In this document: positions 1-64,000 of the stretch, piece by piece
Layout of the letters: the number at the start of each line of letters is the position of its first letter
Numbering within the stretch: position 1 is the stretch's first letter
Assembly: GCF_000165795.1 (NCBI RefSeq)
Contig: NZ_CM001022.1
Span: forward strand, 2,141,812 to 2,205,811
Origin: Aminomonas paucivorans DSM 12260
Lineage (GTDB): Bacteria; Synergistota; Synergistia; Synergistales; Synergistaceae
Length of the DNA stretch: 64,000 nt
Direction of reading: 5' to 3'
Made by a program: the position numbers and the translations under genes
The notes under the pieces: model-generated
What the model was told of the DNA's origin: nothing
Seen by the model: only the letters and a program-made list of their open reading frames with translations
Databases searched by the model: none

Positions 1-635
1 GCGTCCACCTGATCCCGCCGGGTGGCCCGGCGGTGGTGGCGCTTCCACTCCTTGTAGTGGTTGATGCCCCCCATCACCAGGCCCAGGGTCAGAAAGCCCC
101 CGGGGGCCAGGATGAGGATGAGGGCGGGCTGGAAGGCGTGGGGCATCACGGGGATCCCGAAGACCGTCCCTGCTCCCAGGGCCTCCCGGATGATCCCCAG
201 GACGACCAGCGCCACGGTGAAACCCAGTCCCATGCCCAGCCCGTCGAAGAGGGAGGGGATCACCCCGTTCTTGGAGGCGTAGGCCTCCGCCCGGGCCAGG
301 ATGATGCAGTTCACCACGATGAGGGGGATGAAGATCCCCAGGGACTTGTCCAGGGCCGGGGCGTAGGCCGCCACGAAGAACTGGATGAGGGTCACGAAGC
401 CCGCGATGAGGACGATGAACGCGGGGATGCGGATCTCCGAGGGGATGAACCGCCGCAGGGCCGCCACGGCCACGTTGGACCCCATGAGCACCGCCGTGGC
501 CGCCAGCCCCATGCCCACCCCGTTGACGGCGCTGGTGGTGACCGCCAGGGTGGGACAGAGCCCGATGACCTGCACGAAGGTGGGGTTCTCGTCCAGGACC
601 CCCGCCCGAATTCGTTGGATCGCCGACTGGATCAT
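1..635 (-). CDS. rnfE: RnfE, Rnf complex membrane subunit (C-terminal end cut by window edge)
   Basis: Integral membrane subunit of the Rnf complex, which couples electron flow between reduced ferredoxin and NAD to ion translocation across the cytoplasmic membrane. About 211 residues are visible in frame to the window edge with no stop, so only a short C-terminal piece is missing (family members are about 200-230 residues). The translation begins MIQSAIQRIR and has the family pattern NPTFVQVIGLCPTLAVT near residue 18, followed by several hydrophobic helices. Its ATG overlaps the stop of rnfG (ATGA at 632-635), indicating translational coupling. Gene order C-D-G-E matches the clostridial rnfCDGEAB layout, so rnfA and rnfB are expected just outside the window. 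Confidence 0.93.
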   Translation of the reverse strand, partial: MIQSAIQRIRAGVLDENPTFVQVIGLCPTLAVTTSAVNGVGMGLAATAVLMGSNVAVAALRRFIPSEIRIPAFIVLIAGFVTLIQFFVAAYAPALDKSLGIFIPLIVVNCIILARAEAYASKNGVIPSLFDGLGMGLGFTVALVVLGIIREALGAGTVFGIPVMPHAFQPALILILAPGGFLTLGLVMGGINHYKEWKRHHRRATRRDQVD

Positions 636-1198
636 GGTCTCGCCCCTTCCGCGAAGTGCTTCTTCCAGGCTTCCACCGCGTCGTTCACGCCCCCGACGAA
701 GGCCCGGGAGGTGATGGTGGCTCCGGAGATGGCCTGGATGTCCTGGGGATCCGCCGGAGGGGTCTTCACCACCTTCAGGGGCTCCGCTCTCTTGCCGGCG
801 AACTGCCCGGAGAAGGAAGGCTCCCCCGCGTTGGCCCCCAATCCGGGGGTCTCCCCCTGGCTCAGGATGCGGATGCCCCGCACCACCCCGTCCCGGGAGA
901 TGCCCACTACGAAGACCACGGGACCCGCATACCCCTTGGGCGCCACGGTGAACACGTGTCCCAGCACCGATCCGCCCTTGCGTCCCTCCTGCACCTCCCG
1001 GACCAGCGACCCCGGAGGCACCGGCAGGGAGGAGAAGGAGTCCGCCCCGGGCAGGGACGCCCGGAAGGCCTCCTGGCGCTGCCGCTCCTGGGTGGCCCGG
1101 ATGGGTTCCAGAGTGATCTCGTGGGCCAGGCCCAGGATCAGGCCGGTGGCAGCGGTGATGGCCAGCAGGACGAGGCCCAGCTTCAGGTTCTTGCCCAC
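632..1198 (-). CDS. rnfG: RnfG, flavin-carrying Rnf subunit
   Basis: Rnf subunit with one N-terminal membrane anchor (about residues 7-25) and an FMN-binding domain outside the membrane. The motif SGATITS at residues 158-164 is the family's flavinylation site; Thr161 is the expected attachment residue for covalent FMN. Length (188 residues) is normal. The start is GTG at 1198, and the stop of the upstream gene rnfD lies at 1200-1202, so the two genes are separated by one base. The stop overlaps the start of rnfE. Covalent flavin loading usually needs an ApbE flavin transferase, which is not in this window. Confidence 0.95.
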   Translation of the reverse strand: MGKNLKLGLVLLAITAATGLILGLAHEITLEPIRATQERQRQEAFRASLPGADSFSSLPVPPGSLVREVQEGRKGGSVLGHVFTVAPKGYAGPVVFVVGISRDGVVRGIRILSQGETPGLGANAGEPSFSGQFAGKRAEPLKVVKTPPADPQDIQAISGATITSRAFVGGVNDAVEAWKKHFAEGARP

Positions 1199-1199
1199 G

Positions 1200-2147
1200 T
1201 CACTTCACCTCCTGCCCGAAGATCCGGGGCTGGAAGAACCGATCGATGAGGGGCACCGTGAGGTTCATGATGAGGATGGAGTAGGAGACCCCTTCGGGAT
1301 AGCCCCCGTAGAGGCGGATCAGGGTGGTGAGCACCCCGCATCCGAAGGCGAAGACCATCTGTCCCGACTTGTCCATGGGGGAGGTGGCGTAGTCCGTGGC
1401 CATGAAGATGGCCCCCAGGAAGAGCCCCCCGGCGCACACCTCGTAGAAGGCGTCCGCGGGGATCCCCGCGCCCCGCCCCAGGATCCAGGAGAGGAGCCCC
1501 ACGGTGAGGATGTAGGTCACGGGGATGTGCCAGGTGATGACCCGCTCCAGAAGCAGCAGCGCCCCTCCCAGGAGAAGGGCCAGGGCGGAGGTCTCGCCGA
1601 TGCACCCCCCCACATGCCCCAGGAACACGTCCAGGAAGGGGGGCAGGGACGCCCCTGCGGCCTCCGTCCCCTTGAGGATCGCCAAGGGGGTGGGTCCCGT
1701 CACTCCGTCCAGGGTCCAGGTGGTCATAGGGACGGGCCAGCAGGTGAGCATCACCGCCCGGGCCGCCAGGGCGGGGTTGACCACGTTCTTCCCCAACCCC
1801 CCGTAGAGCTGCTTCACCACCAGGATGGCGAAGGCGCTTCCTGCGGCGGCCATCCAGAGGGGGATGGAAGGAGGCAGGTTGTAGGCCAGGAGGAGCCCCG
1901 TCACGGCGGCGGAGAGGTCCGAGACGGTGACGGGACGCCCGGTGAGCTTCTGCCACAGGGCCTCCGTCCCCACCGACGAGGCGGTACAGGTGACGATGAC
2001 CCAGAAGGCGGGGACCCCGAAGGTGACCACCCCCATGAAGCCCGCGGGGAGCAGCGCCAGGAGCACCATCCTCATGATGCTCCGCACGGTCTGGGGGCCG
2101 TGAAGGTGCGGGGAGCTGGAAACCACCAGCAGCCGGTTCGTGGTCAT
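1200..2147 (-). CDS. rnfD: RnfD, membrane FMN subunit of the Rnf complex
   Basis: Polytopic membrane subunit of Rnf, related to NqrB, which carries a covalent flavin. The 315-residue protein has about nine hydrophobic segments and the conserved pattern GKNVVNPALAARAVM near residues 119-133. The flavin attachment region reads DGVTGPTPLAI at residues 147-157, making Thr153 the likely attachment residue. The usual signature is S/T-G-A-T, so the Ala to Pro change is a small deviation. The gene sits 3 bases downstream of rnfC and 1 base upstream of rnfG within one operon. Confidence 0.95.
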   Translation of the reverse strand: MTTNRLLVVSSSPHLHGPQTVRSIMRMVLLALLPAGFMGVVTFGVPAFWVIVTCTASSVGTEALWQKLTGRPVTVSDLSAAVTGLLLAYNLPPSIPLWMAAAGSAFAILVVKQLYGGLGKNVVNPALAARAVMLTCWPVPMTTWTLDGVTGPTPLAILKGTEAAGASLPPFLDVFLGHVGGCIGETSALALLLGGALLLLERVITWHIPVTYILTVGLLSWILGRGAGIPADAFYEVCAGGLFLGAIFMATDYATSPMDKSGQMVFAFGCGVLTTLIRLYGGYPEGVSYSILIMNLTVPLIDRFFQPRIFGQEVK

Positions 2148-2150
2148 GGC

Positions 2151-3482
2151 TCAGGCCGCTCCTTTCCGCCGTCGGGCCGCCACGGTGCGCTTCCCGTCCC
2201 GGCACGCCTGGGTAAGGTGCCGCTTGGAGGGACAGGCGTAGGCGCAGCAGCCGCACTCCAGACAGTTCATGCCCCCCTGGGCCTCGAAGGCGTCGTAGTC
2301 CCGCCGGATGACCGCCGCGTTCAGGGCGAAGGGCAGCAGCCCCATGGGACACACCTCCACGCACTTGCCGCAACGGATGCAGGCCGACTCGGGGGGCGTC
2401 ATCGCCGCCCCCTCGGTGAAGGCCAGAAGGCCCGAGGTGCCCTTCACCACCGGCACGTCCAGGGTGCTCAGGGCCACCCCCATGAGAGGGCCTCCCGCCA
2501 GCACCTTAGCGGGTTCCGCCCGGAAGCCTCCCGCCCCGTCCACCAGGTCCAGCACCGAGGTGCCCAGGCGGACGTGGAGGTTCTTGGGCTCCCGGATCGC
2601 GTTGCCCGACACGGTGACGATGCGGTCCGTAACCGGACGCCCCAGGACCACGGCGTTCCAGATCTGGTGCACCGTGCGGACGTTGAGCATCAGGCAGCCC
2701 ACGTCGGCGGGGAGCCCCCCGCAGGGCACCTCCTGCCCCGTGAGGGCGTAGATCATCATCTTTTCCGCCCCCTGGGGGTATTTGGTGCGCACCGGGAAGA
2801 CTTCGATGTGGGCCTGACCCGTGACCACCCTCCCCAGGGTCTCGATGGCCTCGGGCTTGTTGTCCTCCACGGCGATGTGCCCCTTCACGCCTCCGGGGAA
2901 AAGGCTCAGGACGATGCGAAGCCCCTCCAGGATGTGGTCCGCCTCCTCCACCATGAGGCGGTCGTCGCAGGTGAGGTAGGGTTCGCACTCCGCCCCGTTG
3001 ACGATGACGTGCCGGATGACCTTGTCCGGAGGGGGGGAGAGCTTCACTGCCGTGGGGAAACACGCCCCTCCCATCCCCACGATGCCCGCCTCCCGGACGA
3101 TGCGCCGGATCTCCCCCGGATCCAGCAGGGAGACGTTGTCCCGAGGGTGGATCGACGGGTCCTGTTCGTAGAGCCCGTCGTTCTCCACCACCACGGACAG
3201 CTCCAGGTTGCCGGAAATGGCCAACCGGGGCGCCACGTCCCGCACCGTTCCGGACACGGAGGCGTGGATGGGGGCGGAGACGAAGGCTTCCGCCTCCCCG
3301 ATCTTCTGCCCCACCAGCACGCGGTCTCCCCGCTTCACCAGGGGGACGCAGGGAGCACCGATGTGCTGCACCATGGGATAGACCAGCTCACGGGTGGGAA
3401 GAAGCGATTCGATGGGCTTGCACTCCGTGGCGCTCTTGCGATGGGGGGGGTGGGCCCCCTTCTTGAACGTGGGGAAGGGCAT
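2151..3482 (-). CDS. rnfC: RnfC, NADH-dehydrogenase-type Fe-S subunit of the Rnf complex
   Basis: Peripheral subunit of Rnf thought to interact with NAD(H) and carry two [4Fe-4S] clusters. The 443-residue protein has an N-terminal RnfC barrel/sandwich domain, a nucleotide-binding region around residues 130-150 (GIVGMGGACFPTAVKL) and two ferredoxin motifs, CIRCGKCVEVCP at about 368-379 and CLECGCCAYACP at about 407-418. It is the first gene of the operon. A Rex-like palindrome and a candidate extended -10 lie immediately upstream. The start ATG at 3482 has GGAGG seven bases upstream. Confidence 0.95.
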   Translation of the reverse strand: MPFPTFKKGAHPPHRKSATECKPIESLLPTRELVYPMVQHIGAPCVPLVKRGDRVLVGQKIGEAEAFVSAPIHASVSGTVRDVAPRLAISGNLELSVVVENDGLYEQDPSIHPRDNVSLLDPGEIRRIVREAGIVGMGGACFPTAVKLSPPPDKVIRHVIVNGAECEPYLTCDDRLMVEEADHILEGLRIVLSLFPGGVKGHIAVEDNKPEAIETLGRVVTGQAHIEVFPVRTKYPQGAEKMMIYALTGQEVPCGGLPADVGCLMLNVRTVHQIWNAVVLGRPVTDRIVTVSGNAIREPKNLHVRLGTSVLDLVDGAGGFRAEPAKVLAGGPLMGVALSTLDVPVVKGTSGLLAFTEGAAMTPPESACIRCGKCVEVCPMGLLPFALNAAVIRRDYDAFEAQGGMNCLECGCCAYACPSKRHLTQACRDGKRTVAARRRKGAA

Positions 3483-3497
3483 GGCATGACCTCCATC

Positions 3498-3515
3498 TTG
3501 TGGTTCTTGTCACAA
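3498..3515. promoter_or_regulatory. Rex-like operator upstream of rnfC
   Basis: The 18-mer TTGTGGTTCTTGTCACAA has 5-base inverted arms (TTGTG / CACAA) and matches the known Rex box layout TTGTGA-N6-TCACAA at 11 of 12 conserved positions. It lies between the candidate -10 (3525-3530, minus strand) and the rnfC start (3482), where a repressor would block initiation. Rex senses NADH/NAD and controls fermentative and redox genes in many anaerobes. The match and position are seen; binding by Rex is inferred, and no rex gene is in this window. Confidence 0.5.
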
Positions 3516-3524
3516 ATTTGGGGC

Positions 3525-3553
3525 ATTCTACCACACAATGCCTCATCCTACCA
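3525..3553 (-). promoter_or_regulatory. Candidate rnf operon promoter: two extended -10 motifs
   Basis: On the minus strand TGG-TAGAAT occupies 3533-3525 and TGG-TAGGAT occupies 3553-3545, two extended -10 (TGn) elements 20 bases apart. No good -35 is visible at the usual distance, as is common for extended -10 promoters. The proximal one would start transcription near the Rex-like palindrome. The remaining bases to 3615 hold no gene. Confidence 0.4.
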
Positions 3554-3615
3554 TGAACCCTCGGCCCCGGAGAAACGGAGACGAATTTTGAATAGGTTGA
3601 CGAAACTCGGGTGTC

Positions 3616-4293
3616 CTACTTTCCCGCCGCTCCTTCGATCCCTTCCCTCAGGGGGACGAAGCGACAGTCCTCTCCCCATCGGTCCCGGAAGCCCTCGGAG
3701 GTCCGTTCCCGCACCAGGATCCGCTGGAAGCCCCGTCCCGTCTCCAGGGGCAGCACCAGCCTCCCCCCCGGGGCCAGCTGCTCCTGCCAGGGCAACTCCA
3801 CCCGGGGGCAGGCCGCCGCCACGAGGATGCGGTGGTACGGGGCCCCGGGGGGCCACCCCAGGCGCCCGTCGGCACACCGGACCTCCACGGGGAGTCCCAG
3901 GTCCGCCAGGGTCCGGGCCGCCCGCTCTGCCAGGGAGGCGACGCGCTCCACCCCCACGACGGTGCAGCCCAGCCGGGCCAGCACCGCCGCCTGGTAGCCC
4001 GATCCGGTACCCACCTCCAGCACCTTCATCCCCGGCTCCGCCCCCAACAGCTCCGTCATCCGGGCCACCATGTAGGGCTGGGAAACCGTCTGTCCCCTGC
4101 CGATGGAAAGGGGAAAGTCCCCGTAGGCCGCCTCCAGCTCTTCCTCCGAGGGGGTCTCCCCCAGAGAGGGAACGAACCGATGCCGGGGCAGGGAGGCCAG
4201 GATCGCCAGGACGCCCTCGTCCCGCACCCCCCGGCGGCGGATCTGCCCCTCCGTCATGGCCTCGGCGAAGAGCCTCCAGTCCAGGACCTCCAT
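3616..4293 (-). CDS. pcm: Protein-L-isoaspartate O-methyltransferase
   Basis: SAM-dependent cytoplasmic methyltransferase that initiates repair of isoaspartyl residues in aged proteins. The 225-residue protein has SAM motif I, VLEVGTGSGYQAAVLARLG, starting at residue 91, and the substrate-loop signature GRGQTVSQPYMVARM at about residues 65-79. Length is typical. It is the last gene of the luxE-luxC-ferredoxin operon, starting 9 bases after the upstream stop, with AGGGGG five bases before the ATG. Its link to aldehyde metabolism, if any, is unknown and may be incidental. Confidence 0.9.
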   Translation of the reverse strand: MEVLDWRLFAEAMTEGQIRRRGVRDEGVLAILASLPRHRFVPSLGETPSEEELEAAYGDFPLSIGRGQTVSQPYMVARMTELLGAEPGMKVLEVGTGSGYQAAVLARLGCTVVGVERVASLAERAARTLADLGLPVEVRCADGRLGWPPGAPYHRILVAAACPRVELPWQEQLAPGGRLVLPLETGRGFQRILVRERTSEGFRDRWGEDCRFVPLREGIEGAAGK

Positions 4294-4302
4294 GGGGTCC
4301 CC

Positions 4303-5106
4303 CTAGGCCCCGGCGGGACGGCCGTCCTCGGGAATCTCCGGGTCCGCCGCCCGATAGGGCACCGCCCCCTTGGGGAGGCGCACCGCATCGTGGGGGCACA
4401 CGGCGGCGCAGCGCTGGCAGACCACGCACCGATCCTGCCACACCGGCAGCAGCCCCTCCTGCCAGGCGATGTTCCCCGCGGGACAGAGCCGGGCACAGCG
4501 GCCGCAGCGCACGCACCGGTCCGGGTCGGCGGAGAATTCGCTGAAGGAGCTGTGGGCCATCCAGTTCCAGACGAACCGGGATCGCCCCAGGCTCTGGAGG
4601 GGACCCGCCAGGCCGGAGCCCTTCCAGGGCTGCCGTCCCGTCCGCAGGGCCTCCCCGAAGGCCCGGGCCGCCGCCTCCCCCGCCGCCAGGATCTCCTGGT
4701 CCCGTTCCGTGGGGGCAGCCTCCTTGCGGAGGTAGTTGCTGGGCATGATAAACTCCCGATACCCGTAAGGGGTGTATCCCTTGCGACGCACCAGGGCCCG
4801 GACCGCGCCCCCGAGGCCCAAAGCTGCCCCTGCCATGGTGGCGAAGGCGAACAGGGGCTTCCCCCGCCCCGGAGGGAGGGCCTGAAGGGCCTCCCAGACG
4901 GGGGGATAGGTGGTGAAGGCCGCCACGGGGAACCCCACCCCCAGCAGATCCGCTCCCTCCAGGTCCTCCTCCCGAAACCCCCGCTCCAGGGGCGCCAGAC
5001 GCACGGATGCCCCCGCCTCCACGAAGACCCCCTCCAGGGCCCGGGCCGCCCTCAGAGTGTTGCCGGTGCCGCTGAAGACGTACATCGCCACGCTGTCCCA
5101 CGTCAT
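4303..5106 (-). CDS. EFR1-type flavodoxin-ferredoxin fusion
   Basis: Predicted cytoplasmic electron carrier. The N-terminal half is flavodoxin-like, with the FMN phosphate loop FSGTGNTLRAA at about residues 11-21. The C-terminal half has two [4Fe-4S] ferredoxin motifs, CVRCGRCARLCP (198-209) and CVVCQRCAAVCP (227-238). This layout is that of EFR1-family ferredoxins found in anaerobes. It begins 3 bases after the LuxC-ligase stop (GGGAGG precedes the ATG), so it is probably co-translated with it and could supply or accept electrons for that pathway. The partner is inferred from position only. Confidence 0.85.
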   Translation of the reverse strand: MTWDSVAMYVFSGTGNTLRAARALEGVFVEAGASVRLAPLERGFREEDLEGADLLGVGFPVAAFTTYPPVWEALQALPPGRGKPLFAFATMAGAALGLGGAVRALVRRKGYTPYGYREFIMPSNYLRKEAAPTERDQEILAAGEAAARAFGEALRTGRQPWKGSGLAGPLQSLGRSRFVWNWMAHSSFSEFSADPDRCVRCGRCARLCPAGNIAWQEGLLPVWQDRCVVCQRCAAVCPHDAVRLPKGAVPYRAADPEIPEDGRPAGA

Positions 5107-5109
5107 GGG

Positions 5110-7755
5110 CTAGATCCTCCCGTCTCGAATCCTCCGGATCTTGCCGGTACGCTGCACCCGCTCCAGGGTCCCCGGGGCGGTCACCCGCACCGCCAGGTCC
5201 TCCAGAGCCCGGTTGCGGGGGTCCCGGTAGACCGCCGCCTCCTCCAGCACCGCCTCCAGGGCCCGGGCCTCCAGGGCCGGGTCCCCCACCCAGGGCCCCT
5301 CCCGGAGGGCCTCCACGGCGAAGGTGACCCCCGTGCGCCCTCCCTCCTTCGGGTCCACCTGCACCTGGAACGCCCCGGAAAGCTCCTCGAACCGTCCGAA
5401 GGCGGAGGCCACCTCGCTCAGGTGGAGCTTGCCGAAGTGCACCCGCACGTAGTCCCCCAGGCGGCCCCGAAGGCGAAAACGCGGGGAGGTGCGCCCGCAG
5501 GGGCAGGGCTCCTCCAGCCACTCCGCCGCGTCCCCCAGGCGGTAGCGGATGAAGGGGTGCAGGGTCCGCTCCAGGGCGGTGACCACCACCTCCCCCTCCT
5601 CTCCCAGGATCTCCTGGTGGCACCACTCGTCGCAGAGGTGGAAGGTGGTGGCGTCGCAGTGGGGACACTGGTACCCCTGGGGGCCGATCTCCACCGCCCC
5701 GTAGAGGGGAGAGGCCACCAGGGAACAGCGGAACACCTTCTGGAGGTACCGCCGGGTCACCTCCGACAGAGGTTCTCCGGTGAAGAAGATCCGCTCCACG
5801 GGGGTGTCGAACCCCCTCCGCTCCGCCGTCTCCGCCAGGGAGAGGAGGGCGGAGGACATGGCCATGATCCCGTGGGGGCGGAACTCCGCGAGAAAATCCA
5901 GGGTGTCCCGGTTGTCCTGGTTGAAGGTGAGGGAGAGGACCTGGCACCCCGTTTCCTCCAGCCCCCGGTTGAAGGCCAGGAAGCCCGTCCACAGGGCCCC
6001 CGCCCGCAGGAGGTTGGCCACCCGCATCCCCGAACGGATCCCCAGGGCCCGGAAGGCCCGGCCCGTCACCAGCCCCGCCCGGTCGAACTCCTCCGCTCCC
6101 CAGAGGGCGTACCGAGGCTTGCCTGTGGTGCCCCCGGAGGCGAAGACGTAGGAGCGCTCCTCGGAGCGGGTGAGCATGTCCCGGCTCGCCGGGGGACAGT
6201 GGGCCACCAGGTCCGCCTTCTCCAGGAGGGGAACCCGGGCGGAGAACTCCTCCAGAGAATCCAGGGGGCCGGAGACACCCGCGAGGCGCTCCCGGTAGAA
6301 GGGGCTCCTTCGGGCCTCGTCCAGCAGGGCGTTGAGCCGGGCCAGCACCCGACCCTCCCGCTCCTCCCGGGGACGCCACTCCAGTCCGAAGAGGTCCGGG
6401 GACAGGTCCTCCCGGTTCAGCAGGCGCACCAGGTCCAGGGGGATCTGGCGTCCGTCGTGAGCCCCCTCCACGTCTCCTCCCAGGCCCATGGTGCCGGCCC
6501 GGCAGAACCGCAGGACCCCCAGCCCCGCCAGGGCCTCCACGACCTCCTGCACTCGATTGTCGGGCCCGGCGATGCCCGCGGTGGACAGGTAGCCGTCCAG
6601 GAGGCTCAGGCTGCCGGAGAGGAGGTCTTCCGCCCGGCCCACCGCCTGCACGAAGAGGGTGCGGTTCAGGGGAGAGGGGATCACGTCGGTCCCCCGGCCC
6701 GCCAGGAGGGTGAAGTGGGGGTCCTCCACCAGACACCCCTGGCCGCAGTGCTCCCGCCAGGCCCCCAGTTCCCGCTCCACGCGCACCTCCACCGCCTCGT
6801 GGATCCCCAGGGCACCCCGGGGCAGTCCCGCCGCCAGGTTCCTCATGGCATCCTCCAACAGAGGGAGGAACCGGTCCATCAGGTCCTCTCCCTCCACGAA
6901 GAGGTTCTGGCAGCTGGTGCAGGCCCGCTGCTCCCACAGGGAGGCGTCCTTGGCGAAGCCCGCCGCCGCCGCCTTCAGGCCTGCGTCGTCCAGACCCCGG
7001 AGGAGCACCCCGAAGCTGATCTTGGGGCCGAAGGCCAGCACCTGGGTCCGGGGGCTCAGGCGTTGTTTGTAGGCCCGCACCGCTTCTTCCCCCCCGAAGA
7101 GGAGCACCGCGTCGCAGACCTCCCTCACCCGGTCGTCCACCTCCCCCGCGTCGTGGGGCCAGTAGGTGGCGGCCTGGAAGGGAGCCAGCTCCCCCTTGGG
7201 GTCCGCCTCCTCCAGGGCCTCCAGGAAGAGGAAGGGGAAGACCGGGTCCTGGCGGGAGACCTTGAGGATGTTCACGTTCTTGGTGATCATGCCGAAGAGC
7301 AGGGAGTCCACGGAGCCCAGGAAGATGTTCCCCGCGGCGATGTGGCACACCGTCCCCAGGGGAAGGGCCCGGGCCACCCGGCCGTGCCGCAGGGGCAGGA
7401 AGCCGTCCAGGACCCGAGGGGTTCCCAGGCAGGCCAGACGCCCCTCCAGGGTCCGCCGAGTGAGCAGCCGCTCCAGGATGGACAGGCCCAGCTCCACCCC
7501 CTGGAGGGAGTACCCCGTCACCCCCGGCATGGTCTCCAGGAGGATCCGCCGGTAGCGCCCCTCCGGACAGGTGAGAAGCCGCCCGGTGCGCTCCAGGATC
7601 CCCAGGATAGTGTCCAGGGGCGTGCGGCGGCAGAGGCGGCTGCGCTCCTCCAGGGCCCGCCGGTCGAAGAGCTTTGCCGCCTCCTCCTCCGGGAGCCGCT
7701 CTCCCAGATCCGCCCACCGGCCGAACAGATAGTGTCGCTTCCAGGCCTCGCTCAT
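5110..7755 (-). CDS. LuxC-type acyl reductase fused to an AMP-forming acyl ligase (PaaK/LuxE-like)
   Basis: Two-domain, 881-residue protein. Residues 1 to about 430 match the LuxC acyl-CoA/acyl-protein reductase family: the nucleotide-binding signature HIAAGNIFLGSVDSL is at 138-152, LTKN-like ITKNVNILKVS at 157-167, and candidate active-site cysteines are Cys279 and Cys282 (RACTSCQ). LuxC reduces an acyl thioester to an aldehyde with NADPH. From about 440 to the end is an adenylate-forming ligase of the phenylacetate-CoA ligase type with the P-loop-like SGGTTGKPRYALWG near residue 538, a CxxC pair (CPHC), and CPCGRTSPRFRLRGR near residue 720. The start ATG at 7755 overlaps the luxE stop (ATGA). 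The substrate (fatty or aromatic acid) cannot be told from sequence. Confidence 0.85.
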   Translation of the reverse strand: MSEAWKRHYLFGRWADLGERLPEEEAAKLFDRRALEERSRLCRRTPLDTILGILERTGRLLTCPEGRYRRILLETMPGVTGYSLQGVELGLSILERLLTRRTLEGRLACLGTPRVLDGFLPLRHGRVARALPLGTVCHIAAGNIFLGSVDSLLFGMITKNVNILKVSRQDPVFPFLFLEALEEADPKGELAPFQAATYWPHDAGEVDDRVREVCDAVLLFGGEEAVRAYKQRLSPRTQVLAFGPKISFGVLLRGLDDAGLKAAAAGFAKDASLWEQRACTSCQNLFVEGEDLMDRFLPLLEDAMRNLAAGLPRGALGIHEAVEVRVERELGAWREHCGQGCLVEDPHFTLLAGRGTDVIPSPLNRTLFVQAVGRAEDLLSGSLSLLDGYLSTAGIAGPDNRVQEVVEALAGLGVLRFCRAGTMGLGGDVEGAHDGRQIPLDLVRLLNREDLSPDLFGLEWRPREEREGRVLARLNALLDEARRSPFYRERLAGVSGPLDSLEEFSARVPLLEKADLVAHCPPASRDMLTRSEERSYVFASGGTTGKPRYALWGAEEFDRAGLVTGRAFRALGIRSGMRVANLLRAGALWTGFLAFNRGLEETGCQVLSLTFNQDNRDTLDFLAEFRPHGIMAMSSALLSLAETAERRGFDTPVERIFFTGEPLSEVTRRYLQKVFRCSLVASPLYGAVEIGPQGYQCPHCDATTFHLCDEWCHQEILGEEGEVVVTALERTLHPFIRYRLGDAAEWLEEPCPCGRTSPRFRLRGRLGDYVRVHFGKLHLSEVASAFGRFEELSGAFQVQVDPKEGGRTGVTFAVEALREGPWVGDPALEARALEAVLEEAAVYRDPRNRALEDLAVRVTAPGTLERVQRTGKIRRIRDGRI

Positions 7756-8903
7756 CGGGCCGTCCCTCCCCTTCGGTTCAGGATCTCCTGGGCCGCCACG
7801 GCGCAGCCCTTGTGCTGGTGCACCCCGCCCCGGCGCACCGACGCCAGGTAGTCCCCGGGCAGACCGCAGGGGCAGTCTCGTCCCAGCACCGCCAGGTCTG
7901 AGGAGAGCACCGCCTGGTTGGGCTGCGCCCCGTTGTAGGGGGTCAGAAGCTCCAGCAGCCCCTCCTGACCGTGAGGCAGGATCTCCAGGGTCAGGGGGTC
8001 CCGCACCAGCATCCGCCCGAAGACGGGCACGTGGTGGTGGCCGAAACGGCAGGCCCCGTAGGGGACCCCGTGTTCCGCCATGCCGAAGGTGTCCCGCACT
8101 CGTTCCGCGGGCAGGCCCACGGTCTCCTCCGCGAAGGCGGCGAAGGCCGCCGCGGTCATGGGGGTGCCCCCGTGGCTCTTCCAGCCTCCCCCCGCCAGGA
8201 GGAAACTCCGGGGGTGCACCTTCACCCCCGGGCTCAGCCGGGCGGCCTCCAGGAAGGCCCGGTGCATGAAGGCGGGGAAGCCCACCAGCCGCAGGGGGGC
8301 ATCGTCCTTCCGTTCCAGGAGGTACCGGGCCGCCTCCTCCGGGTCGAAGTCGAAGGCTCCGGAGGGGTCCCGGCGGATGAGCCAGCGGACGCTCTTGGCG
8401 GGGGCGCAGGCCATCTTCTGGGCGGCGCTCCAGGAGGTGCCCACGTCGGAGGCCTCCGAGGGATCGTAGCCGAACATCAGGTAGTGGGCCGGCTCGGGAT
8501 CGCAGAATCCCAGGGCCCGGAACACCGCCCGGCCCATGCCCTCCACCCGGGCCAGGCTGTCCCGGTCCAGGCAGAGCTGGGTCTTCTGCCCTCCCGTGCC
8601 GGAGCTGGTGAGGGTGAGGGCCACTTCCTCCTCCGGGATGCTCAGGAACCGGTGCAGCTTCATCACCCCCGCGAAGAGGGGGGGGAGGCGCCGCCAGTCC
8701 CCCGGCTCGGGGCTCAGGGGAGGATGAAAGCGGAAGCGCTGTGCCAGATGGTCCAGGTAGGGCTGCCGGGGACGGTGGAAGGCGTCGCACTCCGCCATGG
8801 CCTCGGCGAAGAGGCGCTCCGCCTCCGGGGAGTCCTCGAAGACCGCCGGGTGGGCCACCAGGGCATCCACCTGGGGAAGGTGCGGGAGCTGGGATTGCGG
8901 CAT
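7752..8903 (-). CDS. LuxE-family acyl-protein synthetase
   Basis: Member of the LuxE family, which activates a carboxylic acid as acyl-AMP and then carries the acyl group on a cysteine before passing it to LuxC. The 383-residue length fits LuxE (about 370-380). The AMP-binding loop TSSGTGGQKTQL lies at residues 99-110. A cysteine 16 residues from the C-terminus (Cys367, in HKGCAVAAQE) matches the near-C-terminal acyl-accepting cysteine of luminous-bacteria LuxE. I chose ATG 8903 because AAGGGGG precedes it at good spacing; an in-frame ATG at 8999 lacks such a site. First gene of the operon; no luxA, luxB or luxD is nearby. Confidence 0.87.
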   Translation of the reverse strand: MPQSQLPHLPQVDALVAHPAVFEDSPEAERLFAEAMAECDAFHRPRQPYLDHLAQRFRFHPPLSPEPGDWRRLPPLFAGVMKLHRFLSIPEEEVALTLTSSGTGGQKTQLCLDRDSLARVEGMGRAVFRALGFCDPEPAHYLMFGYDPSEASDVGTSWSAAQKMACAPAKSVRWLIRRDPSGAFDFDPEEAARYLLERKDDAPLRLVGFPAFMHRAFLEAARLSPGVKVHPRSFLLAGGGWKSHGGTPMTAAAFAAFAEETVGLPAERVRDTFGMAEHGVPYGACRFGHHHVPVFGRMLVRDPLTLEILPHGQEGLLELLTPYNGAQPNQAVLSSDLAVLGRDCPCGLPGDYLASVRRGGVHQHKGCAVAAQEILNRRGGTAR

Positions 8904-8954
8904 GGTCGTTTCCCCCTTCGCGGACGGGTTCTCCGTCTCTCGCGGAATGGCCCC

Positions 8955-8983
8955 ATCATAGCGAAAGGGAGACCATCGGTCAG
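8955..8983 (-). promoter_or_regulatory. Candidate promoter of the luxE-luxC operon
   Basis: On the minus strand CTGACC (8983-8978) and TATGAT (8960-8955) are separated by 17 bases, a sigma-70-like arrangement about 50 bases upstream of the luxE start. Confidence 0.45.
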
Positions 8984-9018
8984 GGGGGATCTTCGCCATG
9001 GCGCCGGGCGAGGGAACC

Positions 9019-9027
9019 TGCTAGCAT
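9019..9027 (+). promoter_or_regulatory. Candidate extended -10 for the polyphosphate kinase gene
   Basis: TGC-TAGCAT forms an extended -10 about 50 bases before the GTG start at 9077. No clear -35 is seen. Similar TGCTAG elements precede ppx (13113-13121) and addB (29057-29065). Confidence 0.33.
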
Positions 9028-9076
9028 GAGAACGCTTCGGCGCGACATGGTTAGGCACTCTTCGGGAGGTGGTCTC

Positions 9077-10555
9077 GTGCTGGAGAAGGTGGATCTGAAG
9101 CGCAAACTGGAGAAGGGGACCTTCAAGACCCTGGCCCCGGACCTGCGGGAGCGGCTGGGGGAGCTGCAGCGCCGGGCCAAAGACCTGGACATCCCCGTGG
9201 GAGTGGTCTTCGAGGGATGGGACGGGGCGGGCAAGGGCACCCTGATGAACGAGCTGATCCTGGCCCTGGACCCCCGGGGCTTCCAGGTACACAACGTGGG
9301 GGGGCCCACGGAGGACGGACGCTTCTGGCCCCCCATGAGGCGTTTCTGGAAGCTCCTGCCTCCCCGGGGGCGGATGGCCCTGTACAACCGGAGCTGGTAC
9401 CGCCGGGTCCTGGAGGACCCCCTGGAGGAAGGGGCCTTCGAGGAGATCCTCTCCTTCGAACGGCAGCTGGCCCAGGACGGATACCTGATCGTCAAGTTCT
9501 TCCTCCACATCTCCAAGAAGGAACAGAAGAAGCGCCTCCAGGCCCTGGAGGCGGACCCCGCCACCAGCTGGCGGGTGACGGATCAGGACTGGGAGCACCA
9601 CAAGCGCTACGACCGCACGGAGACCCTGGTGGAAAGCATGCTCCAACGCACCGACAAGGGGCACGCCCCCTGGACGCTGGTGGAGGCCCACGACCGGGAG
9701 TACGCCACCGTCAAGATCCTCACCACGGTGATCCAGGCACTGGAGCAGCAGATCGCCCGGGTGGAGGCGGCCCGGGCACTGGGAGCTGCGCCGACGCCCC
9801 CGCTGGTCACCCGATCCACCCCGGACCCCCTCAAGCCCGCCATCCTCCGCAGCCTGGACCTGGACCTTTCGGTGGCCCAGAAGGAGTACAAGAAACAGCT
9901 CAAGGAGCTTCAGGAGCGGCTTCGGGACATCCAGTACGAACTCTACCGGGTCCGGCGCCCCCTGGTGGTGGCCTTCGAGGGCCCCGACGCGGCGGGCAAG
10001 GGGGGGTGCATCAAACGCCTCACCCAGGAGCTGGACCCCCGGGGCTACCAGGTGGTCCCCACCTCCGCCCCCAACGACTGGGAGCGGGCACACCACTATC
10101 TGTGGCGCTTCTGGACCGCCTTCCCCAAGGCAGGACACGTGGGCATCTTCGACCGGAGCTGGTACGGCCGGGTCCTGGTGGAGCGGGTGGAGGGCTTCTG
10201 CTCCGAGGGGGAGTGGCGCCGGGCCTACGGGGAGATCAACGAGATGGAGGAGCAGTGGGTCCGCAGCGGGGCCCTGATGGTGAAGTTCTGGCTCCACATC
10301 AGCCAGGAGGAGCAGCTCCGGCGCTTCGAGGAACGGGAGAAGACCCCCTGCAAGAACTGGAAGATCACCCCCGAGGACTGGCGAAACCGGGAGAAGTGGC
10401 CCCGCCACGAGGAGGCGGCGGAGGAGATGCTCCTGCGCACCAGCACCCCCGGGGCTCCCTGGGTGGTGGTGGAGGCCAACTGCAAGGAATACGCCCGCCT
10501 CAAGGTGCTCCGGAAAGTGGTGGAGACGGCGGAAGGGGGCCTGGGGAAGAAGTAG
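9077..10555 (+). CDS. pap: Polyphosphate:AMP phosphotransferase (two-domain PPK2 class II)
   Basis: Transfers phosphate from polyphosphate to AMP, making ADP. The protein has two fused PPK2 domains: the first has Walker A EGWDGAGKGT at residues 46-55, the second EGPDAAGKGG at about 301-310, each followed by the lid pattern NRSWYRRVL or DRSWYGRVL. The 492-residue length fits two-domain class II enzymes. I chose GTG 9077 because GGGAGGTGG precedes it; upstream in-frame codons lack a ribosome site. Its 3' end overlaps the convergent Na/Pi cotransporter gene by 56 bases. Together with that gene and ppx it makes a phosphate/polyphosphate module. Confidence 0.93.
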   Translation: MLEKVDLKRKLEKGTFKTLAPDLRERLGELQRRAKDLDIPVGVVFEGWDGAGKGTLMNELILALDPRGFQVHNVGGPTEDGRFWPPMRRFWKLLPPRGRMALYNRSWYRRVLEDPLEEGAFEEILSFERQLAQDGYLIVKFFLHISKKEQKKRLQALEADPATSWRVTDQDWEHHKRYDRTETLVESMLQRTDKGHAPWTLVEAHDREYATVKILTTVIQALEQQIARVEAARALGAAPTPPLVTRSTPDPLKPAILRSLDLDLSVAQKEYKKQLKELQERLRDIQYELYRVRRPLVVAFEGPDAAGKGGCIKRLTQELDPRGYQVVPTSAPNDWERAHHYLWRFWTAFPKAGHVGIFDRSWYGRVLVERVEGFCSEGEWRRAYGEINEMEEQWVRSGALMVKFWLHISQEEQLRRFEEREKTPCKNWKITPEDWRNREKWPRHEEAAEEMLLRTSTPGAPWVVVEANCKEYARLKVLRKVVETAEGGLGKK

Positions 10556-12146
10556 GTTCCGGCGAGGGGGCGGAAGGGGTGATCCCCCGCTCCCTCACCA
10601 TTTCCTGGGCGTACCGGGCCAGGGACCCGAAGGCCTCCAGGAGCGACCAGGCCTCCTGCCGGGGGGTGCGGGACCCCGCCCCCGAGTCTCCCCCGGCCCA
10701 CCCTCCGTTCCAGGCTCCCTCCTGGACCTCGTAGCGTCGGAAGGCCCTCCTGGCCCGCTCTGCCAGGGACTCGTCCCCCAGAGCGAAGGCTCCCAGGGCA
10801 TCCCGCAGCAGCTCCTTGAGGGTCTCGTAGAGCCCCGACCAGCCGGGGGCACGGGAGAGGCTGACCCCTTCCCGGTGATGGAAACGCATCGCCGGACCGC
10901 TCAGGTCCTGCGCCAGGGTCCGGGCCAGTCCTCCCATGGAAAGGAGGGGAAACTCGTACTCCCCGTAGGCCCGACGCCGCGTCTCCGGATCCGGGAACTC
11001 CAGGGAGTCCAGGTACCCCACGCAGGACTCCGCCAGGTCCGGCAGTCCCCTGCGGAACCGCTCGATCCGCTCCTCCTCCTGGGGGCTCTCCGCTAGCAGG
11101 TAGAGGAAGGTCTCCAGCAGGTTGGCCAGACGGCTCATCTCCCGGTCCAACAGCTTCAGGGCCAGCCCGGGGACCCGGGCCAGGGTGTCGTCCAGGAACT
11201 GGGGCTCCCCCACCGCCTCCGCCCCGGCAAACCAGCGTCCCGCCAGGGACGCCAGGGCCCCCGCCAGGGGGATGCCCAGCAGGGCGTTGAGCCCCGTCAC
11301 CCCCGCCCCGATCCAGGGCACCGCCTGGGCGGGGGAGATCCCCGCCCCCTCCAGGAGCTGCACCAGCCAGGGAACCAGGGGAAGGACCGCCAGGGCCCCG
11401 CAGAGCTTGTACAGGCAGGTGGCCGCCCCCAGGCGGCGGGCGTTGCGCTTGGCCCCCAGGCTGGAGAGCAGCACCGGGGCGGCGGACCCCACGTGGGCCC
11501 CCAGCACCAGGGGGACCAGGGCACCCAGGGAGAGGACCCCCGAGGAGGCCAGGGCGATCCCCAGGGCCAGGACGGCGGAGCTGCTCTGGAGCAGCGCCGT
11601 GACGGCCAGGGCTGCCCCTCCCAGGACCAGGGGCCACCGGGAGGCCCCGAGGATCAGCTCCCGGGCCTGGGAGGTGCGCATCAGGGGGTCCACCCCCAGC
11701 TTGATGAGGAACATCCCCAGGAGCACCAACCCCAGACCCCGCACCACCTGACCGGCGGTGCGCCACCGACCCCGACCCAGCAGGGCCGCCCCGGAACCCG
11801 CCGCCAGCACCGCCGGGGCCAGGACCCCCACGTCCAGGCTCAGGAGGAACGTCACCGCCGCGGCCCCCACGCTGGCCCCCATCATCACCAGCAGGGAACC
11901 GGCGAAGGGGAGGGCTCCCAGGTCCACCAGCCCCACGGCGAAGGAGGTGGCCACGGAACTGCTCTGGGAGAGGACGGACAGGAGCGCCCCGAAGCAGAAG
12001 GCCCCGGAGGTCCGGGAAGCCAGGCGCCCGAGAAAGGCCCGTTCGTCCCCCCCCAGGGCGGAACGGCTCGCCCGGGTGCTCTCCTCCACCCCGAAGAGGA
12101 ACAGAGCCAGTCCCCCCAGGAGGGCCACCACCCCCGATACCACCAC
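10500..12146 (-). CDS. Na+/phosphate cotransporter family protein (NptA/YjbB type)
   Basis: Predicted sodium-dependent phosphate transporter in the cytoplasmic membrane. The N-terminal 300 residues contain two related repeats, each with the family's signature QSSS (SVLSQSSSVATS near residue 59 and TALLQSSSAVLAL near residue 184), and about eight helices. The C-terminal 200 residues are a soluble helical region resembling the PhoU-like domain common in this family, ending in a Pro/Ser-rich tail. The start is taken as GTG 12146, 5 bases after the ppx stop. The stop falls inside the convergent pap gene (56-base overlap). Linkage to ppx and pap supports phosphate rather than another solute. Confidence 0.87.
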   Translation of the reverse strand: MVVSGVVALLGGLALFLFGVEESTRASRSALGGDERAFLGRLASRTSGAFCFGALLSVLSQSSSVATSFAVGLVDLGALPFAGSLLVMMGASVGAAAVTFLLSLDVGVLAPAVLAAGSGAALLGRGRWRTAGQVVRGLGLVLLGMFLIKLGVDPLMRTSQARELILGASRWPLVLGGAALAVTALLQSSSAVLALGIALASSGVLSLGALVPLVLGAHVGSAAPVLLSSLGAKRNARRLGAATCLYKLCGALAVLPLVPWLVQLLEGAGISPAQAVPWIGAGVTGLNALLGIPLAGALASLAGRWFAGAEAVGEPQFLDDTLARVPGLALKLLDREMSRLANLLETFLYLLAESPQEEERIERFRRGLPDLAESCVGYLDSLEFPDPETRRRAYGEYEFPLLSMGGLARTLAQDLSGPAMRFHHREGVSLSRAPGWSGLYETLKELLRDALGAFALGDESLAERARRAFRRYEVQEGAWNGGWAGGDSGAGSRTPRQEAWSLLEAFGSLARYAQEMVRERGITPSAPSPEPTSSPGPLPPSPPLSGAP

Positions 12147-12151
12147 GGCGG

Positions 12152-13087
12152 CTAGATCCTCTCCCCCGCCAGCAGGGCCTCCAGCACCCCGTAGCGCAGC
12201 CCCCGGTCGCTGGCCACGAGGGCGGGGGCGTCGAAGGCATCCAGGACGGCCTCCACGATGCAGGCCCCCGCCAGGACGATCTCCGCCCGCTTGGGATGCA
12301 GCCCCGGGAGGGCCTTGCGCTCCTCCACCTTCAGGGACCGGTACAGGTCGATCTGGCGACGCACCTCCCGGGCCTCCAGGGAAAACCCCGTCACCCGATC
12401 CGGGTCGTAGGCGGTCAGGCCGAGGGCCACGGAGACCAGTGTGGTCACGGTGCCCCCCACCCCCACCAGGACGGGGCCCAGGGGCCGGGCTTGGGCGATC
12501 AGCTCCGCCGCCTCCGCCAACCCTTCCCGGGCGGCTCGGCACGCGGCCTCGCAGGAGGAGAGGGAGACCGGGTCCTCCCCCGCCAGGAAGCGGTCGTGGA
12601 GGAACAGGGCCCCCAAGGGAAGGCTGCGCCGGAGGGAGATCCCCTCCGGAGAGCCCAGGATGAACTCCGTGCTCCCCCCCCCGGTGTCGAAGACCACCCG
12701 GGGGCCCGGGATCCCCAGACGGGAGGAGGCGGCCCGAAAGGCCAGGCGGGCCTCCTCTTCCCCCGGAAGGACCCGCACCTCCACCCCCACCTCCGCCAGG
12801 AGGCGCGCCGCGAAGGCCTCCCCGTTTCGGGCGGTGCGAAAGCCCATGGTCCCCACCGCGGCGATCCGCCGGGCTCCCAAATCCCGAGCCTGCTTCGCCA
12901 GGACCCGGACCGCCCCCAGCCCCCGCTCCATGGCCTCCGGGGAGAAGACCCCCGTGGAGGTCAGGCCGTCCCCCAGACGGACGATCTCCTGCCGATCCAG
13001 GAGGGGCACCAGGCGTCCCCCTTCCTCCCGGGCCACCAGGAGTTTGATGGAATTGGTCCCCAGGTCCAGTACCGCCACGGGCTCCAT
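12152..13087 (-). CDS. ppx: Exopolyphosphatase, Ppx/GppA family
   Basis: Cytoplasmic phosphohydrolase of the actin-like ASKHA fold that releases phosphate from polyphosphate or converts pppGpp to ppGpp. The 311-residue protein has phosphate-1 motif VLDLGTNSIKLL at residues 6-17 and phosphate-2 motif VVFDTGGGSTEFIL near residue 135; it lacks the long C-terminal domain of E. coli Ppx, so it is the short form. ATG 13087 is preceded by GGGAGGTGGGGG; an upstream in-frame extension to 13213 has no such site and overlaps the divergent promoter region. It is the first gene of a two-gene operon with the Na/Pi transporter. Confidence 0.9.
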   Translation of the reverse strand: MEPVAVLDLGTNSIKLLVAREEGGRLVPLLDRQEIVRLGDGLTSTGVFSPEAMERGLGAVRVLAKQARDLGARRIAAVGTMGFRTARNGEAFAARLLAEVGVEVRVLPGEEEARLAFRAASSRLGIPGPRVVFDTGGGSTEFILGSPEGISLRRSLPLGALFLHDRFLAGEDPVSLSSCEAACRAAREGLAEAAELIAQARPLGPVLVGVGGTVTTLVSVALGLTAYDPDRVTGFSLEAREVRRQIDLYRSLKVEERKALPGLHPKRAEIVLAGACIVEAVLDAFDAPALVASDRGLRYGVLEALLAGERI

Positions 13088-13112
13088 GCCCCCACCTCCC
13101 CTTCGGTGCCCT

Positions 13113-13121
13113 AGTCTAGCA
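13113..13121 (-). promoter_or_regulatory. Candidate extended -10 for ppx
   Basis: Minus strand TGC-TAGACT (13121-13113), 25 bases from the ppx ATG. The divergent gene at 13183 has TATACT at 13153-13158 on the plus strand. Both are -10-like only; no convincing -35 is seen. Confidence 0.33.
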
Positions 13122-13182
13122 CGGTCCTGACGAGACGCCGGAGCCCAGGGAGTATACTGAGGGACGAGGAAGGGGGTCTTTG

Positions 13183-13839
13183 ATGGGACGGTTTTCTCCC
13201 CCCGACGTGACACCCTACGACGAGTCCGCGCAGAGAAGCCGGGAACGTCTGGACCGTCTGCTCACCCGGGTGGGCTTCCTGCCCCCGGCCCTGGACGGCA
13301 GCGGCTGCCTCCTTCACGTGTCCGACACGCCCTCGTCCACCTACGGATACCTGAGGCGGGTGCTCCAGAGGATTCGTCCCCTGTGGCTGGTGCACACCGG
13401 GGATGTGGCGGACGAGATCAAGCTGGAACTGTGGCCCAACTCCCGGGACTGCTACCGGGACCGGGTCCGGAAGCTGGCCCGGATCCTCCGGGAGGAGGAC
13501 GTGCCCTGCATCGTGGCGGCGGGAAACCACGACGACCCGGAGATCCTGGAGGACCTCCTGCCCTGTCGCCGGATCATCCGCCGGGGGGAGACCCTGGATC
13601 TGGGACCCCTTCGGATCCGGTTGGGACACTACTACCGGGACGTGGCAGCGGAACCGGAGGCGGTGAACCTCTTCGGCCACGACCTTACCCGCCGAAGCGG
13701 GGAGGAGAACGGACGGCTCTACCTGAACGGCCTGGAGCACATGCACCTGGTGGACCTGGTCTCCCGGGAAGTGACCCGCCTGCCCTACCCGGGAGGGACC
13801 GACGACGAGCGGATGCTGAGACGCCGACGGCGCATGTAG
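13183..13839 (+). CDS. Metallophosphoesterase-like protein with a degenerate first motif
   Basis: Calcineurin-like phosphoesterase fold protein of 218 residues. Visible motifs are GD at 73-74 (HTGDVADE), GNHD at 114-117 and LGHYYRD/FGHD later. The first motif, normally D-x-H, reads SDTP at 47-50, so one metal-binding histidine is missing. It may be a catalytically altered or inactive enzyme. ATG 13183 is preceded by GAGGAAGGGGG. The next gene starts 30 bases downstream, so the two are probably co-transcribed. Substrate unknown. Confidence 0.7.
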   Translation: MGRFSPPDVTPYDESAQRSRERLDRLLTRVGFLPPALDGSGCLLHVSDTPSSTYGYLRRVLQRIRPLWLVHTGDVADEIKLELWPNSRDCYRDRVRKLARILREEDVPCIVAAGNHDDPEILEDLLPCRRIIRRGETLDLGPLRIRLGHYYRDVAAEPEAVNLFGHDLTRRSGEENGRLYLNGLEHMHLVDLVSREVTRLPYPGGTDDERMLRRRRRM

Positions 13840-13869
13840 CGCCGCGAGACCCGACGAGGAGGGTGACCC

Positions 13870-14874
13870 ATGCTTTCCCTGGTGCGCGGAGGCCCCAAGA
13901 TCCTGATGATCGAGACCACCCGCTCGGACCCCCGGCTGGAGGAGCGGCTGAACCGCTCCGGGACCCTCTCCGACACGGACCCCGCGGCGGCGGTGGACCT
14001 GGCGGGGGAGGAGGCCACGCTGGTCTTCCTCTTCCTCTCCGGGGAAGGGCAGGGACAGCTCAAGGTCCTCTCCACCCCGGAACCCCCGGAGACGGTGCTC
14101 TGCGACCTCATCAACCAGCACCTCACGGACCTGGTGGACCACGTGACCACCGCCCCGGGGATGGTGGTGATGCGCCTTTTGGGGAACCTGGACCAGGCCA
14201 TCGACCGCATCCGGGAGGACCTCCAGGGAGAACCCAGCCAGAGGGGCTGGGGCTCCCGGTTGCGCTGCGCCGTGGAGACGGGGACGGTGGTGTACTTCAC
14301 CACCCAGCCCCTGAACCGCCCCCTGACACCGGAGGACTTCCACCCGGAGGCCCTCATCGTCCACCAGCCCTACTCCACCGTGCTGACCCACCTGCGGGGC
14401 AAGGCCATGGACTACCTGGCCCTGGCCATGGGCACCCCGGACTGGAACGACATGGAGGTGCGCATCTATGACGCCGAGGACCGGTACGACCTGCACTATC
14501 GACGGCTGATGACCGCCGTGGAGGGGCTGGATCTGGGGGTGGTGCTGGGAGAGGGATGGGGGAAGGACCAAGCCATGCTCCTCATGAGCGTGCCGGTCTA
14601 CCGGGTGCGCCTCTTCACCCCCCTGCCCCCGGAGGAGATCAAGAAGGTGGCCCTGGCCCTGGAGTACCGGGAGGACGGCAGCCGGTGCGTGGACCTGGAC
14701 GTCTTCGCGAAGGGGAAGAAGGTCCCCTGGACCGGAGACCGGAAGGCGGACCGGGCCTCCTCCCGAAACGGCCTGGCCCTGGAATACCGCCGGGACCTCT
14801 TCGGACGACTCAGCCCGGAGACTCGGGAACGGGCCGCAGCCTTGGAGGAGGAACTGGCCCGCAAACCCTCCTGA
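13870..14874 (+). CDS. Unrecognised 334-residue protein
   Basis: I do not recognise this family. The protein looks soluble, with no signal peptide or membrane helix, a mixed alpha/beta composition and a charged helical C-terminus (residues 310-334). Stretches such as ETGTVVYFTTQPLNRPLTPEDF and a region rich in acidic residues around 180-200 are notable but not diagnostic. A good ribosome site (GAGGAGGG) precedes ATG 13870, and codon use matches its neighbours, so it is a real gene. It follows the degenerate metallophosphoesterase by 30 bases, which suggests a shared role. Confidence 0.75.
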   Translation: MLSLVRGGPKILMIETTRSDPRLEERLNRSGTLSDTDPAAAVDLAGEEATLVFLFLSGEGQGQLKVLSTPEPPETVLCDLINQHLTDLVDHVTTAPGMVVMRLLGNLDQAIDRIREDLQGEPSQRGWGSRLRCAVETGTVVYFTTQPLNRPLTPEDFHPEALIVHQPYSTVLTHLRGKAMDYLALAMGTPDWNDMEVRIYDAEDRYDLHYRRLMTAVEGLDLGVVLGEGWGKDQAMLLMSVPVYRVRLFTPLPPEEIKKVALALEYREDGSRCVDLDVFAKGKKVPWTGDRKADRASSRNGLALEYRRDLFGRLSPETRERAAALEEELARKPS

Positions 14875-14886
14875 CCTTCCCGGCGC

Positions 14887-16278
14887 TCAGGACGCAGGCT
14901 CCTTCGCCCCCCGGGCCAGGGAGAGAAACACCCCCAGGACGCTGAGCCCCGCGAAGAGACCGAAGCACCCCCGCATGGCCCCCACCATCCCCAGGGGGTC
15001 CGCTCCGGTCGGGACGGCCCCCAGCCCCCGCAGGTTCAGCACCGCCGCCACCAGGGCCATGCTGGAGGACTGGCCCAGAACCCTCATGAGCGCCAGGGTG
15101 GCGGAGGCCTGTCCCAGGTCCCCCCTCCCCACGGAGCCCAGGATGGCGTTGGTGTTGGGGGAGGAGAAGAAGGCAAACCCCAGCCCCTGCACCGCCCCCG
15201 CCGCCGCCAGGAGGGCCAGGGAGGACCGGGTGTCCTGAAACAGCAGCAGCCCCAGACCCGCCCCCGTGAGCCCCATGCCCAGGGAGGCCAGACGCCCCGG
15301 ATCGAACCGGTCGGAAAGCCGCCCCGCCAGGGGAGAAAAGAGGGTCTGCACCACCGGCTGCACCGCCAGCAGCAACCCCGCGTCCCGGGGAGAGAGCCCC
15401 CGGATCTCCTGAAGGAACAGGGACAGGAGGAACGTCACCCCGTAGGTGGCCCCGTAGTGCAGCAACGCCGCCAGGTTCGAGAAGGCGTAGGCCCGGCCCC
15501 GGAGGAAGAGCCGCAGGTCCAGCAGGGGGTTCGAGGACCGGAGCTGCCTTCGGGCGAAGACGCCCCACAGGATCGCCCCCGCCGCCAGGGCCGCCGCACC
15601 CCGGGGCTCCGGAAGCCGGGGAACCCCCCAAAGCAGCCCCGAAAGCCCCAGGCCGAAGAGGCCGCAGGAGACCCCGTCCAAGACCCCCCTCCCCGTCCCC
15701 CGGGGCAGCCCCCCGGGCAGGGTGGCCAGCAGCGCCAGGGTCGCCCCGCAGGGAAGCAGGGGGACCCAGAAGAGCAGCCGCCACCCCGCCAGGTCCACCA
15801 GCAGCCCCCCCAGGGTGGGCCCCAGGGAGATGCCCAGGTACACCGCCGCCACGTTGACCCCCAGCACCCGTCCCCGCTCCCCCGGGGGAAAGGCCTCCGT
15901 GAGGATCGCCACCCCTCCCACCGTCATGAGGGCTCCCCCCGCGCCCTGCAACCCCCGGGCCGCCAGCAGGAGGGGGAAGGTGGGGGCCAGGGCGCCCCCC
16001 AGACACCCCAGGGCGAAGACGCCGCACCCCGTCCCGAGCCCCCGGGCATGGCCGTACAGGTCCAGCCCCTTCCCCGCCGGGGCCAGACAGACCGCCAGGG
16101 CGAAGAGGAACACCGACGCCACGGCTCCCAGGGAGGAGGCTCCCTGGGCGAACTCCCGGCCCATGTCGGGCAGTCCCACGTTCACCGCCGACGCCATGAA
16201 GGGGGGCAGGAAGGAGGCGGCCAGGGAGATCCACAGAACCCACCTCTTCCGGCGGGAATCGGAAGGCGAGGGCTCCAT
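14887..16278 (-). CDS. MFS transporter, EmrB/DHA2-like drug exporter
   Basis: Fourteen-helix major facilitator transporter of 463 residues, likely a proton-driven exporter. The N-terminal helix has PPFMASAVNVGLPDMGREF, similar to the DHA2 TM1 signature with a substrate-path Asn/Val stretch, and motif C-like GISLGPTLGGLL occurs near residue 150. The ATG lies 3 bases after the stop of the upstream M19 dipeptidase gene, so the two are co-transcribed and possibly translationally coupled (no strong ribosome site of its own). The substrate is unknown; export of an amino acid or dipeptide product is one possibility raised by the neighbour. Confidence 0.85.
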   Translation of the reverse strand: MEPSPSDSRRKRWVLWISLAASFLPPFMASAVNVGLPDMGREFAQGASSLGAVASVFLFALAVCLAPAGKGLDLYGHARGLGTGCGVFALGCLGGALAPTFPLLLAARGLQGAGGALMTVGGVAILTEAFPPGERGRVLGVNVAAVYLGISLGPTLGGLLVDLAGWRLLFWVPLLPCGATLALLATLPGGLPRGTGRGVLDGVSCGLFGLGLSGLLWGVPRLPEPRGAAALAAGAILWGVFARRQLRSSNPLLDLRLFLRGRAYAFSNLAALLHYGATYGVTFLLSLFLQEIRGLSPRDAGLLLAVQPVVQTLFSPLAGRLSDRFDPGRLASLGMGLTGAGLGLLLFQDTRSSLALLAAAGAVQGLGFAFFSSPNTNAILGSVGRGDLGQASATLALMRVLGQSSSMALVAAVLNLRGLGAVPTGADPLGMVGAMRGCFGLFAGLSVLGVFLSLARGAKEPAS

Positions 16279-16281
16279 GGT

Positions 16282-17253
16282 TCAGTCGGGCAAGGCGGCT
16301 TCCACCACCCGCACCAGATTGTCCCGGAGGATCTTCCGGGTCGTGTGGGGACCGAAGCGCTCCACCAGACGGCCGCGACACCGCGCCGCCTCCTCGTGGC
16401 TTCGGAAGAGATCCTTGGGCTGCTCCCCCGCCAGGGCGAAGAAGGGGTCGCACAGGTCCAGCCCCAGGGCCGCATGGTCCGGTCCCCCCACCTCCACCAG
16501 GTGCTCCAGGTGCCGCAGCATCCGATCGCAGGGATCCCCGTCTCCCCCCACAAAGGGGGCGTGGGCGTTGAACCCCACCACGCCGCCGGAAGCCGCCACC
16601 GCCCGGATCTGGGAATCCGTCAGGTTCCGGGGATGGTCCAGCAGGGCGCGACAGTTGGAATGGGAGGCCAGAAAGAGCCCCCCCAGGGCCGCCACGTCCT
16701 CGAAGCCCGGATCGTTGAGGTGGCTCACGTCCGGGACGATCCCCAGCCTTTGGGCCTCCCGCACCAGGTCCAGCCCGAAGGGAGAGAGCCCCCCCGGGCG
16801 CAGGGGAGAGGTCCCCTCCACCACACAGCCGTCCGCAGCCTCGTTGCGCCGACTCCAGGTCAGGCCCATCAGGCACACCCCCAGCTCCCGAAGGACCCGC
16901 AGCAGCCCGAGATCCCGTCCCAGGGGCTCCACTCCCTCCAGGGAGAGCACCAGGGCCAGCTCCCCTCGTTCCAAGGTCTCCCGCAGCTCCTCCCGACACC
17001 GACAGAGCCGGAACCGTCCGGGGGTCTCCTCCTGCTCCTCCAGAAGGGCTCCCACCTGGAGCAACGCCTCCTGGAGGGCCCGGGGAACCAACCGGTCCTC
17101 CACGAAGAGGGAACACACCAACAGGCGAAGCCCCGCGGACTCGTATCCCTCCAGGTAGCGAGAGGCCAGGACCTTCCGCTCCCCCCGAGCCCTCCTCACC
17201 GCCAGGTCCATGAGCACGTCCCCGTGGGCGTCCGCCCATCCCGTGCCTTCCAT
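16282..17253 (-). CDS. Peptidase M19 (renal-dipeptidase family)
   Basis: Zinc-dependent dipeptidase of the amidohydrolase superfamily, predicted cytoplasmic (no signal peptide). The 323-residue protein shows the metal motif DAHGD at residues 8-12 (H-x-D), LSLEG with the bridging glutamate, LTWSRRNEAADG, DVSHLND and ASHSNCRAL-HPRNLTD, all in family order. In an amino-acid fermenter it would finish peptide breakdown to free amino acids. The ATG at 17253 has AAGGGG 8 bases upstream. It is divergent from the small coiled-coil gene at 17343. Confidence 0.9.
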   Translation of the reverse strand: MEGTGWADAHGDVLMDLAVRRARGERKVLASRYLEGYESAGLRLLVCSLFVEDRLVPRALQEALLQVGALLEEQEETPGRFRLCRCREELRETLERGELALVLSLEGVEPLGRDLGLLRVLRELGVCLMGLTWSRRNEAADGCVVEGTSPLRPGGLSPFGLDLVREAQRLGIVPDVSHLNDPGFEDVAALGGLFLASHSNCRALLDHPRNLTDSQIRAVAASGGVVGFNAHAPFVGGDGDPCDRMLRHLEHLVEVGGPDHAALGLDLCDPFFALAGEQPKDLFRSHEEAARCRGRLVERFGPHTTRKILRDNLVRVVEAALPD

Positions 17254-17342
17254 CTCCTCAACCCCTTCCCGAAACCTTGTCTGTCCCCGCCGGACAGCCG
17301 ATCCTCAAACGGGCACGTCCCATTTCCAGGAGGTGATCCGCC

Positions 17343-17699
17343 ATGCAAGGCATCGACCCCACCAGAAGGTTCGAGGAACCCCTCCTCCCCCCGGCCCGGG
17401 AGGCCTCCGTCCCCAAGGCGGAGAAGACCGAAGAGAACATCGCCGAACGGCTTCGGGAGGCGCTGGAATCCCTGGACCACACCCGCAACGACATGATGGA
17501 CCGGCACCACGAACTGGTGGCCCGATCCCAGAAGCTGAACCTCCAGCGGCTCCGCAAGAAGCTGGCGGAACAGCGCATCCGCCAGGCGGAGGAACGGGAG
17601 GACCTGCTCCAGGAGCAGGCCCTGGTGGAGCGCCTCAACGCCCGAAGCCGCCTGGAGGCGGACGCCCTCAGGAGGAGCGGCCGGGACCGTACCCCCTGA
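17343..17699 (+). CDS. Small coiled-coil protein, unknown
   Basis: A 118-residue, highly charged protein. Residues 30-110 are nearly all Arg, Lys, Glu, Gln, Leu and Ala and are predicted to form one long helix or coiled coil. No family recognised. The ribosome site CAGGAGGTGATC before ATG 17343 is very strong, supporting it as a real gene. Its last 32 bases overlap the convergent aldolase gene at 17668. The upstream 89-base gap shared with the M19 gene has no clear -35/-10 pair. Confidence 0.65.
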   Translation: MQGIDPTRRFEEPLLPPAREASVPKAEKTEENIAERLREALESLDHTRNDMMDRHHELVARSQKLNLQRLRKKLAEQRIRQAEEREDLLQEQALVERLNARSRLEADALRRSGRDRTP

Positions 17700-18324
17700 A
17701 GGCCTCCAGGGCCTCCCAGGTCTCTTCCCGGGAGAGAAGCGCCGGTTCCCCCACGCAGCGGGCCCGCCAGGCGAGTTCCGCCACGAACTCCAGCTGCTCC
17801 GCCACCCCGAAGGCCTCCCCCAGGTCGGCCCCCAGGGCCAGCAGACCGTGGTTGGCCAACAGCACCGCCTTGCCCCGACGCCCCAGGGCCTGCACCGCCA
17901 CCTCCGCCAGCTCCGGACTTCCGAAGGTCCGGTAGGGAGCCACGGGAACCAGCTCGTCCCCCGAAGCGGCCACCAGGTAGTGCACCGCCGGGATCTCCCA
18001 CTTCAAGCAGGCCAGGGTCGTGGCGAAACGGGAATGGGTATGCACGACCCCCCCCGCGTCGGGCCGGGCCCGGTACACCCCCAGGTGCATCCGCCACTCG
18101 CTGGAGGGGGCGCATCGCCCCTCCACCACCCGTCCCTCCAGGTCCAGAAGGGGCACGTCCTCCGGGGTCATCAGGCCGTAGGGAACCGCACTGGGCTTGA
18201 TGGCCACCAGCTCTTCCCCCTCCACCCGCACCGAAAGGTTGCCCCCGGTGCCCACCGTCAACCCCCGCTCCTCCAGCAGGCGACCGGTGCGCACCACCGC
18301 TTCCCGAGCCTCGTTCCGATTCAT
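17668..18324 (-). CDS. Class II aldolase/adducin family protein (FucA-like)
   Basis: Zinc-dependent aldolase of the L-fuculose-1-phosphate aldolase type, 218 residues from ATG 18324. Motifs seen are TGGNLSVR (phosphate-binding, about 27-34), SSEWRMHLGVYRARPDAGGVVHTHS with the catalytic-site Glu and zinc His pair near 84-103, and LLANHGLLALG supplying the third zinc His. The ATG at 18324 has GGAGGGG six bases before it; an in-frame codon at 18354 lacks one. The true substrate in this family varies (fuculose-, rhamnulose-, ribulose- or methylthioribulose-phosphates), so only the reaction class is supported. Confidence 0.85.
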   Translation of the reverse strand: MNRNEAREAVVRTGRLLEERGLTVGTGGNLSVRVEGEELVAIKPSAVPYGLMTPEDVPLLDLEGRVVEGRCAPSSEWRMHLGVYRARPDAGGVVHTHSRFATTLACLKWEIPAVHYLVAASGDELVPVAPYRTFGSPELAEVAVQALGRRGKAVLLANHGLLALGADLGEAFGVAEQLEFVAELAWRARCVGEPALLSREETWEALEAFRGYGPGRSS

Positions 18325-18485
18325 GGCATCCCCTCCCCCCGCATGGAACCCCATCCCGACCGGCCCGTCAAGACGAATCCCCTATTCACCGGAGCACAAT
18401 AGAACTAAGGTTAAAGCCTTTGCATGAAATGACTTGCGTCGATTTTCTGTAATTTGTAACTTATAAAATGGGTCTTTTGGCAGGG

Positions 18486-18514
18486 TTGCGCAAAATGAAA
18501 CGGCCTACTAGCAT
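18486..18514 (+). promoter_or_regulatory. Candidate Rrf2-gene promoter in an AT-rich gap
   Basis: The gap 18325-18588 contains an unusually AT-rich stretch (about 18390-18530) in an otherwise GC-rich window. Within it TTGCGC (18486-18491) and TAGCAT (18509-18514) are 17 bases apart, ahead of the Rrf2 gene at 18589. Further elements such as TTATAA (18461-18466) could serve the divergent aldolase or be an operator. No gene or RNA is recognised here. Confidence 0.35.
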
Positions 18515-18588
18515 AATGTCATTCTAAGCGGCTTCATCGACGCGGTACGCGATCACGGCAATCCGGCAAATCGAAGGGGGATGATCCC

Positions 18589-19062
18589 ATGGCCCACGTG
18601 ATGAACCTGACGGAGACCCTGTCCCTGGCCTTCCACTCCATGGTGTATCTGGCGGAAAGGCGCGGCCCCCGGCCCTGCAGCGCCCGGGAGATCGGCGACC
18701 ACTTCGGGGCCACGGAGCCCCTGGTCACCAAGACCCTCCAGAGGCTCCTCCGGACGGGGCTGATCCGCTCCTGCAAGGGGCCGGGAGGAGGCTACTCCCT
18801 GGTGGTCCCCCCGGAGGAGGTCTCCCTCCTCTCCATCGCCGAGGCGGTGGAGGGCCCCCTGAAGTCTCAGGGGTGCGCCCTCAAGGGCTGCAACCGCCCT
18901 CCCTGTCCGGTGAAGGGGCTGGTGGACGCGGTGACGGAGCGGGTCTCCCAGGAACTGGCGAGCAAGACCCTGGCGGAACTGGTGGAATGCTTCCACGGCG
19001 AGGAGGAAACGGCCACCGAATGCACCCTCAAGCACCGCAGGCGCAGGAAGAAGGCGGCCTGA
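18589..19062 (+). CDS. Rrf2-family transcriptional regulator with a cysteine triad
   Basis: DNA-binding protein of 157 residues with the Rrf2 winged-helix domain (residues about 1-85; the wing region reads [12 protein letters not shown] at 61-72). Three cysteines, Cys96, Cys101 and Cys106, lie where IscR and NsrR bind an Fe-S cluster, though the spacing C-x4-C-x4-C is shorter than IscR's C-x5-C-x5-C. A role as an iron-sulfur, redox or NO sensor is therefore likely. The C-terminus is a basic Arg/Lys run. It sits directly upstream of the chemoreceptor genes (75-base gap) but is not obviously linked to them in function. Confidence 0.87.
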
Positions 19063-19137
19063 CCCGCCCCGCCCTCCACAGAGGCGCGACCCGGGGCACA
19101 GCCGCAGGGACATCAAGCACGAAGGGGGATGAGGACG

Positions 19138-21209
19138 ATGACGATCAAGGCGAAACTGGGGCTCCTCGCCGCAGGAGTGGTAGGTCTTCTGGCCATCATG
19201 ATCGGCCTGGTGTTCTTCCAGAGCCGGAGCATCCTGACCCGGCAGGTGGACACCGGAGGCCTCGAGGTGGTGCGGAGCAATGCCCGGGAGGTGGACGAAT
19301 ACTTCCACAAGCTGGGCATCGTGGCCCTGGGCATGCGGGACGTGGCCGCGGAGCTCCTGGAAACGGGGAAAGCCGTCACGGACGACGACCTGGAATCCCC
19401 CATGGCCCGGTTCTATCGCTCCTGCGCGAAGGACCTGAACATCGTGGACCTGTACGTCGGCCTGGAATCCACCGGCAAGGTGGGGACCGGGGGCGACTGG
19501 GTGGAGAAACCGGACTACGACGCCCGCAAACGCCCCTGGTACACCCTGGCGGTGCAGGAGGACCGGGTGGTGCTCACCGCTCCCTACGTGGACGCCAACA
19601 CGGGCAAGCTGGTGGTCACCGTGGCCTCTCCGGCAAAGGGCGCCGACGGCCGCCTTCTGGGGGTGCGGGGATCGACGTGGACCTGGAGACCCTCTCCCGG
19701 ATCGTGACGGGGTATCGGATCTTCGGCAAGGGCTACGGCTTCCTCCTGGACCCCCAGGGACTCGTCCTGGCCCACCCGGTCCCGGAGCTGGTGATGAAGG
19801 AGAACATGGCCAAGGCCGGATCCGACGTCTCCCCGGAAATGGCGGCGGCAGGGGCAAAGATGCTGACGGGGGGAGAAGGCTACGCCGATTACACCTTCCG
19901 GGGGGAGGAGTTCCGGGCCTTCTACGCCCCCACTTCCCACGGCTTCATCCTGGCCCTGGCCTTCCCCAAGTCCGAACTGTACGCCCTGGTGGCCTCCCTG
20001 GCTCTGCGACAGCTTGCCGCCGGCGCGACGGTCCTGCTCCTCCTCGGGGTGATGCTGGTCCTTCTGGCCAAGAGCATCGTGGGGCCCATCCACGGGGTCT
20101 CCCAGACCCTGGAGCGCATCGGCAGGCTGGACCTCACCCGGGACGAGGGCCTGAACTGGCTCACCGCCCAGAAGGCCCAGAAGACCGAAATCGGGCTCAT
20201 GGTCCGCTCCCTGGAAAGCCTCCAGGAGGCCCTGAGGGACAGCGTCCGGAGCATCAAGGACGAGGCGGACCGCACCGCCGCCTCCGCAGAATCCCTGGCG
20301 GCCCTGTCGGAAGAGTCCGTGGCCTCCATGGAGGAGGTGAAGGCATCGGTGGACCACGTGGCCTCCCTCTCCGAGTCCAACTCCGCAGCCCTGCAGCAGA
20401 CCAACGCGGGGATCGAGGAGGTCAGCTCCGGGGCCAGCACCGCCGCCCATGCCGCCTCCGACGGGGCCGAGGCCTCGGGCCGCACCACCAGCCTCTCCGA
20501 GGAGGCGGTGACCCAGGTGAACGGCGTGGTGACGGAGATGAACAAGGTAGGGGAGAAATCCCGCCTCAGCGCGGAGCGGCTTCGCAAGGTGGCGGAGTCC
20601 GTGTCCTCCATCTCCGGGTTCGTGGCCACCATCCGGAGCATCGCCGACCAGACCAATCTCCTGGCCCTCAACGCCGCCATCGAGGCGGCCCGGGCGGGGG
20701 AAGCGGGACGGGGCTTCGCCGTGGTGGCGGAGGAAGTTCGCAAGCTGGCGGAGGAGTCCGCCGGGGCCGCCAAGGAGGTGGAGACCCTCATCACCTCCCT
20801 CCAGACGGACACCAAGGGTTCCCTGGAGGTGACCGAGGAATCCGGGAAGGTCCTGGAAGGCACCATCGCCAAGGCCCACGAGGCCCAGGCGAAGCTCCAG
20901 GAGGCCCTCGGCCAGATCGCCCGGGTGAACGACGCCATGCAGAACATCGCCGCCACGTCGGAGGAGCAGGCTGCGGCCAGCGGGGAGATGGCCCAGGGCA
21001 TCGACCAGGCCACCAAGTCCACCATCCAGGTGGTGGAGACCATCGAGAGCATCCGCCACTCCACCGAGGAGACCGCCCACGCCTCCGAGTCGGTGGCCCA
21101 GGAGTCCCAGAAGCTGGCGGAGGGGGCGGAACACCTCAAGAGGCTCCTGGCCCGGTTCATCCTGGACCAGGAAACGGGAACGATCAAGAGCCTCGGCTCC
21201 GGACGCTAG
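19138..21209 (+). pseudogene. Methyl-accepting chemotaxis protein, copy 1, frameshifted
   Basis: Membrane chemoreceptor with TM1, a dCache-type periplasmic sensor, TM2, HAMP and the cytoplasmic signalling domain, almost identical to the intact gene at 21553. A single G is missing between 19665 and 19666 (GGGTGCGGGG where copy 2 has GGGTGGCGGGG). As a result the first frame stops at 19707 and the rest of the receptor continues in another frame to 21209. The gene as written makes only a sensor fragment of about 189 residues. Start ATG 19138 is preferred over 19129 because AAGGGGG is too close to the latter. The cause may be a true mutation, a switchable site or a sequencing error. Confidence 0.85.
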
Positions 21210-21213
21210 ACCG
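19198..21213 (+). repeat. Tandem duplication, copy 1
   Basis: About 2.0 kb of chemoreceptor DNA that reappears at 21622-23638 (offset 2424, then 2425 bases after the single-base deletion). The first 950 bases, covering the sensor domain, differ at only a few positions; synonymous changes are commoner in the signalling-domain half. Confidence 0.92.
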
Positions 21214-21230
21214 GTACCGGAGCAAAGGGA

Positions 21231-21271
21231 CACGAAGAAGCGGGGCCCCACCGGGGCCCCGCTTCTTCGTG
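21231..21271 (+). terminator. Hairpin after chemoreceptor copy 1
   Basis: A perfect 19-base inverted repeat (21231-21249 with 21253-21271) and a 3-base loop, starting 22 bases after the stop at 21209. It is a strong hairpin but has no T-run behind it, so it is terminator-like rather than a canonical intrinsic terminator. Confidence 0.7.
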
Positions 21272-21381
21272 CCCCCGATTCGGCATCCCATCCCGCACCA
21301 GAAGGCAGCACCCCGCCCAAGTCCCCCTCTCCTCCTCCGCATCTCCATTCCGAAAATTGCGAAATGAGCCCGAAGACAGGG

Positions 21382-21410
21382 TTGTCCCCCTCTAACTGGC
21401 CCTCTAGGAT
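21382..21410 (+). promoter_or_regulatory. Candidate promoter of chemoreceptor copy 2
   Basis: In the 343-base gap between the two receptors (21210-21552), TTGTCC (21382-21387) and TAGGAT (21405-21410) are 17 bases apart. The gap otherwise holds the hairpin at 21231-21271 and a purine-rich leader ending in GAAGGAGGA. No gene was recognised in it. It shows that copy 2 probably has its own promoter. Confidence 0.4.
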
Positions 21411-21552
21411 TCAGATATTGCCTTATTCATGATTCACTTTTATCCCCCGGGCAAAGCTCTCCTCTCCTTCTCTTGCGGGGAGGTGACACGAGGCGTCGGG
21501 ACGCGAGGGAAAGCGGAAAGCCCCGGGGAGACGAAGGAGGAGACCGAAAGAC

Positions 21553-23634
21553 GTGAGCAACCTGACCATCAAGGCGAGACTGACCCTTCTCGGCTCGGGG
21601 ACCGTGGTCCTGCTGTCGGCGATGATCGGCCTGGTGTTCTTCCAGAGCCGGAGCATCCTGACCCGGCAGGTGGACACCGGAGGCCTCGAGGTGGTGCGGA
21701 GCAATGCCCGGGAGGTGGACGAATACTTCCACAAGCTGGGCATCGTGGCCCTGGGCATGCGGGACGTGGCCGCGGAGCTCCTGGAAACGGGGAAAGCCGT
21801 CACGGACGACGACCTGGAATCCCCCATGGCCCGGTTCTATCGCTCCTGCGCGAAGGACCTGAACATCGTGGACCTGTACGTCGGCCTGGAATCCACCGGC
21901 AAGGTGGGGACCGGGGGCGACTGGGTGGAGAAACCGGACTACGACGCCCGCAAACGCCCCTGGTACACCCTGGCGGTGCAGGAGGACCGGGTGGTGCTCA
22001 CCGCTCCCTACGTGGACGCCAACACGGGCAAGCTAGTGGTCACCGTGGCCGCTCCGGCAAAGGGCGCCGACGGCCGCCTTCTGGGGGTGGCGGGGATCGA
22101 CGTGGACCTGGAGACCCTCTCCCGGATCGTGACGGGGTATCGGATCTTCGGCAAGGGCTACGGCTTCCTCCTGGACCCCCAGGGACTCGTCCTGGCCCAC
22201 CCGGTCCCGGAGCTGGTGATGAAGGAGAACATGGCCAAGGCCGGATCCGACGTCTCCCCGGAAATGGCGGCGGCAGGGGCAAAGATGCTGACGGGGGGAG
22301 AAGGCTACGCCGATTACACCTTCCGGGGGGAGGAGTTCCGGGCCTTCTACGCCCCCACTTCCCACGGCTTCATCCTGGCCCTGGCCTTCCCCAAGTCCGA
22401 ACTGTACGCCCTGGTGGCCTCCCTGGCTCTGCGACAGCTTGCCGCCGGCGCGACGGTCCTGCTCCTCCTCGGGGTGATGCTGGTCCTTCTGGCCAAGAGC
22501 ATCGTGGGGCCCATCCACGGGGTCTCCCAGACCCTGGAGCGCATCGGCAGGCTGGACCTCACCCGGGACGAGAGCCTGAACTGGCTCACCGCCCAAAAGG
22601 CCCAGAAGACAGAGATCGGGCTCATGGTCCGATCCCTGGAAAGCCTCCAGGAGGCCCTGAGGGACAGCGTCCGGAGCATCAAGGACGAGGCGGACCGCAC
22701 CGCCGCCTCCGCGGAGTCCCTGGCGGCCCTGTCCGAGGAATCCGTGGCCTCCATGGAGGAAGTGAAGGCCTCGGTGGACCACGTGGCCTCCCTCTCCGAG
22801 TCCAACTCCGCGGCCCTGCAGCAGACCAACGCGGGGATCGAGGAGGTCAGCTCCGGGGCCAGCACCGCCGCCCATGCCGCCTCCGACGGGGCCGAGGCCT
22901 CGGGACGCACCACCAGCCTCTCCGAGGAGGCGGTGACCCAGGTGAACGGCGTGGTGACGGAAATGAACACGGTGGGAGAGAAATCCCGCCTCAGCGCGGA
23001 GCGGCTTCGCAAGGTGGCGGAGTCCGTGTCCTCCATCTCCGGGTTCGTGGCCACCATCCGGAGCATCGCCGACCAGACCAACCTCCTGGCCCTCAACGCC
23101 GCCATCGAGGCGGCCCGGGCGGGGGAAGCGGGACGGGGATTCGCCGTGGTGGCGGAGGAAGTGCGCAAGCTGGCGGAGGAGTCCGCCGGGGCCGCCAAGG
23201 AGGTGGAGACCCTAATCACCTCCCTCCAGACGGACACCAAGGGCTCCCTGGAGGTGACCGAGGAATCCGGGAAGGTCCTGGAGGGCACCATCGCCAAAGC
23301 CCACGAGGCCCAGGCGAAGCTCCAGGAGGCCCTCGCCCAGATCGCCCGGGTGAACGACGCCATGCAGAACATCGCCGCCACGTCGGAGGAGCAGGCTGCG
23401 GCCAGCGGGGAGATGGCCCAGGGCATCGACCAGGCCACCAAGTCCACCATCCAGGTGGTGGAGACCATCGAAAGCATCCGCCATTCCACCGAGGAAACCG
23501 CCCACGCCTCCGAGTCGGTGGCCCAGGAGTCCCAGAAGCTGGCGGAGGGGGCGGAACACCTCAAGAGGCTCCTGGCCCGGTTCGTCCTGGACCAGGCAGC
23601 GGGAACGATCAAGAGCCTCGGCTCCGGACGCTAG
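21553..23634 (+). CDS. Methyl-accepting chemotaxis protein, copy 2, intact
   Basis: Chemoreceptor of 693 residues that senses an extracytoplasmic ligand and controls the CheA kinase. TM1 spans about 11-30. A dCache_1-like sensor lies between the helices; the Cache pattern [10 protein letters not shown] near residue 140 and [16 protein letters not shown] near residue 180 are visible. TM2 is about 293-317, followed by HAMP (about 318-370) and the signalling hairpin with tip region [20 protein letters not shown] near residue 518. The start GTG 21553 has GAAGGAGGA upstream. No C-terminal CheR-binding pentapeptide is present. No che or flagellar gene is in the window, so the rest of the pathway is elsewhere. 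Confidence 0.93.
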
Positions 23635-23638
23635 ACCG
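21622..23638 (+). repeat. Tandem duplication, copy 2
   Basis: Partner of the repeat at 19198-21213. Sequence identity begins abruptly within TM1 (ATGATCGGCCTGG) and ends just after the stop codon; the upstream regions and downstream hairpins differ. Confidence 0.92.
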
Positions 23639-23657
23639 AGGCCGGAGCAAAGGCGCA

Positions 23658-23695
23658 CGAAACGGGAGCGGGGTCCCCTCGGGGACCCCGTTTCG
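23658..23695. terminator. Bidirectional terminator between chemoreceptor and MFS gene
   Basis: A perfect 10-base stem (23669-23678 with 23681-23690) extended by outer pairing of CGAAAC with GTTTCG. It lies between two convergent genes, 24 bases after the receptor stop and ending next to the MFS stop at 23697. Confidence 0.7.
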
Positions 23696-23696
23696 C

Positions 23697-24896
23697 CTAC
23701 CCGGGCAGGGTCACGTCCCGCCCCCGCAGGGCGAAATACACCGTCCCCACGGCGCCGAAGACACCGGCCACCAGGAAGTTGGCCTGGGGGGAGATCAGCC
23801 ACAGGGGGGCCCCGGCAAAGGCCGCAGCGGAGACCACCACGTCCCGCACCAGGTAGTAGGCCCCGAAGGTGGCCGCCTTGGCCCCCGGAGGGGCCAGCTC
23901 CATGATGAGGGCCTTGCGGGTGGGTTCCCCGAACTCCTTCAGCCCCCGGAGGACGAAGGCCAGGGCGAAGGACCCGAAGCTGTGGCAGAAGAGCAGCGAC
24001 AGGGGGAAGGCGGTGAAGAAACCGAAGGTCATCAGCACGAAGGGCTTCTTGCCGTACCGGTCCGCCAAGGCCGCCACGGGCAGATACACCAGCAGGGCCG
24101 TGACCATCTCGATGGCCGTGAGCACCCCGAACTGGGCCGCCGAGAGCCCCTGGACCTGCACCGCCCAGAGCACCACGAAGGCGTAGGGGATCTGCTCGGC
24201 GAAGCGGATCAGGATGTCCGACACCAGGAGGCTTCGCAGATCTCCGGAGAGGTTCCCCAGGGCGGCCCGCATCCCTCCGGGCTCCCCCTCCTCCCTCCGG
24301 TCGTCCAGAAAGCGCCACAGAAGCCCCAGGGCCGCCACCCCCAGGACCAGGGCCACCACGAAGGCGACCCGAACCCCCTTCTCCGTACCCCACAGGCCGA
24401 TGAGCACCCCTCCCACCACCGGCCCCAGGGCCATGGGGATCCGGCGCACCAGGGAATGGAGGGACACCCCCATGACCCGCTTGTTCTTGGGCACCGAGGC
24501 GCTCACCAGCCCCATCACCGCCGGAAGGGTCACGGCGGTCCAGGCGATGAACCCCACCGCCCCCACCAGCACCGCCTGCCAGGTGGGCACCAGGATCACC
24601 ACCAGGTACCCCCCCAGGGCCACCAGGGTGGACAGGGTCAGGGCCCGCTTGGGCCCCCACCGGTCGCTGGCCAGCCCCCCGGGAAGGGAGTAGAGGGCGG
24701 AGAGGAGGTTATCCAGGCCGTTCAAGGCCCCCACCGCCCAGGCGGATCCCCCCAGGGCCACCAGGTACAGGGGCAGGAAGCGTTCCGCCATCTTCTCCCC
24801 CAGCCCCACCAGAACCACCAAGCCCATGAGGGTCCCCAGGGTGCGGTTCAGCCCCAGGAACCCCCGGAGTCGCTCGCGAAACGACGGTGCGGCCAC
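23697..24896 (-). CDS. MFS transporter, 12 helices
   Basis: Major facilitator transporter of 399 residues. The motif GGLASDRWGPKRAL near residue 72 is MFS motif A, and AALADRYGKKPFVL near residue 274 is its repeat in the second half, so two six-helix bundles are present. Substrate not recognisable. I favour GTG 24896 as start because AAGGGGGAG precedes it. An ATG at 24956 would add 20 basic residues, lacks a ribosome site and lies on a TAGGAT element (24964-24959) that could be the promoter. Confidence 0.8.
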   Translation of the reverse strand: MAAPSFRERLRGFLGLNRTLGTLMGLVVLVGLGEKMAERFLPLYLVALGGSAWAVGALNGLDNLLSALYSLPGGLASDRWGPKRALTLSTLVALGGYLVVILVPTWQAVLVGAVGFIAWTAVTLPAVMGLVSASVPKNKRVMGVSLHSLVRRIPMALGPVVGGVLIGLWGTEKGVRVAFVVALVLGVAALGLLWRFLDDRREEGEPGGMRAALGNLSGDLRSLLVSDILIRFAEQIPYAFVVLWAVQVQGLSAAQFGVLTAIEMVTALLVYLPVAALADRYGKKPFVLMTFGFFTAFPLSLLFCHSFGSFALAFVLRGLKEFGEPTRKALIMELAPPGAKAATFGAYYLVRDVVVSAAAFAGAPLWLISPQANFLVAGVFGAVGTVYFALRGRDVTLPG

Positions 24897-25051
24897 CCTG
24901 ATCTCCCCCTTAACGGTTCTTCTCCGTTTCTCCAGAAAGACCCGGATTCCCGGCATCCATCCTATCCGATTCTCTTCTTCCGAAACGACCGTGAAGACCG
25001 AAGTGTCCTCGGTCGATCACGCCCCCCGCGCACACCCTTCTCAAAAGCGAA

Positions 25052-25073
25052 GGGCGGCCCCTCAGGGCCGCCC
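25052..25073 (-). terminator. Intrinsic terminator of enolase gene
   Basis: GGGCGGCCC (25052-25060) pairs with GGGCCGCCC (25065-25073) across a 4-base loop. Read on the minus strand it follows the enolase stop by 37 bases and is followed by a T-rich run (TTCGCTTTT). The rest of the 24897-25110 gap shows no gene. Confidence 0.78.
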
Positions 25074-25110
25074 CCTACTGCATCTGGAACGCCTTGCAAA
25101 CGCTCCGCCT

Positions 25111-26382
25111 TCAGCAGGCCCGGCCGAACCGGGCGCAGGCCCCCAGCTCCTGTTCGATCTCCAGCAACCGGTTGTACTTGCAGATCCGCTCGCTGCGGCA
25201 GGCGGAACCCGTCTTGATCTGCCCGCCCCCCATGGCCACGGCGAAGTCCGCCATGAAGGCGTCCTCCGTCTCCCCGGAGCGGTGGGAGATGACGTAGCCC
25301 CACCCCGCCCGGCGGCAGAGGTCGATGGTCTCCATGGTCTCCGTCACCGTGCCGATCTGGTTCAGCTTGATGAGCACCGCGTTGGCAGCTTTCCGCTCCA
25401 TCCCCTGACGCACGAAAGCGGCGTTGGTGACGAACAGGTCATCCCCCACGATCTGGACCCGATCCCCCATCCGTTCGGTCATGGAGGCGAAGCCCTCCCA
25501 GTCGTTCTCCCCCAGACCGTCCTCGATGGAGGCGATGGGGTACTTCCGAACCCACTGGTCGAAGAGGTCCACCATCTCCGCGCTGGTCTTGCGCCCCTGA
25601 CCGGACTTGGCCAGATCGTAGGCCCCACCCTCGAAGAAGGAACTGGCCGCCGGGTCCAGGGCCAGGAAGATGTCCTTGCCGGGCTTGTACCCCGCCGCCT
25701 GAACCGCCTCCAGGATCACCTCGCAGGCCTCGTCGTTGCTCTTCAGGTCCGGGGCGAAGCCCCCCTCGTCCCCCACCCCCACGGCGTAGCCCTTCTTCTT
25801 GAGGATCCCCTTGAGGGCGTGGAAGGTTTCCGCTCCCATGCGCAGGGCCTCGGAGAAACAGGGAGCCCCCAGGGGGAAGACCATGAACTCCTGGAAGTCC
25901 ACGCTGTTCTCCGCGTGCTTCCCTCCGTTGAGGATGTTCATCATGGGGACGGGCAGGCGCACCGCTCCGGGCCCCCCCAGGTAGGCGTACAGGGGAAGAT
26001 CGCAGAACGACGCCGCCGCCCGGGCCGCCGCCATGGACACCCCCAGGATGGCGTTGGCCCCCAGCTTGCCCTTGTTGGGGGTGCCGTCCAGTTCGATCAT
26101 CCGCCGGTCCAGCTCCGCCTGCTGGCGGCAGTCCATCCCGGTGATCTCCGGGGCCAGGATCTCGTTGACGTTCCGCACCGCATTCAGGACGCCCTTGCCG
26201 CCGTAGCGGCCCTTGTCCCCGTCCCGAAGCTCCACCGCCTCGTTCTCTCCCGTGGAGGCCCCGGAAGGCACCGAGGCGTCCGCCACGATGCCGCACTCCA
26301 GCTCCAGCCGCACCCGGACGGTGGGGTTCCCCCGGGAATCCAGGATCTCCATGGCGCTGACGTTCTGGATCGCTGCGCTCAC
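25111..26382 (-). CDS. eno: Enolase
   Basis: Glycolytic enzyme converting 2-phosphoglycerate to phosphoenolpyruvate in the cytoplasm. The 423-residue protein has the N-terminal [14 protein letters not shown], the mobile loop [33 protein letters not shown], Mg ligands within [17 protein letters not shown] and VGDDLFVTN, the catalytic Lys in LIKLNQIGT, and SHRSGETED. The start is GTG 26382, preceded by GGAGGGAT; the first residues [14 protein letters not shown] fit the family start. It is monocistronic, with its own terminator. Confidence 0.98.
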
Positions 26383-26470
26383 ACTACATCCCTCCCTACA
26401 GATGGGGTCCTCCGTCTCTTTGGGGCGCTCTCGTCTCCTTGGAGGCCTCGGCCCGTGTGGGCCGGAACCC

Positions 26471-26476
26471 ACTATA
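26471..26476 (-). promoter_or_regulatory. Candidate -10 for enolase
   Basis: Minus strand TATAGT (26476-26471), with TTTATC 17 bases upstream, about 90 bases before the enolase start. It overlaps the last codons of the ADP-ribosylglycohydrolase gene. Confidence 0.3.
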
Positions 26477-27302
26477 GGCGATCCGGGAGACGGGATAAAG
26501 GGGTGAGGGAACGCATGCCCAGACGGGGCTCCACGAAGCGCCCCCAGAACCGGTCGTGGAGGGCCAGCAGCTCCGGGGGCAGCAGGCCCCGAACCCGACG
26601 GGCCAGGGAATCGGGGACATCGAAGAACCCCTGGGCCGCAGCCCCGGCGATGGCGGCCTGGGTGTCCGCGTCCCCCCGAAGCCCCACCGCCCCCCGCAGG
26701 GCATCCTCGAAGGACTCCGCCTCCAAAAACGCCGTCAGGGCCTGGGGCACGGAGCCGGGGCAGGTGGCGTCGAACCGGGGGGACCGGGACAGATCCGCCA
26801 GGGAGCGGGACAGGTCGTAGCCGAACCGATCCGTCAGGGCCCGCCGGATCTCCCCCCGGGGGACCCCCGTGCGGGCCAGGAAAACCGAGGCCGCCGCCGC
26901 CTGGGCTCCCCGGACCGCCTCGGGGTGGCGGTGGGAGGGCCACGCGGAGGCCTCCGCCGCCACCAGAACCGACGTCAGGTCGTCGAAGGCCCAGGCCACC
27001 GGGGAGACCCGCATGGCGGACCCGTTGCCCAGGCTGTCCCGAGGCGTCCCTTGCGGGTCCCCCAACCAGGCCCGAAAGCGGGACCCGTACCCCGCGTCGG
27101 GGTAGGCTCGCCCCCAGCGAAGCAGGGAGGCCTCGTAGTCCCCCGCCTCCAGCAGGGCATCCGCCACCGCCAGGGTGAGCACCGTGTCGTCGGTAAAGCG
27201 CGCCTCCGACGGGAAGAGGTCGAAGTCCCCCGGCGGCGCAGGATCCCGCTCGTAGGCGGACCCCGCCGCATCCCCCGCCAAGGCCCCCAGAAGGGGGATC
27301 AT
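26472..27302 (-). CDS. ADP-ribosylglycohydrolase (ARH/DraG family)
   Basis: Mg-dependent hydrolase that removes ADP-ribose from a modified target. The 276-residue protein has the metal-binding motifs [16 protein letters not shown] near residue 35, [15 protein letters not shown] near residue 90 and [13 protein letters not shown] near residue 228, so the active site looks complete. Its ATG overlaps the stop of the upstream AbiEii gene (ATGA 27299-27302), which points to translational coupling. Its base composition is more like the host than that of the AbiE genes. It might reverse a modification linked to the toxin, or may simply have acquired the AbiE pair upstream. That link is inference. Confidence 0.9.
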
Positions 27303-28192
27303 CTCGGCACCCCTCCGGCGGCGAAGAGCCTCTCCTCCAGGGAAGCGAACAACGAAGGGCTCCACGCATCCATAACCCAAGGTTCCCGCACAAAGGGAAG
27401 AAGGTCGTTGCGAGCCTGTTTCACATCCAGACGCTCCACTCGCTCTCGATAGAGTCGACGAACATCCTCTGCTTGGAGCGGGCGCGCCTCCGCCCAATGG
27501 CCACTTTCCCGGAGCTTCTCCTCCAGAAAGGGGAGATGGAGAGGAACCCCCTTGCGGAGAAACCAAAGCAGGTCGTACCAATCCCTCCCCTTCACCCGGT
27601 TTCCCCATCCGCGGCAGAGGAGGGCGTGCATCTTGCCCGAGAACAGGCACGGGAGGGTCAGAACCCGCAGGGGAAAAGGGACGGGATAGAGGGCGTAGGA
27701 TTCCTCGTCCTCGAACCCCCTGGCCCTTCCCGTATCCACCTCCACTTTGATGCGGAGGGTCTGGTTGCGGGGCAATCGCGCCACCACCTCCCCCAGAGCG
27801 GAGACCAGGGACACCGAGAGGATTCCCCGCAGCGGCTCCGTGCGTACCTGCGCCGCCACGATCCCCCCCGGAGAAACTTCCTCCCGGGGCTCGAAGGACG
27901 CTTCGATTTCAAACCGCCTCAAAGCCTCCTCCACGCTTCTCCCGAAGGTACGAAGCTCCAAGGTCTCCGCCCCGGGACGAAGACAGAAATCCAAATCTTC
28001 GGAGAACCGATCCAGCCTGTGGAGGATCCGAAGGGCCGTCCCTCCATAGAAGGCCACCGTGTCGAAAAAACCGCCCTCATAGAGACCGAACAGGACAATC
28101 TCCTGAAGCACCTCCCGAAGGGCATTGCGGGCCCCTTCAGGATCCTCCACGTCGTATCGGGACAACATCTCCCCCACCACCTCAACGGCCAC
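27299..28192 (-). CDS. abiEii: AbiEii-type nucleotidyltransferase toxin
   Basis: Toxin of the AbiE type IV toxin-antitoxin/abortive infection family, a GTP-binding nucleotidyltransferase fold. The 297-residue protein has the nucleotidyltransferase loop [10 protein letters not shown] at about 48-57 and catalytic aspartates in SEDLDF (Asp66, Asp68). Later conserved parts include [12 protein letters not shown] and [24 protein letters not shown], typical of the family. The start GTG 28192 overlaps the antitoxin stop by 11 bases, with AGGAGG upstream. The coding DNA is less GC-rich than surrounding genes (about 53% in one 60-base line at the toxin/antitoxin junction), suggesting recent acquisition. 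Confidence 0.9.
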
Positions 28193-28844
28193 GAGGTCTT
28201 CCTCCTCTCCATTTCTCGAAAAAAGACGCCAGAGACGACAGTTTGCGGGAACCGTAGGCTGCGGCGAAACGCCTCAATTCCTCCATGCGGGCGGAAGACC
28301 AGAATCCTTCGTCCAATCGGAGGTCCTCCACCAGGTAGACCTCCCAATCCACCGGCGTGGGCAGCCTTTCCGTCCAGACCTTGTCCGCCAGGGCCTTTTC
28401 CGGCGAAGCCAGGAAAAAACGCTCCTCCCCCAGGGAGGCGAGAGTCCGCCCGCAGGGAAAAGCCCTTGAAGGAATGGCAGTGTAGAGAAACGATCCCTCG
28501 GAGGTCTCGAATCCTCTCCCCCTCCGGGGGGTCACGGAAGTGAAGGTTCCCGTCGCTTCGGGGATCAACCCGTAAAACCCCAGGGCGTACTCCAGGGAAA
28601 GGGTGGAGGGCAGAAGCAACTGGTTGGCAAGCCAACGCAGGTGAAGGTTTCGCTTCCTCCAAAGGGTTCCCAGGACGAACCAGTCCCGGGTGATCCTCCG
28701 CACCACCCCCTGATTCGCGAGAAGAGCGATGCGATCGGAGACTCGGCAATAGCCCTGCCGCGACAATTCTTCTGCCAAACGGCTTCGAGGGAACTCCTCT
28801 CGCCCCAGGGCGGACACCAGTTCGGGGATGGACGAACCCGCCAT
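28182..28844 (-). CDS. abiEi: AbiEi-type antitoxin / transcriptional repressor
   Basis: Cognate antitoxin of AbiEii. The 220-residue protein has an N-terminal winged-helix region (SRLAEELSRQGYCRVSDRIA..LANQGVVRRI) and the AbiEi C-terminal domain with SLEYALGFYGLIPE, TSVTPRRGRGFETSEG and the later SPEKALADKVW. AbiEi proteins repress their own promoter by binding inverted repeats, and antagonise AbiEii without stable binding. I chose ATG 28844, with GAAGGA nine bases upstream; the in-frame TTG at 28871 is less likely. The candidate operator is at 28888-28927. Confidence 0.88.
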   Translation of the reverse strand: MAGSSIPELVSALGREEFPRSRLAEELSRQGYCRVSDRIALLANQGVVRRITRDWFVLGTLWRKRNLHLRWLANQLLLPSTLSLEYALGFYGLIPEATGTFTSVTPRRGRGFETSEGSFLYTAIPSRAFPCGRTLASLGEERFFLASPEKALADKVWTERLPTPVDWEVYLVEDLRLDEGFWSSARMEELRRFAAAYGSRKLSSLASFFEKWRGGRPRGR

Positions 28845-28887
28845 GCTCCCACATCCTTCATGTTTATGCAATTGAATGTTGCAGAAA

Positions 28888-28927
28888 AATCTACCAAACG
28901 GCGTTTTTTAGTCCTTAGTAGATTATA
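28888..28927 (-). promoter_or_regulatory. AbiE operon promoter and candidate operator
   Basis: Inverted repeat AATCTAC (28888-28894) and GTAGATT (28918-28924), with a perfect -10 TATAAT on the minus strand (28927-28922) overlapping one arm. This fits an autoregulated toxin-antitoxin promoter. The gap 28845-29104 is AT-rich near the AbiE genes and returns to host-like GC towards addB. A TGC-TAGCGT extended -10 for addB lies at 29057-29065. No gene is seen in the gap. Confidence 0.5.
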
Positions 28928-29104
28928 TGTCTATCAGCAAACTCCGGGGGCTCTCTCTCCTCTCTCTTTTTGAGGATCCCCTTCCCCAGTCCATCCGGGA
29001 AAGGGGATGCAAAGCCCCCTACCCATCCCGCGCCCCTTGCTCCGCCCCAGTCGCGGTGCTAGCGTGGGCTCATTCCATCAATGGCATCACCTGCGGAGGC
29101 CCCC

Positions 29105-32035
29105 ATGGACCCACGGATCCTGGAATACCGGCATGTGCACGACCTGGCCCCGGAGCTTCGCCGCCTGGGGACGGACGAGACGGTCCGCTTCCTGGTCCCC
29201 TCCGGGGGGGACCGGGACCTGCTGCTGGACACCCTGGCGGGGGGACGGGCCTACTTCGGCCCCCGACCCCGGATCTGGCAGTGGACCGACCTGTACCGGG
29301 AGCTGGCGGCGGAGCTGGACCGATCCGGAACGCCCGTGCGGGTGCGTCGGCAGATCGACCCGCCGGACCACTTCCTGATCCTGCGCCACCTGGTGGAGGC
29401 CCTGCGGAAGGAGAGGGAGGACCGCCTCCCCCCCGGGGTCCTGCGCCGGGGGTTCCTGTCCCTCCTGGGGAAAGACCTGCGGGAGCTGCTGCGGGAGGAG
29501 GCCACGCCGGAACACCTCCGGGCCGCCCTGGGGTGTCCGGGATGCGGGGAGGGATGCCCCGATCCCTCCCATCCGGGACAGGTGCTCTGCCGCCTCTATC
29601 GGGACTACCTGTCCTACCTGGACCGCCACGGCCTGGCGGACAGCGCCTCCGTGGCCACCCGGACGAGGGAGCTGGCGGAGGGGTTGGAGGACCCTGGGGC
29701 CTGGGGGGTGCACCTGGTCTTCGTGGGCTTTCTGTCCTTCACCCACGGGCAGGGGGGCCTGGTGCGGGCGCTGCTGGCCCGGGGGGTTCCCTGCACGATC
29801 CTCAAGCCCTGGACGGGGCTGGAGGGGCTTCTGGACGCGGCGGATCAGTTCGGCGTCCTCCCCGCGCGGCTGGATTCCCCTCCCGCGACCCTGCGGATCC
29901 TGGAGGCGGGGGACCGGAGGTTCGAGCTGGAGACCCTGGCCCGGGAGCTGGCCCTCTGGGCCGCCGGGGACCCGGAGGCCCTGCTGCCCCCTCCCTTCCC
30001 GGGCTTCGAGGCGGTGGGGGTTTCGGTGGACCCCCATCAGGGGGAGGCGGCCGGCCTCGTCCTGGAACGGTACGGCATCCCCCACGTCCTGAGGGGGGGC
30101 GGATCGGTGGGGGAGACGGACCTGGGACGCCTGCCCCGGCTCTGCGCCGACGCGGCGGGAAGCGGCTGGCCCACGGAGAGGACCCTTCGGCTCCTTTCCC
30201 TGCCCTGCCTGGGGGGCGCCTCCTTCCCCGCCGCCCAGGCCCGGGGGACGGCTCCCTCGGGGGAGGAGGAATGGACGGCGTTTCTGAAGGGGTTTCCGCC
30301 CTTCCTGGACCGGTTCCGTCGCCTTCGGGGCTTCGCCCGGGACCTCCAGGGAGGGGGCACCCCGCCCAAGCTGCTGCGCCTCCTGCGCGACCTGGTGTCC
30401 CGCGATACCCCCTGGACCCGGGCCCTGGCGGACCTGGCGGGGGAAGGGGCGGAGCGGGACGGCGCGGTGCACCGTCTGGCCTCCGCCACGGCGGAGCTGG
30501 ACCGGAAGATCCTCTCCCTGGAGGAAGCCACCCCTCCCCTGGGGGAGGCGGCCCAGAACCCCCTCTCGGGAGGGGATGCGGTGGCCTTTCTGGAGACCTG
30601 GGCGGAGGAGGCCCGGACCTCCCAGGCCCAGCCCCTTCGGGGGGCCCTGACGGTGTACCCTGGATCGCCCCCGGTGCTGGCGGACCACCGGTGGTTTGTC
30701 CTCACCGGGGCCACGGCCCCCGCCTGGCCCGGGGCACTGAAGGAATCCGCCCTCCTGGCGGACGGGGACCGGCACAGCCTCAACGGCCTGGAGGCGGAGA
30801 CCCTGGGGCTGGAGCGCACCCACCTGCCCGTGCTCTCGGAGGTGCGGGTCCAGAGGGAGGCCCTGTTCCGCCGCCTGGTCCTCACGGGACGGGAGGGGTG
30901 TCTCCTGACCCGGCCCCTGCAGGACGACCAGGGGCGCCCCCTGCCCCCCACCCCCTTCGAGGCCCCCTTGGTGGACCAGCTCTCCCAGGAGGAGCCCCCC
31001 CGTCGCCGCCCCCTCTCCCAGCTGATCCCCCTCGCGGGCCCCCTCTTCGAGGACGCGGAGGGCCCCCTCCCCTCCCGACGTCTCCTCCGAGGGGTGAGGG
31101 GAAACGCCCCCCAGGAGGGGCGGGGAGAGCCCCGGACGCGGGGGACCTTCAGCGGCCTGGACCGCTTCGCCGGCTGTCCCTTCGCCTTCTGGTGCGAACA
31201 GGAACTGGGGCTGGCCCCCTTCCCGACAGGTCGGTTCGACCCCGCCCGGGTGGGGAATGCCCTCCACGAACTGTGGCAGCGGGCCTGGGACCCCCAGTCT
31301 CCCCAAAGGGCACAGGGGTTGGAGGCGGCGGCGGTGCGGCTCTTCGAGGAGGTGTTCCGGGACCCGGACCGAGGCTACCGGGAACTGCTCTGCGACCCCG
31401 CCCTGGCCCGGCACGCCCTGAGGCTGCGGGAACAGGCCCGGCGTCTCGGGGCGGTGCAGGACGCCCAGGAGGAACGCCTGCAGGCCCTCTTCCCTCGGGG
31501 GGGAGTCCTCCGGGAGACCCTGGAACCTCAAGCCGTCCTGGGATCCGTCTCCTTTCGGGGACGCTGCGACCGGGCGGACCTGTGGGAGACTCCCGCCGGC
31601 ACCGTGGCGGTGCTTCTGGACTACAAGCTGGGCAGCTCGAAGCGGTATCAAACCCACCTGCAGCTTCCCGCCTACGTCGCCGCCCTGACGGAGTCCCCCC
31701 CGGAGGGGTTTCCGTTCCCCCTGGCGGGGTACGGCTACCTCTGCCTGGGAGACGGGGGCTTCGCGGGGCGTTTCGCCCAAGGACACGAGGACCTGGCGGA
31801 GGCCTATCGGGGGACCTCCCCGAGGAAGGGCAAGGTTTCCTTCGAGTCCCTTCAGGAACAGGCATGGAAGACCATGGGGGCCCTGGCGGAGGCCCTGGAG
31901 TCGGGGCGCTACCCCGCCCGGTACGACTCCCCTTCCTGCCCGGGCTGTCCCTTCGGGGGGCTCTGCCGGAGGGGGGAGGCCCGGTCGGAAGGGGTGACGG
32001 GGGAAGCCCCGGAAGGAGGGGAGGACCGTGACTGA
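29105..32035 (+). CDS. addB: AddB-like subunit of a double-strand-break helicase-nuclease
   Basis: Predicted AddB/RexB-type partner of the AddA helicase, acting in end resection and recombination. The 976-residue protein has a degenerate helicase fold: where AddB of Bacillus has a Walker A motif, it reads FLVPSGGDRDLLL, without GKT. The C-terminal nuclease domain has VLLDYKLGSSKRYQTHLQLPAY (PD-(D/E)XK core, near residue 836), framed by Cys691 and Cys945, Cys948 and Cys954, the four-cysteine layout of the AddB iron-sulfur nuclease. ATG 29105 has GGAGG five bases upstream. It overlaps the addA start by 8 bases. Confidence 0.85.
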   Translation: MDPRILEYRHVHDLAPELRRLGTDETVRFLVPSGGDRDLLLDTLAGGRAYFGPRPRIWQWTDLYRELAAELDRSGTPVRVRRQIDPPDHFLILRHLVEALRKEREDRLPPGVLRRGFLSLLGKDLRELLREEATPEHLRAALGCPGCGEGCPDPSHPGQVLCRLYRDYLSYLDRHGLADSASVATRTRELAEGLEDPGAWGVHLVFVGFLSFTHGQGGLVRALLARGVPCTILKPWTGLEGLLDAADQFGVLPARLDSPPATLRILEAGDRRFELETLARELALWAAGDPEALLPPPFPGFEAVGVSVDPHQGEAAGLVLERYGIPHVLRGGGSVGETDLGRLPRLCADAAGSGWPTERTLRLLSLPCLGGASFPAAQARGTAPSGEEEWTAFLKGFPPFLDRFRRLRGFARDLQGGGTPPKLLRLLRDLVSRDTPWTRALADLAGEGAERDGAVHRLASATAELDRKILSLEEATPPLGEAAQNPLSGGDAVAFLETWAEEARTSQAQPLRGALTVYPGSPPVLADHRWFVLTGATAPAWPGALKESALLADGDRHSLNGLEAETLGLERTHLPVLSEVRVQREALFRRLVLTGREGCLLTRPLQDDQGRPLPPTPFEAPLVDQLSQEEPPRRRPLSQLIPLAGPLFEDAEGPLPSRRLLRGVRGNAPQEGRGEPRTRGTFSGLDRFAGCPFAFWCEQELGLAPFPTGRFDPARVGNALHELWQRAWDPQSPQRAQGLEAAAVRLFEEVFRDPDRGYRELLCDPALARHALRLREQARRLGAVQDAQEERLQALFPRGGVLRETLEPQAVLGSVSFRGRCDRADLWETPAGTVAVLLDYKLGSSKRYQTHLQLPAYVAALTESPPEGFPFPLAGYGYLCLGDGGFAGRFAQGHEDLAEAYRGTSPRKGKVSFESLQEQAWKTMGALAEALESGRYPARYDSPSCPGCPFGGLCRRGEARSEGVTGEAPEGGEDRD

Positions 32036-35000
32036 CCCGCACCGCCTCGCCGCGGAACCCTGGATGGAAAGGCTGCTGGGGGACCTGCGGCCGGAGCAGC
32101 GGCAGGGGGTGATCAGCCCTCGATCCCTGGTGGTGGTACAGGCCGGGGCGGGCACGGGAAAGACCCACACCCTGAGCAGCCGGTTCGCCTGGCTCCTGGC
32201 CTCGGATCCCACCTGCCGGGTGGAACAGATCCTGACCCTCACCTTCACGGAGAAGGCCGCCCGGGAGATGCGGGACCGCATCCGGTGCCGCCTGCTCCAG
32301 TGGCTGGAGGCGGAACCGGAGAAACTGGGACACCTGAGGGACGCGGCGGCGCGCATCGACGAGGGGTACATCTCCACCCTCCACGCCTTCGCCCTGCGGG
32401 TGATCCGGGAATCCGGACTGGTGCTGGACCTGGACCCGGAGTCCCGGATCGCCTCCCCCTGCGGAGAGGGGGCCCTCTTCGAGGAGATGGAGGGGGCCTT
32501 CGACCGGCTGGACCCGGCCTGGTTTCTGCGCCTTCTGGAGGACCCCTGGCGGGACCGCTGCCAGGACCTCTTCGGGGATCCGGCATTCCCCCGGCTGGTG
32601 AACGCCCTGTCCCCGAGGCGACTGGCGGAGCTGGTGCGGGAGGCGGCGGAGCTTCACGGTTCCCGGGACCACACCCCCGAGGACCTGTGGACCCGCGCCC
32701 CCTTCGACCCCGTCGCCGCGGCGGACCGCATCGCCCAGGCCCTGGAGCCCCGGCTTCGGGAGATCCGCAACCTCTGGGACGGGGACCTGCTCCCCTCCCT
32801 GGGGGCGGACCTGGACCGGGACGGGTCCAAGATGGGGGAGGCCCTGCGGGGCTTCCTGGCCCGGACCGCCAGCCTCCCCTGGGACGGGGAGGGAGACCGG
32901 CGCTTCGTCCGGGAACTCTTCGAGGGACCCCTGAAGCGCCTTCCGGGAACCTCCAAGCTGAAGGCCCTCCTGGAGGAGGGTCTGGGCTCCTCCCTGAAGG
33001 ACTGGAGGGACGACCGCGCCTCCGAGGCGGAGCTGGCCCGATCCCTGGAGGAGGGGATCTCCCCGGAGGAGGACGCCCTGCTGGAACGGATCTGCCGGGT
33101 CTGCGCCCTGGGCTGGGCGGCCTGGGACGCTTCCCGGATGCGCTCCGGCGCCCTGATCTTCCGGGACCTCATCGCCCTGGCCCGACAGGCCCTGGAACGG
33201 AACCCGGCCTACGCCTCCCGGTTCCGCCACCTCCTGGTGGACGAGTTCCAGGACACGGACCCCCTGCAGGACCGGCTGGTCCAGGCCCTGTGGGAGGGCG
33301 GCAAGGGATCCCTCTTCGTGGTGGGCGACCTGAAGCAGTCCGTCTACCGGTTCCGCCACGCGGACCTGGCCCTCTTCGACGAGACCCTCCAACGGGCCCG
33401 GGCAACCGGCGGGGATCGCATCTCCCTGGACTGCAGCTACCGCACCCGGGGAAAGCTGCTGGAGGGGATCAACGGCCTCTTCGGCAGCCTCTGGGAGGAG
33501 GGGTTGGGGGCGGGGCTCTCCCTGGGCTACGACCCCCTCCGGGGGCCCGAGGAGGCCCCTTGGTGGAAAGAGCGCAACGCCCTGCCCGGGCCCGCCCTGG
33601 AGGTGCTCACCGCCACCCCCCGGGAGCCCGAGGAGGAGGAAGGGGAGCCGTCCAAGGAGAAGGTGGACGAGCTGCGCCTCCGCCTCTACGGAACCCTGGC
33701 GGCCCGATTCCGGTCCCTGGTGGAGACGGGGGCCCCGGTGTGGGACAAGGCCCAGAGGCGCCACCGCCCGGCGGCATACCGGGACCTGGCGGTGCTGGTG
33801 CCCACCCGGGCGGACTACCCCCTGCTGGAGGAGGCCTTCACGGCCTTCGGGGTCCCCGGGGCCTTCACCGCCGCGGTGGGGTTCTTCACCCGGGGGGAGG
33901 TGCGGGACCTGGCGGACCTCCTGGCCTCCCTGGCGGACCCCCGGGACCCCCTCGCCCTGGGGAGCTTCCTGGCAAGCCCCTTCTCCGGCCTGCCCCTGGA
34001 CGGGGTGCTGCCCCGCCTGGGCCGGGGCGACCTGGGGGAGGACCCGGAGCTGGCGGCGGGGGTGGCGGAGCGGGACCGGCTGCGCCGCATCGCCCTGCTG
34101 GAGGGAGGGACGGCGGCGCTGGAGGCCCTGCTGGCTCGCCCCTCCTGGCTTGCGGCCTACCCCCCCGGGGCCCGGAGGCGGGTGCTGGGGAACCTGAGGA
34201 CCGCCGCGGACCTGGCGGCGTCCTTCGAGGCCACCTTCGGCCCCAGCCTCCCCGGAACGGCGGCCTACCTGGGCCAGGCCCTGGCCCGGGAGCTGCCCCA
34301 GGCGGAACCGGAGCTGCTGGAGGACGAGGACGCGGTACGGGTGCTCACCGTCCACGCCGCCAAGGGGCTGGAGTTTCCCGTGGTGGCGGTGGTGCGTCTG
34401 GAGAAGACCCCGGAGGCCCGGGGCAAGGCCCGGGTCCTCCCCTCCCGTCACCTGGGCCTTTCCCTGGGCTCCTGGCCCCCGGACCTGGAGCCCCCGGAGG
34501 CGTCCCCCGTCCGTTCCGGCCTCTGGGAGGGGTTCTTCGAGGAGGCGGGGACCAGGGAGGAGTGGCAACGGCTCCTCTACGTGGCCGCCACCCGAGCCCA
34601 GGACCGACTCTGGCTTTTGGGCACCCAAAGGCGAGGCCAGGACGGGACGATCCGGGGGGCCGCGGGGTCCTGGATGGAGGTCCTGAGGAAGCACCCCCTG
34701 CCCGGTGCGGTCTGGGAGGAGGTGGAGACAGCGCCGGAGGGATCCTCTCCTCCTCCCCCTTCGGCCCCCGCCTCGCGCCTGCGCCCCCTGCCCCTGCCGC
34801 CTCGGGAGACGACCCCCTTGGCCCGCCTGTCCGCCACCGCCTACTCCCTGTTCCGCTTCTGCCCCCTGGCCTACCGGATGCGGTTCCGCCAGGGATTGGA
34901 TCCGGCATGGGAGGGAGGCTCCCCCCTGGACGGGGACGCCGGGGGGGCGGACCTGGGGAGCCTGGCCCACTGGGTGCTGGCCCGTTGGGACGGGAGAGGC

Positions 35001-35630
35001 GCCAGCCTTCCCCGCTGGCTGACCTCCCCGGAGGGGGAACGGGGGAGGACCCTGCTGAACCTGCTCCCCCAGGACCTGCGCCCCCTTTTCCGGGACGCCT
35101 CGGTCCGGGAGACCCTGGAGCGCTGGCTGGGGGGCTTCTCCGAAACCCCCTGGGGAGAGGCGTTCCGCGCCGCCCTGTCCCTGCCCTCCTGCCGACGGGA
35201 GGTCCCCTTCCGGGTTCCCCTGGGGGAAACCTTGCTGGTGGGGGCGGTGGACCTTCTCTGGCAGGACGGATCGGGGTTGCACCTGCGGGACCACAAGACG
35301 GCCCGAAGCGCCGAGGCGGCGGAGACGCTGTACTCCCACCAGCTCCGGTTCTACGCCCTGGCGGCCCGCCGGGCCCACGGGGAGGCCCCGGACCTGGCCC
35401 TCTGGCTCCTGCGGCCCCGAAACGACGGCTCCTTCCCCCCTCCCCTGGAGGTCCCCCCCCCGGGGGACTGGGACCTTCTGGAAGAGGAGGTCCGCGCCGT
35501 GGCGGCCCAGGCGGCCCGGGGTCCCTACCCGCCGGAACGTTCCCGCTGCCCCTCCTGTCCCTGGAGAAACGGCTGTCCCGAGGGAACCGGGAAAAACGGC
35601 CCTTCGAAAGGGGACCGTGAGACCGTATAA
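32028..35630 (+). CDS. addA: AddA-like UvrD-family helicase-nuclease
   Basis: ATP-dependent 3'-5' helicase with a C-terminal nuclease, 1200 residues. Motif I is QAGAGTGKTHTLSSR near residue 38, motif II LLVDEFQDTDP near residue 402, motif III VGDLKQSVYRFR, motif V LTVHAAKGLEFPVV near residue 772, and motif VI LLYVAATRAQDRLWLLG. The nuclease has RDHKTARSAEAAETLYSHQ near residue 1087. Unusually, it also has Cys945 and Cys1174, Cys1177 and Cys1183 (CPSCPWRNGC), the iron-sulfur cysteine pattern normally associated with AddB. Start GTG 32028 follows GGAAGGAGGGGAGG inside the end of addB. The stop TAA is part of the next gene's TATAAT box. Confidence 0.9.
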   Translation: MTDPHRLAAEPWMERLLGDLRPEQRQGVISPRSLVVVQAGAGTGKTHTLSSRFAWLLASDPTCRVEQILTLTFTEKAAREMRDRIRCRLLQWLEAEPEKLGHLRDAAARIDEGYISTLHAFALRVIRESGLVLDLDPESRIASPCGEGALFEEMEGAFDRLDPAWFLRLLEDPWRDRCQDLFGDPAFPRLVNALSPRRLAELVREAAELHGSRDHTPEDLWTRAPFDPVAAADRIAQALEPRLREIRNLWDGDLLPSLGADLDRDGSKMGEALRGFLARTASLPWDGEGDRRFVRELFEGPLKRLPGTSKLKALLEEGLGSSLKDWRDDRASEAELARSLEEGISPEEDALLERICRVCALGWAAWDASRMRSGALIFRDLIALARQALERNPAYASRFRHLLVDEFQDTDPLQDRLVQALWEGGKGSLFVVGDLKQSVYRFRHADLALFDETLQRARATGGDRISLDCSYRTRGKLLEGINGLFGSLWEEGLGAGLSLGYDPLRGPEEAPWWKERNALPGPALEVLTATPREPEEEEGEPSKEKVDELRLRLYGTLAARFRSLVETGAPVWDKAQRRHRPAAYRDLAVLVPTRADYPLLEEAFTAFGVPGAFTAAVGFFTRGEVRDLADLLASLADPRDPLALGSFLASPFSGLPLDGVLPRLGRGDLGEDPELAAGVAERDRLRRIALLEGGTAALEALLARPSWLAAYPPGARRRVLGNLRTAADLAASFEATFGPSLPGTAAYLGQALARELPQAEPELLEDEDAVRVLTVHAAKGLEFPVVAVVRLEKTPEARGKARVLPSRHLGLSLGSWPPDLEPPEASPVRSGLWEGFFEEAGTREEWQRLLYVAATRAQDRLWLLGTQRRGQDGTIRGAAGSWMEVLRKHPLPGAVWEEVETAPEGSSPPPPSAPASRLRPLPLPPRETTPLARLSATAYSLFRFCPLAYRMRFRQGLDPAWEGGSPLDGDAGGADLGSLAHWVLARWDGRGASLPRWLTSPEGERGRTLLNLLPQDLRPLFRDASVRETLERWLGGFSETPWGEAFRAALSLPSCRREVPFRVPLGETLLVGAVDLLWQDGSGLHLRDHKTARSAEAAETLYSHQLRFYALAARRAHGEAPDLALWLLRPRNDGSFPPPLEVPPPGDWDLLEEEVRAVAAQAARGPYPPERSRCPSCPWRNGCPEGTGKNGPSKGDRETV

Positions 35631-35631
35631 T
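35603..35631 (+). promoter_or_regulatory. Promoter of the PAS-GGDEF-HD-GYP gene
   Basis: TTCGAA (35603-35608) and a perfect TATAAT (35626-35631) are 17 bases apart, 43 bases before the ATG at 35674. The -10 overlaps the addA stop codon. Confidence 0.45.
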
Positions 35632-35673
35632 CAGGTCGGCACCTGCCAGACGCCCCACCCCCGAGGGAGTGCC

Positions 35674-37470
35674 ATGGCCGCGAAAAAAGCCCCGACCTTT
35701 CAAACCCCCGTGTCTCCCACGCCCCTTCAGGACCTTCTGGAGGGCTTCGAGGACTATGTCTTCGTCTTCGATCCCTCGGGACACATCCTCCACCGTTCCC
35801 CCTCCACGGGAACCCTGTCCTCCCAGGGAGACCCGGAGCACTTGGGTTCCTACCTGCCCCGGGGCTTCCTGGAGCGGGTGCTCTACCTGGCAGAGCGGGA
35901 ATCCCCCCCCTTCCTCCCCCTGGACCTGCCCCTCTCGCAGGGAGGACAGCGGGTCCCCACGGAGGCGCTGATGGGGCGGACCCTCCTGGGAGGGCAGACC
36001 GCCTTCGTCCTGTCCTGTCGGGACACCCGGCACCACAGACAGAACGAAGACGTGCTGGAAAAAAGCGAGGAGCGGTACCACACCATCTTCGACCACTCCC
36101 CTCTGGGGATCGTGCACATCGACCACGACGGCATCGTCACGGACCTCAACGAGACTTTCGCCCAGATCATGGGCACCCAGAAGGAACGCCTCCTGGGGTT
36201 CAACATGATCGAAAAGCTGGTGAACCCCTGGATGCGCCGGGCGGTCCTGGACTCCCTGGCGGGCACCCCGGGGCTCTACGAGGGACAGTACACCTCCCTC
36301 ACCGGGGGCAAGACCTCCTTCCTGAAGGCCCAGTTCCGCCCCATGACCTCCCGGAAGGGCACCTTCCTGGGGGTGGTGGGGGTGGTGGAGGACATCTCCG
36401 AGCGCCGGGAGGCGGAGGAACAGATCCGCTTCCTGAACATGCACGACCCCCTGACGGGGCTCCTGAACCGACGCTGCTTCGACCAGGAGCTGCAACGGCT
36501 GGACACCCCGGAACACCTGCCCCTGTGCCTCATCATGGGGGACGTGAACGGGCTGAAGCTGGCCAACGACGCCTTCGGCCACCCCGAGGGGGACATCCTC
36601 CTCACCACCATCGCCCGAATCCTCCAGCAGGACGCGGGACCGGACGAACAGGTCTTCCGCTGGGGGGGGGACGAGTTCATCATCCTCCTCCCCCGGGCGG
36701 ACGCCAGCCGGGCACGGGAACGCATCGCCCACATCCACGCCCTCTGCGCCGCCTGGCAGGGGCGCGGCTTGGTGCGCCCCAGCATCTCCCTGGGTTACGG
36801 GATCAAGAACGCCCCGGAGGAGGACTACCGGGACGTCCTGCTCAAGACTTCCGAGGACCGGATGTACGAGGTGAAGATGCGGGAGGGCCGTCGGGCCCGG
36901 CTGCGCATCCTGGCCGCCCTGGAGGAGCGGCTCCACCGGGTCTCGGGCGGGGAGATGGGGCTCCACGTGAACCGCCTCCTGCGCTGGTGCGACTGGATCG
37001 GACCCCGCATGAGCCTGAAGGAGGGGGACCACAAGACCCTCCGGCTCCTCTGCCAGTTCCACGACCTGGGGCTGGTGGGATGCCCCCAGGACATCCTGGA
37101 CCTCCCCGCCCCCCTCCAGGAAGAGGCCTTCTTTGCCCGGAAGGAACACCCCACCACGGGCTACCGCCTGGCCAAGAGCATCCCGGAGCTTTTGCCTGCG
37201 GCGGACCTGGTCCTCTCGCACCACGAACAGTGGGACGGCAGGGGCTTCCCCCAGGGGCTCTGGCAGGAGTCCATCCCCTTCCCGGTCCGGCTCTTCCAGC
37301 TTCTGGACGCCCTGGACGTGCTCACCCACCCCCGGCCCTACGATCCCCCCCTGTCCTTCCCTCTGGCCCTGGCGGAGATCCGCCGGAACCGGGGGAGCCT
37401 CTTTGACCCGACCCTGGCGGACCGCTTCGCCGCCCTCCTGGAGGCGGAAGGGATCGCCGACACCCCCTAA
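35674..37470 (+). CDS. PAS-GGDEF-HD-GYP signalling protein (c-di-GMP turnover)
   Basis: Cytoplasmic protein of 598 residues with no membrane helix. A PAS domain lies at about 135-255 (YHTIFDHSPLGIVHIDHDG). The GGDEF domain follows the LTGLLNRRCFD start, with an intact GGDEF motif at 331-335, so cyclase activity is possible. The HD-GYP phosphodiesterase domain at about 420-570 has HD (463-464), HPTTGYRLA near residue 500 and HHEQWDGRGFP at 516-526. Both halves look active, so the protein could make and break c-di-GMP, or one half may be regulatory. An in-frame upstream extension is rejected because GAGGGAG precedes ATG 35674. Confidence 0.9.
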   Translation: MAAKKAPTFQTPVSPTPLQDLLEGFEDYVFVFDPSGHILHRSPSTGTLSSQGDPEHLGSYLPRGFLERVLYLAERESPPFLPLDLPLSQGGQRVPTEALMGRTLLGGQTAFVLSCRDTRHHRQNEDVLEKSEERYHTIFDHSPLGIVHIDHDGIVTDLNETFAQIMGTQKERLLGFNMIEKLVNPWMRRAVLDSLAGTPGLYEGQYTSLTGGKTSFLKAQFRPMTSRKGTFLGVVGVVEDISERREAEEQIRFLNMHDPLTGLLNRRCFDQELQRLDTPEHLPLCLIMGDVNGLKLANDAFGHPEGDILLTTIARILQQDAGPDEQVFRWGGDEFIILLPRADASRARERIAHIHALCAAWQGRGLVRPSISLGYGIKNAPEEDYRDVLLKTSEDRMYEVKMREGRRARLRILAALEERLHRVSGGEMGLHVNRLLRWCDWIGPRMSLKEGDHKTLRLLCQFHDLGLVGCPQDILDLPAPLQEEAFFARKEHPTTGYRLAKSIPELLPAADLVLSHHEQWDGRGFPQGLWQESIPFPVRLFQLLDALDVLTHPRPYDPPLSFPLALAEIRRNRGSLFDPTLADRFAALLEAEGIADTP

Positions 37471-37504
37471 GGGCGGGGGGATGCCTCGTCCCCAAGACTC
37501 ACCC

Positions 37505-37532
37505 TTGCACCCGGGACGACCGATGCCATAAT
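37505..37532 (+). promoter_or_regulatory. Promoter of the Synerg-CTERM protein gene
   Basis: TTGCAC (37505-37510), 16 bases, then CATAAT (37527-37532) with an extended -10 TGC at 37524-37526, about 57 bases before the start at 37590. Confidence 0.58.
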
Positions 37533-37589
37533 ACGGGTGGCCGCCCGATCGCTCGGGAGGGACCCCATTTCGATCCTGGAGGGATGACC

Positions 37590-39287
37590 ATGAGACGATC
37601 CACACGACGCGCCTGGGTGGCCTTCGCCGGGGGCCTGGCCCTCTGGGGAACGGCCTTCCTGACGGGGACCCTGCCGGTGAGCGCCACACCTCGGAGCACC
37701 ACCTACCCCTACCCCATCAACTCCCCCGCGGACCTCTTCGCCGCGGGCAGCGGCCTGGCCCAGGAGGGACAGGACGCGGTGGGGCAGGCGGACCACCCCA
37801 CCCTGGACATCTCCTCCAAGGCCTTCGGCCTGCACCTGGGAAACGGCACGGGAACGGCCGTCAACCCCGCGGGGCTCACGGCCCTCCTGATCCGGGCCCA
37901 GCGGCCCTCCGGCACCCTGGCGGTCTGGGGGAACAACCAGGACACCAAGAAGGCAGTGACCCTCACCACCTCCGGCAAGGTGGCCACGGGATCCTCCGCC
38001 ACCATCGCCGCCAAGACCAGCCAGGACTTCACCCTGGGATGGAACTTCGGCAACTCCCGGGAACGCATGTCCAAGCTCACCCTTCAGGCGGCCTACGACA
38101 AGGGCTCCCGCAGCCAGGCCTTCTACGTGGCCCGGCTGGACTTGGGGGACGCCTTCGACCTGAACTACGCCGTGGGGGGCACCCAGCCCGCAGCTTTCCA
38201 GACCGTCGCCCTCAACCCCGCCAACGGGTCGGAGGAAGACCTGGAGCTGGGGGTGCTGGCGGCCAGCGCGGACCTGCTCTGGCTGCGCGTGAACAACTGG
38301 GGCTCCAACCTGGTCACCGTGGAGGGCACCGGCGTCTCCAAAGACGCGGACCTCTTTCCGGGCACCAACGCGACGGTGACGGGGCACTCCTGGGTCTACC
38401 CGGGCTTCGCCCAGCAGCTCAAATCCGACGCCATCTCCGGAGACCCCACCTACGCCCTCACCCTTCGGGGAGCGGGGGGGTACACCTACTCCTCCACCCA
38501 CACCATCACCCTCCTGGTGAAGCGCTACGCCGAGCGGTTCACCACCTCCCGGGTGGGGGGCGCCGAGATGACCGCGATCACCCTGGACCTGCCTGCGGAC
38601 GTGACGGGGGAGATCCCCGAAAGCCTGGACGCGGGGACCCTGGAGCCGGTGAGCGACAAGTACCTTCCCCTGGTGAAGGACCCCATCGCCGCGGTGTCCC
38701 TGCGCATGATCCCCCAGGGAACCCCCACCGCCACGTGGGTGCAGCCGGTGCTGGTGAACTGGGAGATCTCCCGCACCATGCTGGAGAAGACCCTGACCTC
38801 CGCCGACGCCGCCGCCTTCCTGGAGGAGCTGGCCGCCTCCAGCGAGAAGCTCACCACCTTCTTCACCCGGGTGCGCCCCTACAAGCACTTCCCCTCTCAG
38901 GTGGTGGACCTTTTGACCCTGGCCAACGCCACGGGAAACCGGGAAGCCTTCTTCACCGTGGCCAGCGACCCCGCCACGGGGAAGGCCACCCTCTTCTTCC
39001 GCCTTCTGGTGGCCGACTCGGGCACCCCGGAGGTCACGACGATCCTGGAGGACGGCATCGGCTACTTCCTGGTGTCCGACGGGGTGGAGGACGGGGTCCT
39101 GGAAGACCCCCTCTGCCTGTGCGCCTCCAACGTCACCCCCCCCACGACGATCCCCACGACGGCACCCACAGGGACCCATCCCACGGGCGGGGGCGGCAGT
39201 TCCGGAGGCGGATGCACGGCGGGGCTTCTTTTCCCCTGGGGCTTCCTGCTGACCCTGCCCCTCTTCCTCCTGCGCCGCCGGGGTTAG
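37590..39287 (+). CDS. Secreted surface protein with Synerg-CTERM sorting tail
   Basis: Exported protein of 565 residues. It has an N-terminal signal peptide (RRSTRRAW then a hydrophobic run, cleavage probably after VSA near residue 32). The long extracellular region is rich in Thr, Ser, Asn and Gly, looks beta-rich, and has no recognised domain. The C-terminus has a Thr/Pro linker, GGGGSSGGGC, a hydrophobic helix and a final RRRG. That arrangement is the Synergistota-specific Synerg-CTERM sorting signal, which probably means membrane anchoring or processing at the Cys-containing site. ATG 37590 is preferred over 37584 because GGAGGG needs some spacing. The substrate or partner is unknown. 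Confidence 0.82.
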   Translation: MRRSTRRAWVAFAGGLALWGTAFLTGTLPVSATPRSTTYPYPINSPADLFAAGSGLAQEGQDAVGQADHPTLDISSKAFGLHLGNGTGTAVNPAGLTALLIRAQRPSGTLAVWGNNQDTKKAVTLTTSGKVATGSSATIAAKTSQDFTLGWNFGNSRERMSKLTLQAAYDKGSRSQAFYVARLDLGDAFDLNYAVGGTQPAAFQTVALNPANGSEEDLELGVLAASADLLWLRVNNWGSNLVTVEGTGVSKDADLFPGTNATVTGHSWVYPGFAQQLKSDAISGDPTYALTLRGAGGYTYSSTHTITLLVKRYAERFTTSRVGGAEMTAITLDLPADVTGEIPESLDAGTLEPVSDKYLPLVKDPIAAVSLRMIPQGTPTATWVQPVLVNWEISRTMLEKTLTSADAAAFLEELAASSEKLTTFFTRVRPYKHFPSQVVDLLTLANATGNREAFFTVASDPATGKATLFFRLLVADSGTPEVTTILEDGIGYFLVSDGVEDGVLEDPLCLCASNVTPPTTIPTTAPTGTHPTGGGGSSGGGCTAGLLFPWGFLLTLPLFLLRRRG

Positions 39288-39324
39288 CCCCGGGAACCGG
39301 CGAGGGGAAACCGAAGGCATCAGG

Positions 39325-39363
39325 TATAATGGGGGGCCGGTCCTCGCGACCGACCCCCATTTT
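39325..39363 (+). terminator. Hairpin with T-run overlapping a -10 box
   Basis: A hairpin at 39332-39358 (GGTC/GACC core plus a G5/C5 outer stem) followed by ATTTTG looks like the terminator of the upstream gene. A perfect TATAAT sits immediately before it (39325-39330), so a transcript from that promoter would begin within the hairpin's left arm. The layout suggests a shared terminator/promoter for the gene at 39391. Confidence 0.5.
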
Positions 39364-39390
39364 GTCCATTTCTGGAAGGAGACCAAAGCC

Positions 39391-40308
39391 ATGAGCGACA
39401 CGCAGAACCTGGAACAGCTTCTCGAAGCCCTGATGGACGCGGAGGACCCCAAGGAGGTCCGCCGGATCGCCGGATCCATCCTCACCCTGGACGGGTCCCA
39501 CCCGGCGGGTCACCTGGCCCTGTGGGAACTGATGGAGGAGGAGGAGTCCCTGAACTCCCTGGGACAGCTGGAGAAGGCCCTGGCGGAGACGCGGAAGCGC
39601 TTCGGCGGCGCTCCCGCAAGCCTGTACGACGAGAACCCCCTGACGGAGATCTACGGAGCCCTTCTGATGCACCTGGCCTTCGGCTTCCATGCCAAGGAGG
39701 AGCTGGAGCGGGCCCTGGCCTTCGCCCAGGACCTGGTGGCCTTCGACGACGAGGGGGTCTACCCGGGACGCACGGTCTTCTACCGGTGTCTGCTGGACCT
39801 GAAGCAGTACGACCGCATCCTGGAAGCCCTGGAGGAGGACCCCCTGGAGACCCCCGTGGGAGAGCACGCCCGGACCCTGGCCCTCCTGGAGACCAAGGGG
39901 GTGTGCGACGAGACCATGGAGGCCCTGCTCAACGCCCTGTCCCTGGACACGAACCTGCCCTTCCTCATCCTGGACCTGACGATCCTTCCGGAGGAGGACG
40001 AAGAGCTGGGGGCGGAGCTGGAGGAGACCTTCCACCAGGCGGTGTACCTCCAGACCCCCTGGACGGAGACGCAGGAGCGGGCGAGCTTCCTCGCTCTGCC
40101 CACCCTCATCCTGGGGTCTCTCACGGGGCGTCTGGAGCAGGAGGACCAGGAGGCGCTGGAGGAGATGCTGAAGGATTCGGGCCTGGAGGACGGGGTGGCC
40201 CGGCTTCAGGCGGAGGCGGCGGCGAGGGACGCCGACGAGGACCCGGACGAGCGGGACCAGTGGGCCATGGAGGAACTCATGAAGCTCCTCCTGCCCGAGG
40301 GTAACTGA
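39391..40308 (+). CDS. Acidic helical-repeat (TPR-like) protein, unknown
   Basis: Soluble protein of 305 residues, very acidic and almost entirely alpha-helical by composition, resembling tetratricopeptide-type repeats (for example EELERALAFAQDLVAFDDEGVY and the block at about residues 60-75). No membrane segment or signal. TPR-like proteins usually act as protein-binding scaffolds. The strong ribosome site GGAAGGAG precedes ATG 39391. It is transcribed alone, with a terminator at 40328. Family not identified with confidence. Confidence 0.72.
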   Translation: MSDTQNLEQLLEALMDAEDPKEVRRIAGSILTLDGSHPAGHLALWELMEEEESLNSLGQLEKALAETRKRFGGAPASLYDENPLTEIYGALLMHLAFGFHAKEELERALAFAQDLVAFDDEGVYPGRTVFYRCLLDLKQYDRILEALEEDPLETPVGEHARTLALLETKGVCDETMEALLNALSLDTNLPFLILDLTILPEEDEELGAELEETFHQAVYLQTPWTETQERASFLALPTLILGSLTGRLEQEDQEALEEMLKDSGLEDGVARLQAEAAARDADEDPDERDQWAMEELMKLLLPEGN

Positions 40309-40327
40309 TCCCGAAAGGCGCAAACCG

Positions 40328-40364
40328 CGGGGGGCGGGACCGATCGGGTCCCGCCCCCCGTTTC
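40328..40364. terminator. Bidirectional intrinsic terminator
   Basis: Perfect 14-base stem (40328-40341 with 40347-40360) and a 5-base loop, followed by TTTCGT. It lies between the convergent genes ending at 40308 and 40380. Confidence 0.85.
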
Positions 40365-40379
40365 GTCTCCTGGGGGTCC

Positions 40380-40811
40380 CTACAGCCCGTAGGTCTCCGG
40401 GGCCTCCCCCCGGGCTAGGGCGTACTCCCGCAGCTGATCCCCCGCGGAGGCCAGGCACAGCTCCACCATGAAAAGGTCGTCCAGATACCCCACCACGGGC
40501 AGGAAATCCGGGATCACGTCCAGGGGATCGCACAGGTACCCCAGGGTGGCTCCCAGGGCGGTCACCGCGCGCCAGGGAAGCTCCGCCTTCCCCCCACGCC
40601 AGGCCCGGAGCAGGTCCGCCATCAGCCGAAGTCGGAGGACCAACAGCCGCCCCCTCTCCCCGGGGACCTTCGCCAGGCTCCTCAGGTGCCCCTCCACCCG
40701 TTGCAGGACCTCGTCCAGCTCTTCCTCCCGAACCCGCCCCTGGTCCTTGTGGAACCGGGCCTCCAGCAGGGCCTTCTGATCCGAGGGAAGGGCCATTTCC
40801 CGTTCCTTCAT
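40380..40811 (-). CDS. YkvA-like DUF1232 protein
   Basis: Small protein of 143 residues. The C-terminal half holds the DUF1232 signature DPLDVIPDFLPVVGYLDDLF at about 96-115, which is a short membrane-associated helical pair. The N-terminal half is charged and helical. Function of the family is not established; members are often near membrane or stress genes. It is the last gene of the operon that starts with UPF0182, 24 bases after the previous stop, with GGAGGAG before the ATG. Confidence 0.8.
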   Translation of the reverse strand: MKEREMALPSDQKALLEARFHKDQGRVREEELDEVLQRVEGHLRSLAKVPGERGRLLVLRLRLMADLLRAWRGGKAELPWRAVTALGATLGYLCDPLDVIPDFLPVVGYLDDLFMVELCLASAGDQLREYALARGEAPETYGL

Positions 40812-40835
40812 GTCCCGTCTCCTCCCCTCGATCCC

Positions 40836-41798
40836 TCAGGCCGGGCAGAACAGCCGGTGCCCTCCCCGGGAGAACAGGTCCCAGAAGGACTCCTCCGGCT
40901 CCTTCACCCCCTCCAGGACTTCCCGGCTCACCAGCCAAAGGTCCAGGGGCAGGGAAGGTGCCGCCAGTTGCGCCCCCAGGGGGGTCCAGCGCGCCGCCAG
41001 CTCCCGGGCCTGTCCCTCTTCTTCGCAGCACCCCACCCACCAGGTCACCGCGTCCTGTTCCTGGGCGTCCCGGTCGAAGAGACGAGGAAGCAACAGACGC
41101 CGCTGGTGGAGGAGGAACAGGTGCACCTCCCCCAGGTGGGCCGCCAGGTCCTCCAGGGTGGTGTCCGCCCCCACGAAGTGGCACAGCAGCCGGTCGGTGT
41201 TGGCGAAGCCTCCCTCGTCGGTGGGCAGGGGAAGCTGGTCCTGGTAGCAGTGGAAGTCGTAGCGGAACAGCAGCAGCAGGTCCAGGGAGAGGCGCCCCCA
41301 GGGAAGGTCCCAGGGGGCGCGGAAGGCCTCCGCCTCCTCCCGGGAGGAAGGAACCGCCAGGGGACGATCCCGAAGGGCCCTCACCGCCGGGTGTTCCCCG
41401 AAGAGCCAGCGCACCCCCTCCGTCCCGCAGCGATGGCGTTCCTCCGGGGACAGCCCCGGCCAGAAGGACAGAACCGCGCCGGGCTGGAACTCCTTCAGCC
41501 CCCAGCGCCCCCGGAAGGCCCGGTCCAGCAGGAGTTGCCACCGGGTACGCCGCAGACTCTGCCGGCAGTCCTCCGGGAAAGGGCCTGGGGCGGCGTCCAG
41601 GAAGCACTCCGCCGCCTCGGCCCGGAAACCCGCCGTCCCCTCCTGCGTCAGGCTCCAGACTCCCTCCCGCTCCTCCACCAGGCCCCTTCGGGCCAGGAGG
41701 TCCAGGTCCTCCGGGGACTCCCCCGCCAGGACAAACAGCTCCCCCGTCCACACGGGGTGGTCCCGGTCGAACCGAAGCAGCGCCGTGGTTGCGGACAT
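40836..41798 (-). CDS. Unrecognised 320-residue protein in the kinase/phosphatase operon
   Basis: I do not recognise this family. It is rich in Leu, Trp, Arg and acidic residues and appears soluble, with no signal peptide. Features include a WDLPWGRLSLDLLLLFRYDF block near residue 164 and a CC pair at about residue 258. GGAGAGGAG precedes ATG 41798. It lies 42 bases after the secreted-protein gene and 24 before the DUF1232 gene, so it belongs to the same transcript. Its composition and codon use match the rest of the operon. Confidence 0.7.
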   Translation of the reverse strand: MSATTALLRFDRDHPVWTGELFVLAGESPEDLDLLARRGLVEEREGVWSLTQEGTAGFRAEAAECFLDAAPGPFPEDCRQSLRRTRWQLLLDRAFRGRWGLKEFQPGAVLSFWPGLSPEERHRCGTEGVRWLFGEHPAVRALRDRPLAVPSSREEAEAFRAPWDLPWGRLSLDLLLLFRYDFHCYQDQLPLPTDEGGFANTDRLLCHFVGADTTLEDLAAHLGEVHLFLLHQRRLLLPRLFDRDAQEQDAVTWWVGCCEEEGQARELAARWTPLGAQLAAPSLPLDLWLVSREVLEGVKEPEESFWDLFSRGGHRLFCPA

Positions 41799-41840
41799 GC
41801 GGTTTCTCCTCTCCGGGCCCCGGAGGCCCCTCGGAACGCC

Positions 41841-43193
41841 CTACGGCGCCGGGGCCGCCAGCCGGTCCCCGTACACCGTCACCGCCTTCTCCCAGGTCCC
41901 CGCCGGGTAGGTCTTGGAACGGACCCCCTCGGGGAGGATCTTCGTCAGGGTCACGGGGGCTCCGCCGTTGCCGGAGAGGCGCAGCACCAGACGCTGCCCC
42001 GCCCGAAGGCCCACCAGGGTCTCCCGGGGCAGGGCAACCTTCGGTCCTCCGTAGGGAGCCCCTTGGGTGTCCAGGAGGCGGAGGGCCTTGAGCCCCCCCC
42101 GGTCCACCCGCACCAGGCCCCAGGGCCCTCCCCGAGCCCCCGTCAGGACTCCCTGGAGCAGACGAAGGTTCGTCTCCTCCCCCGGAGGGGCCGCCTCCAG
42201 CAGTTCCGCCGCGTTTCGCAGCAGGGCGCCCCCCGGATCCGCCCCCTCCCCCGTCAGGATCGGGGCCAGGGCCTTCCCGGCACCCCGGGGATCGGCGGGC
42301 CAGAACGCCGCAGCCTGGGCCACCGCGGCCAGGCTCCGGGACGGGGCCTCCCCCTCTCCCGGGGGGATCCTTCCGGCCATCCAGAGAAGCACCCCCGCGG
42401 GGGGCTCCCCCTCCACCGTCAGTTCCTGGATCCCTCCAGCCAGGGGGGACCGGGCGTTTCCCAGGATCAGGGCTCCCTGGACCTGGATCCGGACCCGTCC
42501 CCGATGGGGGGCCAGAAAGGCCGGAACCCCCGCCTGGGGCACCAGCTCGAACCGTCCGCTCCTCTCCCGGACGGAGCAGCGCTGGGTGCCCGTGGTGCGC
42601 AGACCGGAGGGCTCCGGGTCCAGGGACTGCCCCTCCAGGCGCAGCTCCAGAAATCCCTGCTGGGCGGCGATCCAGGCGGGCAGGTTGGCCCCGGGGTGGA
42701 ACCGGTCCACCACCTCCACCCGCAGGGGAACGGGCAGTCCCGGAGACACCCGCGCCCCGGGAACGGGGGACACTTTCTGGACCTCCAGGGCCATGCCCAC
42801 GTCGAAGCCCGTCCGGACGGAGCCCTCCGGCAGGGTCAGGTCCACCTCCTCCCGGAGGGGTTTGCCCTTCAGGTCCGGACCGGTGTACCGGTAGGCCACC
42901 GCCAGGGGAACGCCGGGGTCCAGCTCCACCTCCACTCGGGGTCCCTCCGCCCCACCGGGGACCGACAGGACTCCCAACCCGGAGGTGAGGGAAAGCACCC
43001 CCCGCTGGGGCCCCGAGGCGAGGTCGCCCTTCCAGTGCAGCCGAAGCTCGTTGCGGGCCCCGGGAAGGGAGGGGATCGCCGGGACGCGGGGAACCAGTTC
43101 CACCCGCGGGGCCCCCTGGGCGGTCCCCAAGGCGCTCCCCAGGACCCACAGGGCCCCCAGGATCAGCCCGCGAAGAGATCGGAATCGTCGCAT
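41841..43193 (-). CDS. Secreted protein of unknown function
   Basis: Exported protein of 450 residues with a clear signal peptide (MRRFRSLRG then a hydrophobic core, cleavage probably near AQGA, residue 28). The mature part is Gly-, Pro-, Leu- and Val-rich with beta-like repeats, and lacks recognised catalytic motifs. It starts 25 bases after the kinase stop, with GGAGGTG six bases upstream. Co-expression with a Ser/Thr kinase suggests it may be a cell-envelope output or ligand-sensing partner, which is inference from position only. Confidence 0.75.
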   Translation of the reverse strand: MRRFRSLRGLILGALWVLGSALGTAQGAPRVELVPRVPAIPSLPGARNELRLHWKGDLASGPQRGVLSLTSGLGVLSVPGGAEGPRVEVELDPGVPLAVAYRYTGPDLKGKPLREEVDLTLPEGSVRTGFDVGMALEVQKVSPVPGARVSPGLPVPLRVEVVDRFHPGANLPAWIAAQQGFLELRLEGQSLDPEPSGLRTTGTQRCSVRERSGRFELVPQAGVPAFLAPHRGRVRIQVQGALILGNARSPLAGGIQELTVEGEPPAGVLLWMAGRIPPGEGEAPSRSLAAVAQAAAFWPADPRGAGKALAPILTGEGADPGGALLRNAAELLEAAPPGEETNLRLLQGVLTGARGGPWGLVRVDRGGLKALRLLDTQGAPYGGPKVALPRETLVGLRAGQRLVLRLSGNGGAPVTLTKILPEGVRSKTYPAGTWEKAVTVYGDRLAAPAP

Positions 43194-43218
43194 CGAACAC
43201 ACCTCCACGTAGTTCCGT

Positions 43219-44769
43219 TCAGGGCAGGGGGTTTCCGGTCTCTCCGGGATCCCCCTGCCGAAGCCGTTCCCACAACGCCTGGGCTCCGGGGTAGGTGGCG
43301 TCCCGGGAGAGCAGTTCCTGCAGGAAGGACTGGGCCTCCTCGTTCCGCCCCTGTCCCTCCGCCGCCTGGGCGGCCAGGAAAAGGGCGGGGGCGTCCCGGG
43401 GAGCCAGATCCAGGGCCCGTCGGGCCTCCTGAGCTGCGGCGTCGAAGCGCCTCCGGGCCAGGTGGATCCGGGCCAACATCCGGTGCGGGCTCGGATCCCG
43501 GGGGGAGGAACGCACCGCCTCCTCCAGGATCGCCAGGGCCCCCGCCTCGTCCCCGGCGGACCAGCGCGCCTGGGCTCGGGCCAGCAGGTCCCCGGGAGGG
43601 GAGGGAGACGGGGCGGGGGAAGGGAAAGCCTGGGAGGGCTGGGGAGAAGGGCTCGGGACGCCCGAGAGCGTCCCCTCCTCTCCCCGGGACGAGGGGGAAT
43701 CGGGACGCAGGTGCATCGCCGCCCCCGTGAGGGCTCCCGCCGCCAGCACCGCCAGGACCACCCACCGTTTCTTCGGAGAACGCCGAAGGGGCAGGGGGTG
43801 GGTCCGCCGCTCCCCCTGGATGAGGGCGTTTCGAAACGCCTCCACGGAGGGGTAGCGGTCCTGCGCCCGCACCGCCAGTCCCCGCAACAGGGCCGCCTCC
43901 GTCTGGGGCGGCAGGGGGACCTCCAGCAGGGAGGGGGCCACCAGGGTATCCTCGTGGAGCCGGTCCAGGGCATCCGGGGGAGGCTGGCCGGTGAGGCAGC
44001 GATACAGGGTGGCCGCCAGGCCGTACACGTCCGACCAGGGCCCCTGCTCCCCCCGGCTCCGGTACTGCTCCTCCGGGGCGTAGCCGGGCTTGAGGATCAC
44101 CGAAAGGCTGCGGCTGCTGCGCCTCAGGGCGGAGCGGGCCGCGCCGAAGTCCAGGAGGGTGACGGTGCCCTTCCGAGGCACCAGAACGTTGTCGGGGCTC
44201 ACGTCCCGGTGCAGCCACCCCACTCGATGGACCTCCTCCAGGGCGTCCATCACCGGATGGAGAAGCTCCAGCGCCTCCTCCAGGGGGATGCGCCCCCCCC
44301 GATCCTCCAGATAGGCCTTCAGGGTCCGCCCCTCCAGGTAGGTCATCACCATGTAGGCGGTGCCGTGAGCCCGGAAGGAATCCCGCACGGAGACGATGCC
44401 CGGCACGTCGTCGAACCGGGCCAGGGTCCGGGCTTCCTCCAGGAAACGCTCCAGCCCCTCCTGGTAGGCCTCCCCCTCCTCCCCCGCCGGGGGCACCACC
44501 CCGGGGCCCCTAGGGTCCCGGGCGACCAGCCCCAGGGGAAAGTACTCCTTCACCGCCAGCTTCCGCTCCAGGGAGCGGTCCCAGGCCAGGTAGGTGATGC
44601 CGAAGCCGCCCTGCCCCAGCACCGCCCCGATGCGGTAGCGGTCCTGCAGCAGGGTGCCCGGGGGCAGCCGGGAGGGGGAGGAGACCTCCACGGGGCCTCG
44701 CCCGCAGTGGGGACAGGCTTCGCCGGTCCAGCCCTCGCCGCCGCAAAAGGGGCACCGATCCTCGCTCAC
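43219..44769 (-). CDS. Membrane-anchored Ser/Thr protein kinase with zinc ribbon and TPR domains
   Basis: Hanks-type kinase of 516 residues. A zinc-ribbon pair (CPFC/CPHC) lies at residues 6-22. The kinase domain has GQGGFG at 52-57, ATP-site Lys74, catalytic HRD at 187-189 followed by SPDN, and DFG at 207-209. The common lysine of HRDxKxxN is Ser191, as in the HRDVSPDN subgroup. A single membrane helix spans about 336-353, followed by a Ser/Pro linker and extracytoplasmic TPR-like repeats (about 395-505). Start GTG 44769 overlaps the PP2C stop (GTGA), so kinase and phosphatase are translated together and probably antagonise each other. Confidence 0.9.
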   Translation of the reverse strand: MSEDRCPFCGGEGWTGEACPHCGRGPVEVSSPSRLPPGTLLQDRYRIGAVLGQGGFGITYLAWDRSLERKLAVKEYFPLGLVARDPRGPGVVPPAGEEGEAYQEGLERFLEEARTLARFDDVPGIVSVRDSFRAHGTAYMVMTYLEGRTLKAYLEDRGGRIPLEEALELLHPVMDALEEVHRVGWLHRDVSPDNVLVPRKGTVTLLDFGAARSALRRSSRSLSVILKPGYAPEEQYRSRGEQGPWSDVYGLAATLYRCLTGQPPPDALDRLHEDTLVAPSLLEVPLPPQTEAALLRGLAVRAQDRYPSVEAFRNALIQGERRTHPLPLRRSPKKRWVVLAVLAAGALTGAAMHLRPDSPSSRGEEGTLSGVPSPSPQPSQAFPSPAPSPSPPGDLLARAQARWSAGDEAGALAILEEAVRSSPRDPSPHRMLARIHLARRRFDAAAQEARRALDLAPRDAPALFLAAQAAEGQGRNEEAQSFLQELLSRDATYPGAQALWERLRQGDPGETGNPLP

Positions 44770-45527
44770 GTCTCCCGCCCCCCCTCCTCCACCGCCAGCA
44801 CCACCGCCGTGGCGTTGTCCTGGGCGGCCTTTCCCTTCCGGGCCACCGCCTCCAGCAGGGCCGCCGCCGGGTCCTCCCCATGGGCGGACAGGGCCCGGGC
44901 CACCTCCCGATCCTCCAGGGTGCGGGTGACCCCGTCGGTGGCCAGGAGCACCCGGTCCCCGGGGCGAAGGGGCAGGGGATCCCCCGACCGGGCCACCTCC
45001 CGAAGCTCCTCAATGCCCAGGAAGCTCACCAGGGCATCTCGCTCCGGATGCCGGCGGGCCTCCTCCGGGTCCAGGCGGCCCGCCGCGGCGGCCCGCAGAA
45101 GCCGGGCCCCCACGGTGTGGTCCTCCGAAAGGAGCCGAAGCTCCCCGTCCCGCAGGAGGTACAGGCGGCTGTCCCCCACGGTGGACCAGTGGAGCCCCCC
45201 CTCGTCCAGGAGGGCCAGCACCAGGGTGGTGCCCACGTAGCCCGGGAAGCCCTCCCGGCGCCCCAGGGCGGACACGGCGGCCTGGGCCGCCGCCACCGCC
45301 CGCTCCAACAGGCGAGGGGACACCTCTTCCGCATCCTCCCCCTGGACTACCCCCCGCACCGCCTCCTCGGCGACCCGGGAGGCCCGGCCCCCCAGGGGGA
45401 GGCCCCCCATGCCGTCCGCCACCAGGGCGACCCATCCCCTCCCCCCTCGGGGAGGGAAAAGCCCCCACACGTCCTGCTGTTCCTCCCGGGAGCCCTGGAT
45501 CTGCCCCCCCCAGCCCCGGACCTTCAC
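44766..45527 (-). CDS. PP2C-family Ser/Thr protein phosphatase
   Basis: Mn/Mg-dependent phosphatase of 253 residues, expected to reverse the neighbouring kinase. PP2C motifs are seen: EEQQDVW near 16-21, VADGMGG at 36-42, GTTLVLALL near residue 107, VGDSRLYLLR, LATDGVT and QDNATAVVL. Start GTG 45527 is preceded by GGAGGG and overlaps the upstream membrane-protein stop (GTGA). No membrane helix or other domain is present. Confidence 0.92.
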   Translation of the reverse strand: MKVRGWGGQIQGSREEQQDVWGLFPPRGGRGWVALVADGMGGLPLGGRASRVAEEAVRGVVQGEDAEEVSPRLLERAVAAAQAAVSALGRREGFPGYVGTTLVLALLDEGGLHWSTVGDSRLYLLRDGELRLLSEDHTVGARLLRAAAAGRLDPEEARRHPERDALVSFLGIEELREVARSGDPLPLRPGDRVLLATDGVTRTLEDREVARALSAHGEDPAAALLEAVARKGKAAQDNATAVVLAVEEGGRET

Positions 45528-46081
45528 GGGCGTCCCTCCGGAGGGTCGTCCCGGCGAGACCGTCCCGGCGGGGCGGGAGGCGCCGTCAGATAGCCCCCTC
45601 CCTCCCGTCCCGCCGGAAGGGAGTCGTCGAAGGCCAGCACCAGCAGGGGCAGCCAGAAGAAGGCCACCAGGATCCCCCAGAGCCAGAAGTCCTTCCCCAG
45701 CCTCTGGGCGATGCGCCCCCACAGCACCGTGTGGGCCCCCGCCGCGACCAGCCACGCCAGGGGGTGCAGCAGGGGCAGGAGGGCCACCCCCGCAAAGGGC
45801 CCCGTGAGGAGAATCCCCAGGAGCACCCCCGCCAGGGCCACCGCCCCCGGGGCCAGCAGCAGCACCACGTAGGCCCCGGGCAGGTCGGCGCACCGGCACA
45901 GGAGAATCAGATTGTACACGGGGATCAGGTACCGGGGGTAGCTGTCCCGGCGGAACTTCCTCCCCACCCGGTAGAGCACGTAGGCGAAGAGGGCGTAGAC
46001 CCCCAGGCCCAGGCTCAGGGCCGACAGGGCCAGCCACACCGCCACCCCCGCAAGGCCCCACAGGCAGCCCATGGCTTCCAT
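45524..46081 (-). CDS. Small multi-helix membrane protein, unknown
   Basis: Predicted integral membrane protein of 185 residues with about four hydrophobic segments (residues 4-33, 50-60, 66-95, 105-150) and a Pro/Arg-rich cytoplasmic tail. The central KFRRDSYPRYLIPVYNLILL block resembles small membrane proteins of uncertain role. It lies 24 bases after UPF0182 and overlaps the PP2C gene, so it is expressed with the kinase/phosphatase pair and may be a membrane partner or substrate. Confidence 0.7.
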   Translation of the reverse strand: MEAMGCLWGLAGVAVWLALSALSLGLGVYALFAYVLYRVGRKFRRDSYPRYLIPVYNLILLCRCADLPGAYVVLLLAPGAVALAGVLLGILLTGPFAGVALLPLLHPLAWLVAAGAHTVLWGRIAQRLGKDFWLWGILVAFFWLPLLVLAFDDSLPAGREGGGYLTAPPAPPGRSRRDDPPEGRP

Positions 46082-46105
46082 CCCCTTCTCTCCCTCCCCG
46101 GTCCC

Positions 46106-48952
46106 CTACCGGGGCCCCTCTCCGGCCTCCACCAGTCGGCGAAGGACCGCCTCCAGCTCCCGAAGCTTCTGGCCGTAGGCGGCCCAATCCCCGGCGCGGG
46201 AGGCCTGCTGGGCCTGCTCAAAGAGTTCCTGGGCCTTCCGGGCCAGGTCCTTCGTCCCCGGGGACGGGACCCCCCCCTCCCCTTCGGGGCGGGGCTCCGC
46301 CTCCCGGACCGCCGGGGCCGCCGGGGGCCGCCTCTTCGCGGCCTTGCCGCCCCCCAGCACGTCCTCCCCCACCAGCAGGGTCAGGGCCTCCCGGAAGGTC
46401 TCCGCCCAGACCACCCGTCCTCCCGTGGAGAGGATCACCCGCTTGAGTTCCGGCAGCTCCCCCCGCTCCGCCTTCAGGTACAGGGGCTGGACGTAGAGCA
46501 GGGACTTGCCGATGGGCACCACCAGCAGGTCTCCCCGGATCACGTCGGAGCCCCGCTGGCTCCACAGGGACATCTGGGCGGAGATCTCCGGGTTCTGGTC
46601 GATGAGGGCCTCGATCTGCGGGGGCCCGAAGATGAGCTTCTGCTTCGGGAACTGGTACACCACCAGCTCCCCGTAGTGCTCCGGGTCGCACCGTCCCGCC
46701 ATCCAGCCGATGAGGTTGCTCCGCCCCACGGGCATGAAGGGCACGATGAGGGCGAACTCCGGCTTTTCCTTCCCCAACAGCTTCATGGTGACGTAGTTGG
46801 GGGAGAGGCGCTTCTCCCGGCCCGCCGGGGACACCTCCCACACGTCCTCCTTGTTGTAGTAGGTGTTGGTGTCCGTCATGTGGTAGACCCGGTACAGCTC
46901 GCTCTGCACCTCGAAGAGCCCCTCGGGGTAGCGCAGGTGGGCCCGCAGCCCCTCGGGCATCTCCGAGACGGGGCGGAAGAGCCCCGGGAAGACCCGGGCC
47001 CAGGTGGCCGCCAGGGGATCGGCGGGATCCATCAGGTAGAACCGCACCGTGCCGTCGTAGGCGTCCAGGGTGATCTTCACGCTGTTGCGCAGGTAGTTCA
47101 CCCCGTTGAGCCCCTCCAGGGAGGGGTCCTCGATGGCCAGGGGCTTGGAGTAGGGGATCCGGTCCGTGGCGGTGTAGGCGTCCTGCACCCAGAGGATGCG
47201 CCCCCCCAGCACCACCGGATAGGGGTCGTCGTCGTAGGCCAGGAAGGGGGCCATCTCCCGCAGAACCTCCCCCAGGCTTCGGCGGAAGAGGACGCGGCTG
47301 TCCGGACGCAGGGAGCCCGTGAAGAGGATCTCCGTGTCCCGGAAGCGCAGGGCAAAGAGCAGCCGCCGCCACAGGGACCCCAGGGGCACCCCTCCGGTCC
47401 CCTCATAGGTGCTCCGGGCGTTGGCATCCCCCATGGGGTAGTCGAACTCCTTCACCTCCGTCCGCACCAGGGCGTAGGTGTTGGTCTTCTCCCCGAAGTA
47501 GACCTGGGGACGGCGGATGTCCAGGGAGACGGAGGCCTTGGGGGGCAGGTCCTTCACGAAGAGCACCGGCATCCCCCCGGGGGCCACCTCGTTCACCGGG
47601 TTCATCACCACCCCGAAACCGTGGGTGAACTCCAGGTGCCGGTTCACCCAGGTGGGGTTCTGGAGCTGACTGCTGTCCAGCTCCCGCACGGAGAGCATCA
47701 CCTGCCGATGGACTCCCGACTCGTCGAAGTTATAGCGGTCGATGTCCACGTCGGAGAAGTCGTAGTAGGAGCGGATCTCCTGAAGCTGCTTGTAGGTCCG
47801 CAGCAGCGGGCCGTAGTCCCAGAGGCGGATGTTCCGCACCGTGTCCAGATCCGCCCTCAGGTCCTCCGGGGTGGTCTCCCCCGAGGGGGTGACGGAGAGG
47901 GCCCGGATCCGGTCCAGACCGTAGGCCTTGAGGGTGGCGTCCATGTGGAAGCGCAGGTAGGGCTTTTCCATCTCGTACTCGTTGGGCTTCACCACGTACT
48001 GCTGCACGATCCCCGGCACGACCACCCCCGCGATCCACCCCGCCCCCAGCAAGACCGCCAGGGCCACCAGGGAGGGACGCCACAGGGGACGGAAGAGGTT
48101 CACCGCCAGCAGCACCGCCGCGACGGCCGCCGCCCCCACGTTGAGGTACAGGGCGGGGAGCTTCACGTGCAGGTCCACGTACCCCGCCCCGAAGACGATG
48201 CCCCCGGGGGAGAGGAGCAGGTCGTAGCGGTCCAGCCACCACCCCGCCCCCCAGAGGAGCAGGAGGGAAGCGCCCAGGACCGCCAGGTGCCCCCGCACCG
48301 CCGGAGACACCCAGGGGCGCCCTTCCAGAAGCTGCACCGACCGCCCCAGGAAGTAGACCAGCAGGCAACCCGCCAGGGTGGTGAGGAGCAGCCCCGAGAA
48401 CCACCCCTGGGCGAAGCGCCAGAAGGGCAGGGAGAAGACGTAGAATCCCAGGTCCCGGTGGAACACCGGGTCCGCGGTCCCGAAGGGCTGGGCATGGAGG
48501 AACCGCAGCACCAGCCCCCAGGCGCCCCGGGTTCCCAGGCCGTTGAGGACCCCCAGGACGAGGGAGGCCCCCAGGATCCAGCGCCCCGCGGGGTGGGGAC
48601 CGGGGAGGTCCGCGAACCCTCGGGAGACGGCGAGACGCCAGTTCAGAAAGGTGAAGGCCGACGAGGCGACGAGGGCAACGGCGAAGAGCCCCCATTGGGG
48701 GAGGATCCGGGTCCAGAACACCGTCTCCTGTCCCAGGGACCGAAACCACCACAGATCCGTGACCCACCGGGCCAGCCAGGGCAGGCCGCTGAAGAGGACC
48801 AGCGCCGCCCCGGCCAGAAGGGGCAGCTTGCCCAGGCGGAAGGGCCTACGGGGAGGGGGCGGGGTCGACTCCAGGATCTCTTCCCCCTCGTTGTCCCCCT
48901 GTCCGGGGATCCACTCTTGGGCTCCTCGGGGAAACCAATCTCGAAACGTCAT
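46106..48952 (-). CDS. UPF0182 family membrane protein
   Basis: Large membrane protein of 948 residues with seven N-terminal hydrophobic helices (about 45-330) and a long exterior domain. Family features are visible: FWRFAQGWFSGLLLTTLAGC, KPNEYEMEKPYLRFHMDATLKAY, and the later NVRTEVKEFDYPMG-type and YNKEDVWEVSPAG regions. A coiled C-terminal tail follows. The molecular role of UPF0182 is unknown. ATG 48952 has GGAGGAAGG upstream. It is the first gene of a seven-gene run that includes the PP2C and Ser/Thr kinase, which is a useful hint about its biology. Confidence 0.88.
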   Translation of the reverse strand: MTFRDWFPRGAQEWIPGQGDNEGEEILESTPPPPRRPFRLGKLPLLAGAALVLFSGLPWLARWVTDLWWFRSLGQETVFWTRILPQWGLFAVALVASSAFTFLNWRLAVSRGFADLPGPHPAGRWILGASLVLGVLNGLGTRGAWGLVLRFLHAQPFGTADPVFHRDLGFYVFSLPFWRFAQGWFSGLLLTTLAGCLLVYFLGRSVQLLEGRPWVSPAVRGHLAVLGASLLLLWGAGWWLDRYDLLLSPGGIVFGAGYVDLHVKLPALYLNVGAAAVAAVLLAVNLFRPLWRPSLVALAVLLGAGWIAGVVVPGIVQQYVVKPNEYEMEKPYLRFHMDATLKAYGLDRIRALSVTPSGETTPEDLRADLDTVRNIRLWDYGPLLRTYKQLQEIRSYYDFSDVDIDRYNFDESGVHRQVMLSVRELDSSQLQNPTWVNRHLEFTHGFGVVMNPVNEVAPGGMPVLFVKDLPPKASVSLDIRRPQVYFGEKTNTYALVRTEVKEFDYPMGDANARSTYEGTGGVPLGSLWRRLLFALRFRDTEILFTGSLRPDSRVLFRRSLGEVLREMAPFLAYDDDPYPVVLGGRILWVQDAYTATDRIPYSKPLAIEDPSLEGLNGVNYLRNSVKITLDAYDGTVRFYLMDPADPLAATWARVFPGLFRPVSEMPEGLRAHLRYPEGLFEVQSELYRVYHMTDTNTYYNKEDVWEVSPAGREKRLSPNYVTMKLLGKEKPEFALIVPFMPVGRSNLIGWMAGRCDPEHYGELVVYQFPKQKLIFGPPQIEALIDQNPEISAQMSLWSQRGSDVIRGDLLVVPIGKSLLYVQPLYLKAERGELPELKRVILSTGGRVVWAETFREALTLLVGEDVLGGGKAAKRRPPAAPAVREAEPRPEGEGGVPSPGTKDLARKAQELFEQAQQASRAGDWAAYGQKLRELEAVLRRLVEAGEGPR

Positions 48953-49032
48953 GGACCTTCCTCCTTCGCGGATGGGGACAAGGTCCCGGGGTGTGCCGTG
49001 ACTTCGAGGAACGGCCGGGACAACCCGGGGAG

Positions 49033-49038
49033 TATAAT
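49033..49038 (+). promoter_or_regulatory. Candidate -10 for the unknown gene pair
   Basis: A perfect TATAAT in the 176-base divergent gap 48953-49128, 91 bases before the start at 49129. No -35 is convincing. The leader contains a small CCCC-TT-GGGG hairpin. No gene is seen in the gap. Confidence 0.35.
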
Positions 49039-49128
49039 CGGACCATCGTCCCCTTGGGGTACGATTGTAGGACCTATGCGGCGTCCAGGGAAACGTCCTC
49101 CTGAAGGCGCCTCCGAGAGGTGACTCCC

Positions 49129-50295
49129 GTGGAAGCTGCCACACCCTTTGAAACCCTAGCGGAAATCCCGGTGGACGAAGTCCTGACCCTCCAGCTCGTC
49201 CGGGGCAAGGGGCTCCCCCGCCTCGCCATCCTCAACCAGAGCACCGGCAAGAAGAAGCACACCTCCCTGGCCTGGGCGGAGGGACAGGAACGGAACCTCA
49301 AGATCAAGACGGGACGCACCTCCAGCCGGGAGTACCCCATGGAGGACGTGCGGGCCGCCGTGTCCCGGCTGGTGGAGCAGGCGGGACAGGATCTGACCCT
49401 CAAGGCCCTCCTCTGGAGGTCCGTGCAGGTGTTCGGCGACCTGATCCACCGGTCCCGGTCCGTGTACAGCGAGGCGGAGTGCCTCGCCGTGCCCGAGTCC
49501 AAGAGGGACACCCTGTGGCTGGCCTACGCCCCCTCTCCCCGGGACCCCCACCGGGTCCGCCCCTGCTTCGCCGAGACCCCCGAGGAGACGCAGCTTTTGG
49601 ACGGACACCGGACCGAAGGAAGGCCCTGGCGGGGCATGGACCTCCCCGGTTCCCCCCCCTCCTCCCTGAGGAACCTGCCCTTCGTGCGGGACCTGTCCCA
49701 CGCCAACCCCGACCGATGGGGGGTCCCCCTCATGACGGCGGCCCAGGCCATCCTCCTGGGCTTCCGGGACTGGTCCCCCGACGGGGAGCAGGACCTGGGG
49801 GAAGCCCTCTGGGCCCTCCTGCCCGGACCGGACTCCCGATCCGAGGAGACCCTCACCAACCTGGCGGGGAAGGGGCGGGAGTTCTGGACCCGCATGACCG
49901 CCTACCTGCGCCTCCAGCCCCTCCTGCACACCGTGGACCCCCGGGAGAGCGACGACGCCCCGGGAGAAGCGGAGGCGGAGGGCCTCAAGAAGCGGGAGCG
50001 CTTCTCCATGATGTCCCGCCCGGACCACTCCCGCATGTTCGTCGTCCAGCGCTACCTGGACGGGCAGGGACGCCTGGCCTTCAGCCTCGTCCCGGAAACC
50101 CGACTCCCCGGAGAGAAGGACCGCTTCCTGGTCCTGCAGGAGGAGGACTGGGAACGCATCCTCACCGCCTGCGCCCTGGGGGGAGAGCCAGATGGGCAGT
50201 ACGCCACCTTCTCCCTGGTGCAGGCTCTGGAGATGGGCCGGTGGCTCGCCCTGGTCGAACCGATTCTGCGAGCCGGCTCCCCCAGCTTCCGTTGA
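49129..50295 (+). CDS. Unrecognised 388-residue protein
   Basis: I do not recognise this family. The protein is soluble and mixed alpha/beta, with no signal peptide. Conserved-looking stretches include TGKKKHTSLAWAEGQERNLKIK near residue 38 and QRYLDGQGRLAFSLVPETRLPG near residue 308. The N-terminal 100 residues look like a small beta domain. GTG 49129 has GAGAGGTGA upstream and is preferred over GTG 49120. It is followed after 54 bases by another unknown gene, so the two form a likely operon. Confidence 0.72.
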   Translation: MEAATPFETLAEIPVDEVLTLQLVRGKGLPRLAILNQSTGKKKHTSLAWAEGQERNLKIKTGRTSSREYPMEDVRAAVSRLVEQAGQDLTLKALLWRSVQVFGDLIHRSRSVYSEAECLAVPESKRDTLWLAYAPSPRDPHRVRPCFAETPEETQLLDGHRTEGRPWRGMDLPGSPPSSLRNLPFVRDLSHANPDRWGVPLMTAAQAILLGFRDWSPDGEQDLGEALWALLPGPDSRSEETLTNLAGKGREFWTRMTAYLRLQPLLHTVDPRESDDAPGEAEAEGLKKRERFSMMSRPDHSRMFVVQRYLDGQGRLAFSLVPETRLPGEKDRFLVLQEEDWERILTACALGGEPDGQYATFSLVQALEMGRWLALVEPILRAGSPSFR

Positions 50296-50349
50296 CCCGC
50301 GCCCGCGAGGCGCGATTCCGTTGCGATCTGACCCCGAAGAGGTGATCCC

Positions 50350-51786
50350 GTGAACAACCCGAGCCCCCTTGAGGCCATCCGTGCAAAGTGGAAGGACCAC
50401 CCGGCGGTGCGCTCCGCTGCCGGAGAACTGACCAACATGGAGGACGACCTGGCCCGTCTCCGGGAAGCGGAGGACCCGGAGGAGCGCAAGGCCTATCGTC
50501 TTCTGTGGCAGCGCGCCGCCCACCAGTACTGGGAGCTGGTCTGGAGCCTGGTGGAGGCACGCATCGACGCGGAGAAGCTCCCCCCCGAAGCCCTGACCTT
50601 CGACGACGCGGAAAAGCTGGCCATCAACTTCGGCGTCCTCTCCTCCAAGGCCAATGTCCCCAACCCCCACTTCGCCGACGAACTGGACCAACCGGCCTGC
50701 CTGGACATCTACCAGTACGGACGCCTCACGGACTTCCTGGCGGAGAACTACGCCCTCCTCTTCGGGAAACCCTACGAGGGCCCCCAAGGGGGCACCACCC
50801 GGGAGGAAAAGCTGGCCCGCTTCGCCTCGGACCTGGGGGCCACGGAACAGCGCCGCCGCCTGGTGGTGTCCATGGTGCTCTCCCGCTGCGGCTTCATCAC
50901 CCCTCCGGAGGTGGAGGAGATGCTCTCGCACCTGGAGGCGCACCTGCGCATCCACACGGAGGTGGAGATGCGCACCCGCCGGGTCCGGGAGGCGGACCCC
51001 TCGGACCGGGAGAAGATCCACGAGAACAGCAAGCGCTACGAGCTGGCGGAGCACGAGCTGCTGATCAGCCTGGAGCGGGCGGCCAAGGAGATCGAGACCT
51101 TCTCCGACCCGGAACTCCAGAAGGTGCTGGGCCTTCACGACCGCACCCGCTTCCTGGCCAACCTGGAGGTGCACGTGCGCAACGAGGCGGAGCGCTGGAA
51201 GACCCGGGTGGAGATGGCGGCTAGAAAGCACAAGGGCAAGGGCGTCCCCGCCCTCAAGGGGGAACTGCGGGAGGCCTTCAACCACAAGAAGGAGTTCATG
51301 ACCCTGGCGGCGAGGAGCGCCCGCATGGACACTTCCCCCCTCAACGTGGACACGGGCAAGCCCGTGGGCTTCAAGCAGGCCGGGGAGATCATGATGGACC
51401 TCACCCCCCTGGATCCGGACATGCTCCGGGCCCCCCGGGTGCGCATGTACGGCATCCCCAAGGTGATCCTCACCCCCGGACGGGGCCTGGGGGTCTACGA
51501 CTGGACGGACAACTCCCTCCTGATCCCCCAGTTCTCCCCCTACGGGGGGGTGCTCAAAAGCTTCTGCTTCGCCCTGGGGGCCTTCCGCTGGGACAACGAC
51601 GAGGACCGGGTCCTGAAGGACTCCTACGGCCTCATCAAGGAGAACCGGGACAAGGGGATCCGAGCCCTCCAGGAGTCCTTCTGCCAGGACTACTTCATCT
51701 GGATGTCCAAGGAACGCCGGGGCTACCGGGTCCTCCCCAAGGAGACCTCCAAGTGGTTCCGGGTGCACTTCAAGAAACCCGCCTAG
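50350..51786 (+). CDS. Unrecognised 478-residue protein
   Basis: I do not recognise this family. The 478-residue protein has a helical, charged N-terminal and middle region (about 1-330) and a more hydrophobic C-terminal region with LTPGRGLGVYDWTDNSLLIP and ALGAFRWDNDEDRVLKDSYG, which may be a compact alpha/beta domain. No signal peptide or membrane helix. GTG 50350 has AAGAGGTGA upstream. It ends at a strong intrinsic terminator (51812-51853). Codon use is host-like. Confidence 0.72.
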   Translation: MNNPSPLEAIRAKWKDHPAVRSAAGELTNMEDDLARLREAEDPEERKAYRLLWQRAAHQYWELVWSLVEARIDAEKLPPEALTFDDAEKLAINFGVLSSKANVPNPHFADELDQPACLDIYQYGRLTDFLAENYALLFGKPYEGPQGGTTREEKLARFASDLGATEQRRRLVVSMVLSRCGFITPPEVEEMLSHLEAHLRIHTEVEMRTRRVREADPSDREKIHENSKRYELAEHELLISLERAAKEIETFSDPELQKVLGLHDRTRFLANLEVHVRNEAERWKTRVEMAARKHKGKGVPALKGELREAFNHKKEFMTLAARSARMDTSPLNVDTGKPVGFKQAGEIMMDLTPLDPDMLRAPRVRMYGIPKVILTPGRGLGVYDWTDNSLLIPQFSPYGGVLKSFCFALGAFRWDNDEDRVLKDSYGLIKENRDKGIRALQESFCQDYFIWMSKERRGYRVLPKETSKWFRVHFKKPA

Positions 51787-51811
51787 ATCCGAAACGGGGG
51801 GGCGCGATCCC

Positions 51812-51853
51812 GGTCGGGGGTGCGGGGCTTCGTGCCGCACCCCCGACCTTTTT
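51812..51853 (+). terminator. Strong intrinsic terminator
   Basis: Perfect 14-base stem (51812-51825 with 51835-51848), a 9-base loop and a T5 run (51849-51853), 26 bases after the stop of the upstream gene. Confidence 0.92.
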
Positions 51854-51930
51854 CGTCCTCCCGGAAGGCCCTCTTCCCGACCCGCTCCTTCCCCGCCGGA
51901 GGCAGACGTCCCCCTGCAAAAGGAGGTACC

Positions 51931-52386
51931 ATGGACCCCCAAGGGGGGGGTGCCATGGAACGATGGATCGGGTCCTACCGCCTTTCGGACGATCAGGGCC
52001 TGCTTCGCCGCGACGCCATCTGCACCCTGGTGCAGGGAAGCTACTGGGGATGCCGCCGCACCCGGGAGACCATCGAGGCCTCCCTGGAACACTCCCTCTG
52101 CTACGGGGCCTACCTGGGAGAGGAGCAGGTGGCCTTCGCCCGGGTCGTGACGGACCGAGCGGTGATGTTCTGGCTGGCGGACGTCCTGGTCTGCCCGTCC
52201 CACCGGGGGCGAGGCCTCGGCAAGGGGCTGGTGGAACTGGTGCTGGACACCCCGGTCCTGCGGGGGCTCACGGGCCTCCTGGCCACCCGGGACGCCCCGG
52301 GGCTCTACGCCCGTTACGGCTTCGTCCGGGACACGGAGGGACGCTTCATGCGCCGCACCCCGCCGGAGGAGACCCCATCCCCCTGA
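51931..52386 (+). CDS. GNAT-family N-acetyltransferase
   Basis: Acetyl-CoA-dependent acetyltransferase of 151 residues. The acetyl-CoA motif A pattern CPSHRGRGLGKGL (R-x-x-G-x-G) is at about 88-100, preceded by a beta strand ADVLV and followed by the LYARYGFV region near residue 127, as in many small GNAT enzymes. Substrate unknown. ATG 51931 follows AAAAGGAGGT; a second in-frame ATG at 51955 has a weaker site. The next gene lies 115 bases downstream. Confidence 0.87.
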   Translation: MDPQGGGAMERWIGSYRLSDDQGLLRRDAICTLVQGSYWGCRRTRETIEASLEHSLCYGAYLGEEQVAFARVVTDRAVMFWLADVLVCPSHRGRGLGKGLVELVLDTPVLRGLTGLLATRDAPGLYARYGFVRDTEGRFMRRTPPEETPSP

Positions 52387-52501
52387 CCCGTCCGAGGCTC
52401 AAGGGGCCACACCCCCCCTCCTCCCGCCTCCTTCTGGACCTAGCCGTCCCGGGACTCCCGGGTTAGGTTGGGGCGGGAAGATTCCGGAAGGAGGACGAGA
52501 G

Positions 52502-53590
52502 ATGGAACGCTATCCCGTGGGGCTGGTGCCCGGGCCGGTTCGGGTGCCCGAGGCCGCGGCGGCCCGATACGTTGAGGACTACGGCAGCCCGGACCTGGAG
52601 GGGGATTTTCTCTCCCTCTACCGAAGCTGCGAGGCGGGGCTGGCCCGGCTGCTGCACACGGAAAACCCCGTGGCCATCCAGTGCGGCGAGGGGATGCTGG
52701 CCCTCTGGGGGGCACTGAACAGCGTCCTGGCACCGGGGGACCGGCTCCTGGCGGTCTCCTCCGGGGTCTTCGGCTCGGGCTTCGCCGAGATGGGGCGGGC
52801 CCTGGGGCTGGAGGTGCGCCTCCTGGAGTTCCCCTTTTCCCGCCTCCCGGACCCCGAGGAGGTGCGGCAGGAGGCCCTGCGCTTCCGCCCCCGGATGATG
52901 ACGGTGGTGCACTGCGAAACCCCCAGCGGGACCCTGACCCCCCTGGAGGACTACGGCCGCATCGCCCGGGAGGCGGAGGCCCTGCTGTGCGTGGACTTCG
53001 TGGCCAGCGCGGGAGGGGCCCCGGTGCGGGTGGACGACTGGGGCATCGACCTGGGCCTCCTGGGAAGCCAGAAGTGCCTCTCCCTGCCCCCGGACCTGTG
53101 CTTCACCTCCCTAAGCCCCCGGGCCCGGGAGGCGGTGCGCCTCCGGGGCTACCAGGGCTACGACGCCCTGGCCCCCTTCGAGGAGGCCCGCCTCACCGGG
53201 GCCTTCCCCTACACCCACCACTGGCGGGGGCTGGCGGCGCTGCGCCAGGCCCTGGACCTCTACGAGGAGGAGGGGCAGGAGGCGGTCTGGAGCCGCCACG
53301 CCCGAGCCGCGGCCCGCTGCCGAAGCCGCCTGGCGGACCTGGGGGTGGCGCTCTTCCCGGAGGAGGAAGCCTTCTGCTCCCCCACCGTCACCGCCGCCCG
53401 GGTGCCCGAGGGGTGGACCTGGGAGGCCCTGGACGGGGCCCTGCGTCGCCGGGGGGTGGTGCTGGGGGGCAACTACGGCCCCCTGGCGGGAAAGGTCTTC
53501 CGGTTCGGCCACATGGGAACCCAGGCCTCCCTCCCCCTGGTGGACCGGGCCCTGGACGCCCTGGGAGAGGTCCTGGCGAAGCGCCCTTGA
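52502..53590 (+). CDS. Class V aminotransferase (AGXT/serine-glyoxylate type)
   Basis: PLP-dependent enzyme of fold type I, 362 residues. The PLP lysine is Lys191 in LLGSQKCLSLPP, and the aspartate that pairs with the pyridine nitrogen lies in LLCVDFVASAGG near residue 162. The N-terminus VGLVPGPVRVPE fits the alanine-glyoxylate/serine-glyoxylate/(S)-ureidoglycine aminotransferase group. The specific substrate is not decidable here. The ribosome site GGAAGGAGG precedes ATG 52502. The upstream 115-base gap has a CCCGGGA/TCCCGGG hairpin near its end. Its stop overlaps the -35 of the thiamine-operon promoter. Confidence 0.87.
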   Translation: MERYPVGLVPGPVRVPEAAAARYVEDYGSPDLEGDFLSLYRSCEAGLARLLHTENPVAIQCGEGMLALWGALNSVLAPGDRLLAVSSGVFGSGFAEMGRALGLEVRLLEFPFSRLPDPEEVRQEALRFRPRMMTVVHCETPSGTLTPLEDYGRIAREAEALLCVDFVASAGGAPVRVDDWGIDLGLLGSQKCLSLPPDLCFTSLSPRAREAVRLRGYQGYDALAPFEEARLTGAFPYTHHWRGLAALRQALDLYEEEGQEAVWSRHARAAARCRSRLADLGVALFPEEEAFCSPTVTAARVPEGWTWEALDGALRRRGVVLGGNYGPLAGKVFRFGHMGTQASLPLVDRALDALGEVLAKRP

Positions 53591-53615
53591 CGAAACCGCC
53601 CCCTTGGGGTGTACT
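53587..53615 (+). promoter_or_regulatory. Promoter of the thiamine operon
   Basis: TTGACG (53587-53592), 17 bases, TGTACT (53610-53615). The -35 includes the stop codon of the aminotransferase gene. A start near 53622 would place a small hairpin (CCCGCCCC/GGGGCGGG, 53627-53646) and then the TPP riboswitch in the leader. Confidence 0.6.
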
Positions 53616-53651
53616 GGGGACCACAACCCGCCCCTCCCGGGGCGGGACCAT

Positions 53652-53746
53652 AGCTTCCGGGGGAGTCCCGCAGACGGGACTGAGAGGAAGGGCGAGGCCC
53701 TTCGACCCCTCGAACCTGATCCGGTTCATACCGGCGGAGGAAGGAA
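53652..53746 (+). promoter_or_regulatory. TPP riboswitch (THI element)
   Basis: The leader contains the conserved THI-box pieces CTGAGA (53680-53685), GAACCTGATC (53712-53721) and CATACCGGCGGAGGAAGG (53728-53745), closed by pairing of CTTCC (53654-53658) with GGAAG at the 3' end. High thiamine pyrophosphate would stabilise this fold and favour the terminator at 53771-53804, switching off the thi operon. The order and spacing match the family well. Confidence 0.95.
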
Positions 53747-53770
53747 GATCCAGGGGCTTGACCCATCGTG

Positions 53771-53804
53771 GAGGATCCGCCGTCAGGGCGGGTCCTCTTT
53801 TTTT
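53771..53804 (+). terminator. Riboswitch-controlled terminator
   Basis: GAGGATCCGCC (53771-53781) pairs with GGCGGGTCCTC (53787-53797), followed by seven Ts (53798-53804). It sits 25 bases after the TPP riboswitch and 22 before thiD. Confidence 0.93.
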
Positions 53805-53825
53805 GTGGAGGAAGGAGAGACGCGG

Positions 53826-54638
53826 ATGGGACTGTATCGAGGGGTGGCCCTCACCGTTGCGGGAAGCGATTCCGGCGGGGGGGCGGGGATCCAGGCGGAC
53901 CTGAAGACCTTCGCGGCCCTGCGGGTCTTCGGCACCAGCGCCCTGGCGGCGGTGACGGTGCAGAACTCCCTGGGGGTCCGGGGGTTCCACCCGGTTCCGG
54001 AGGAGACGGTGCGGGGACAGATCGACGCGGTGTGCTCCGACTTCCCCGTGGGGGCGGTCAAGACGGGGATGCTGGCCTCCCAGGCCCTGGTGAGGGCGAC
54101 GGCGGAGGCCCTGGAGGCGGCGGGGGTGCGAAACCTGGTGGTGGACCCGGTGATGGTCTCCCAGAGCGGGGACCCCCTTCTGGGGGAGGACGCGGCGGCG
54201 GCCCTGCGGGACCGGCTGCTTCCCCTGGCTCTCCTGGCCACGCCGAACCTCCCGGAGGCGGAGGTGCTCCTGGGGCGACGGATCCCGGGACCTGAGGCCA
54301 TGGAGGAGGCCGCCCGGGACCTGCTGGCCCTGGGGCCGAAGGGGGTGCTCCTCAAGGGGGGACACCTGGAGGGGGAGGAGCTGGTGGACGTGCTGGCTCT
54401 CCCCGGAGACCTGCGGGTCTTCCGGCAGAGCCGCCTGCACACGGAGAACACCCACGGCACGGGGTGCACCCTGAGCGCCGCGGTGGCGGCGGAGCTGGCG
54501 GCGGGGTGCGACCTCCCGGAGGCGGTGGACCGGGGACGGCGCTACCTGCGCCAGGCCCTGGAGGCGGGGGTGCGGTACGGCCGGGGGCACGGCTGCCCCG
54601 GCCACGGGGTGACGCCCTCCTGGGTGGACCGGCGGTGA
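53826..54638 (+). CDS. thiD: Hydroxymethylpyrimidine/phosphomethylpyrimidine kinase
   Basis: Ribokinase-fold kinase that phosphorylates HMP and then HMP-phosphate to HMP-PP for thiamine synthesis. The 270-residue protein has [17 protein letters not shown] at 12-28, [20 protein letters not shown] near residue 108 and the catalytic [17 protein letters not shown] near residue 209. First gene after the TPP riboswitch, with GGAGGAAGGAG before ATG 53826. Its stop overlaps the thiM start. Confidence 0.97.
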
Positions 54639-55417
54639 GCCGGTCGGTCTGGGCCCGGGTGGCAGAGGTCCGCCCCCTGCTGCACCACCTCACCAACCGG
54701 GTGGCGGCGCCCCTGCAGGCGGAGGTGGCCCTGGCCCTGGGGGCCTGCCCGGTGATGACCTGTTGGCCCCCCGAGGCGGGCTCGGTGGCCCGGGGGGCCG
54801 ACGGGGTGCTGGTGAACGCCGGAACCCCGGAGACAGAGGCCCAGGCGGGTCAGGACGAGGCCCTGGCCGCCACGGAGGGCACGGAGATCCCGAGGCTGCT
54901 GGACCTGGTGGGCTGCGGCCTCTCCCTCCCCCGCACGGAGCGCCTCCGGACCCTGCTGGCCCGGCACCGGTTCGCCTGCGTGAAGGGCAACGGAGCGGAG
55001 GTGGCCGCTCTGGCGGGGCGCCCCGCCCTCCTCCGGGGGGTGGAGGGGACCACGGAGGTTCGGGAGGAGGATCTGGCGGACCTGGCCCGGAAACACCGCA
55101 CCCTGGTGCTGGCCACGGGAGGGACGGACCGGTTCGCCGACCCCTTCCATACCGGACGCCTGGCGGGGGGACACGAGGCCCTGCGCTCCCTCCCGGGCAG
55201 CGGATGCGCCCTGGGCACCGCCCTGCTGGCGGCCTTGGCGGCAGGGGTGGAGCCCTTCGAGGCGGCGGGAGCGGCGGTGGGGCTCTTCGCCGCCGCCTCG
55301 ACCCGGGCGGCCTCCCGAGGGTGCGGCCCCGGTTCCTTCCGGGTCGCCTTCCTGGACGCCCTGGGGGAGGCCCGCACGGGAGGGCTTCCCCTGCCGGAGG
55401 CGGAGGGGACGCCGTGA
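54635..55417 (+). CDS. thiM: Hydroxyethylthiazole kinase
   Basis: Salvage kinase that phosphorylates 4-methyl-5-hydroxyethylthiazole (THZ). The 260-residue protein has LHHLTNRVAAPLQAEVAL near residue 14 and ALGACPVM, VNAGTP, KGNGAEVAAL near residue 112, ATGGTDRFAD and the catalytic GSGCALGTALLAA near residue 188. Start GTG 54635 overlaps the thiD stop (GTGA). Its presence shows the organism can use external thiazole. Confidence 0.95.
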   Translation: MSRSVWARVAEVRPLLHHLTNRVAAPLQAEVALALGACPVMTCWPPEAGSVARGADGVLVNAGTPETEAQAGQDEALAATEGTEIPRLLDLVGCGLSLPRTERLRTLLARHRFACVKGNGAEVAALAGRPALLRGVEGTTEVREEDLADLARKHRTLVLATGGTDRFADPFHTGRLAGGHEALRSLPGSGCALGTALLAALAAGVEPFEAAGAAVGLFAAASTRAASRGCGPGSFRVAFLDALGEARTGGLPLPEAEGTP

Positions 55418-56046
55418 CCGGGGACCTGCGCTCCCACCTGAAGCTGTACGTGATCCCGGACCTCCGGGCGGGGGCTCCCCGAAGCCTGATGGAACAGGCC
55501 CGGGCGGCCCTGGCGGGGGGGGCGGGGACGGTGCAGCTGCGCCACAAGACCGCCTCGGGGCGGGAGCTGTGTCGCCTGGGGGAGGCCCTGGCGGCCCTCT
55601 GCGACGATGCGGGAGCCCTCTTTTTCGTGAACGACCGGCTGGACGTGGCCCTGGCCTGCGGGGCCTCGGGGGTCCACCTGGGTCTGGAGGACCTGCCCGT
55701 GGCGGTCGCCCGCCGCCTGGCCCCCCCGGACTTCCTGGTGGGGGCCACCGCCCGCACCCCGGAGCAGGCCCTCCGGGCCTGGAAGGACGGGGCGGACTAC
55801 CTGGGGGTGGGGGCGGTGGCCCCCACCCCCACCAAGGAGGACACCACCGTCATCGGGCCGGAGGGCTTCGCCGCCGTGGCCGCCTCAGTACCCCTGCCCT
55901 GCGTGGCCGTGGGGGGGATCACCGCCGCCGCCGTGCCGGACCTGCGGCGTCGGGGCGCCGCAGGGGTCGTGGTGGTGCGGGAAGCCGTGGGTGCCCCGGA
56001 CCCGGCGGAGGCCTGCCGCAGGCTTCGGGAGCTTCTGGATGCTTGA
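55414..56046 (+). CDS. thiE: Thiamine-phosphate synthase
   Basis: Joins HMP-PP with THZ-phosphate to give thiamine phosphate. The 210-residue TIM barrel has GAGTVQLRHKTASG near residue 32, FFVNDRLDVALACGASGVHLG near residue 70, PTPTKED (substrate loop) and CVAVGGITA near residue 166. GTG 55414 overlaps the thiM stop. The 3' end overlaps the ABC ATPase gene by 8 bases. Confidence 0.96.
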   Translation: MTGDLRSHLKLYVIPDLRAGAPRSLMEQARAALAGGAGTVQLRHKTASGRELCRLGEALAALCDDAGALFFVNDRLDVALACGASGVHLGLEDLPVAVARRLAPPDFLVGATARTPEQALRAWKDGADYLGVGAVAPTPTKEDTTVIGPEGFAAVAASVPLPCVAVGGITAAAVPDLRRRGAAGVVVVREAVGAPDPAEACRRLRELLDA

Positions 56047-56767
56047 GGTCCGGGCCCTGCGGAAGTCCTTCGGGGGGCGGCCGGTGCTGGGGGGGCTGGA
56101 CCTGGACCTCCCCCGGGGGGGGTGCCTGGCCCTGGCGGGCCCCTCGGGGTGCGGCAAGAGCACCCTGCTGCACCTCCTGGCGGGGCTGGTTCCCCCGGAC
56201 GGAGGGACGATGCGCATGGAGGGCCGGGAGGTTCCCTCCCTCCGAGGGCGCTGCGCCCTCATGGCCCAGGATGACCGGCTGCTCCCCTGGATGGACCTGC
56301 TGGACAACGCCCTCCTCCCGGTGCGGATGCGGGGGGAGGACCCGAGGCGCCGGGAGGGGGAGGCCCGGGAACTGCTGGACCGCTTCGGCCTGGGGGAGTT
56401 CCTTCGCTACCCTCCCGGGTCCGTCTCCGGGGGGATGCGGCAGCGGTGCGCCCTGGCGCGCACCCTCCTCTGGGGGTGTCCCCTGGTGCTTCTGGACGAG
56501 CCCCTCTCCGCCCTGGACGCCTTCACCCGCCGGACCCTCCAGGAGGAGGTGCTGCGCCTCCAGGGGGAGTGGGGGCGCACCCTCCTCTGGGTGACCCACG
56601 ACCTGGAGGAGGCCCTTCGGGTGGGAGACCGGGTCTGGGTGCTGGGACCGGGGATGGAGGTGCGGGAGCGCCTCGTCCCCCCCGGCCCCAAGCCCCGGCC
56701 CGCCGACGGGGAACTGGCGGCCCTGCGGGAACGGGCCTTCCGGGCCCTGGAAGGGTCCCGTGGCTAG
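56039..56767 (+). CDS. ABC transporter ATPase, ThiZ-like
   Basis: ATP-binding subunit of a NitT/TauT-class importer, 242 residues. Walker A GPSGCGKST at about 35-43, Q-loop AQDDRLLPWMD, signature VSGGMRQRCALAR near residue 129, Walker B LVLLDEPLSALD, and H-loop THD are all present. The ATG at 56039 lies within the thiE end; the stop overlaps the permease start. The operon and the substrate-binding protein point to import of a thiamine pyrimidine precursor. Confidence 0.9.
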   Translation: MLEVRALRKSFGGRPVLGGLDLDLPRGGCLALAGPSGCGKSTLLHLLAGLVPPDGGTMRMEGREVPSLRGRCALMAQDDRLLPWMDLLDNALLPVRMRGEDPRRREGEARELLDRFGLGEFLRYPPGSVSGGMRQRCALARTLLWGCPLVLLDEPLSALDAFTRRTLQEEVLRLQGEWGRTLLWVTHDLEEALRVGDRVWVLGPGMEVRERLVPPGPKPRPADGELAALRERAFRALEGSRG

Positions 56768-57557
56768 GCTCCGGGACCGGGCCCTGGGCCTGGGGCTCTT
56801 CCTGCTTCTCCTGGCGCTCTGGGAGGGAGTCTGCCGGGGGCTGGACCTGCCCCCCTATCTGCTTCCCTCGCCGGGACGGGTGGCGAGGGTACTGCTCTCC
56901 CAGGCCCCGGAGCTGCTGGCCCACGGGGCGGTCACCCTGGGGGAGATGGTCCTGGGGATCCTCCTGGGCCTGGGGGCGGCGCTTCTGGTGGGGGGAGGCC
57001 TCTTCGCCCTGCCCCAGGCGGAGCGGGCGGTGCTGCCCCTGCTGGTGGCCACCCAGGCGGCGCCGGTGTTCGCCCTGGCCCCTCTCCTGGTGGTGTGGTT
57101 CGGCTTCGGCATGGGACCCAAGGTGGCCCTCACCGCCCTGGTGGTCTTCTTCCCCGTGGCCCTGGCGTTCCTCCAGGGACTGAAGCACCGGGATCGGGGG
57201 CGGGAGGACCTGCTGCGCCTCATGGGAGGGGGGAGGATCGCCCGGTTTCGGGCCTTCCACCTCCCCGGGGCGCTGCCCCCCCTGATGGGGGGGCTCAAGA
57301 CGGGGGTCTGCGTGGCCCCCATCGGGGCGGTGCTGGGGGAATGGTGCGGCGCCTCCCGGGGGCTGGGCTTTCTGATGCTCCAGGCCAACGCCCGCCTGGC
57401 CACGGACCGGGTCTTCGCGGCCCTGGCGGTGCTGGTGGTCCTGGGGACGGGACTCTACGGGGCGGTGGATCGGCTGGAGCGGCGTCTGGTGTGGTGGACC
57501 CGCCCGGAGGGGCGGGCCCGGTGGCTGGAACGAAGAGAAAGGAAGGGAAGGAAATGA
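56760..57557 (+). CDS. ABC transporter permease, ThiX-like
   Basis: BPD-type permease of 265 residues with about six helices. The EAA-like ATPase-coupling loop is near residues 146-165 (REDLLRLMGGGRIARFRAFHLP). Family resemblance is to ThiX/TauC/SsuC permeases, which import pyrimidine or sulfonate compounds. Start GTG 56760 overlaps the ATPase stop, and its own stop overlaps the binding-protein start (ATGA). Confidence 0.9.
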   Translation: MARLRDRALGLGLFLLLLALWEGVCRGLDLPPYLLPSPGRVARVLLSQAPELLAHGAVTLGEMVLGILLGLGAALLVGGGLFALPQAERAVLPLLVATQAAPVFALAPLLVVWFGFGMGPKVALTALVVFFPVALAFLQGLKHRDRGREDLLRLMGGGRIARFRAFHLPGALPPLMGGLKTGVCVAPIGAVLGEWCGASRGLGFLMLQANARLATDRVFAALAVLVVLGTGLYGAVDRLERRLVWWTRPEGRARWLERRERKGRK

Positions 57558-58480
57558 GACGACTTCTGTGCGCGACGGTCCTGCTGGTCCTCCTGGGGGC
57601 CCCGGCGGGGGGGGCGGAGAAAGTCCGACTGATGCTGGACTGGACCCCCAACGTCGACCATGCCCCCCTCTACTGGGCCCAGGCCCGGGGGGCCTTCGCC
57701 CGGGAGGGACTGGAGGTGGAGATCCTGACCCCCTCGGACACGGCGGACCCCCTGAAGCTGGCGGCGGCGGGACGGACGGACCTGGCCCTGGGGTACATGC
57801 CCCAGGCCCTGGTGGCAGCCTCGGGGGGCATCCCCGTGCGGGTCTGCGCCCGCCTGGTGGCGCGCCCCTTGAGCACCGTGGTGGCTCTGGAGGACAAGGG
57901 AATCCGAAGCGTGAAGGACCTCTCGGGCAAGCGCATCGGCACCACCGTGCCGGGGATGATGGACGTGCTGGGGAAGGTCTTCGCCCGGCACCACGGGCTG
58001 AAGGACCTGGAGTGGGTCCACGTGGGCTTCCAGATCGTCCCGCCCCTGGCCTCGGGCAAGGTGGCGGCGGTGGTGGGGGCCTTCCGGAACGTGGAGGTGG
58101 TGCAGCTGCGCCGCCAGGGGCTCAAGCCCCGGGTCTTCCCCCTGGAGGAGGGGGGCGTCCCGGACTACGACGAGCTGGTGGTGCTGGCCTCCCCGGCCCT
58201 GAGCAAACGCCCCCGGGTCCTGGCGGCCTTCCGACGGGCCCTGGCGGAGGGACTGGAGGCGACGCGGCGACACCCCGAACAGGCCATGAGCGCCTACCTG
58301 CAGTCGGTTCCCGGGGCGGACCAAGCGGAAGAACGGGAGATGCTGGACGCCACCCTGCCCTTCTTCGCGAAGGACCAGAAGCTGGACCCCGCCCGGTGGC
58401 GGCGTTTCGCCGACTTCGCCCTCCGGGAGAAGCTGGTGGAAAAGCCGGTGGACCCCGCGCCCCTGCTCCTCCGTTTCTGA
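57554..58480 (+). CDS. NMT1/THI5-like substrate-binding protein, ThiY-like
   Basis: Extracytoplasmic binding protein of 308 residues with a signal peptide (MRRLLCATVLLVLLGAPAGGA). The N-terminal LDWTPNVDHAPLYWAQARG at about residues 28-46 is the NMT1/THI5 signature of pyrimidine-precursor binders such as ThiY, which takes N-formyl-4-amino-5-aminomethyl-2-methylpyrimidine. No lipobox Cys at the cleavage point. It completes the ABC importer with the two genes before it. Confidence 0.9.
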   Translation: MRRLLCATVLLVLLGAPAGGAEKVRLMLDWTPNVDHAPLYWAQARGAFAREGLEVEILTPSDTADPLKLAAAGRTDLALGYMPQALVAASGGIPVRVCARLVARPLSTVVALEDKGIRSVKDLSGKRIGTTVPGMMDVLGKVFARHHGLKDLEWVHVGFQIVPPLASGKVAAVVGAFRNVEVVQLRRQGLKPRVFPLEEGGVPDYDELVVLASPALSKRPRVLAAFRRALAEGLEATRRHPEQAMSAYLQSVPGADQAEEREMLDATLPFFAKDQKLDPARWRRFADFALREKLVEKPVDPAPLLLRF

Positions 58481-58511
58481 CGCAACCAAACTTTATAAGG
58501 AGGTCGAGATC

Positions 58512-59024
58512 ATGAACCGCGAACGCCTGCGCAACCTGGCCCTGGCGGGGCTCTTCGCCGCCCTGGGGGTGCTCCTCTCGGGGCTGTCCGTCCCCGTGGG
58601 GCCCACCCGGTGCTTTCCGGCCCAGCACGCCCTCAACGCCCTGGCGGGGGTACTCCTGGGGCCCTGGTGGGCCGCCGGGGCCGCCACGATCACCAGCCTG
58701 CTCCGGGTGAGCCTGGGCACGGGCACCCTCTTCGCCTTCCCCGGGAGCATCCCCGGGGCCCTGGCGGTGGGCTTCGCCGCCGCCCTGCTCCCGGACCGGC
58801 TGAAACCCCTGGGGGCCCTGGCGGAGCCCCTGGCCACCTGCACCCTGGGGGCCTGGATCTGCGCCGCCTGGCTGGGCCCCGCCATGGGCAAGTCCGTGGG
58901 GTACGCCTTCCTGGCGGGAGCCTTCGGGGCCAGCAGCGTTCCCGGGGCCCTGCTGGGTCTGGGGCTCCTGGCCGCCCTGAGGGCAGGGTTGCCCCTGCTT
59001 CGGGGACACCGGGGAACCCTGTAG
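58512..59024 (+). CDS. thiW: ThiW, thiamine-precursor ECF substrate-binding membrane subunit
   Basis: Membrane protein of 170 residues with about five helices. The pattern VPVGPTRCFPAQHALNALAGVLLGPWW at about 27-53 is diagnostic for ThiW, a predicted energy-coupling-factor S component for the thiazole precursor. The ribosome site TATAAGGAGG precedes ATG 58512. It is the last gene of the riboswitch operon and pairs with ThiM, while the ABC system would supply pyrimidine. Confidence 0.87.
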   Translation: MNRERLRNLALAGLFAALGVLLSGLSVPVGPTRCFPAQHALNALAGVLLGPWWAAGAATITSLLRVSLGTGTLFAFPGSIPGALAVGFAAALLPDRLKPLGALAEPLATCTLGAWICAAWLGPAMGKSVGYAFLAGAFGASSVPGALLGLGLLAALRAGLPLLRGHRGTL

Positions 59025-59050
59025 AGCCGCCCCCGGTCCTGGGGTACACT

Positions 59051-59075
59051 GGAGGGACGGGATCCTCGTCCCTCC
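59051..59075 (+). other. Hairpin in the leader of the EamA transporter gene
   Basis: GGAGGGACG (59051-59059) pairs perfectly with CGTCCCTCC (59067-59075) across a 7-base loop, without a T-run. It is preceded by TACACT (59045-59050), -10-like. It may end the thi transcript or control the next gene. Confidence 0.35.
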
Positions 59076-59096
59076 GGGTCCCGGGGGAGGCCTGCC

Positions 59097-60089
59097 ATGA
59101 CGGAAGGCCATCGAAGCCTGATCCGGATCCACCTGGCGGTGCTGCTCTTCGGCTTCTCCGGGCTCTTCGCCCGGCTCATCCACCTTCCCGCCTGGACCAT
59201 CACCTGGGGGCGGGTCACCTTCGCCTCCCTCTCCCTCATGGTCCTCTTCCTCCTCCGAGGGGAGAGCCTGCGGATGCGCACCCCCCGACAGACCGCCCTG
59301 GCCCTGGGGGCGGGTGTCGTGCTGGCGGGGCACTGGTCCGCCTTCTTCCAGTCCATCCAGACCTCCACGGTGGCCGTGGGAACCCTCACCTTCGCCACTT
59401 TCCCCCTCTTCGCTGCCTTCCTGGAACCCCTGATCTTCCGGGAGCGCCTCCGCCTCCGCGATCTGACCACCGCCTCGGTCCTGATCCTGGGGGTGGCCAT
59501 CCTGGTCCCCCGGGCGGACCTGGGGGACGCCATGACCCGGGGCATCCTCTGGGGGATGCTGGGAAGCCTCTCCTTCGCGGTGCTCTCCCTGATGAACCGC
59601 TCCCTGGTGCGGGACAACCGGGGAACCCTGGTGGCCTTCTACGAGCAGGGCGCCGCCGCACTGGTCCTCACCCCCCTGGTGCTCCTCCGGCGGGACCCCT
59701 TGCCCCTGCCGGACCTGGCCCTCCTGGCCCTGGTGGGGGTGGTGTTCACCGCCGGGGCCCACTCCCTGTTCATCGGGGGCATGAGGAAGGTGACCGCCCG
59801 GGCCGCCGGGGTCATCTCGGGGCTGGAGCCGGTGTACGCCATCCTGGGGGCCCTGGTCCTCCTGGGGGAAACCCCCAGCCTGCGGGAGTGCCTGGGCGGG
59901 GCGGTCGTCCTGGCAGCCGCAGCAGCCTCCTCCCTCCGCTCCGCCCGGGAGTCGGGGGGCTCCCCTTCCCCCGCCGTTTCCGCTACCCTATCCCCTCCAT
60001 GGCGGCTTCCAACTCCGCCTCAAGGCTCCCCTTCCCCCGCCGTTTCCGCTACCCTATCCCCAAACGACCCTAAGGAGGGATCCCCATGA
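59097..60089 (+). CDS. EamA/DMT-family transporter
   Basis: Ten-helix drug/metabolite transporter of 330 residues made of two EamA repeats (residues about 8-135 and 145-280), likely a metabolite exporter. The C-terminal tail of 50 residues (after SSLRSARES) is Pro/Ser-rich and comes from two copies of a 38-base direct repeat, so it may be a late addition by read-through. The stop overlaps the next gene's ATG (ATGA 60086-60089). GGGGGAGG precedes the start. Confidence 0.87.
   Translation: MTEGHRSLIRIHLAVLLFGFSGLFARLIHLPAWTITWGRVTFASLSLMVLFLLRGESLRMRTPRQTALALGAGVVLAGHWSAFFQSIQTSTVAVGTLTFATFPLFAAFLEPLIFRERLRLRDLTTASVLILGVAILVPRADLGDAMTRGILWGMLGSLSFAVLSLMNRSLVRDNRGTLVAFYEQGAAALVLTPLVLLRRDPLPLPDLALLALVGVVFTAGAHSLFIGGMRKVTARAAGVISGLEPVYAILGALVLLGETPSLRECLGGAVVLAAAAASSLRSARESGGSPSPAVSATLSPPWRLPTPPQGSPSPAVSATLSPNDPKEGSP
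59958..59995 (+). repeat. 38-base direct repeat, copy 1
   Basis: Perfect 38-base repeat identical to 60024-60061, spaced by 66 bases. The period is a multiple of three, so the transporter tail repeats SPSPAVSATLSP. Confidence 0.95.
60024..60061 (+). repeat. 38-base direct repeat, copy 2
   Basis: Second copy of the repeat at 59958-59995, ending 24 bases before the nitroreductase ATG. Confidence 0.95.
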
Positions 60090-60649
60090 ATCCTGTGCTT
60101 CAGGCCATCCACAGCCGCCGCAGCACCCGGGCCTACCGCCCGGAGCCCCTGAAGGCGGAAGAGCTGGACACCATCCTGGAGGCGGGGCTCTACGCCCCCA
60201 GCGCCTGCAACGGCCAGCCCTGGCACTTCACGGTGGTCCACGACCGGACTCTGCTGGACCACATGAGCGAGGTGTGCAGGACGGGCATGGCGGCCAGCGG
60301 GCAGGACTGGATGGTGTCCATGGCGAAGAACCCGGAGTTCCACGTGTTCTACCGTGCCCCGCTGGCGGTGGTGGTCTCGGGGCTCAAGGACGGACTGTGC
60401 CCCCTGGTGGACACCGCCGCGGCCATCCAGAACATGCTCCTGGCGGCGGAAAGCCTGGGCATCGGCTCCTGCTGGCTGGGGCTGGCCCGGTTCTTCTTCG
60501 CCTCCCCCCAGGAGGTACGCAAGCTGGACATCCCGGAGGGATACGACCCCCTCTACGCCGTGAGCCTGGGGTACAAGGCGGGACCCGACGCCCCCGCCCC
60601 GGCCCGGAAGGGACGCCCCATCCGGCACCTCTACGCCCCCAAGGCCTGA
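60086..60649 (+). CDS. Nitroreductase-family FMN oxidoreductase
   Basis: FMN-dependent oxidoreductase of 187 residues. Motifs include HSRRSTRAYRPEPL at 9-22 (FMN phosphate contacts), APSACNGQPWHF at 37-48 and ESLGIGSCWLG near residue 126. The physiological substrate cannot be told. The strong site TAAGGAGGGAT precedes ATG 60086. A terminator follows at 60683. Confidence 0.92.
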   Translation: MNPVLQAIHSRRSTRAYRPEPLKAEELDTILEAGLYAPSACNGQPWHFTVVHDRTLLDHMSEVCRTGMAASGQDWMVSMAKNPEFHVFYRAPLAVVVSGLKDGLCPLVDTAAAIQNMLLAAESLGIGSCWLGLARFFFASPQEVRKLDIPEGYDPLYAVSLGYKAGPDAPAPARKGRPIRHLYAPKA

Positions 60650-60682
60650 GGAAAATCCGGGAGAAAACACAGGACGAAGCGC

Positions 60683-60731
60683 AGCGCAAGGCCAGGGCCC
60701 CGGACGACCTCCGGGGCCCTGGCCTTGCGCT
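60683..60731. terminator. Bidirectional terminator
   Basis: Perfect 22-base stem (60683-60704 with 60710-60731) and a 5-base loop between the convergent nitroreductase and NCS2 permease genes. The plus-strand arm is followed by TTCC only, while the minus strand has no long T-run. Confidence 0.8.
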
Positions 60732-60756
60732 TTCCGCAGGTCTTCGAGAATGGGGC

Positions 60757-62151
60757 CTACTTCATCTGCACCCCGATGCCCCGCTCCTCCGGCGTGCCGG
60801 GGATGAGGCTGTCGCAGAAAGCGGCACAGATCCCCGCCACCGCCATGGGGGTCTTCAGGATGGCCCAGATCATGCCGCCGAAGGTGACCAGGGCCTGTCC
60901 GTAGGCGGGATTCATGAAGAGGGCCTGGTTCTTTTCGATCCACCCGGGAAGCCCCAGGGCCATGAGGAAGGCAAAGCCCACGATGACCACGTTGCGCTGC
61001 GATCCCATGTCCGCCCGCATGAGCACCTGGATCCCCAGGGCGCCGATGATGCCGAACAGGGAGATGTAGGCTCCCCCTATGACCGGGGAGGGCATGGTGG
61101 CGATGAGCCCCCCCAGTTTGCCGATGAAGGAGAGGAGGATGAGGATCACCGCTCCGGTGCGCACCACGTGGCGGCTGGCCACGCCGGTGAGGCCGATGAG
61201 CCCGATGTTCTCGGTGTAGGAGGTGGTACCCACGGAGCCGAAGATCCCCGACAGGGCGCAGTTGAAACCCTCCGCTCCGATGCCCCGGCTGATCATCTCC
61301 GGGGTGGGATCCTCCAGCCCGGAGACGTAGGAGCAGGAGTGGTAATCCCCGATGGACTCGATCATGACGGCGAAGAACCCCGCCAGCATGGCGCCGAAGG
61401 CCAGGAAGCTGAACTTGGGAACCCCCCAGGGCATGAAGACGTTGTACCGGATCCAGGGGGCGGCGGCCACCTTGCCCAGGTCGATGTAGGCGGGGTGGGT
61501 GGGACCGAAGATCCCCGCCAGAGAGGCGGCCAGGCAGATCAGGTAGGCGATGACGATGGATGAGAGGATCGCGAAGATGTTGGCGTACTTGTTCTTGCTC
61601 ACCAGGCTGAAGAACATGATGAGGGCCACCACCAGCAGGGAGATGGGCCAGTAGTTGGCCGCGTTGAATTGGATGGCCACCGGGGCCAGGGAGAAGCCGA
61701 TGGCCATGATGACCGGGCCGATGACCACGGGAGTGATGATCTTCCGGATATACCCCACGATCTTGCTGTACCCCAGGAAGGAGAGGAGCAGCCCCCCGGT
61801 GATGAGCCCTCCGCCCACGTACTGCATGATGACGTTGGGCCCCATCCCCTTGTAGGCGCCGATGACGGTCATGATGGAGGGGATGAAGCTGAAGCTGGAG
61901 CCCTGGACGATGGGCAGCCCCGTGCCCAGCTTGGGGGAGGTCTGGATGAGGGTGGCCACCCCCATGCCGAAGTACACGCAGGAGATGAACGCCCCGATCT
62001 GGAGGGTGTCCATGCCCATGGCGGGACCGAAAATGAGGGGCACCAGGGTGGTGGCCCCGAAGAGGGTGAGCACGTGCTGCGCCCCCGCGAGGATCATGAT
62101 GGGTGTCGGGGGCTTGTCGTTCAGGCCGTACACGATCTGTTTGCGTGCCAT
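60757..62151 (-). CDS. NCS2 nucleobase permease (uracil/xanthine family)
   Basis: Sodium- or proton-coupled nucleobase importer of 464 residues with about 14 helices. The family shows QHVLTLFGATTLVPLI near residue 25, the substrate-site AVMIESIGDYHSCSYVSG near residue 263 with its glutamate, and NIGLIGLTGVASRHV near residue 318. Position after codB-codA supports uracil, cytosine or a related base. CAGGAGGTG precedes ATG 62151. Uracil versus xanthine cannot be decided from sequence alone. Confidence 0.92.
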   Translation of the reverse strand: MARKQIVYGLNDKPPTPIMILAGAQHVLTLFGATTLVPLIFGPAMGMDTLQIGAFISCVYFGMGVATLIQTSPKLGTGLPIVQGSSFSFIPSIMTVIGAYKGMGPNVIMQYVGGGLITGGLLLSFLGYSKIVGYIRKIITPVVIGPVIMAIGFSLAPVAIQFNAANYWPISLLVVALIMFFSLVSKNKYANIFAILSSIVIAYLICLAASLAGIFGPTHPAYIDLGKVAAAPWIRYNVFMPWGVPKFSFLAFGAMLAGFFAVMIESIGDYHSCSYVSGLEDPTPEMISRGIGAEGFNCALSGIFGSVGTTSYTENIGLIGLTGVASRHVVRTGAVILILLSFIGKLGGLIATMPSPVIGGAYISLFGIIGALGIQVLMRADMGSQRNVVIVGFAFLMALGLPGWIEKNQALFMNPAYGQALVTFGGMIWAILKTPMAVAGICAAFCDSLIPGTPEERGIGVQMK

Positions 62152-62214
62152 GTCCGCACCTCCTGATGGATTGGGTGTTGTTCCCGAAAAGAAGAATCCC
62201 GATCCCTTGCCTTC

Positions 62215-63543
62215 CTACCGCCTTCTCTGGCCGGGCACCTCCCCTCCCCTGGGCTCCACCCCTCGGACGGGAACCCGAAGGTCCACGTCCCGGCGGAATC
62301 CCCCCAGGTCCAGGGACCGCACCGCCGGACGGGTCTTCAGGGCCGCGACGCCGCGCCGCACCGCGTAGAGGCAGTCGCTCTCCCGACGGATCGCGTCGAA
62401 CTCGTCCTCCGCGTCCCACACCGCAAAGTTGGCGGGCTTGCCCGCCTCGATGCCGTACCGGCCCTCCACCTGCAGGGTCTTGGCGGAGTTGGCAGTGATC
62501 ATGTCGAAGAGGGCGAAGATCTGCTCGTAGCCGCTCATGTGGGCGGTGTGGAGCAGCAGGTTCGCCGCCTGGAGCATGGACCCCTTCCCCAGGGGGTACC
62601 AGGGGTCCATGATGGAATCATGTCCGATGCACACGTTGATCCCCCGGGCATGCATCTCGTCCACCCGGGTGTGCCCCCTCCGGCGGGGGTAGCCGTCGGT
62701 GCGGTTCTGGAGCACCGAGTTGTCGAAGGGGTTGGTGATGAAGTTCATCTTCGACCGCTCGGCGATGCCCAGGAGCTTGAAGGCATAGTCGTTGTGGTAA
62801 TTGTGCATGGCCGTGGCGTGGCTGGCGGTCACCCGTTCCCCCATGCCCGTGGACAGGGCCCGGGCCGCCATCACCTCCACGAACCGGGACTGGTCGTCCC
62901 CCGTCTCGTCGCAATGGATGTCGATGAGGGCGTCGTGCTTTCGGGCCAGCTCGAAGGCCAGCTCCACGTCCCGCACCCCGTCCTCCCGGGTGAGTTCGTT
63001 GTGGGGGATGCCCCCCACCACGTCCGCCCCCATGTCCAGGGCCCGGCGCATCAGGGCCTCCCCCTCCGGGAAGGTGAAGACCCCGTCCTGGGGGAAGGCC
63101 ACGATCTGCACCTCCACCAGGTCCTTCACCCGGTCCTTCACCTCCAGGAGCGCCTCCAGTGTCAGGAGGGACGGGTCCGTCACGTCCGCGTGGGTACGAA
63201 TAAACTGCACCCCCTGGGCGAACTCCCACAGCACCGCCTCCACCGCGTTGTCCACCAGTTCCTTGCGGGTGAGGCGGGGCTTGCGCTCCCCCCAGATCTG
63301 GATGCCCTCCAGCAGGGTGCCGGAGGCGTTGAAGCGAGGGTCCCCCACGGAGAGCACCGCGTCCAGGTGCAGGTGGGGGTCGCACAGGGGCGGGGTGGTG
63401 AGGTTCCCCTCCGCGTCGATCTCCTCCCGTCCCTGCTCCTCCAGGGCGGGACCGATCTTCCGGATGATCCCCCCGTCCACGGCGATGTCCGTCCGTTCCT
63501 CGGCCCCCCGCAGGCGAGCGTTGCGCACCACCAGGTCCAGCAT
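62215..63543 (-). CDS. codA: Cytosine deaminase
   Basis: Metal-dependent amidohydrolase converting cytosine to uracil and ammonia. The 442-residue protein follows E. coli CodA closely: HxH metal ligands at His57 and His59 (CDPHLHLD), FIRTHADVTDPS, QIVAFPQDG, DIHCDETGDDQSRF with the catalytic Glu, VTASHATAMH, YPRRRGHTRV, and the metal Asp in IGHDSIMDPWYPLG. It has a short basic C-terminal extension compared with E. coli. GAAGGAGGAGG precedes ATG 63543. It lies 28 bases after codB. Confidence 0.95.
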   Translation of the reverse strand: MLDLVVRNARLRGAEERTDIAVDGGIIRKIGPALEEQGREEIDAEGNLTTPPLCDPHLHLDAVLSVGDPRFNASGTLLEGIQIWGERKPRLTRKELVDNAVEAVLWEFAQGVQFIRTHADVTDPSLLTLEALLEVKDRVKDLVEVQIVAFPQDGVFTFPEGEALMRRALDMGADVVGGIPHNELTREDGVRDVELAFELARKHDALIDIHCDETGDDQSRFVEVMAARALSTGMGERVTASHATAMHNYHNDYAFKLLGIAERSKMNFITNPFDNSVLQNRTDGYPRRRGHTRVDEMHARGINVCIGHDSIMDPWYPLGKGSMLQAANLLLHTAHMSGYEQIFALFDMITANSAKTLQVEGRYGIEAGKPANFAVWDAEDEFDAIRRESDCLYAVRRGVAALKTRPAVRSLDLGGFRRDVDLRVPVRGVEPRGGEVPGQRRR

Positions 63544-63571
63544 GCCCTTCCTCCTCCTCCTTCTTCCGGGA

Positions 63572-64000
63572 TCAGCAGCCCGGTTCTTCCGCCGGCACCG
63601 GAGCGGGGCCGTGGAGCAGCCGGTCCGCCGCCGCGTAGACCAGCGCCGCGACCACGATGGCGTTCAGGGGGGCGACGCTGAAGGTCCCCACCGGGGGGGA
63701 GAATTGGGACGCGGCGATGGCCACCCCCCAGGCGATCAGGGCGGCCCCGTTGACGGAGCGGAAGGGGTAGTCCTCCAGGGCTGGGTAGCGCCCTCGCCAC
63801 TTGAGGAAGAAATCCCCGATGAGGATGCCCCCGATGGGGGGCAGGGAGACGCTTAGAAACACCAGCCAGTTCACGAAATGGTTGTAGAGGAAGTGGGCCA
63901 GCAGGGTCCCCGCGGCACCCGCCAGGATCGTGAGCCGCCTGCGCTTGCCCCCGGTGATGTTGGCCAGTCCCAGACCGGAGGCGTAGAGGGCGTTGTCGTT
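63572..64000 (-). CDS. codB: Cytosine permease, C-terminal part (start beyond window)
   Basis: NCS1-family transporter, reading in frame from the window edge to a stop at 63572, giving the last 142 residues. The first visible residues NDNALYASGLGLANITGG match the late CodB region, followed by three helices and PPIGGILIGDFFL. Its role is import of cytosine for CodA immediately downstream. The N-terminal two thirds are missing because the window ends. Confidence 0.88.
   Translation of the reverse strand, partial: NDNALYASGLGLANITGGKRRRLTILAGAAGTLLAHFLYNHFVNWLVFLSVSLPPIGGILIGDFFLKWRGRYPALEDYPFRSVNGAALIAWGVAIAASQFSPPVGTFSVAPLNAIVVAALVYAAADRLLHGPAPVPAEEPGC

Follow-up and report, generated by a model that had tools for sequence, protein, structure and literature searches.

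A LuxC reductase fused to an AMP-forming ligase, with conserved LuxE, GNAT and MFS_3 companions, recurs in at least five phyla

Introduction

LuxC and LuxE classically reduce long-chain fatty acids, and, to our knowledge, discussion of their chemistry is usually confined to light. In the LuxC–LuxE fatty acid reductase of luminous bacteria (PDB 7xc6), LuxE carries a cysteine near its C-terminus and LuxC is a thioester reductase with a catalytic cysteine. The locus described here shares both features. It differs in having no luciferase, in a LuxC that carries a C-terminal PaaK-type ligase, in its companions (a GNAT protein, an MFS_3 transporter and partner-switch genes) and in scores that fall far under those required by the NCBIfam equivalogs for LuxE and LuxC.

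LuxC/LuxE proteins without luciferase are already known. RfbN of the Vibrio cholerae O-antigen is a LuxE-domain protein that represents LuxE without luciferase (PMC4772473), and non-luminous LuxC/LuxE clusters are present in other Synergistota (loci L042–L048). Both resemble the present locus in having LuxE and/or LuxC together with an AMP-forming enzyme and no luciferase. The PaaK-like aryl acid ligases (PaaK1/2, NatL2, ClxA and BT_0428) have the fold and motifs seen in the C-terminal half of the fusion; here, however, this half is joined to an acyl reductase, and all curated models score under their cut-offs. Known GNATs whose activity is gated by cAMP or by an amino acid regulate acetyl-CoA synthetases (PMC8556138; PMC6434083). 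These cAMP-GNAT and ACT-GNAT proteins share with the GNAT companion described below an N-terminal regulatory domain followed by a GNAT, in genomes with AMP-forming ligases, whereas the regulatory domain of the companion is RsbW-like and its C-terminal half resembles a second GNAT unit. We found no description of a LuxC:ligase with the GNAT, MFS and partner-switch set in the open-access literature, most subscription papers being outside the scope of that search. It is this combination of the LuxC:ligase fusion with the GNAT/MFS/partner-switch set that appears to be new.

Results

Organization of the luxE locus in Aminomonas paucivorans

The window, that is, the whole stretch of DNA analysed, is a 64-kb part of the single-contig 2.63-Mb genome of A. 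paucivorans DSM 12260. A sequence-only reading had described four tightly spaced genes in it, encoding LuxE, a LuxC-ligase, EFR1 and Pcm, and all four were recovered where it had placed them, on the minus strand. The features of the locus and its flank are as follows:

8955..8983, minus strand: sigma-70-like promoter 5' of luxE (CTGACC-17-TATGAT; 0.1 expected in shuffles)
7752..8903, minus strand: LuxE-type acyl-protein synthetase, 383 aa (PF04443, E=6.6e-28)
6391..7755, minus strand: fusion, LuxC acyl reductase part (residues ~1-455; PF05893, E=1.1e-60)
5110..6390, minus strand: fusion, PaaK-type AMP-forming ligase part (residues ~456-881; phmmer matches to PDB PaaK and 4r1l)
4303..5106, minus strand: EFR1 family flavodoxin-ferredoxin (NF038196), co-directional neighbour of luxC:ligase
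3616..4293, minus strand: Pcm, protein-L-isoaspartate O-methyltransferase (PF01135, E=1.9e-50; NF001453 above cut-off)
632..3482, minus strand: rnfC-rnfD-rnfG (TIGR01945, PF03116, FMN_bind), Rnf operon, outside the cassette
3..635, minus strand: rnfE, continuing the flanking Rnf operon

The fusion gene as a whole (5110-7755) encodes 881 aa, of which PF05893 spans residues 45-437 and the PaaK-type part residues ~460-880. It overlaps luxE by 4 nt and is separated from the EFR1 gene by 3 nt, with a further gap of 9 nt between EFR1 and pcm. The Rnf operon (rnfC, D, G and E; 3-3482) starts 133 nt past pcm on the same strand. Upstream of luxE and divergent from it is a gene for a polyphosphate:AMP phosphotransferase-like tandem PPK2 protein (9077-10555, plus strand), followed by genes for a Na/Pi cotransporter-like protein (10500-12146, minus strand) and a Ppx/GppA-like protein (12152-13087, minus strand). 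These three were named by eye from their sequences, and the region 9077-13087 is apparently a polyphosphate/phosphate cluster. An anti-phage defence role for the locus was rejected, since PADLOC gave no match save a methyltransferase overlap for Pcm.

LuxE and the LuxC–ligase fusion retain their catalytic residues

The near-C-terminal cysteine of LuxE (HKGC; codon 7803-7805) aligns with the KGC of Photobacterium LuxE (7xc6), and this acyl-accepting residue is invariant across 13 aligned sequences; the protein also carries the nucleotide-binding motif TSSGTGG. In the LuxC part, the stretch EQRACTSCQ aligns with the active-site stretch DQQACFSTQ of Photobacterium LuxC in the same structure, and the catalytic Cys279 (codon 6919-6921) is invariant in the aligned relatives. 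The ligase half contains ASGGTTGKPR, RYRLGD and TGKIRR(I), motifs whose cores are strongly conserved, and Lys872 in the TGKIRRI catalytic loop (codon 5140-5142) is invariant in relatives as well. Neither activating domain has lost its catalytic residues on alignment. This agrees with the earlier description of a LuxE with a near-C-terminal cysteine (PF04443 plus HKGC) and of a LuxC (PF05893) fused to a second, PaaK-type AMP-forming ligase, which gives two acid-activating enzymes per reductase.

An AlphaFold2 model of the fusion (mean pLDDT 76.9, pTM 0.51) predicts credible individual domains, but their mutual arrangement is uncertain. In Foldseek searches, the ligase half matched 4rvn (E=3e-27), with BT_0428, PaaK1/2, NatL2 and ClxA also among its matches, and the other half matched LuxC of 7xc6. 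By sequence, the three parts belong to the LuxE (PF04443 and the near-C-terminal cysteine), LuxC (PF05893 and the catalytic cysteine) and PaaK-type ligase (motifs and lysine) families. Their scores against the NCBIfam equivalogs were much lower than the cut-offs: 62 bits versus 550 for LuxE against the long-chain fatty acid LuxE equivalog, 106 versus 750 for the LuxC part, and 105-109 versus 646-700 for the ligase part against the PaaK equivalogs. No NCBIfam equivalog reached its cut-off for the LuxC:ligase fusion.

The fusion is rare, patchy and found in genomes without luciferase

PF00296, the bacterial luciferase family, had no match in the whole source genome, and none was found in the 12 other fusion genomes searched; 10 out of 14 control genomes matched. 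The absence of luciferase from all 13 fusion genomes searched rules out a bioluminescence lux operon, and the sequence-only reading of LuxC/LuxE without luciferase thus holds genome-wide, including for luxAB located elsewhere.

Among 188 Synergistota genomes, a fusion of 870-916 aa was present in 12, belonging to families f1, f4, f5 and f7, and a 13th genome contained a fragment. The source genome is the only member of its family with the fusion in this dataset. The LuxC family splits in two within the 188 genomes, other Synergistota having a separate, short LuxC of mostly ~400 aa. A scan of named genomes also retrieved the fusion from Clostridium, Vallitalea, Holophagales, Bacteroidia, Desulfobacteraceae and Geobacter MAGs, and its sampled frequency was 8/277 in the Geobacter class, 1/149 in the Holophagales class and 2/392 in the Vallitalea order. 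The fusion is therefore not confined to the source genome: 12 further Synergistota and members of several more phyla carry it, and it recurs across at least five phyla in a rare and patchy fashion. The lineages that bear it are largely anaerobic. Such a patchy, rare and largely anaerobic distribution suggests that the fusion may have spread by horizontal transfer.

The short LuxC proteins have a different setting. Loci L042-L048, in other Synergistota, encode an unfused LuxC of ~400 aa, LuxE, an AMP-ligase, a small ACP, SDR-type proteins and transketolase halves (named by eye), a carbohydrate-type context with companions other than those of the fusion. The occurrence of such ACP-, SDR- and transketolase-containing clusters within the phylum, together with the RfbN precedent (PMC4772473), could be taken to mean that the fusion loci modify sugar acids of polysaccharides, as in the short clusters or in the V. 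cholerae O-antigen. We regard this as very improbable: ACP, SDR and transketolase are missing from the fusion loci, and the reductases are distant, with 23-31% identity between short LuxC loci and the fusion. The different companions and the distant reductase likewise rule out that the fusion cassette and the short LuxC clusters are the same system.

EFR1, Pcm and Rnf do not accompany the fusion elsewhere

The EFR1 protein scores 114.9 bits against NF038196 (cut-off 75) and has two CxxCxxCxxxC 4Fe-4S motifs. Its gene lies 3 nt past luxC:ligase, its cluster motifs are intact and an Rnf operon follows pcm, an arrangement compatible with an acid-to-aldehyde or acid-to-alcohol system fed with electrons by EFR1 and perhaps by Rnf. 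Nevertheless, a search of 31 further loci with the fusion, drawn from 27 different genomes and in some cases with short flanks, gave no match to EFR1, Pcm or Rnf. EFR1 homologues (E<=1e-25) were present in 56 out of 188 Synergistota genomes, 55 of them fusion-free; the 12 fusion genomes of the phylum apart from the source all lacked them, although the negative association between EFR1 and the fusion across the 188 genomes is not significant (p=0.11). Conversely, at the 29 further EFR1 loci inspected, no luxE, pcm or rnf lay within ~1.5 kb. Moreover, LuxC-family reductases take their electrons from NAD(P)H.

Fusion neighbourhoods and genome-wide distribution thus rule out EFR1 and Rnf as partners of the system in general, and a role for them as its electron source is very unlikely. 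EFR1 could be co-transcribed and useful in the source organism alone. The earlier proposal of a carboxylic-acid-to-aldehyde system keeps its first half, which is still the best reading of the chemistry, and loses its link to EFR1: the ferredoxin protein is not supported as a redox partner, and the luxE/luxC-ligase/EFR1 gene order was seen at 0/31 other fusion loci.

GNAT, MFS_3 and partner-switch genes are the conserved companions

A uniform annotation was applied to 26 loci, the source locus and 25 others, several of which end at contig ends. Among the 25, LuxE was present in 24, a GNAT in 24 and an MFS_3 protein in 18. The genes are arranged as GNAT-LuxE-LuxC:ligase-MFS in Synergistota f7 and Holophagales, LuxC:ligase-GNAT-LuxE-MFS in Synergistota f5, GNAT-LuxE-LuxC:ligase in Synergistota f4 and MFS-GNAT-LuxE-LuxC:ligase in the Vallitalea type and Bacteroidia. 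In most Desulfuromonadia, the order is MFS, a 454-aa unassigned protein, a standalone PaaK, LuxE, LuxC:ligase and GNAT. The unassigned protein of ~454 aa (L090:5849-7225; homologues in L084-L089) had no Pfam or NCBIfam family match, and one such protein gave a weak local match to the LuxC:ligase fusion.

The MFS companion belongs to the MFS_3 family, akin to EntS and a drug-efflux group, that is, to drug and siderophore exporters. This affiliation bears on whether the cassette, in place of making an exported small molecule, supplies fatty aldehyde to wax-type products or to membrane lipids such as plasmalogens or ether lipids. Long-chain fatty acids are the classic substrates of LuxC and LuxE, and homology to 7xc6 extends to the proteins studied here. 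Yet the transporter resembles drug and siderophore exporters, no lipid genes were recognized as conserved in the clusters, and the nearest solved relatives of the ligase include aryl-acid ligases (PaaK, NatL2 and ClxA), which makes a lipid destination decidedly unlikely.

The GNAT companion is a tandem GNAT, preceded in most lineages by a HATPase_c_2 domain at the N-terminus. In a structural model of the protein, this HATPase domain is matched by RsbW from the RsbV/RsbW complex of B. subtilis (TM 0.94, normalised by target), and the domain after it by many GNATs. Genes for STAS, SpoIIE (Cache-HAMP-SpoIIE) and HATPase proteins flank several cassette clusters, and in Holophagales a single run reads STAS-SpoIIE-GNAT-LuxE-LuxC:ligase-MFS. 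The partner-switch genes (RsbW-like HATPase, STAS and SpoIIE) are thus in cis in several lineages; in the source genome they are in trans, beside the GNAT gene.

Residues Glu237, Arg248, His280 and Gln284 (L061 numbering) are invariant in the first GNAT unit, which argues that some kind of catalysis has been retained. Most other Synergistota, and Holophagales, retain the N-box Asn and G1-box Asp of the HATPase-GNAT, while the source genome copy has lost both and Desulfuromonadia have lost the N-box Asn. In addition, the CoA-binding loop of the GNAT is often non-canonical in several lineages. Activity as a kinase therefore cannot be taken for granted, nor can the use of acetyl-CoA. In Clostridia the GNATs are without the HATPase domain, and partner switching is therefore not universal.

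These features bear on a further explanation, a sharper form of the GNAT step in our favoured one (see Discussion), in which the GNAT is chiefly regulatory: an acyltransferase gated by the partner switch would turn the AMP-forming ligases off by modifying a lysine of their catalytic loop, which in the fusion is Lys872. The invariant TGK motif of the ligase, the RsbW-like domain fused to the GNAT in most lineages and the SpoIIE/STAS neighbours are consistent with it, and there is a precedent in regulatory-domain-GNAT fusions that acetylate lysines of acetyl-CoA synthetase (PMC8556138; PMC6434083). The HATPase and GNAT P-loop motifs are, however, degenerate in several lineages, the source genome included, and the Clostridial copies have no HATPase, so that we rate a chiefly regulatory GNAT as rather unlikely.

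Several loci showed individual peculiarities. In Clostridium sp. UBA1056 (L060:7208-8845), an in-frame MFS-like segment precedes the GNAT, possibly an MFS-GNAT fusion or a remnant. In one genome of the Geobacter class (L085:11778-18807), genes for three proteins with weak leukocidin/hemolysin-family matches and C-terminal BACON domains are interleaved with those for LuxE and LuxC:ligase. Schlafen/AlbA_2 proteins adjoin the fusion in two MAGs (L059:932-2323; L064:2490-6870), and in L064 an NRPS (A-PCP-C) is next along after them. In a partner-switch module adjoining the cassette, the gene for an NMT1/THI5-like periplasmic binding protein (L088:17145-18152) separates those for STAS/HATPase from that for SpoIIE, and a truncated protein (L035:16909-17379) may be similar to it.

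The GNAT tracks the fusion across Synergistota, and the cassette appears split in the source genome

Across the 188 Synergistota genomes, a HATPase-GNAT profile matched exactly the 13 that have the fusion and none of the 175 others. In one of the 13, the fragmentary genome G113, the match is a weak GNAT-only paralogue, giving a clean count of 12/13 versus 0/175. The probability of the overlap arising by chance is 2.6e-20 when computed per genome, a value inflated by the shared ancestry of the Synergistota genomes, and 1.7e-6 when counted as 4 out of 63 genera.

The source luxE locus has neither an MFS_3 nor a GNAT gene in cis, and the best MFS match elsewhere in the genome has only 27% identity. 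The GNAT gene of this genome (L053; 2581475-2582902) is located ~430 kb from luxC, with STAS and SpoIIE genes and a weakly matching HATPase gene next to it. In phylogenetic trees, L053 clusters with GNATs from f5 and f4, and the source LuxC likewise with the LuxC proteins of these two families (supports moderate). L054, a second HATPase-GNAT copy in the source genome, was rejected as the ortholog, tree and identity both favouring L053. The simplest reading of these sequence data is that the cassette has become split in the source lineage.

Discussion

The explanation we favour, to which we give about an even chance, is that a conserved, largely anaerobic cassette (GNAT-LuxE-LuxC:ligase-MFS_3, often with SpoIIE/STAS) makes and exports a small aldehyde-derived molecule. 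The genes present, their conservation and co-occurrence, and the intactness of the catalytic residues are established, whereas all that concerns substrate, product and regulation is inferred. Judging from the conserved residues and known LuxE chemistry, LuxE would turn a carboxylic acid into an acyl-AMP and then into an acyl-cysteine near its C-terminus. The acyl group would, by family chemistry, move to Cys279 of LuxC, where the thioester would be reduced to an aldehyde with NAD(P)H. The fused PaaK-type ligase may activate a second acid, possibly an aryl acid, for building the product, a role suggested by its family. The GNAT would then acylate the product or, instead, act as a protein acyltransferase on Lys872 of the ligase, and in many lineages its RsbW-like domain may couple it to the Cache-HAMP-SpoIIE/STAS partner switch. 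Finally, MFS_3 would export the product.

The second ligase in the fusion implies a second activated acid. Given the extra standalone PaaK-type enzyme in most Desulfuromonadia, a multi-component product fits better than bulk aldehyde supply, and secretion fits the presence of an MFS_3 exporter. A bolder version would have this undescribed, horizontally scattered anaerobe cassette export an aldehyde-derived, possibly signalling molecule, with its acid-activating enzymes switched by a new class of acyltransferase, a GNAT gated by an RsbW-type partner-switch domain in place of cAMP or an amino acid; we put this forward as speculative and rather unlikely.

The fused LuxC-ligase occurs in at least five phyla, without luciferase wherever this was searched and with a fixed set of partners, and in Synergistota the GNAT follows it genome by genome, even where the genes are now apart. 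With fixed partners and this tracking, the function can be tested on a defined set of genes. The cassette points to an exported metabolite of anaerobes, perhaps to partner-switch signalling tied to acid activation.

Follow-up and report, generated by a model that had tools for sequence, protein, structure and literature searches.

The window analysed here, a 64,000-nucleotide stretch from the genome (2.63 Mb, single contig) of an anaerobic Synergistota bacterium, carries seven closely spaced minus-strand genes in which a UPF0182 protein is grouped with the only Ser/Thr kinase and the only PP2C-type phosphatase detected in that genome, and the core of this gene order was found again in a second genus. 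UPF0182 is a widespread family of membrane proteins to which the accessible text of the literature searched assigns no function. We tentatively read the locus, with slightly less than even confidence, as a PpkA/PppA-like phospho-switch without FHA that was docked into an older envelope operon of UPF0182 and the secreted protein g5, with the protein g6 as its candidate output. Three features make the pair notable: FHA is lacking, no second kinase or phosphatase of these types was detected in the genome, and the place of the pair together with g6 is conserved. The relatives found were mostly from Synergistaceae. The features of the locus are as follows.

46106..48952, minus strand: UPF0182 protein, 948 aa, first gene; PF03699, 928 bits
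45524..46081, minus strand: g2, small membrane protein, 185 aa, with hydrophobic segments
44766..45527, minus strand: PP2C-type Ser/Thr phosphatase, 253 aa, GTG start; PF13672, 2.1e-14
43219..44769, minus strand: zinc-ribbon Hanks Ser/Thr kinase, 516 aa, GTG start; PF00069, 5e-27, plus TPR matches
41841..43193, minus strand: g5, secreted protein, 450 aa, with signal sequence, predicted Ig-like N domain and conserved C-terminal domain
40836..41798, minus strand: g6, predicted soluble protein, 320 aa, no Pfam family
40380..40811, minus strand: g7, DUF1232 protein, 143 aa, last gene; PF06803, 4.4e-12
∼40328..40360, strand not given: GC-rich, terminator-like hairpin without a T-run, from sequence and fold

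The seven open reading frames run from 48952 to 40380 with intergenic gaps of 24, -4, -4, 25, 42 and 24 bases, the negative values being GTGA overlaps at the two ends of the PP2C gene, and Shine-Dalgarno-like purine-rich tracts lie upstream of the starts. The first-pass annotation had described a seven-gene minus-strand operon with gaps of at most 42 bases and two GTGA overlaps; its positions and gaps were confirmed and the seven-gene arrangement is real. The spacing and conservation of the genes argue for calling them an operon. A scan for consensus promoters gave 0 sites vs. 0.2 expected, a level at which it has little power. The hairpin has a strong stem of ∼14 base pairs and is located between the operon and a convergent gene (39391-40308). 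Three of the genes had been listed as unknowns. This held for g5 and g6, for which Pfam gave no family, but g7 is a DUF1232 protein (∼4e-12) and hence not wholly unknown.

The kinase is of the Hanks type, with its catalytic Lys, HRD..N and DFG motifs intact in the translation. Its architecture consists of an N-terminal zinc ribbon (CPFC..CPHC, seen directly in the sequence), the Pkinase domain, a single transmembrane segment at ∼336-355 estimated by hydropathy, and C-terminal TPRs. The PF13672 match of the phosphatase is accompanied by intact DGMGG, GDSR-type and DN motifs. In profile searches these two proteins were the sole Pkinase (PF00069) and the sole PP2C_2 (PF13672) matches in the genome, and each of the four genomes with an operon kinase (the window's and three of a sister genus) contained one match of each kind. 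The earlier proposal of a membrane-spanning zinc-ribbon kinase and a matching phosphatase beside UPF0182, g2 and a secreted protein is supported. A role in anti-phage defence was considered and rejected; the PADLOC matches (PD-T4-6 and Mad6) were generic kinase matches on the kinase alone.

The best PDB match of the kinase was PpkA (5hnv, E 3.1e-53; runner-up 9e-26), and the phosphatase matched bacterial PP2Cs from 6e-30 and PppA at 8e-18. PpkA, PppA and Fha constitute the threonine phosphorylation pathway of type VI secretion, and the outer part of PpkA is VWA. The window system is similar in its PpkA-closest kinase domain, in the PP2C encoded in the operon and in a membrane-spanning kinase whose C-terminal part would lie outside. 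It differs in that the outer part is TPR and that FHA protein and VipB are missing. The type VI sheath protein VipB was detected in none of 13 genomes (the E. coli control was positive), from which we concluded that control of type VI secretion is not the job of the pair. The PASTA kinases (PrkC/PknB/Stk1) with PrpC/Stp also share the combination of kinase, transmembrane segment, outer sensor and PP2C next door, but the window kinase carries TPR instead of PASTA. Its score against NF033483 was 155 (cut-off 450) with the alignment over the kinase part, and the best 25 of the 27 Pfam families on the list included no PASTA repeats.

We fetched 20 regions around relatives of the kinase, and 13 of them contained a PP2C relative. 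FHA-type positions were near the kinase in genomes G001, G006, G132, G023 and G042, and on a separate contig in G120. At locus L120, the Pfam matches were VWA-FHA, PP2C, an FHA-like protein, VWA-FHA and a kinase with many TPRs. Synergistota clusters of FHA/VWA proteins, PP2C and zinc-ribbon kinase (among them L118, L120, L128 and L130) share the architecture of zinc ribbon, kinase, transmembrane segment and repeats, show ∼40-54% identity to the window over the best blastp segments, and have a like-type PP2C nearby. In contrast, the window pair has no adjacent FHA/VWA, resides in a genome with no detected FHA domain and is placed inside a UPF0182 operon. Searches for the FHA domain with PF00498 and PF16697 gave 0 matches in each of the four genomes with an operon kinase, whereas FHA was found in 5/5 FHA-cluster genomes of the PF16697 search set; among the operon proteins there was no FHA or VWA match. 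Judged from these profiles, the window pair is of a type often associated with FHA readers, with none detected here. The locus had been described as a self-contained signalling system; this is true in part, but the FHA readers usual for this kinase type are missing.

Three sister-genus genomes (loci L057, L060 and L071, each closed by the convergent gene c7) repeat the order UPF0182-PP2C-kinase-g5-g6 at 28-48% protein identity, which argues that the arrangement is not due to chance. The rounded identities to the sister genus were 47-48% for UPF0182, 38-44% for PP2C, 44-45% for the kinase, 29-30% for g5 and 39-42% for g6. The window has g2 between UPF0182 and PP2C; g2 and g7 are absent from the sister-genus operons, and g7 was not found at the corresponding place in any of the three loci. 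Conservation of gene order in relatives, on which the first-pass proposal depended, was thus found in a second genus.

In the phylum, UPF0182 was detected at E<=0.001 in 73/149 genomes, 72 of which scored above the cut-off; in the family it was present in 35/52. The kinase adjoins UPF0182 in 4 of these 35 genomes, distributed over two genera. Any Pkinase match was present in 15/35, the 4 adjacent ones and 11 others limited by draft contigs. When 73 UPF0182 loci (25, plus 40 partly overlapping, plus 8 plasmid loci in six frames; window excluded) were scanned with profiles, kinase together with PP2C turned up in the three sister-genus loci only. The plasmid loci came from other groups (four Pseudomonadota, two Actinomycetota, one Bacillota and one haloarchaeon) and form a small, biased sample with incomplete PLSDB gene tables, in which no Ser/Thr kinase or PP2C was listed within 5 kb. 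The family count, the 73-locus scan and the plasmid regions together led us to reject a general UPF0182-kinase partnership; the link is suggestive and confined to few lineages. The functional context proposed for UPF0182 applies to these lineages and is not general.

The recurrent family unit is UPF0182-(small membrane protein)-secreted g5. Besides the window, 22 family loci were fetched (family genome G132 was left out). The g5 gene follows UPF0182 in 18 of them, one being a 70-aa fragment, which gives 19/23 with the window; two of the four loci without g5 stop at contig ends and the other two do not have it. Homologues of g2 are directly downstream of UPF0182 in 13/22 loci and c7 closes the region in 14/22, in both cases plus the window. 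In G132, one UPF0182 fragment shared its contig with g5. The reliable link is thus g5 as a recurrent family partner, and the kinase is lineage-limited. Another family (f5) has, in six genomes, larger proteins of 1,107-1,176 aa whose C-terminal half is a g5-like module. Genomes G078 and G109 have a g5 homologue beside similar neighbours and no UPF0182 match, which indicates that g5 apparently can outlive UPF0182; these two genomes are natural controls. The predicted g5 model was poor overall (pLDDT 53). Its confident part is the N domain alone (residues ∼31-130, pLDDT mostly 64-94), which Foldseek related to Ig-like folds at E ∼7e-4, and the C-terminal part is of low confidence.

The g6 family is present in 86/149 phylum genomes. 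In the four kinase-bearing genomes g6 is single-copy and inside the operon, and in the 12 other family genomes having g6 it is located away from UPF0182, so that g6 adjoins UPF0182 only where the PP2C and kinase are also there. A secreted protein, c8, follows g5 in 11/19 kinase-free loci. It is unrelated to g6 by profile comparison (probability 0.1 on the percent scale, E 0.65), and a link between the two was rejected. Relatives of g6 gave HTH_45 matches in 5/21 members (best 0.029) and an eS19 match (0.04), all sub-threshold, which hint weakly at a possible N-terminal winged helix.

PrkC/PrpC is a general kinase-phosphatase pair with many targets across the cell. The window pair may likewise be a general one with many cellular targets, co-transcribed with UPF0182-g5 and not functionally tied to it, and we regard this as a serious, if somewhat doubtful, alternative. 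It would agree with the detection of only one kinase and one phosphatase in the genome, with most of the family keeping UPF0182 and g5 without the pair, and with the like-type kinases that work elsewhere with UPF0182 not adjacent. However, in both genera the pair occupies this position in the operon, at 28-48% identity, and g6 accompanies it, which a general pair accommodates less easily.

We prefer, with the reservation stated above, a switch docked into the UPF0182-g5 operon. An old Synergistaceae envelope operon encoding UPF0182, a small membrane protein and the secreted Ig-like g5 would additionally carry, in two genera, the PpkA/PppA-like kinase-phosphatase switch. The kinase domain would be cytoplasmic and the TPR region outside, where it may read the envelope state, perhaps through contact with g5 or with the outer portion of UPF0182. 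A cytoplasmic target would be phosphorylated by the kinase and reset by the PP2C. The likeliest output would be g6, because FHA readers are missing and g6 is predicted to be soluble and is beside UPF0182 only where kinase and phosphatase are; the second candidate would be a cytoplasmic tail, either that of UPF0182 or that of g2. Both the signal and the output of this predicted switch are what we infer from the sequence. Against this reading, the coupling occurs in only 4/35 UPF0182 family genomes, so that UPF0182 and g5 work without the pair. The missing zinc ribbon of the sister-genus kinases, the absence of g2 and g7 from their operons and the weak grouping of the operon kinases also count against it. 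A more far-reaching version, in which UPF0182 and g5 of these lineages are joined in an envelope complex that is read by the TPR region and signals by Ser/Thr phosphorylation to g6, acting as a DNA- or protein-binding regulator without an FHA reader, seems improbable to us. If true, it would provide a one-operon envelope-to-cytoplasm pathway via the only Ser/Thr kinase detected in the genome, and with it a first lead on UPF0182.

The UPF0182 protein matched PF03699 over model positions 4-770 of 770. Its sequence contains several hydrophobic segments by hydropathy. The N-terminal membrane region is followed by a large domain that would lie outside. The predicted model (pTM 0.72) had no PDB match at E<=0.001, and the best VIA-align Z of 8.0 fell on membrane helices among unrelated receptors, which says little about the fold. 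The N-terminal tail (residues ∼1-40) was predicted with low confidence, in keeping with disorder, and contains Ser/Thr. UPF0182 as the main substrate of the kinase through this cytoplasmic tail, with the switch setting UPF0182 activity, is an unlikely alternative: the disorder-like tail and the position of UPF0182 as first gene of a presumed common transcript would suit it, but comparison of the tails by eye between kinase-bearing and kinase-free genomes gave no evident common site, the topology is a predicted one, and UPF0182 is widespread without the kinase. A genome with a single detected kinase and phosphatase in a UPF0182 operon offers a small, clean system for asking whether UPF0182 is under phospho-control. 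The g2 protein also has several hydrophobic segments by hydropathy, and in Pfam it gave a sub-threshold DUF5684 match alone (E 0.033).

That the pair is a decaying remnant of an FHA/VWA cluster with its readers lost is very unlikely, as the catalytic motifs are intact in the window and largely kept in the sister genus and the reading frames are open in two genera, despite the absence of FHA/VWA partners alongside, of FHA from the whole genome and of the zinc ribbon from the sister-genus kinases. In the tree of kinases, those from the window and the sister genus formed a weak group (67/61) beside the FHA-cluster kinases, and in the PP2C tree the two grouped at 89/98. The midpoint-rooted UPF0182 tree put the sister genus deepest, followed by the window and then by the remaining family members; a clade of window and sister genus was rejected (p-AU 0.02) in this tree of long branches and odd composition. 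Taken together, the kinase and PP2C trees and the UPF0182 tree favour ancestral presence and loss. On one reading, kinase and PP2C may have been present in the family ancestor and lost later; transfer between lineages is the alternative.

The accessible portions of three papers that mention UPF0182 (PMC10433963, PMC3582634 and PMC7231039) gave no function for it, and those of another list Rv3193c among transposon hits (PMC8093794). A literature search on COG1615 found nothing, and a UPF0182 operon with this kinase-phosphatase pair was not found in print in a search that mostly excluded subscription journals. It was reported previously that in Leptospirillum UPF0182 occurs together with the spermidine-synthesis genes speH/speE/odc (PMC7231039). 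The two loci have the UPF0182 family in common, but neighbours for spermidine synthesis are found there and none evidently of that kind here. A spermidine context for UPF0182 in Synergistota is not supported. By their sequence features, the upstream genes read seem to encode an MFS transporter, subunits of serine dehydratase and RidA, besides YbaK-like, DUF218-like and TrmO-like proteins.

The secreted protein g5 of the UPF0182 operon was retained in two genomes (G078 and G109) from which UPF0182 has apparently been lost. UPF0182 is absent from both, and each carries a g5 homologue (loci L113 and L114) whose flanking neighbors resemble those of same-genus UPF0182 loci. In six genomes of f5, another Synergistota family, a g5-like module makes up the C-terminal half of 1,107–1,176-aa proteins (loci L107–L112), which are encoded on different contigs from UPF0182; the L109 protein, the only one of these searched against Pfam, gave no match.

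In most kinase-free family loci (L062, L061, L069 and others), g5 is followed by c8, a secreted protein of ∼250 aa. Profile comparison did not find a relationship between c8 and g6, the predicted soluble protein of the window operon. Relatives of g6 were also seen near the kinase of the FHA/VWA cluster, another Synergistota setting of a related Zn-ribbon kinase and PP2C, at ∼14.5 kb in G023 (L120, L141) and similarly in G033; this proximity may be due to chance.

The operon is flanked in the window by the following features:

37584–39287, + strand: gene for a secreted protein with C-terminus GGGC..LLFPWGFLLTLPLFLLRRR
50350–51786, + strand: c61, divergent gene upstream of UPF0182, ∼477 aa
53649–53759, + strand: TPP riboswitch (76.2 bits)

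The C-terminus of the first is presumably similar to the Synergist-CTERM sorting signal. Pfam search of the window copy of c61 returned no match; the gene is conserved with the sister genus, whose loci L057, L060, and L071 share its divergent placement upstream of UPF0182.
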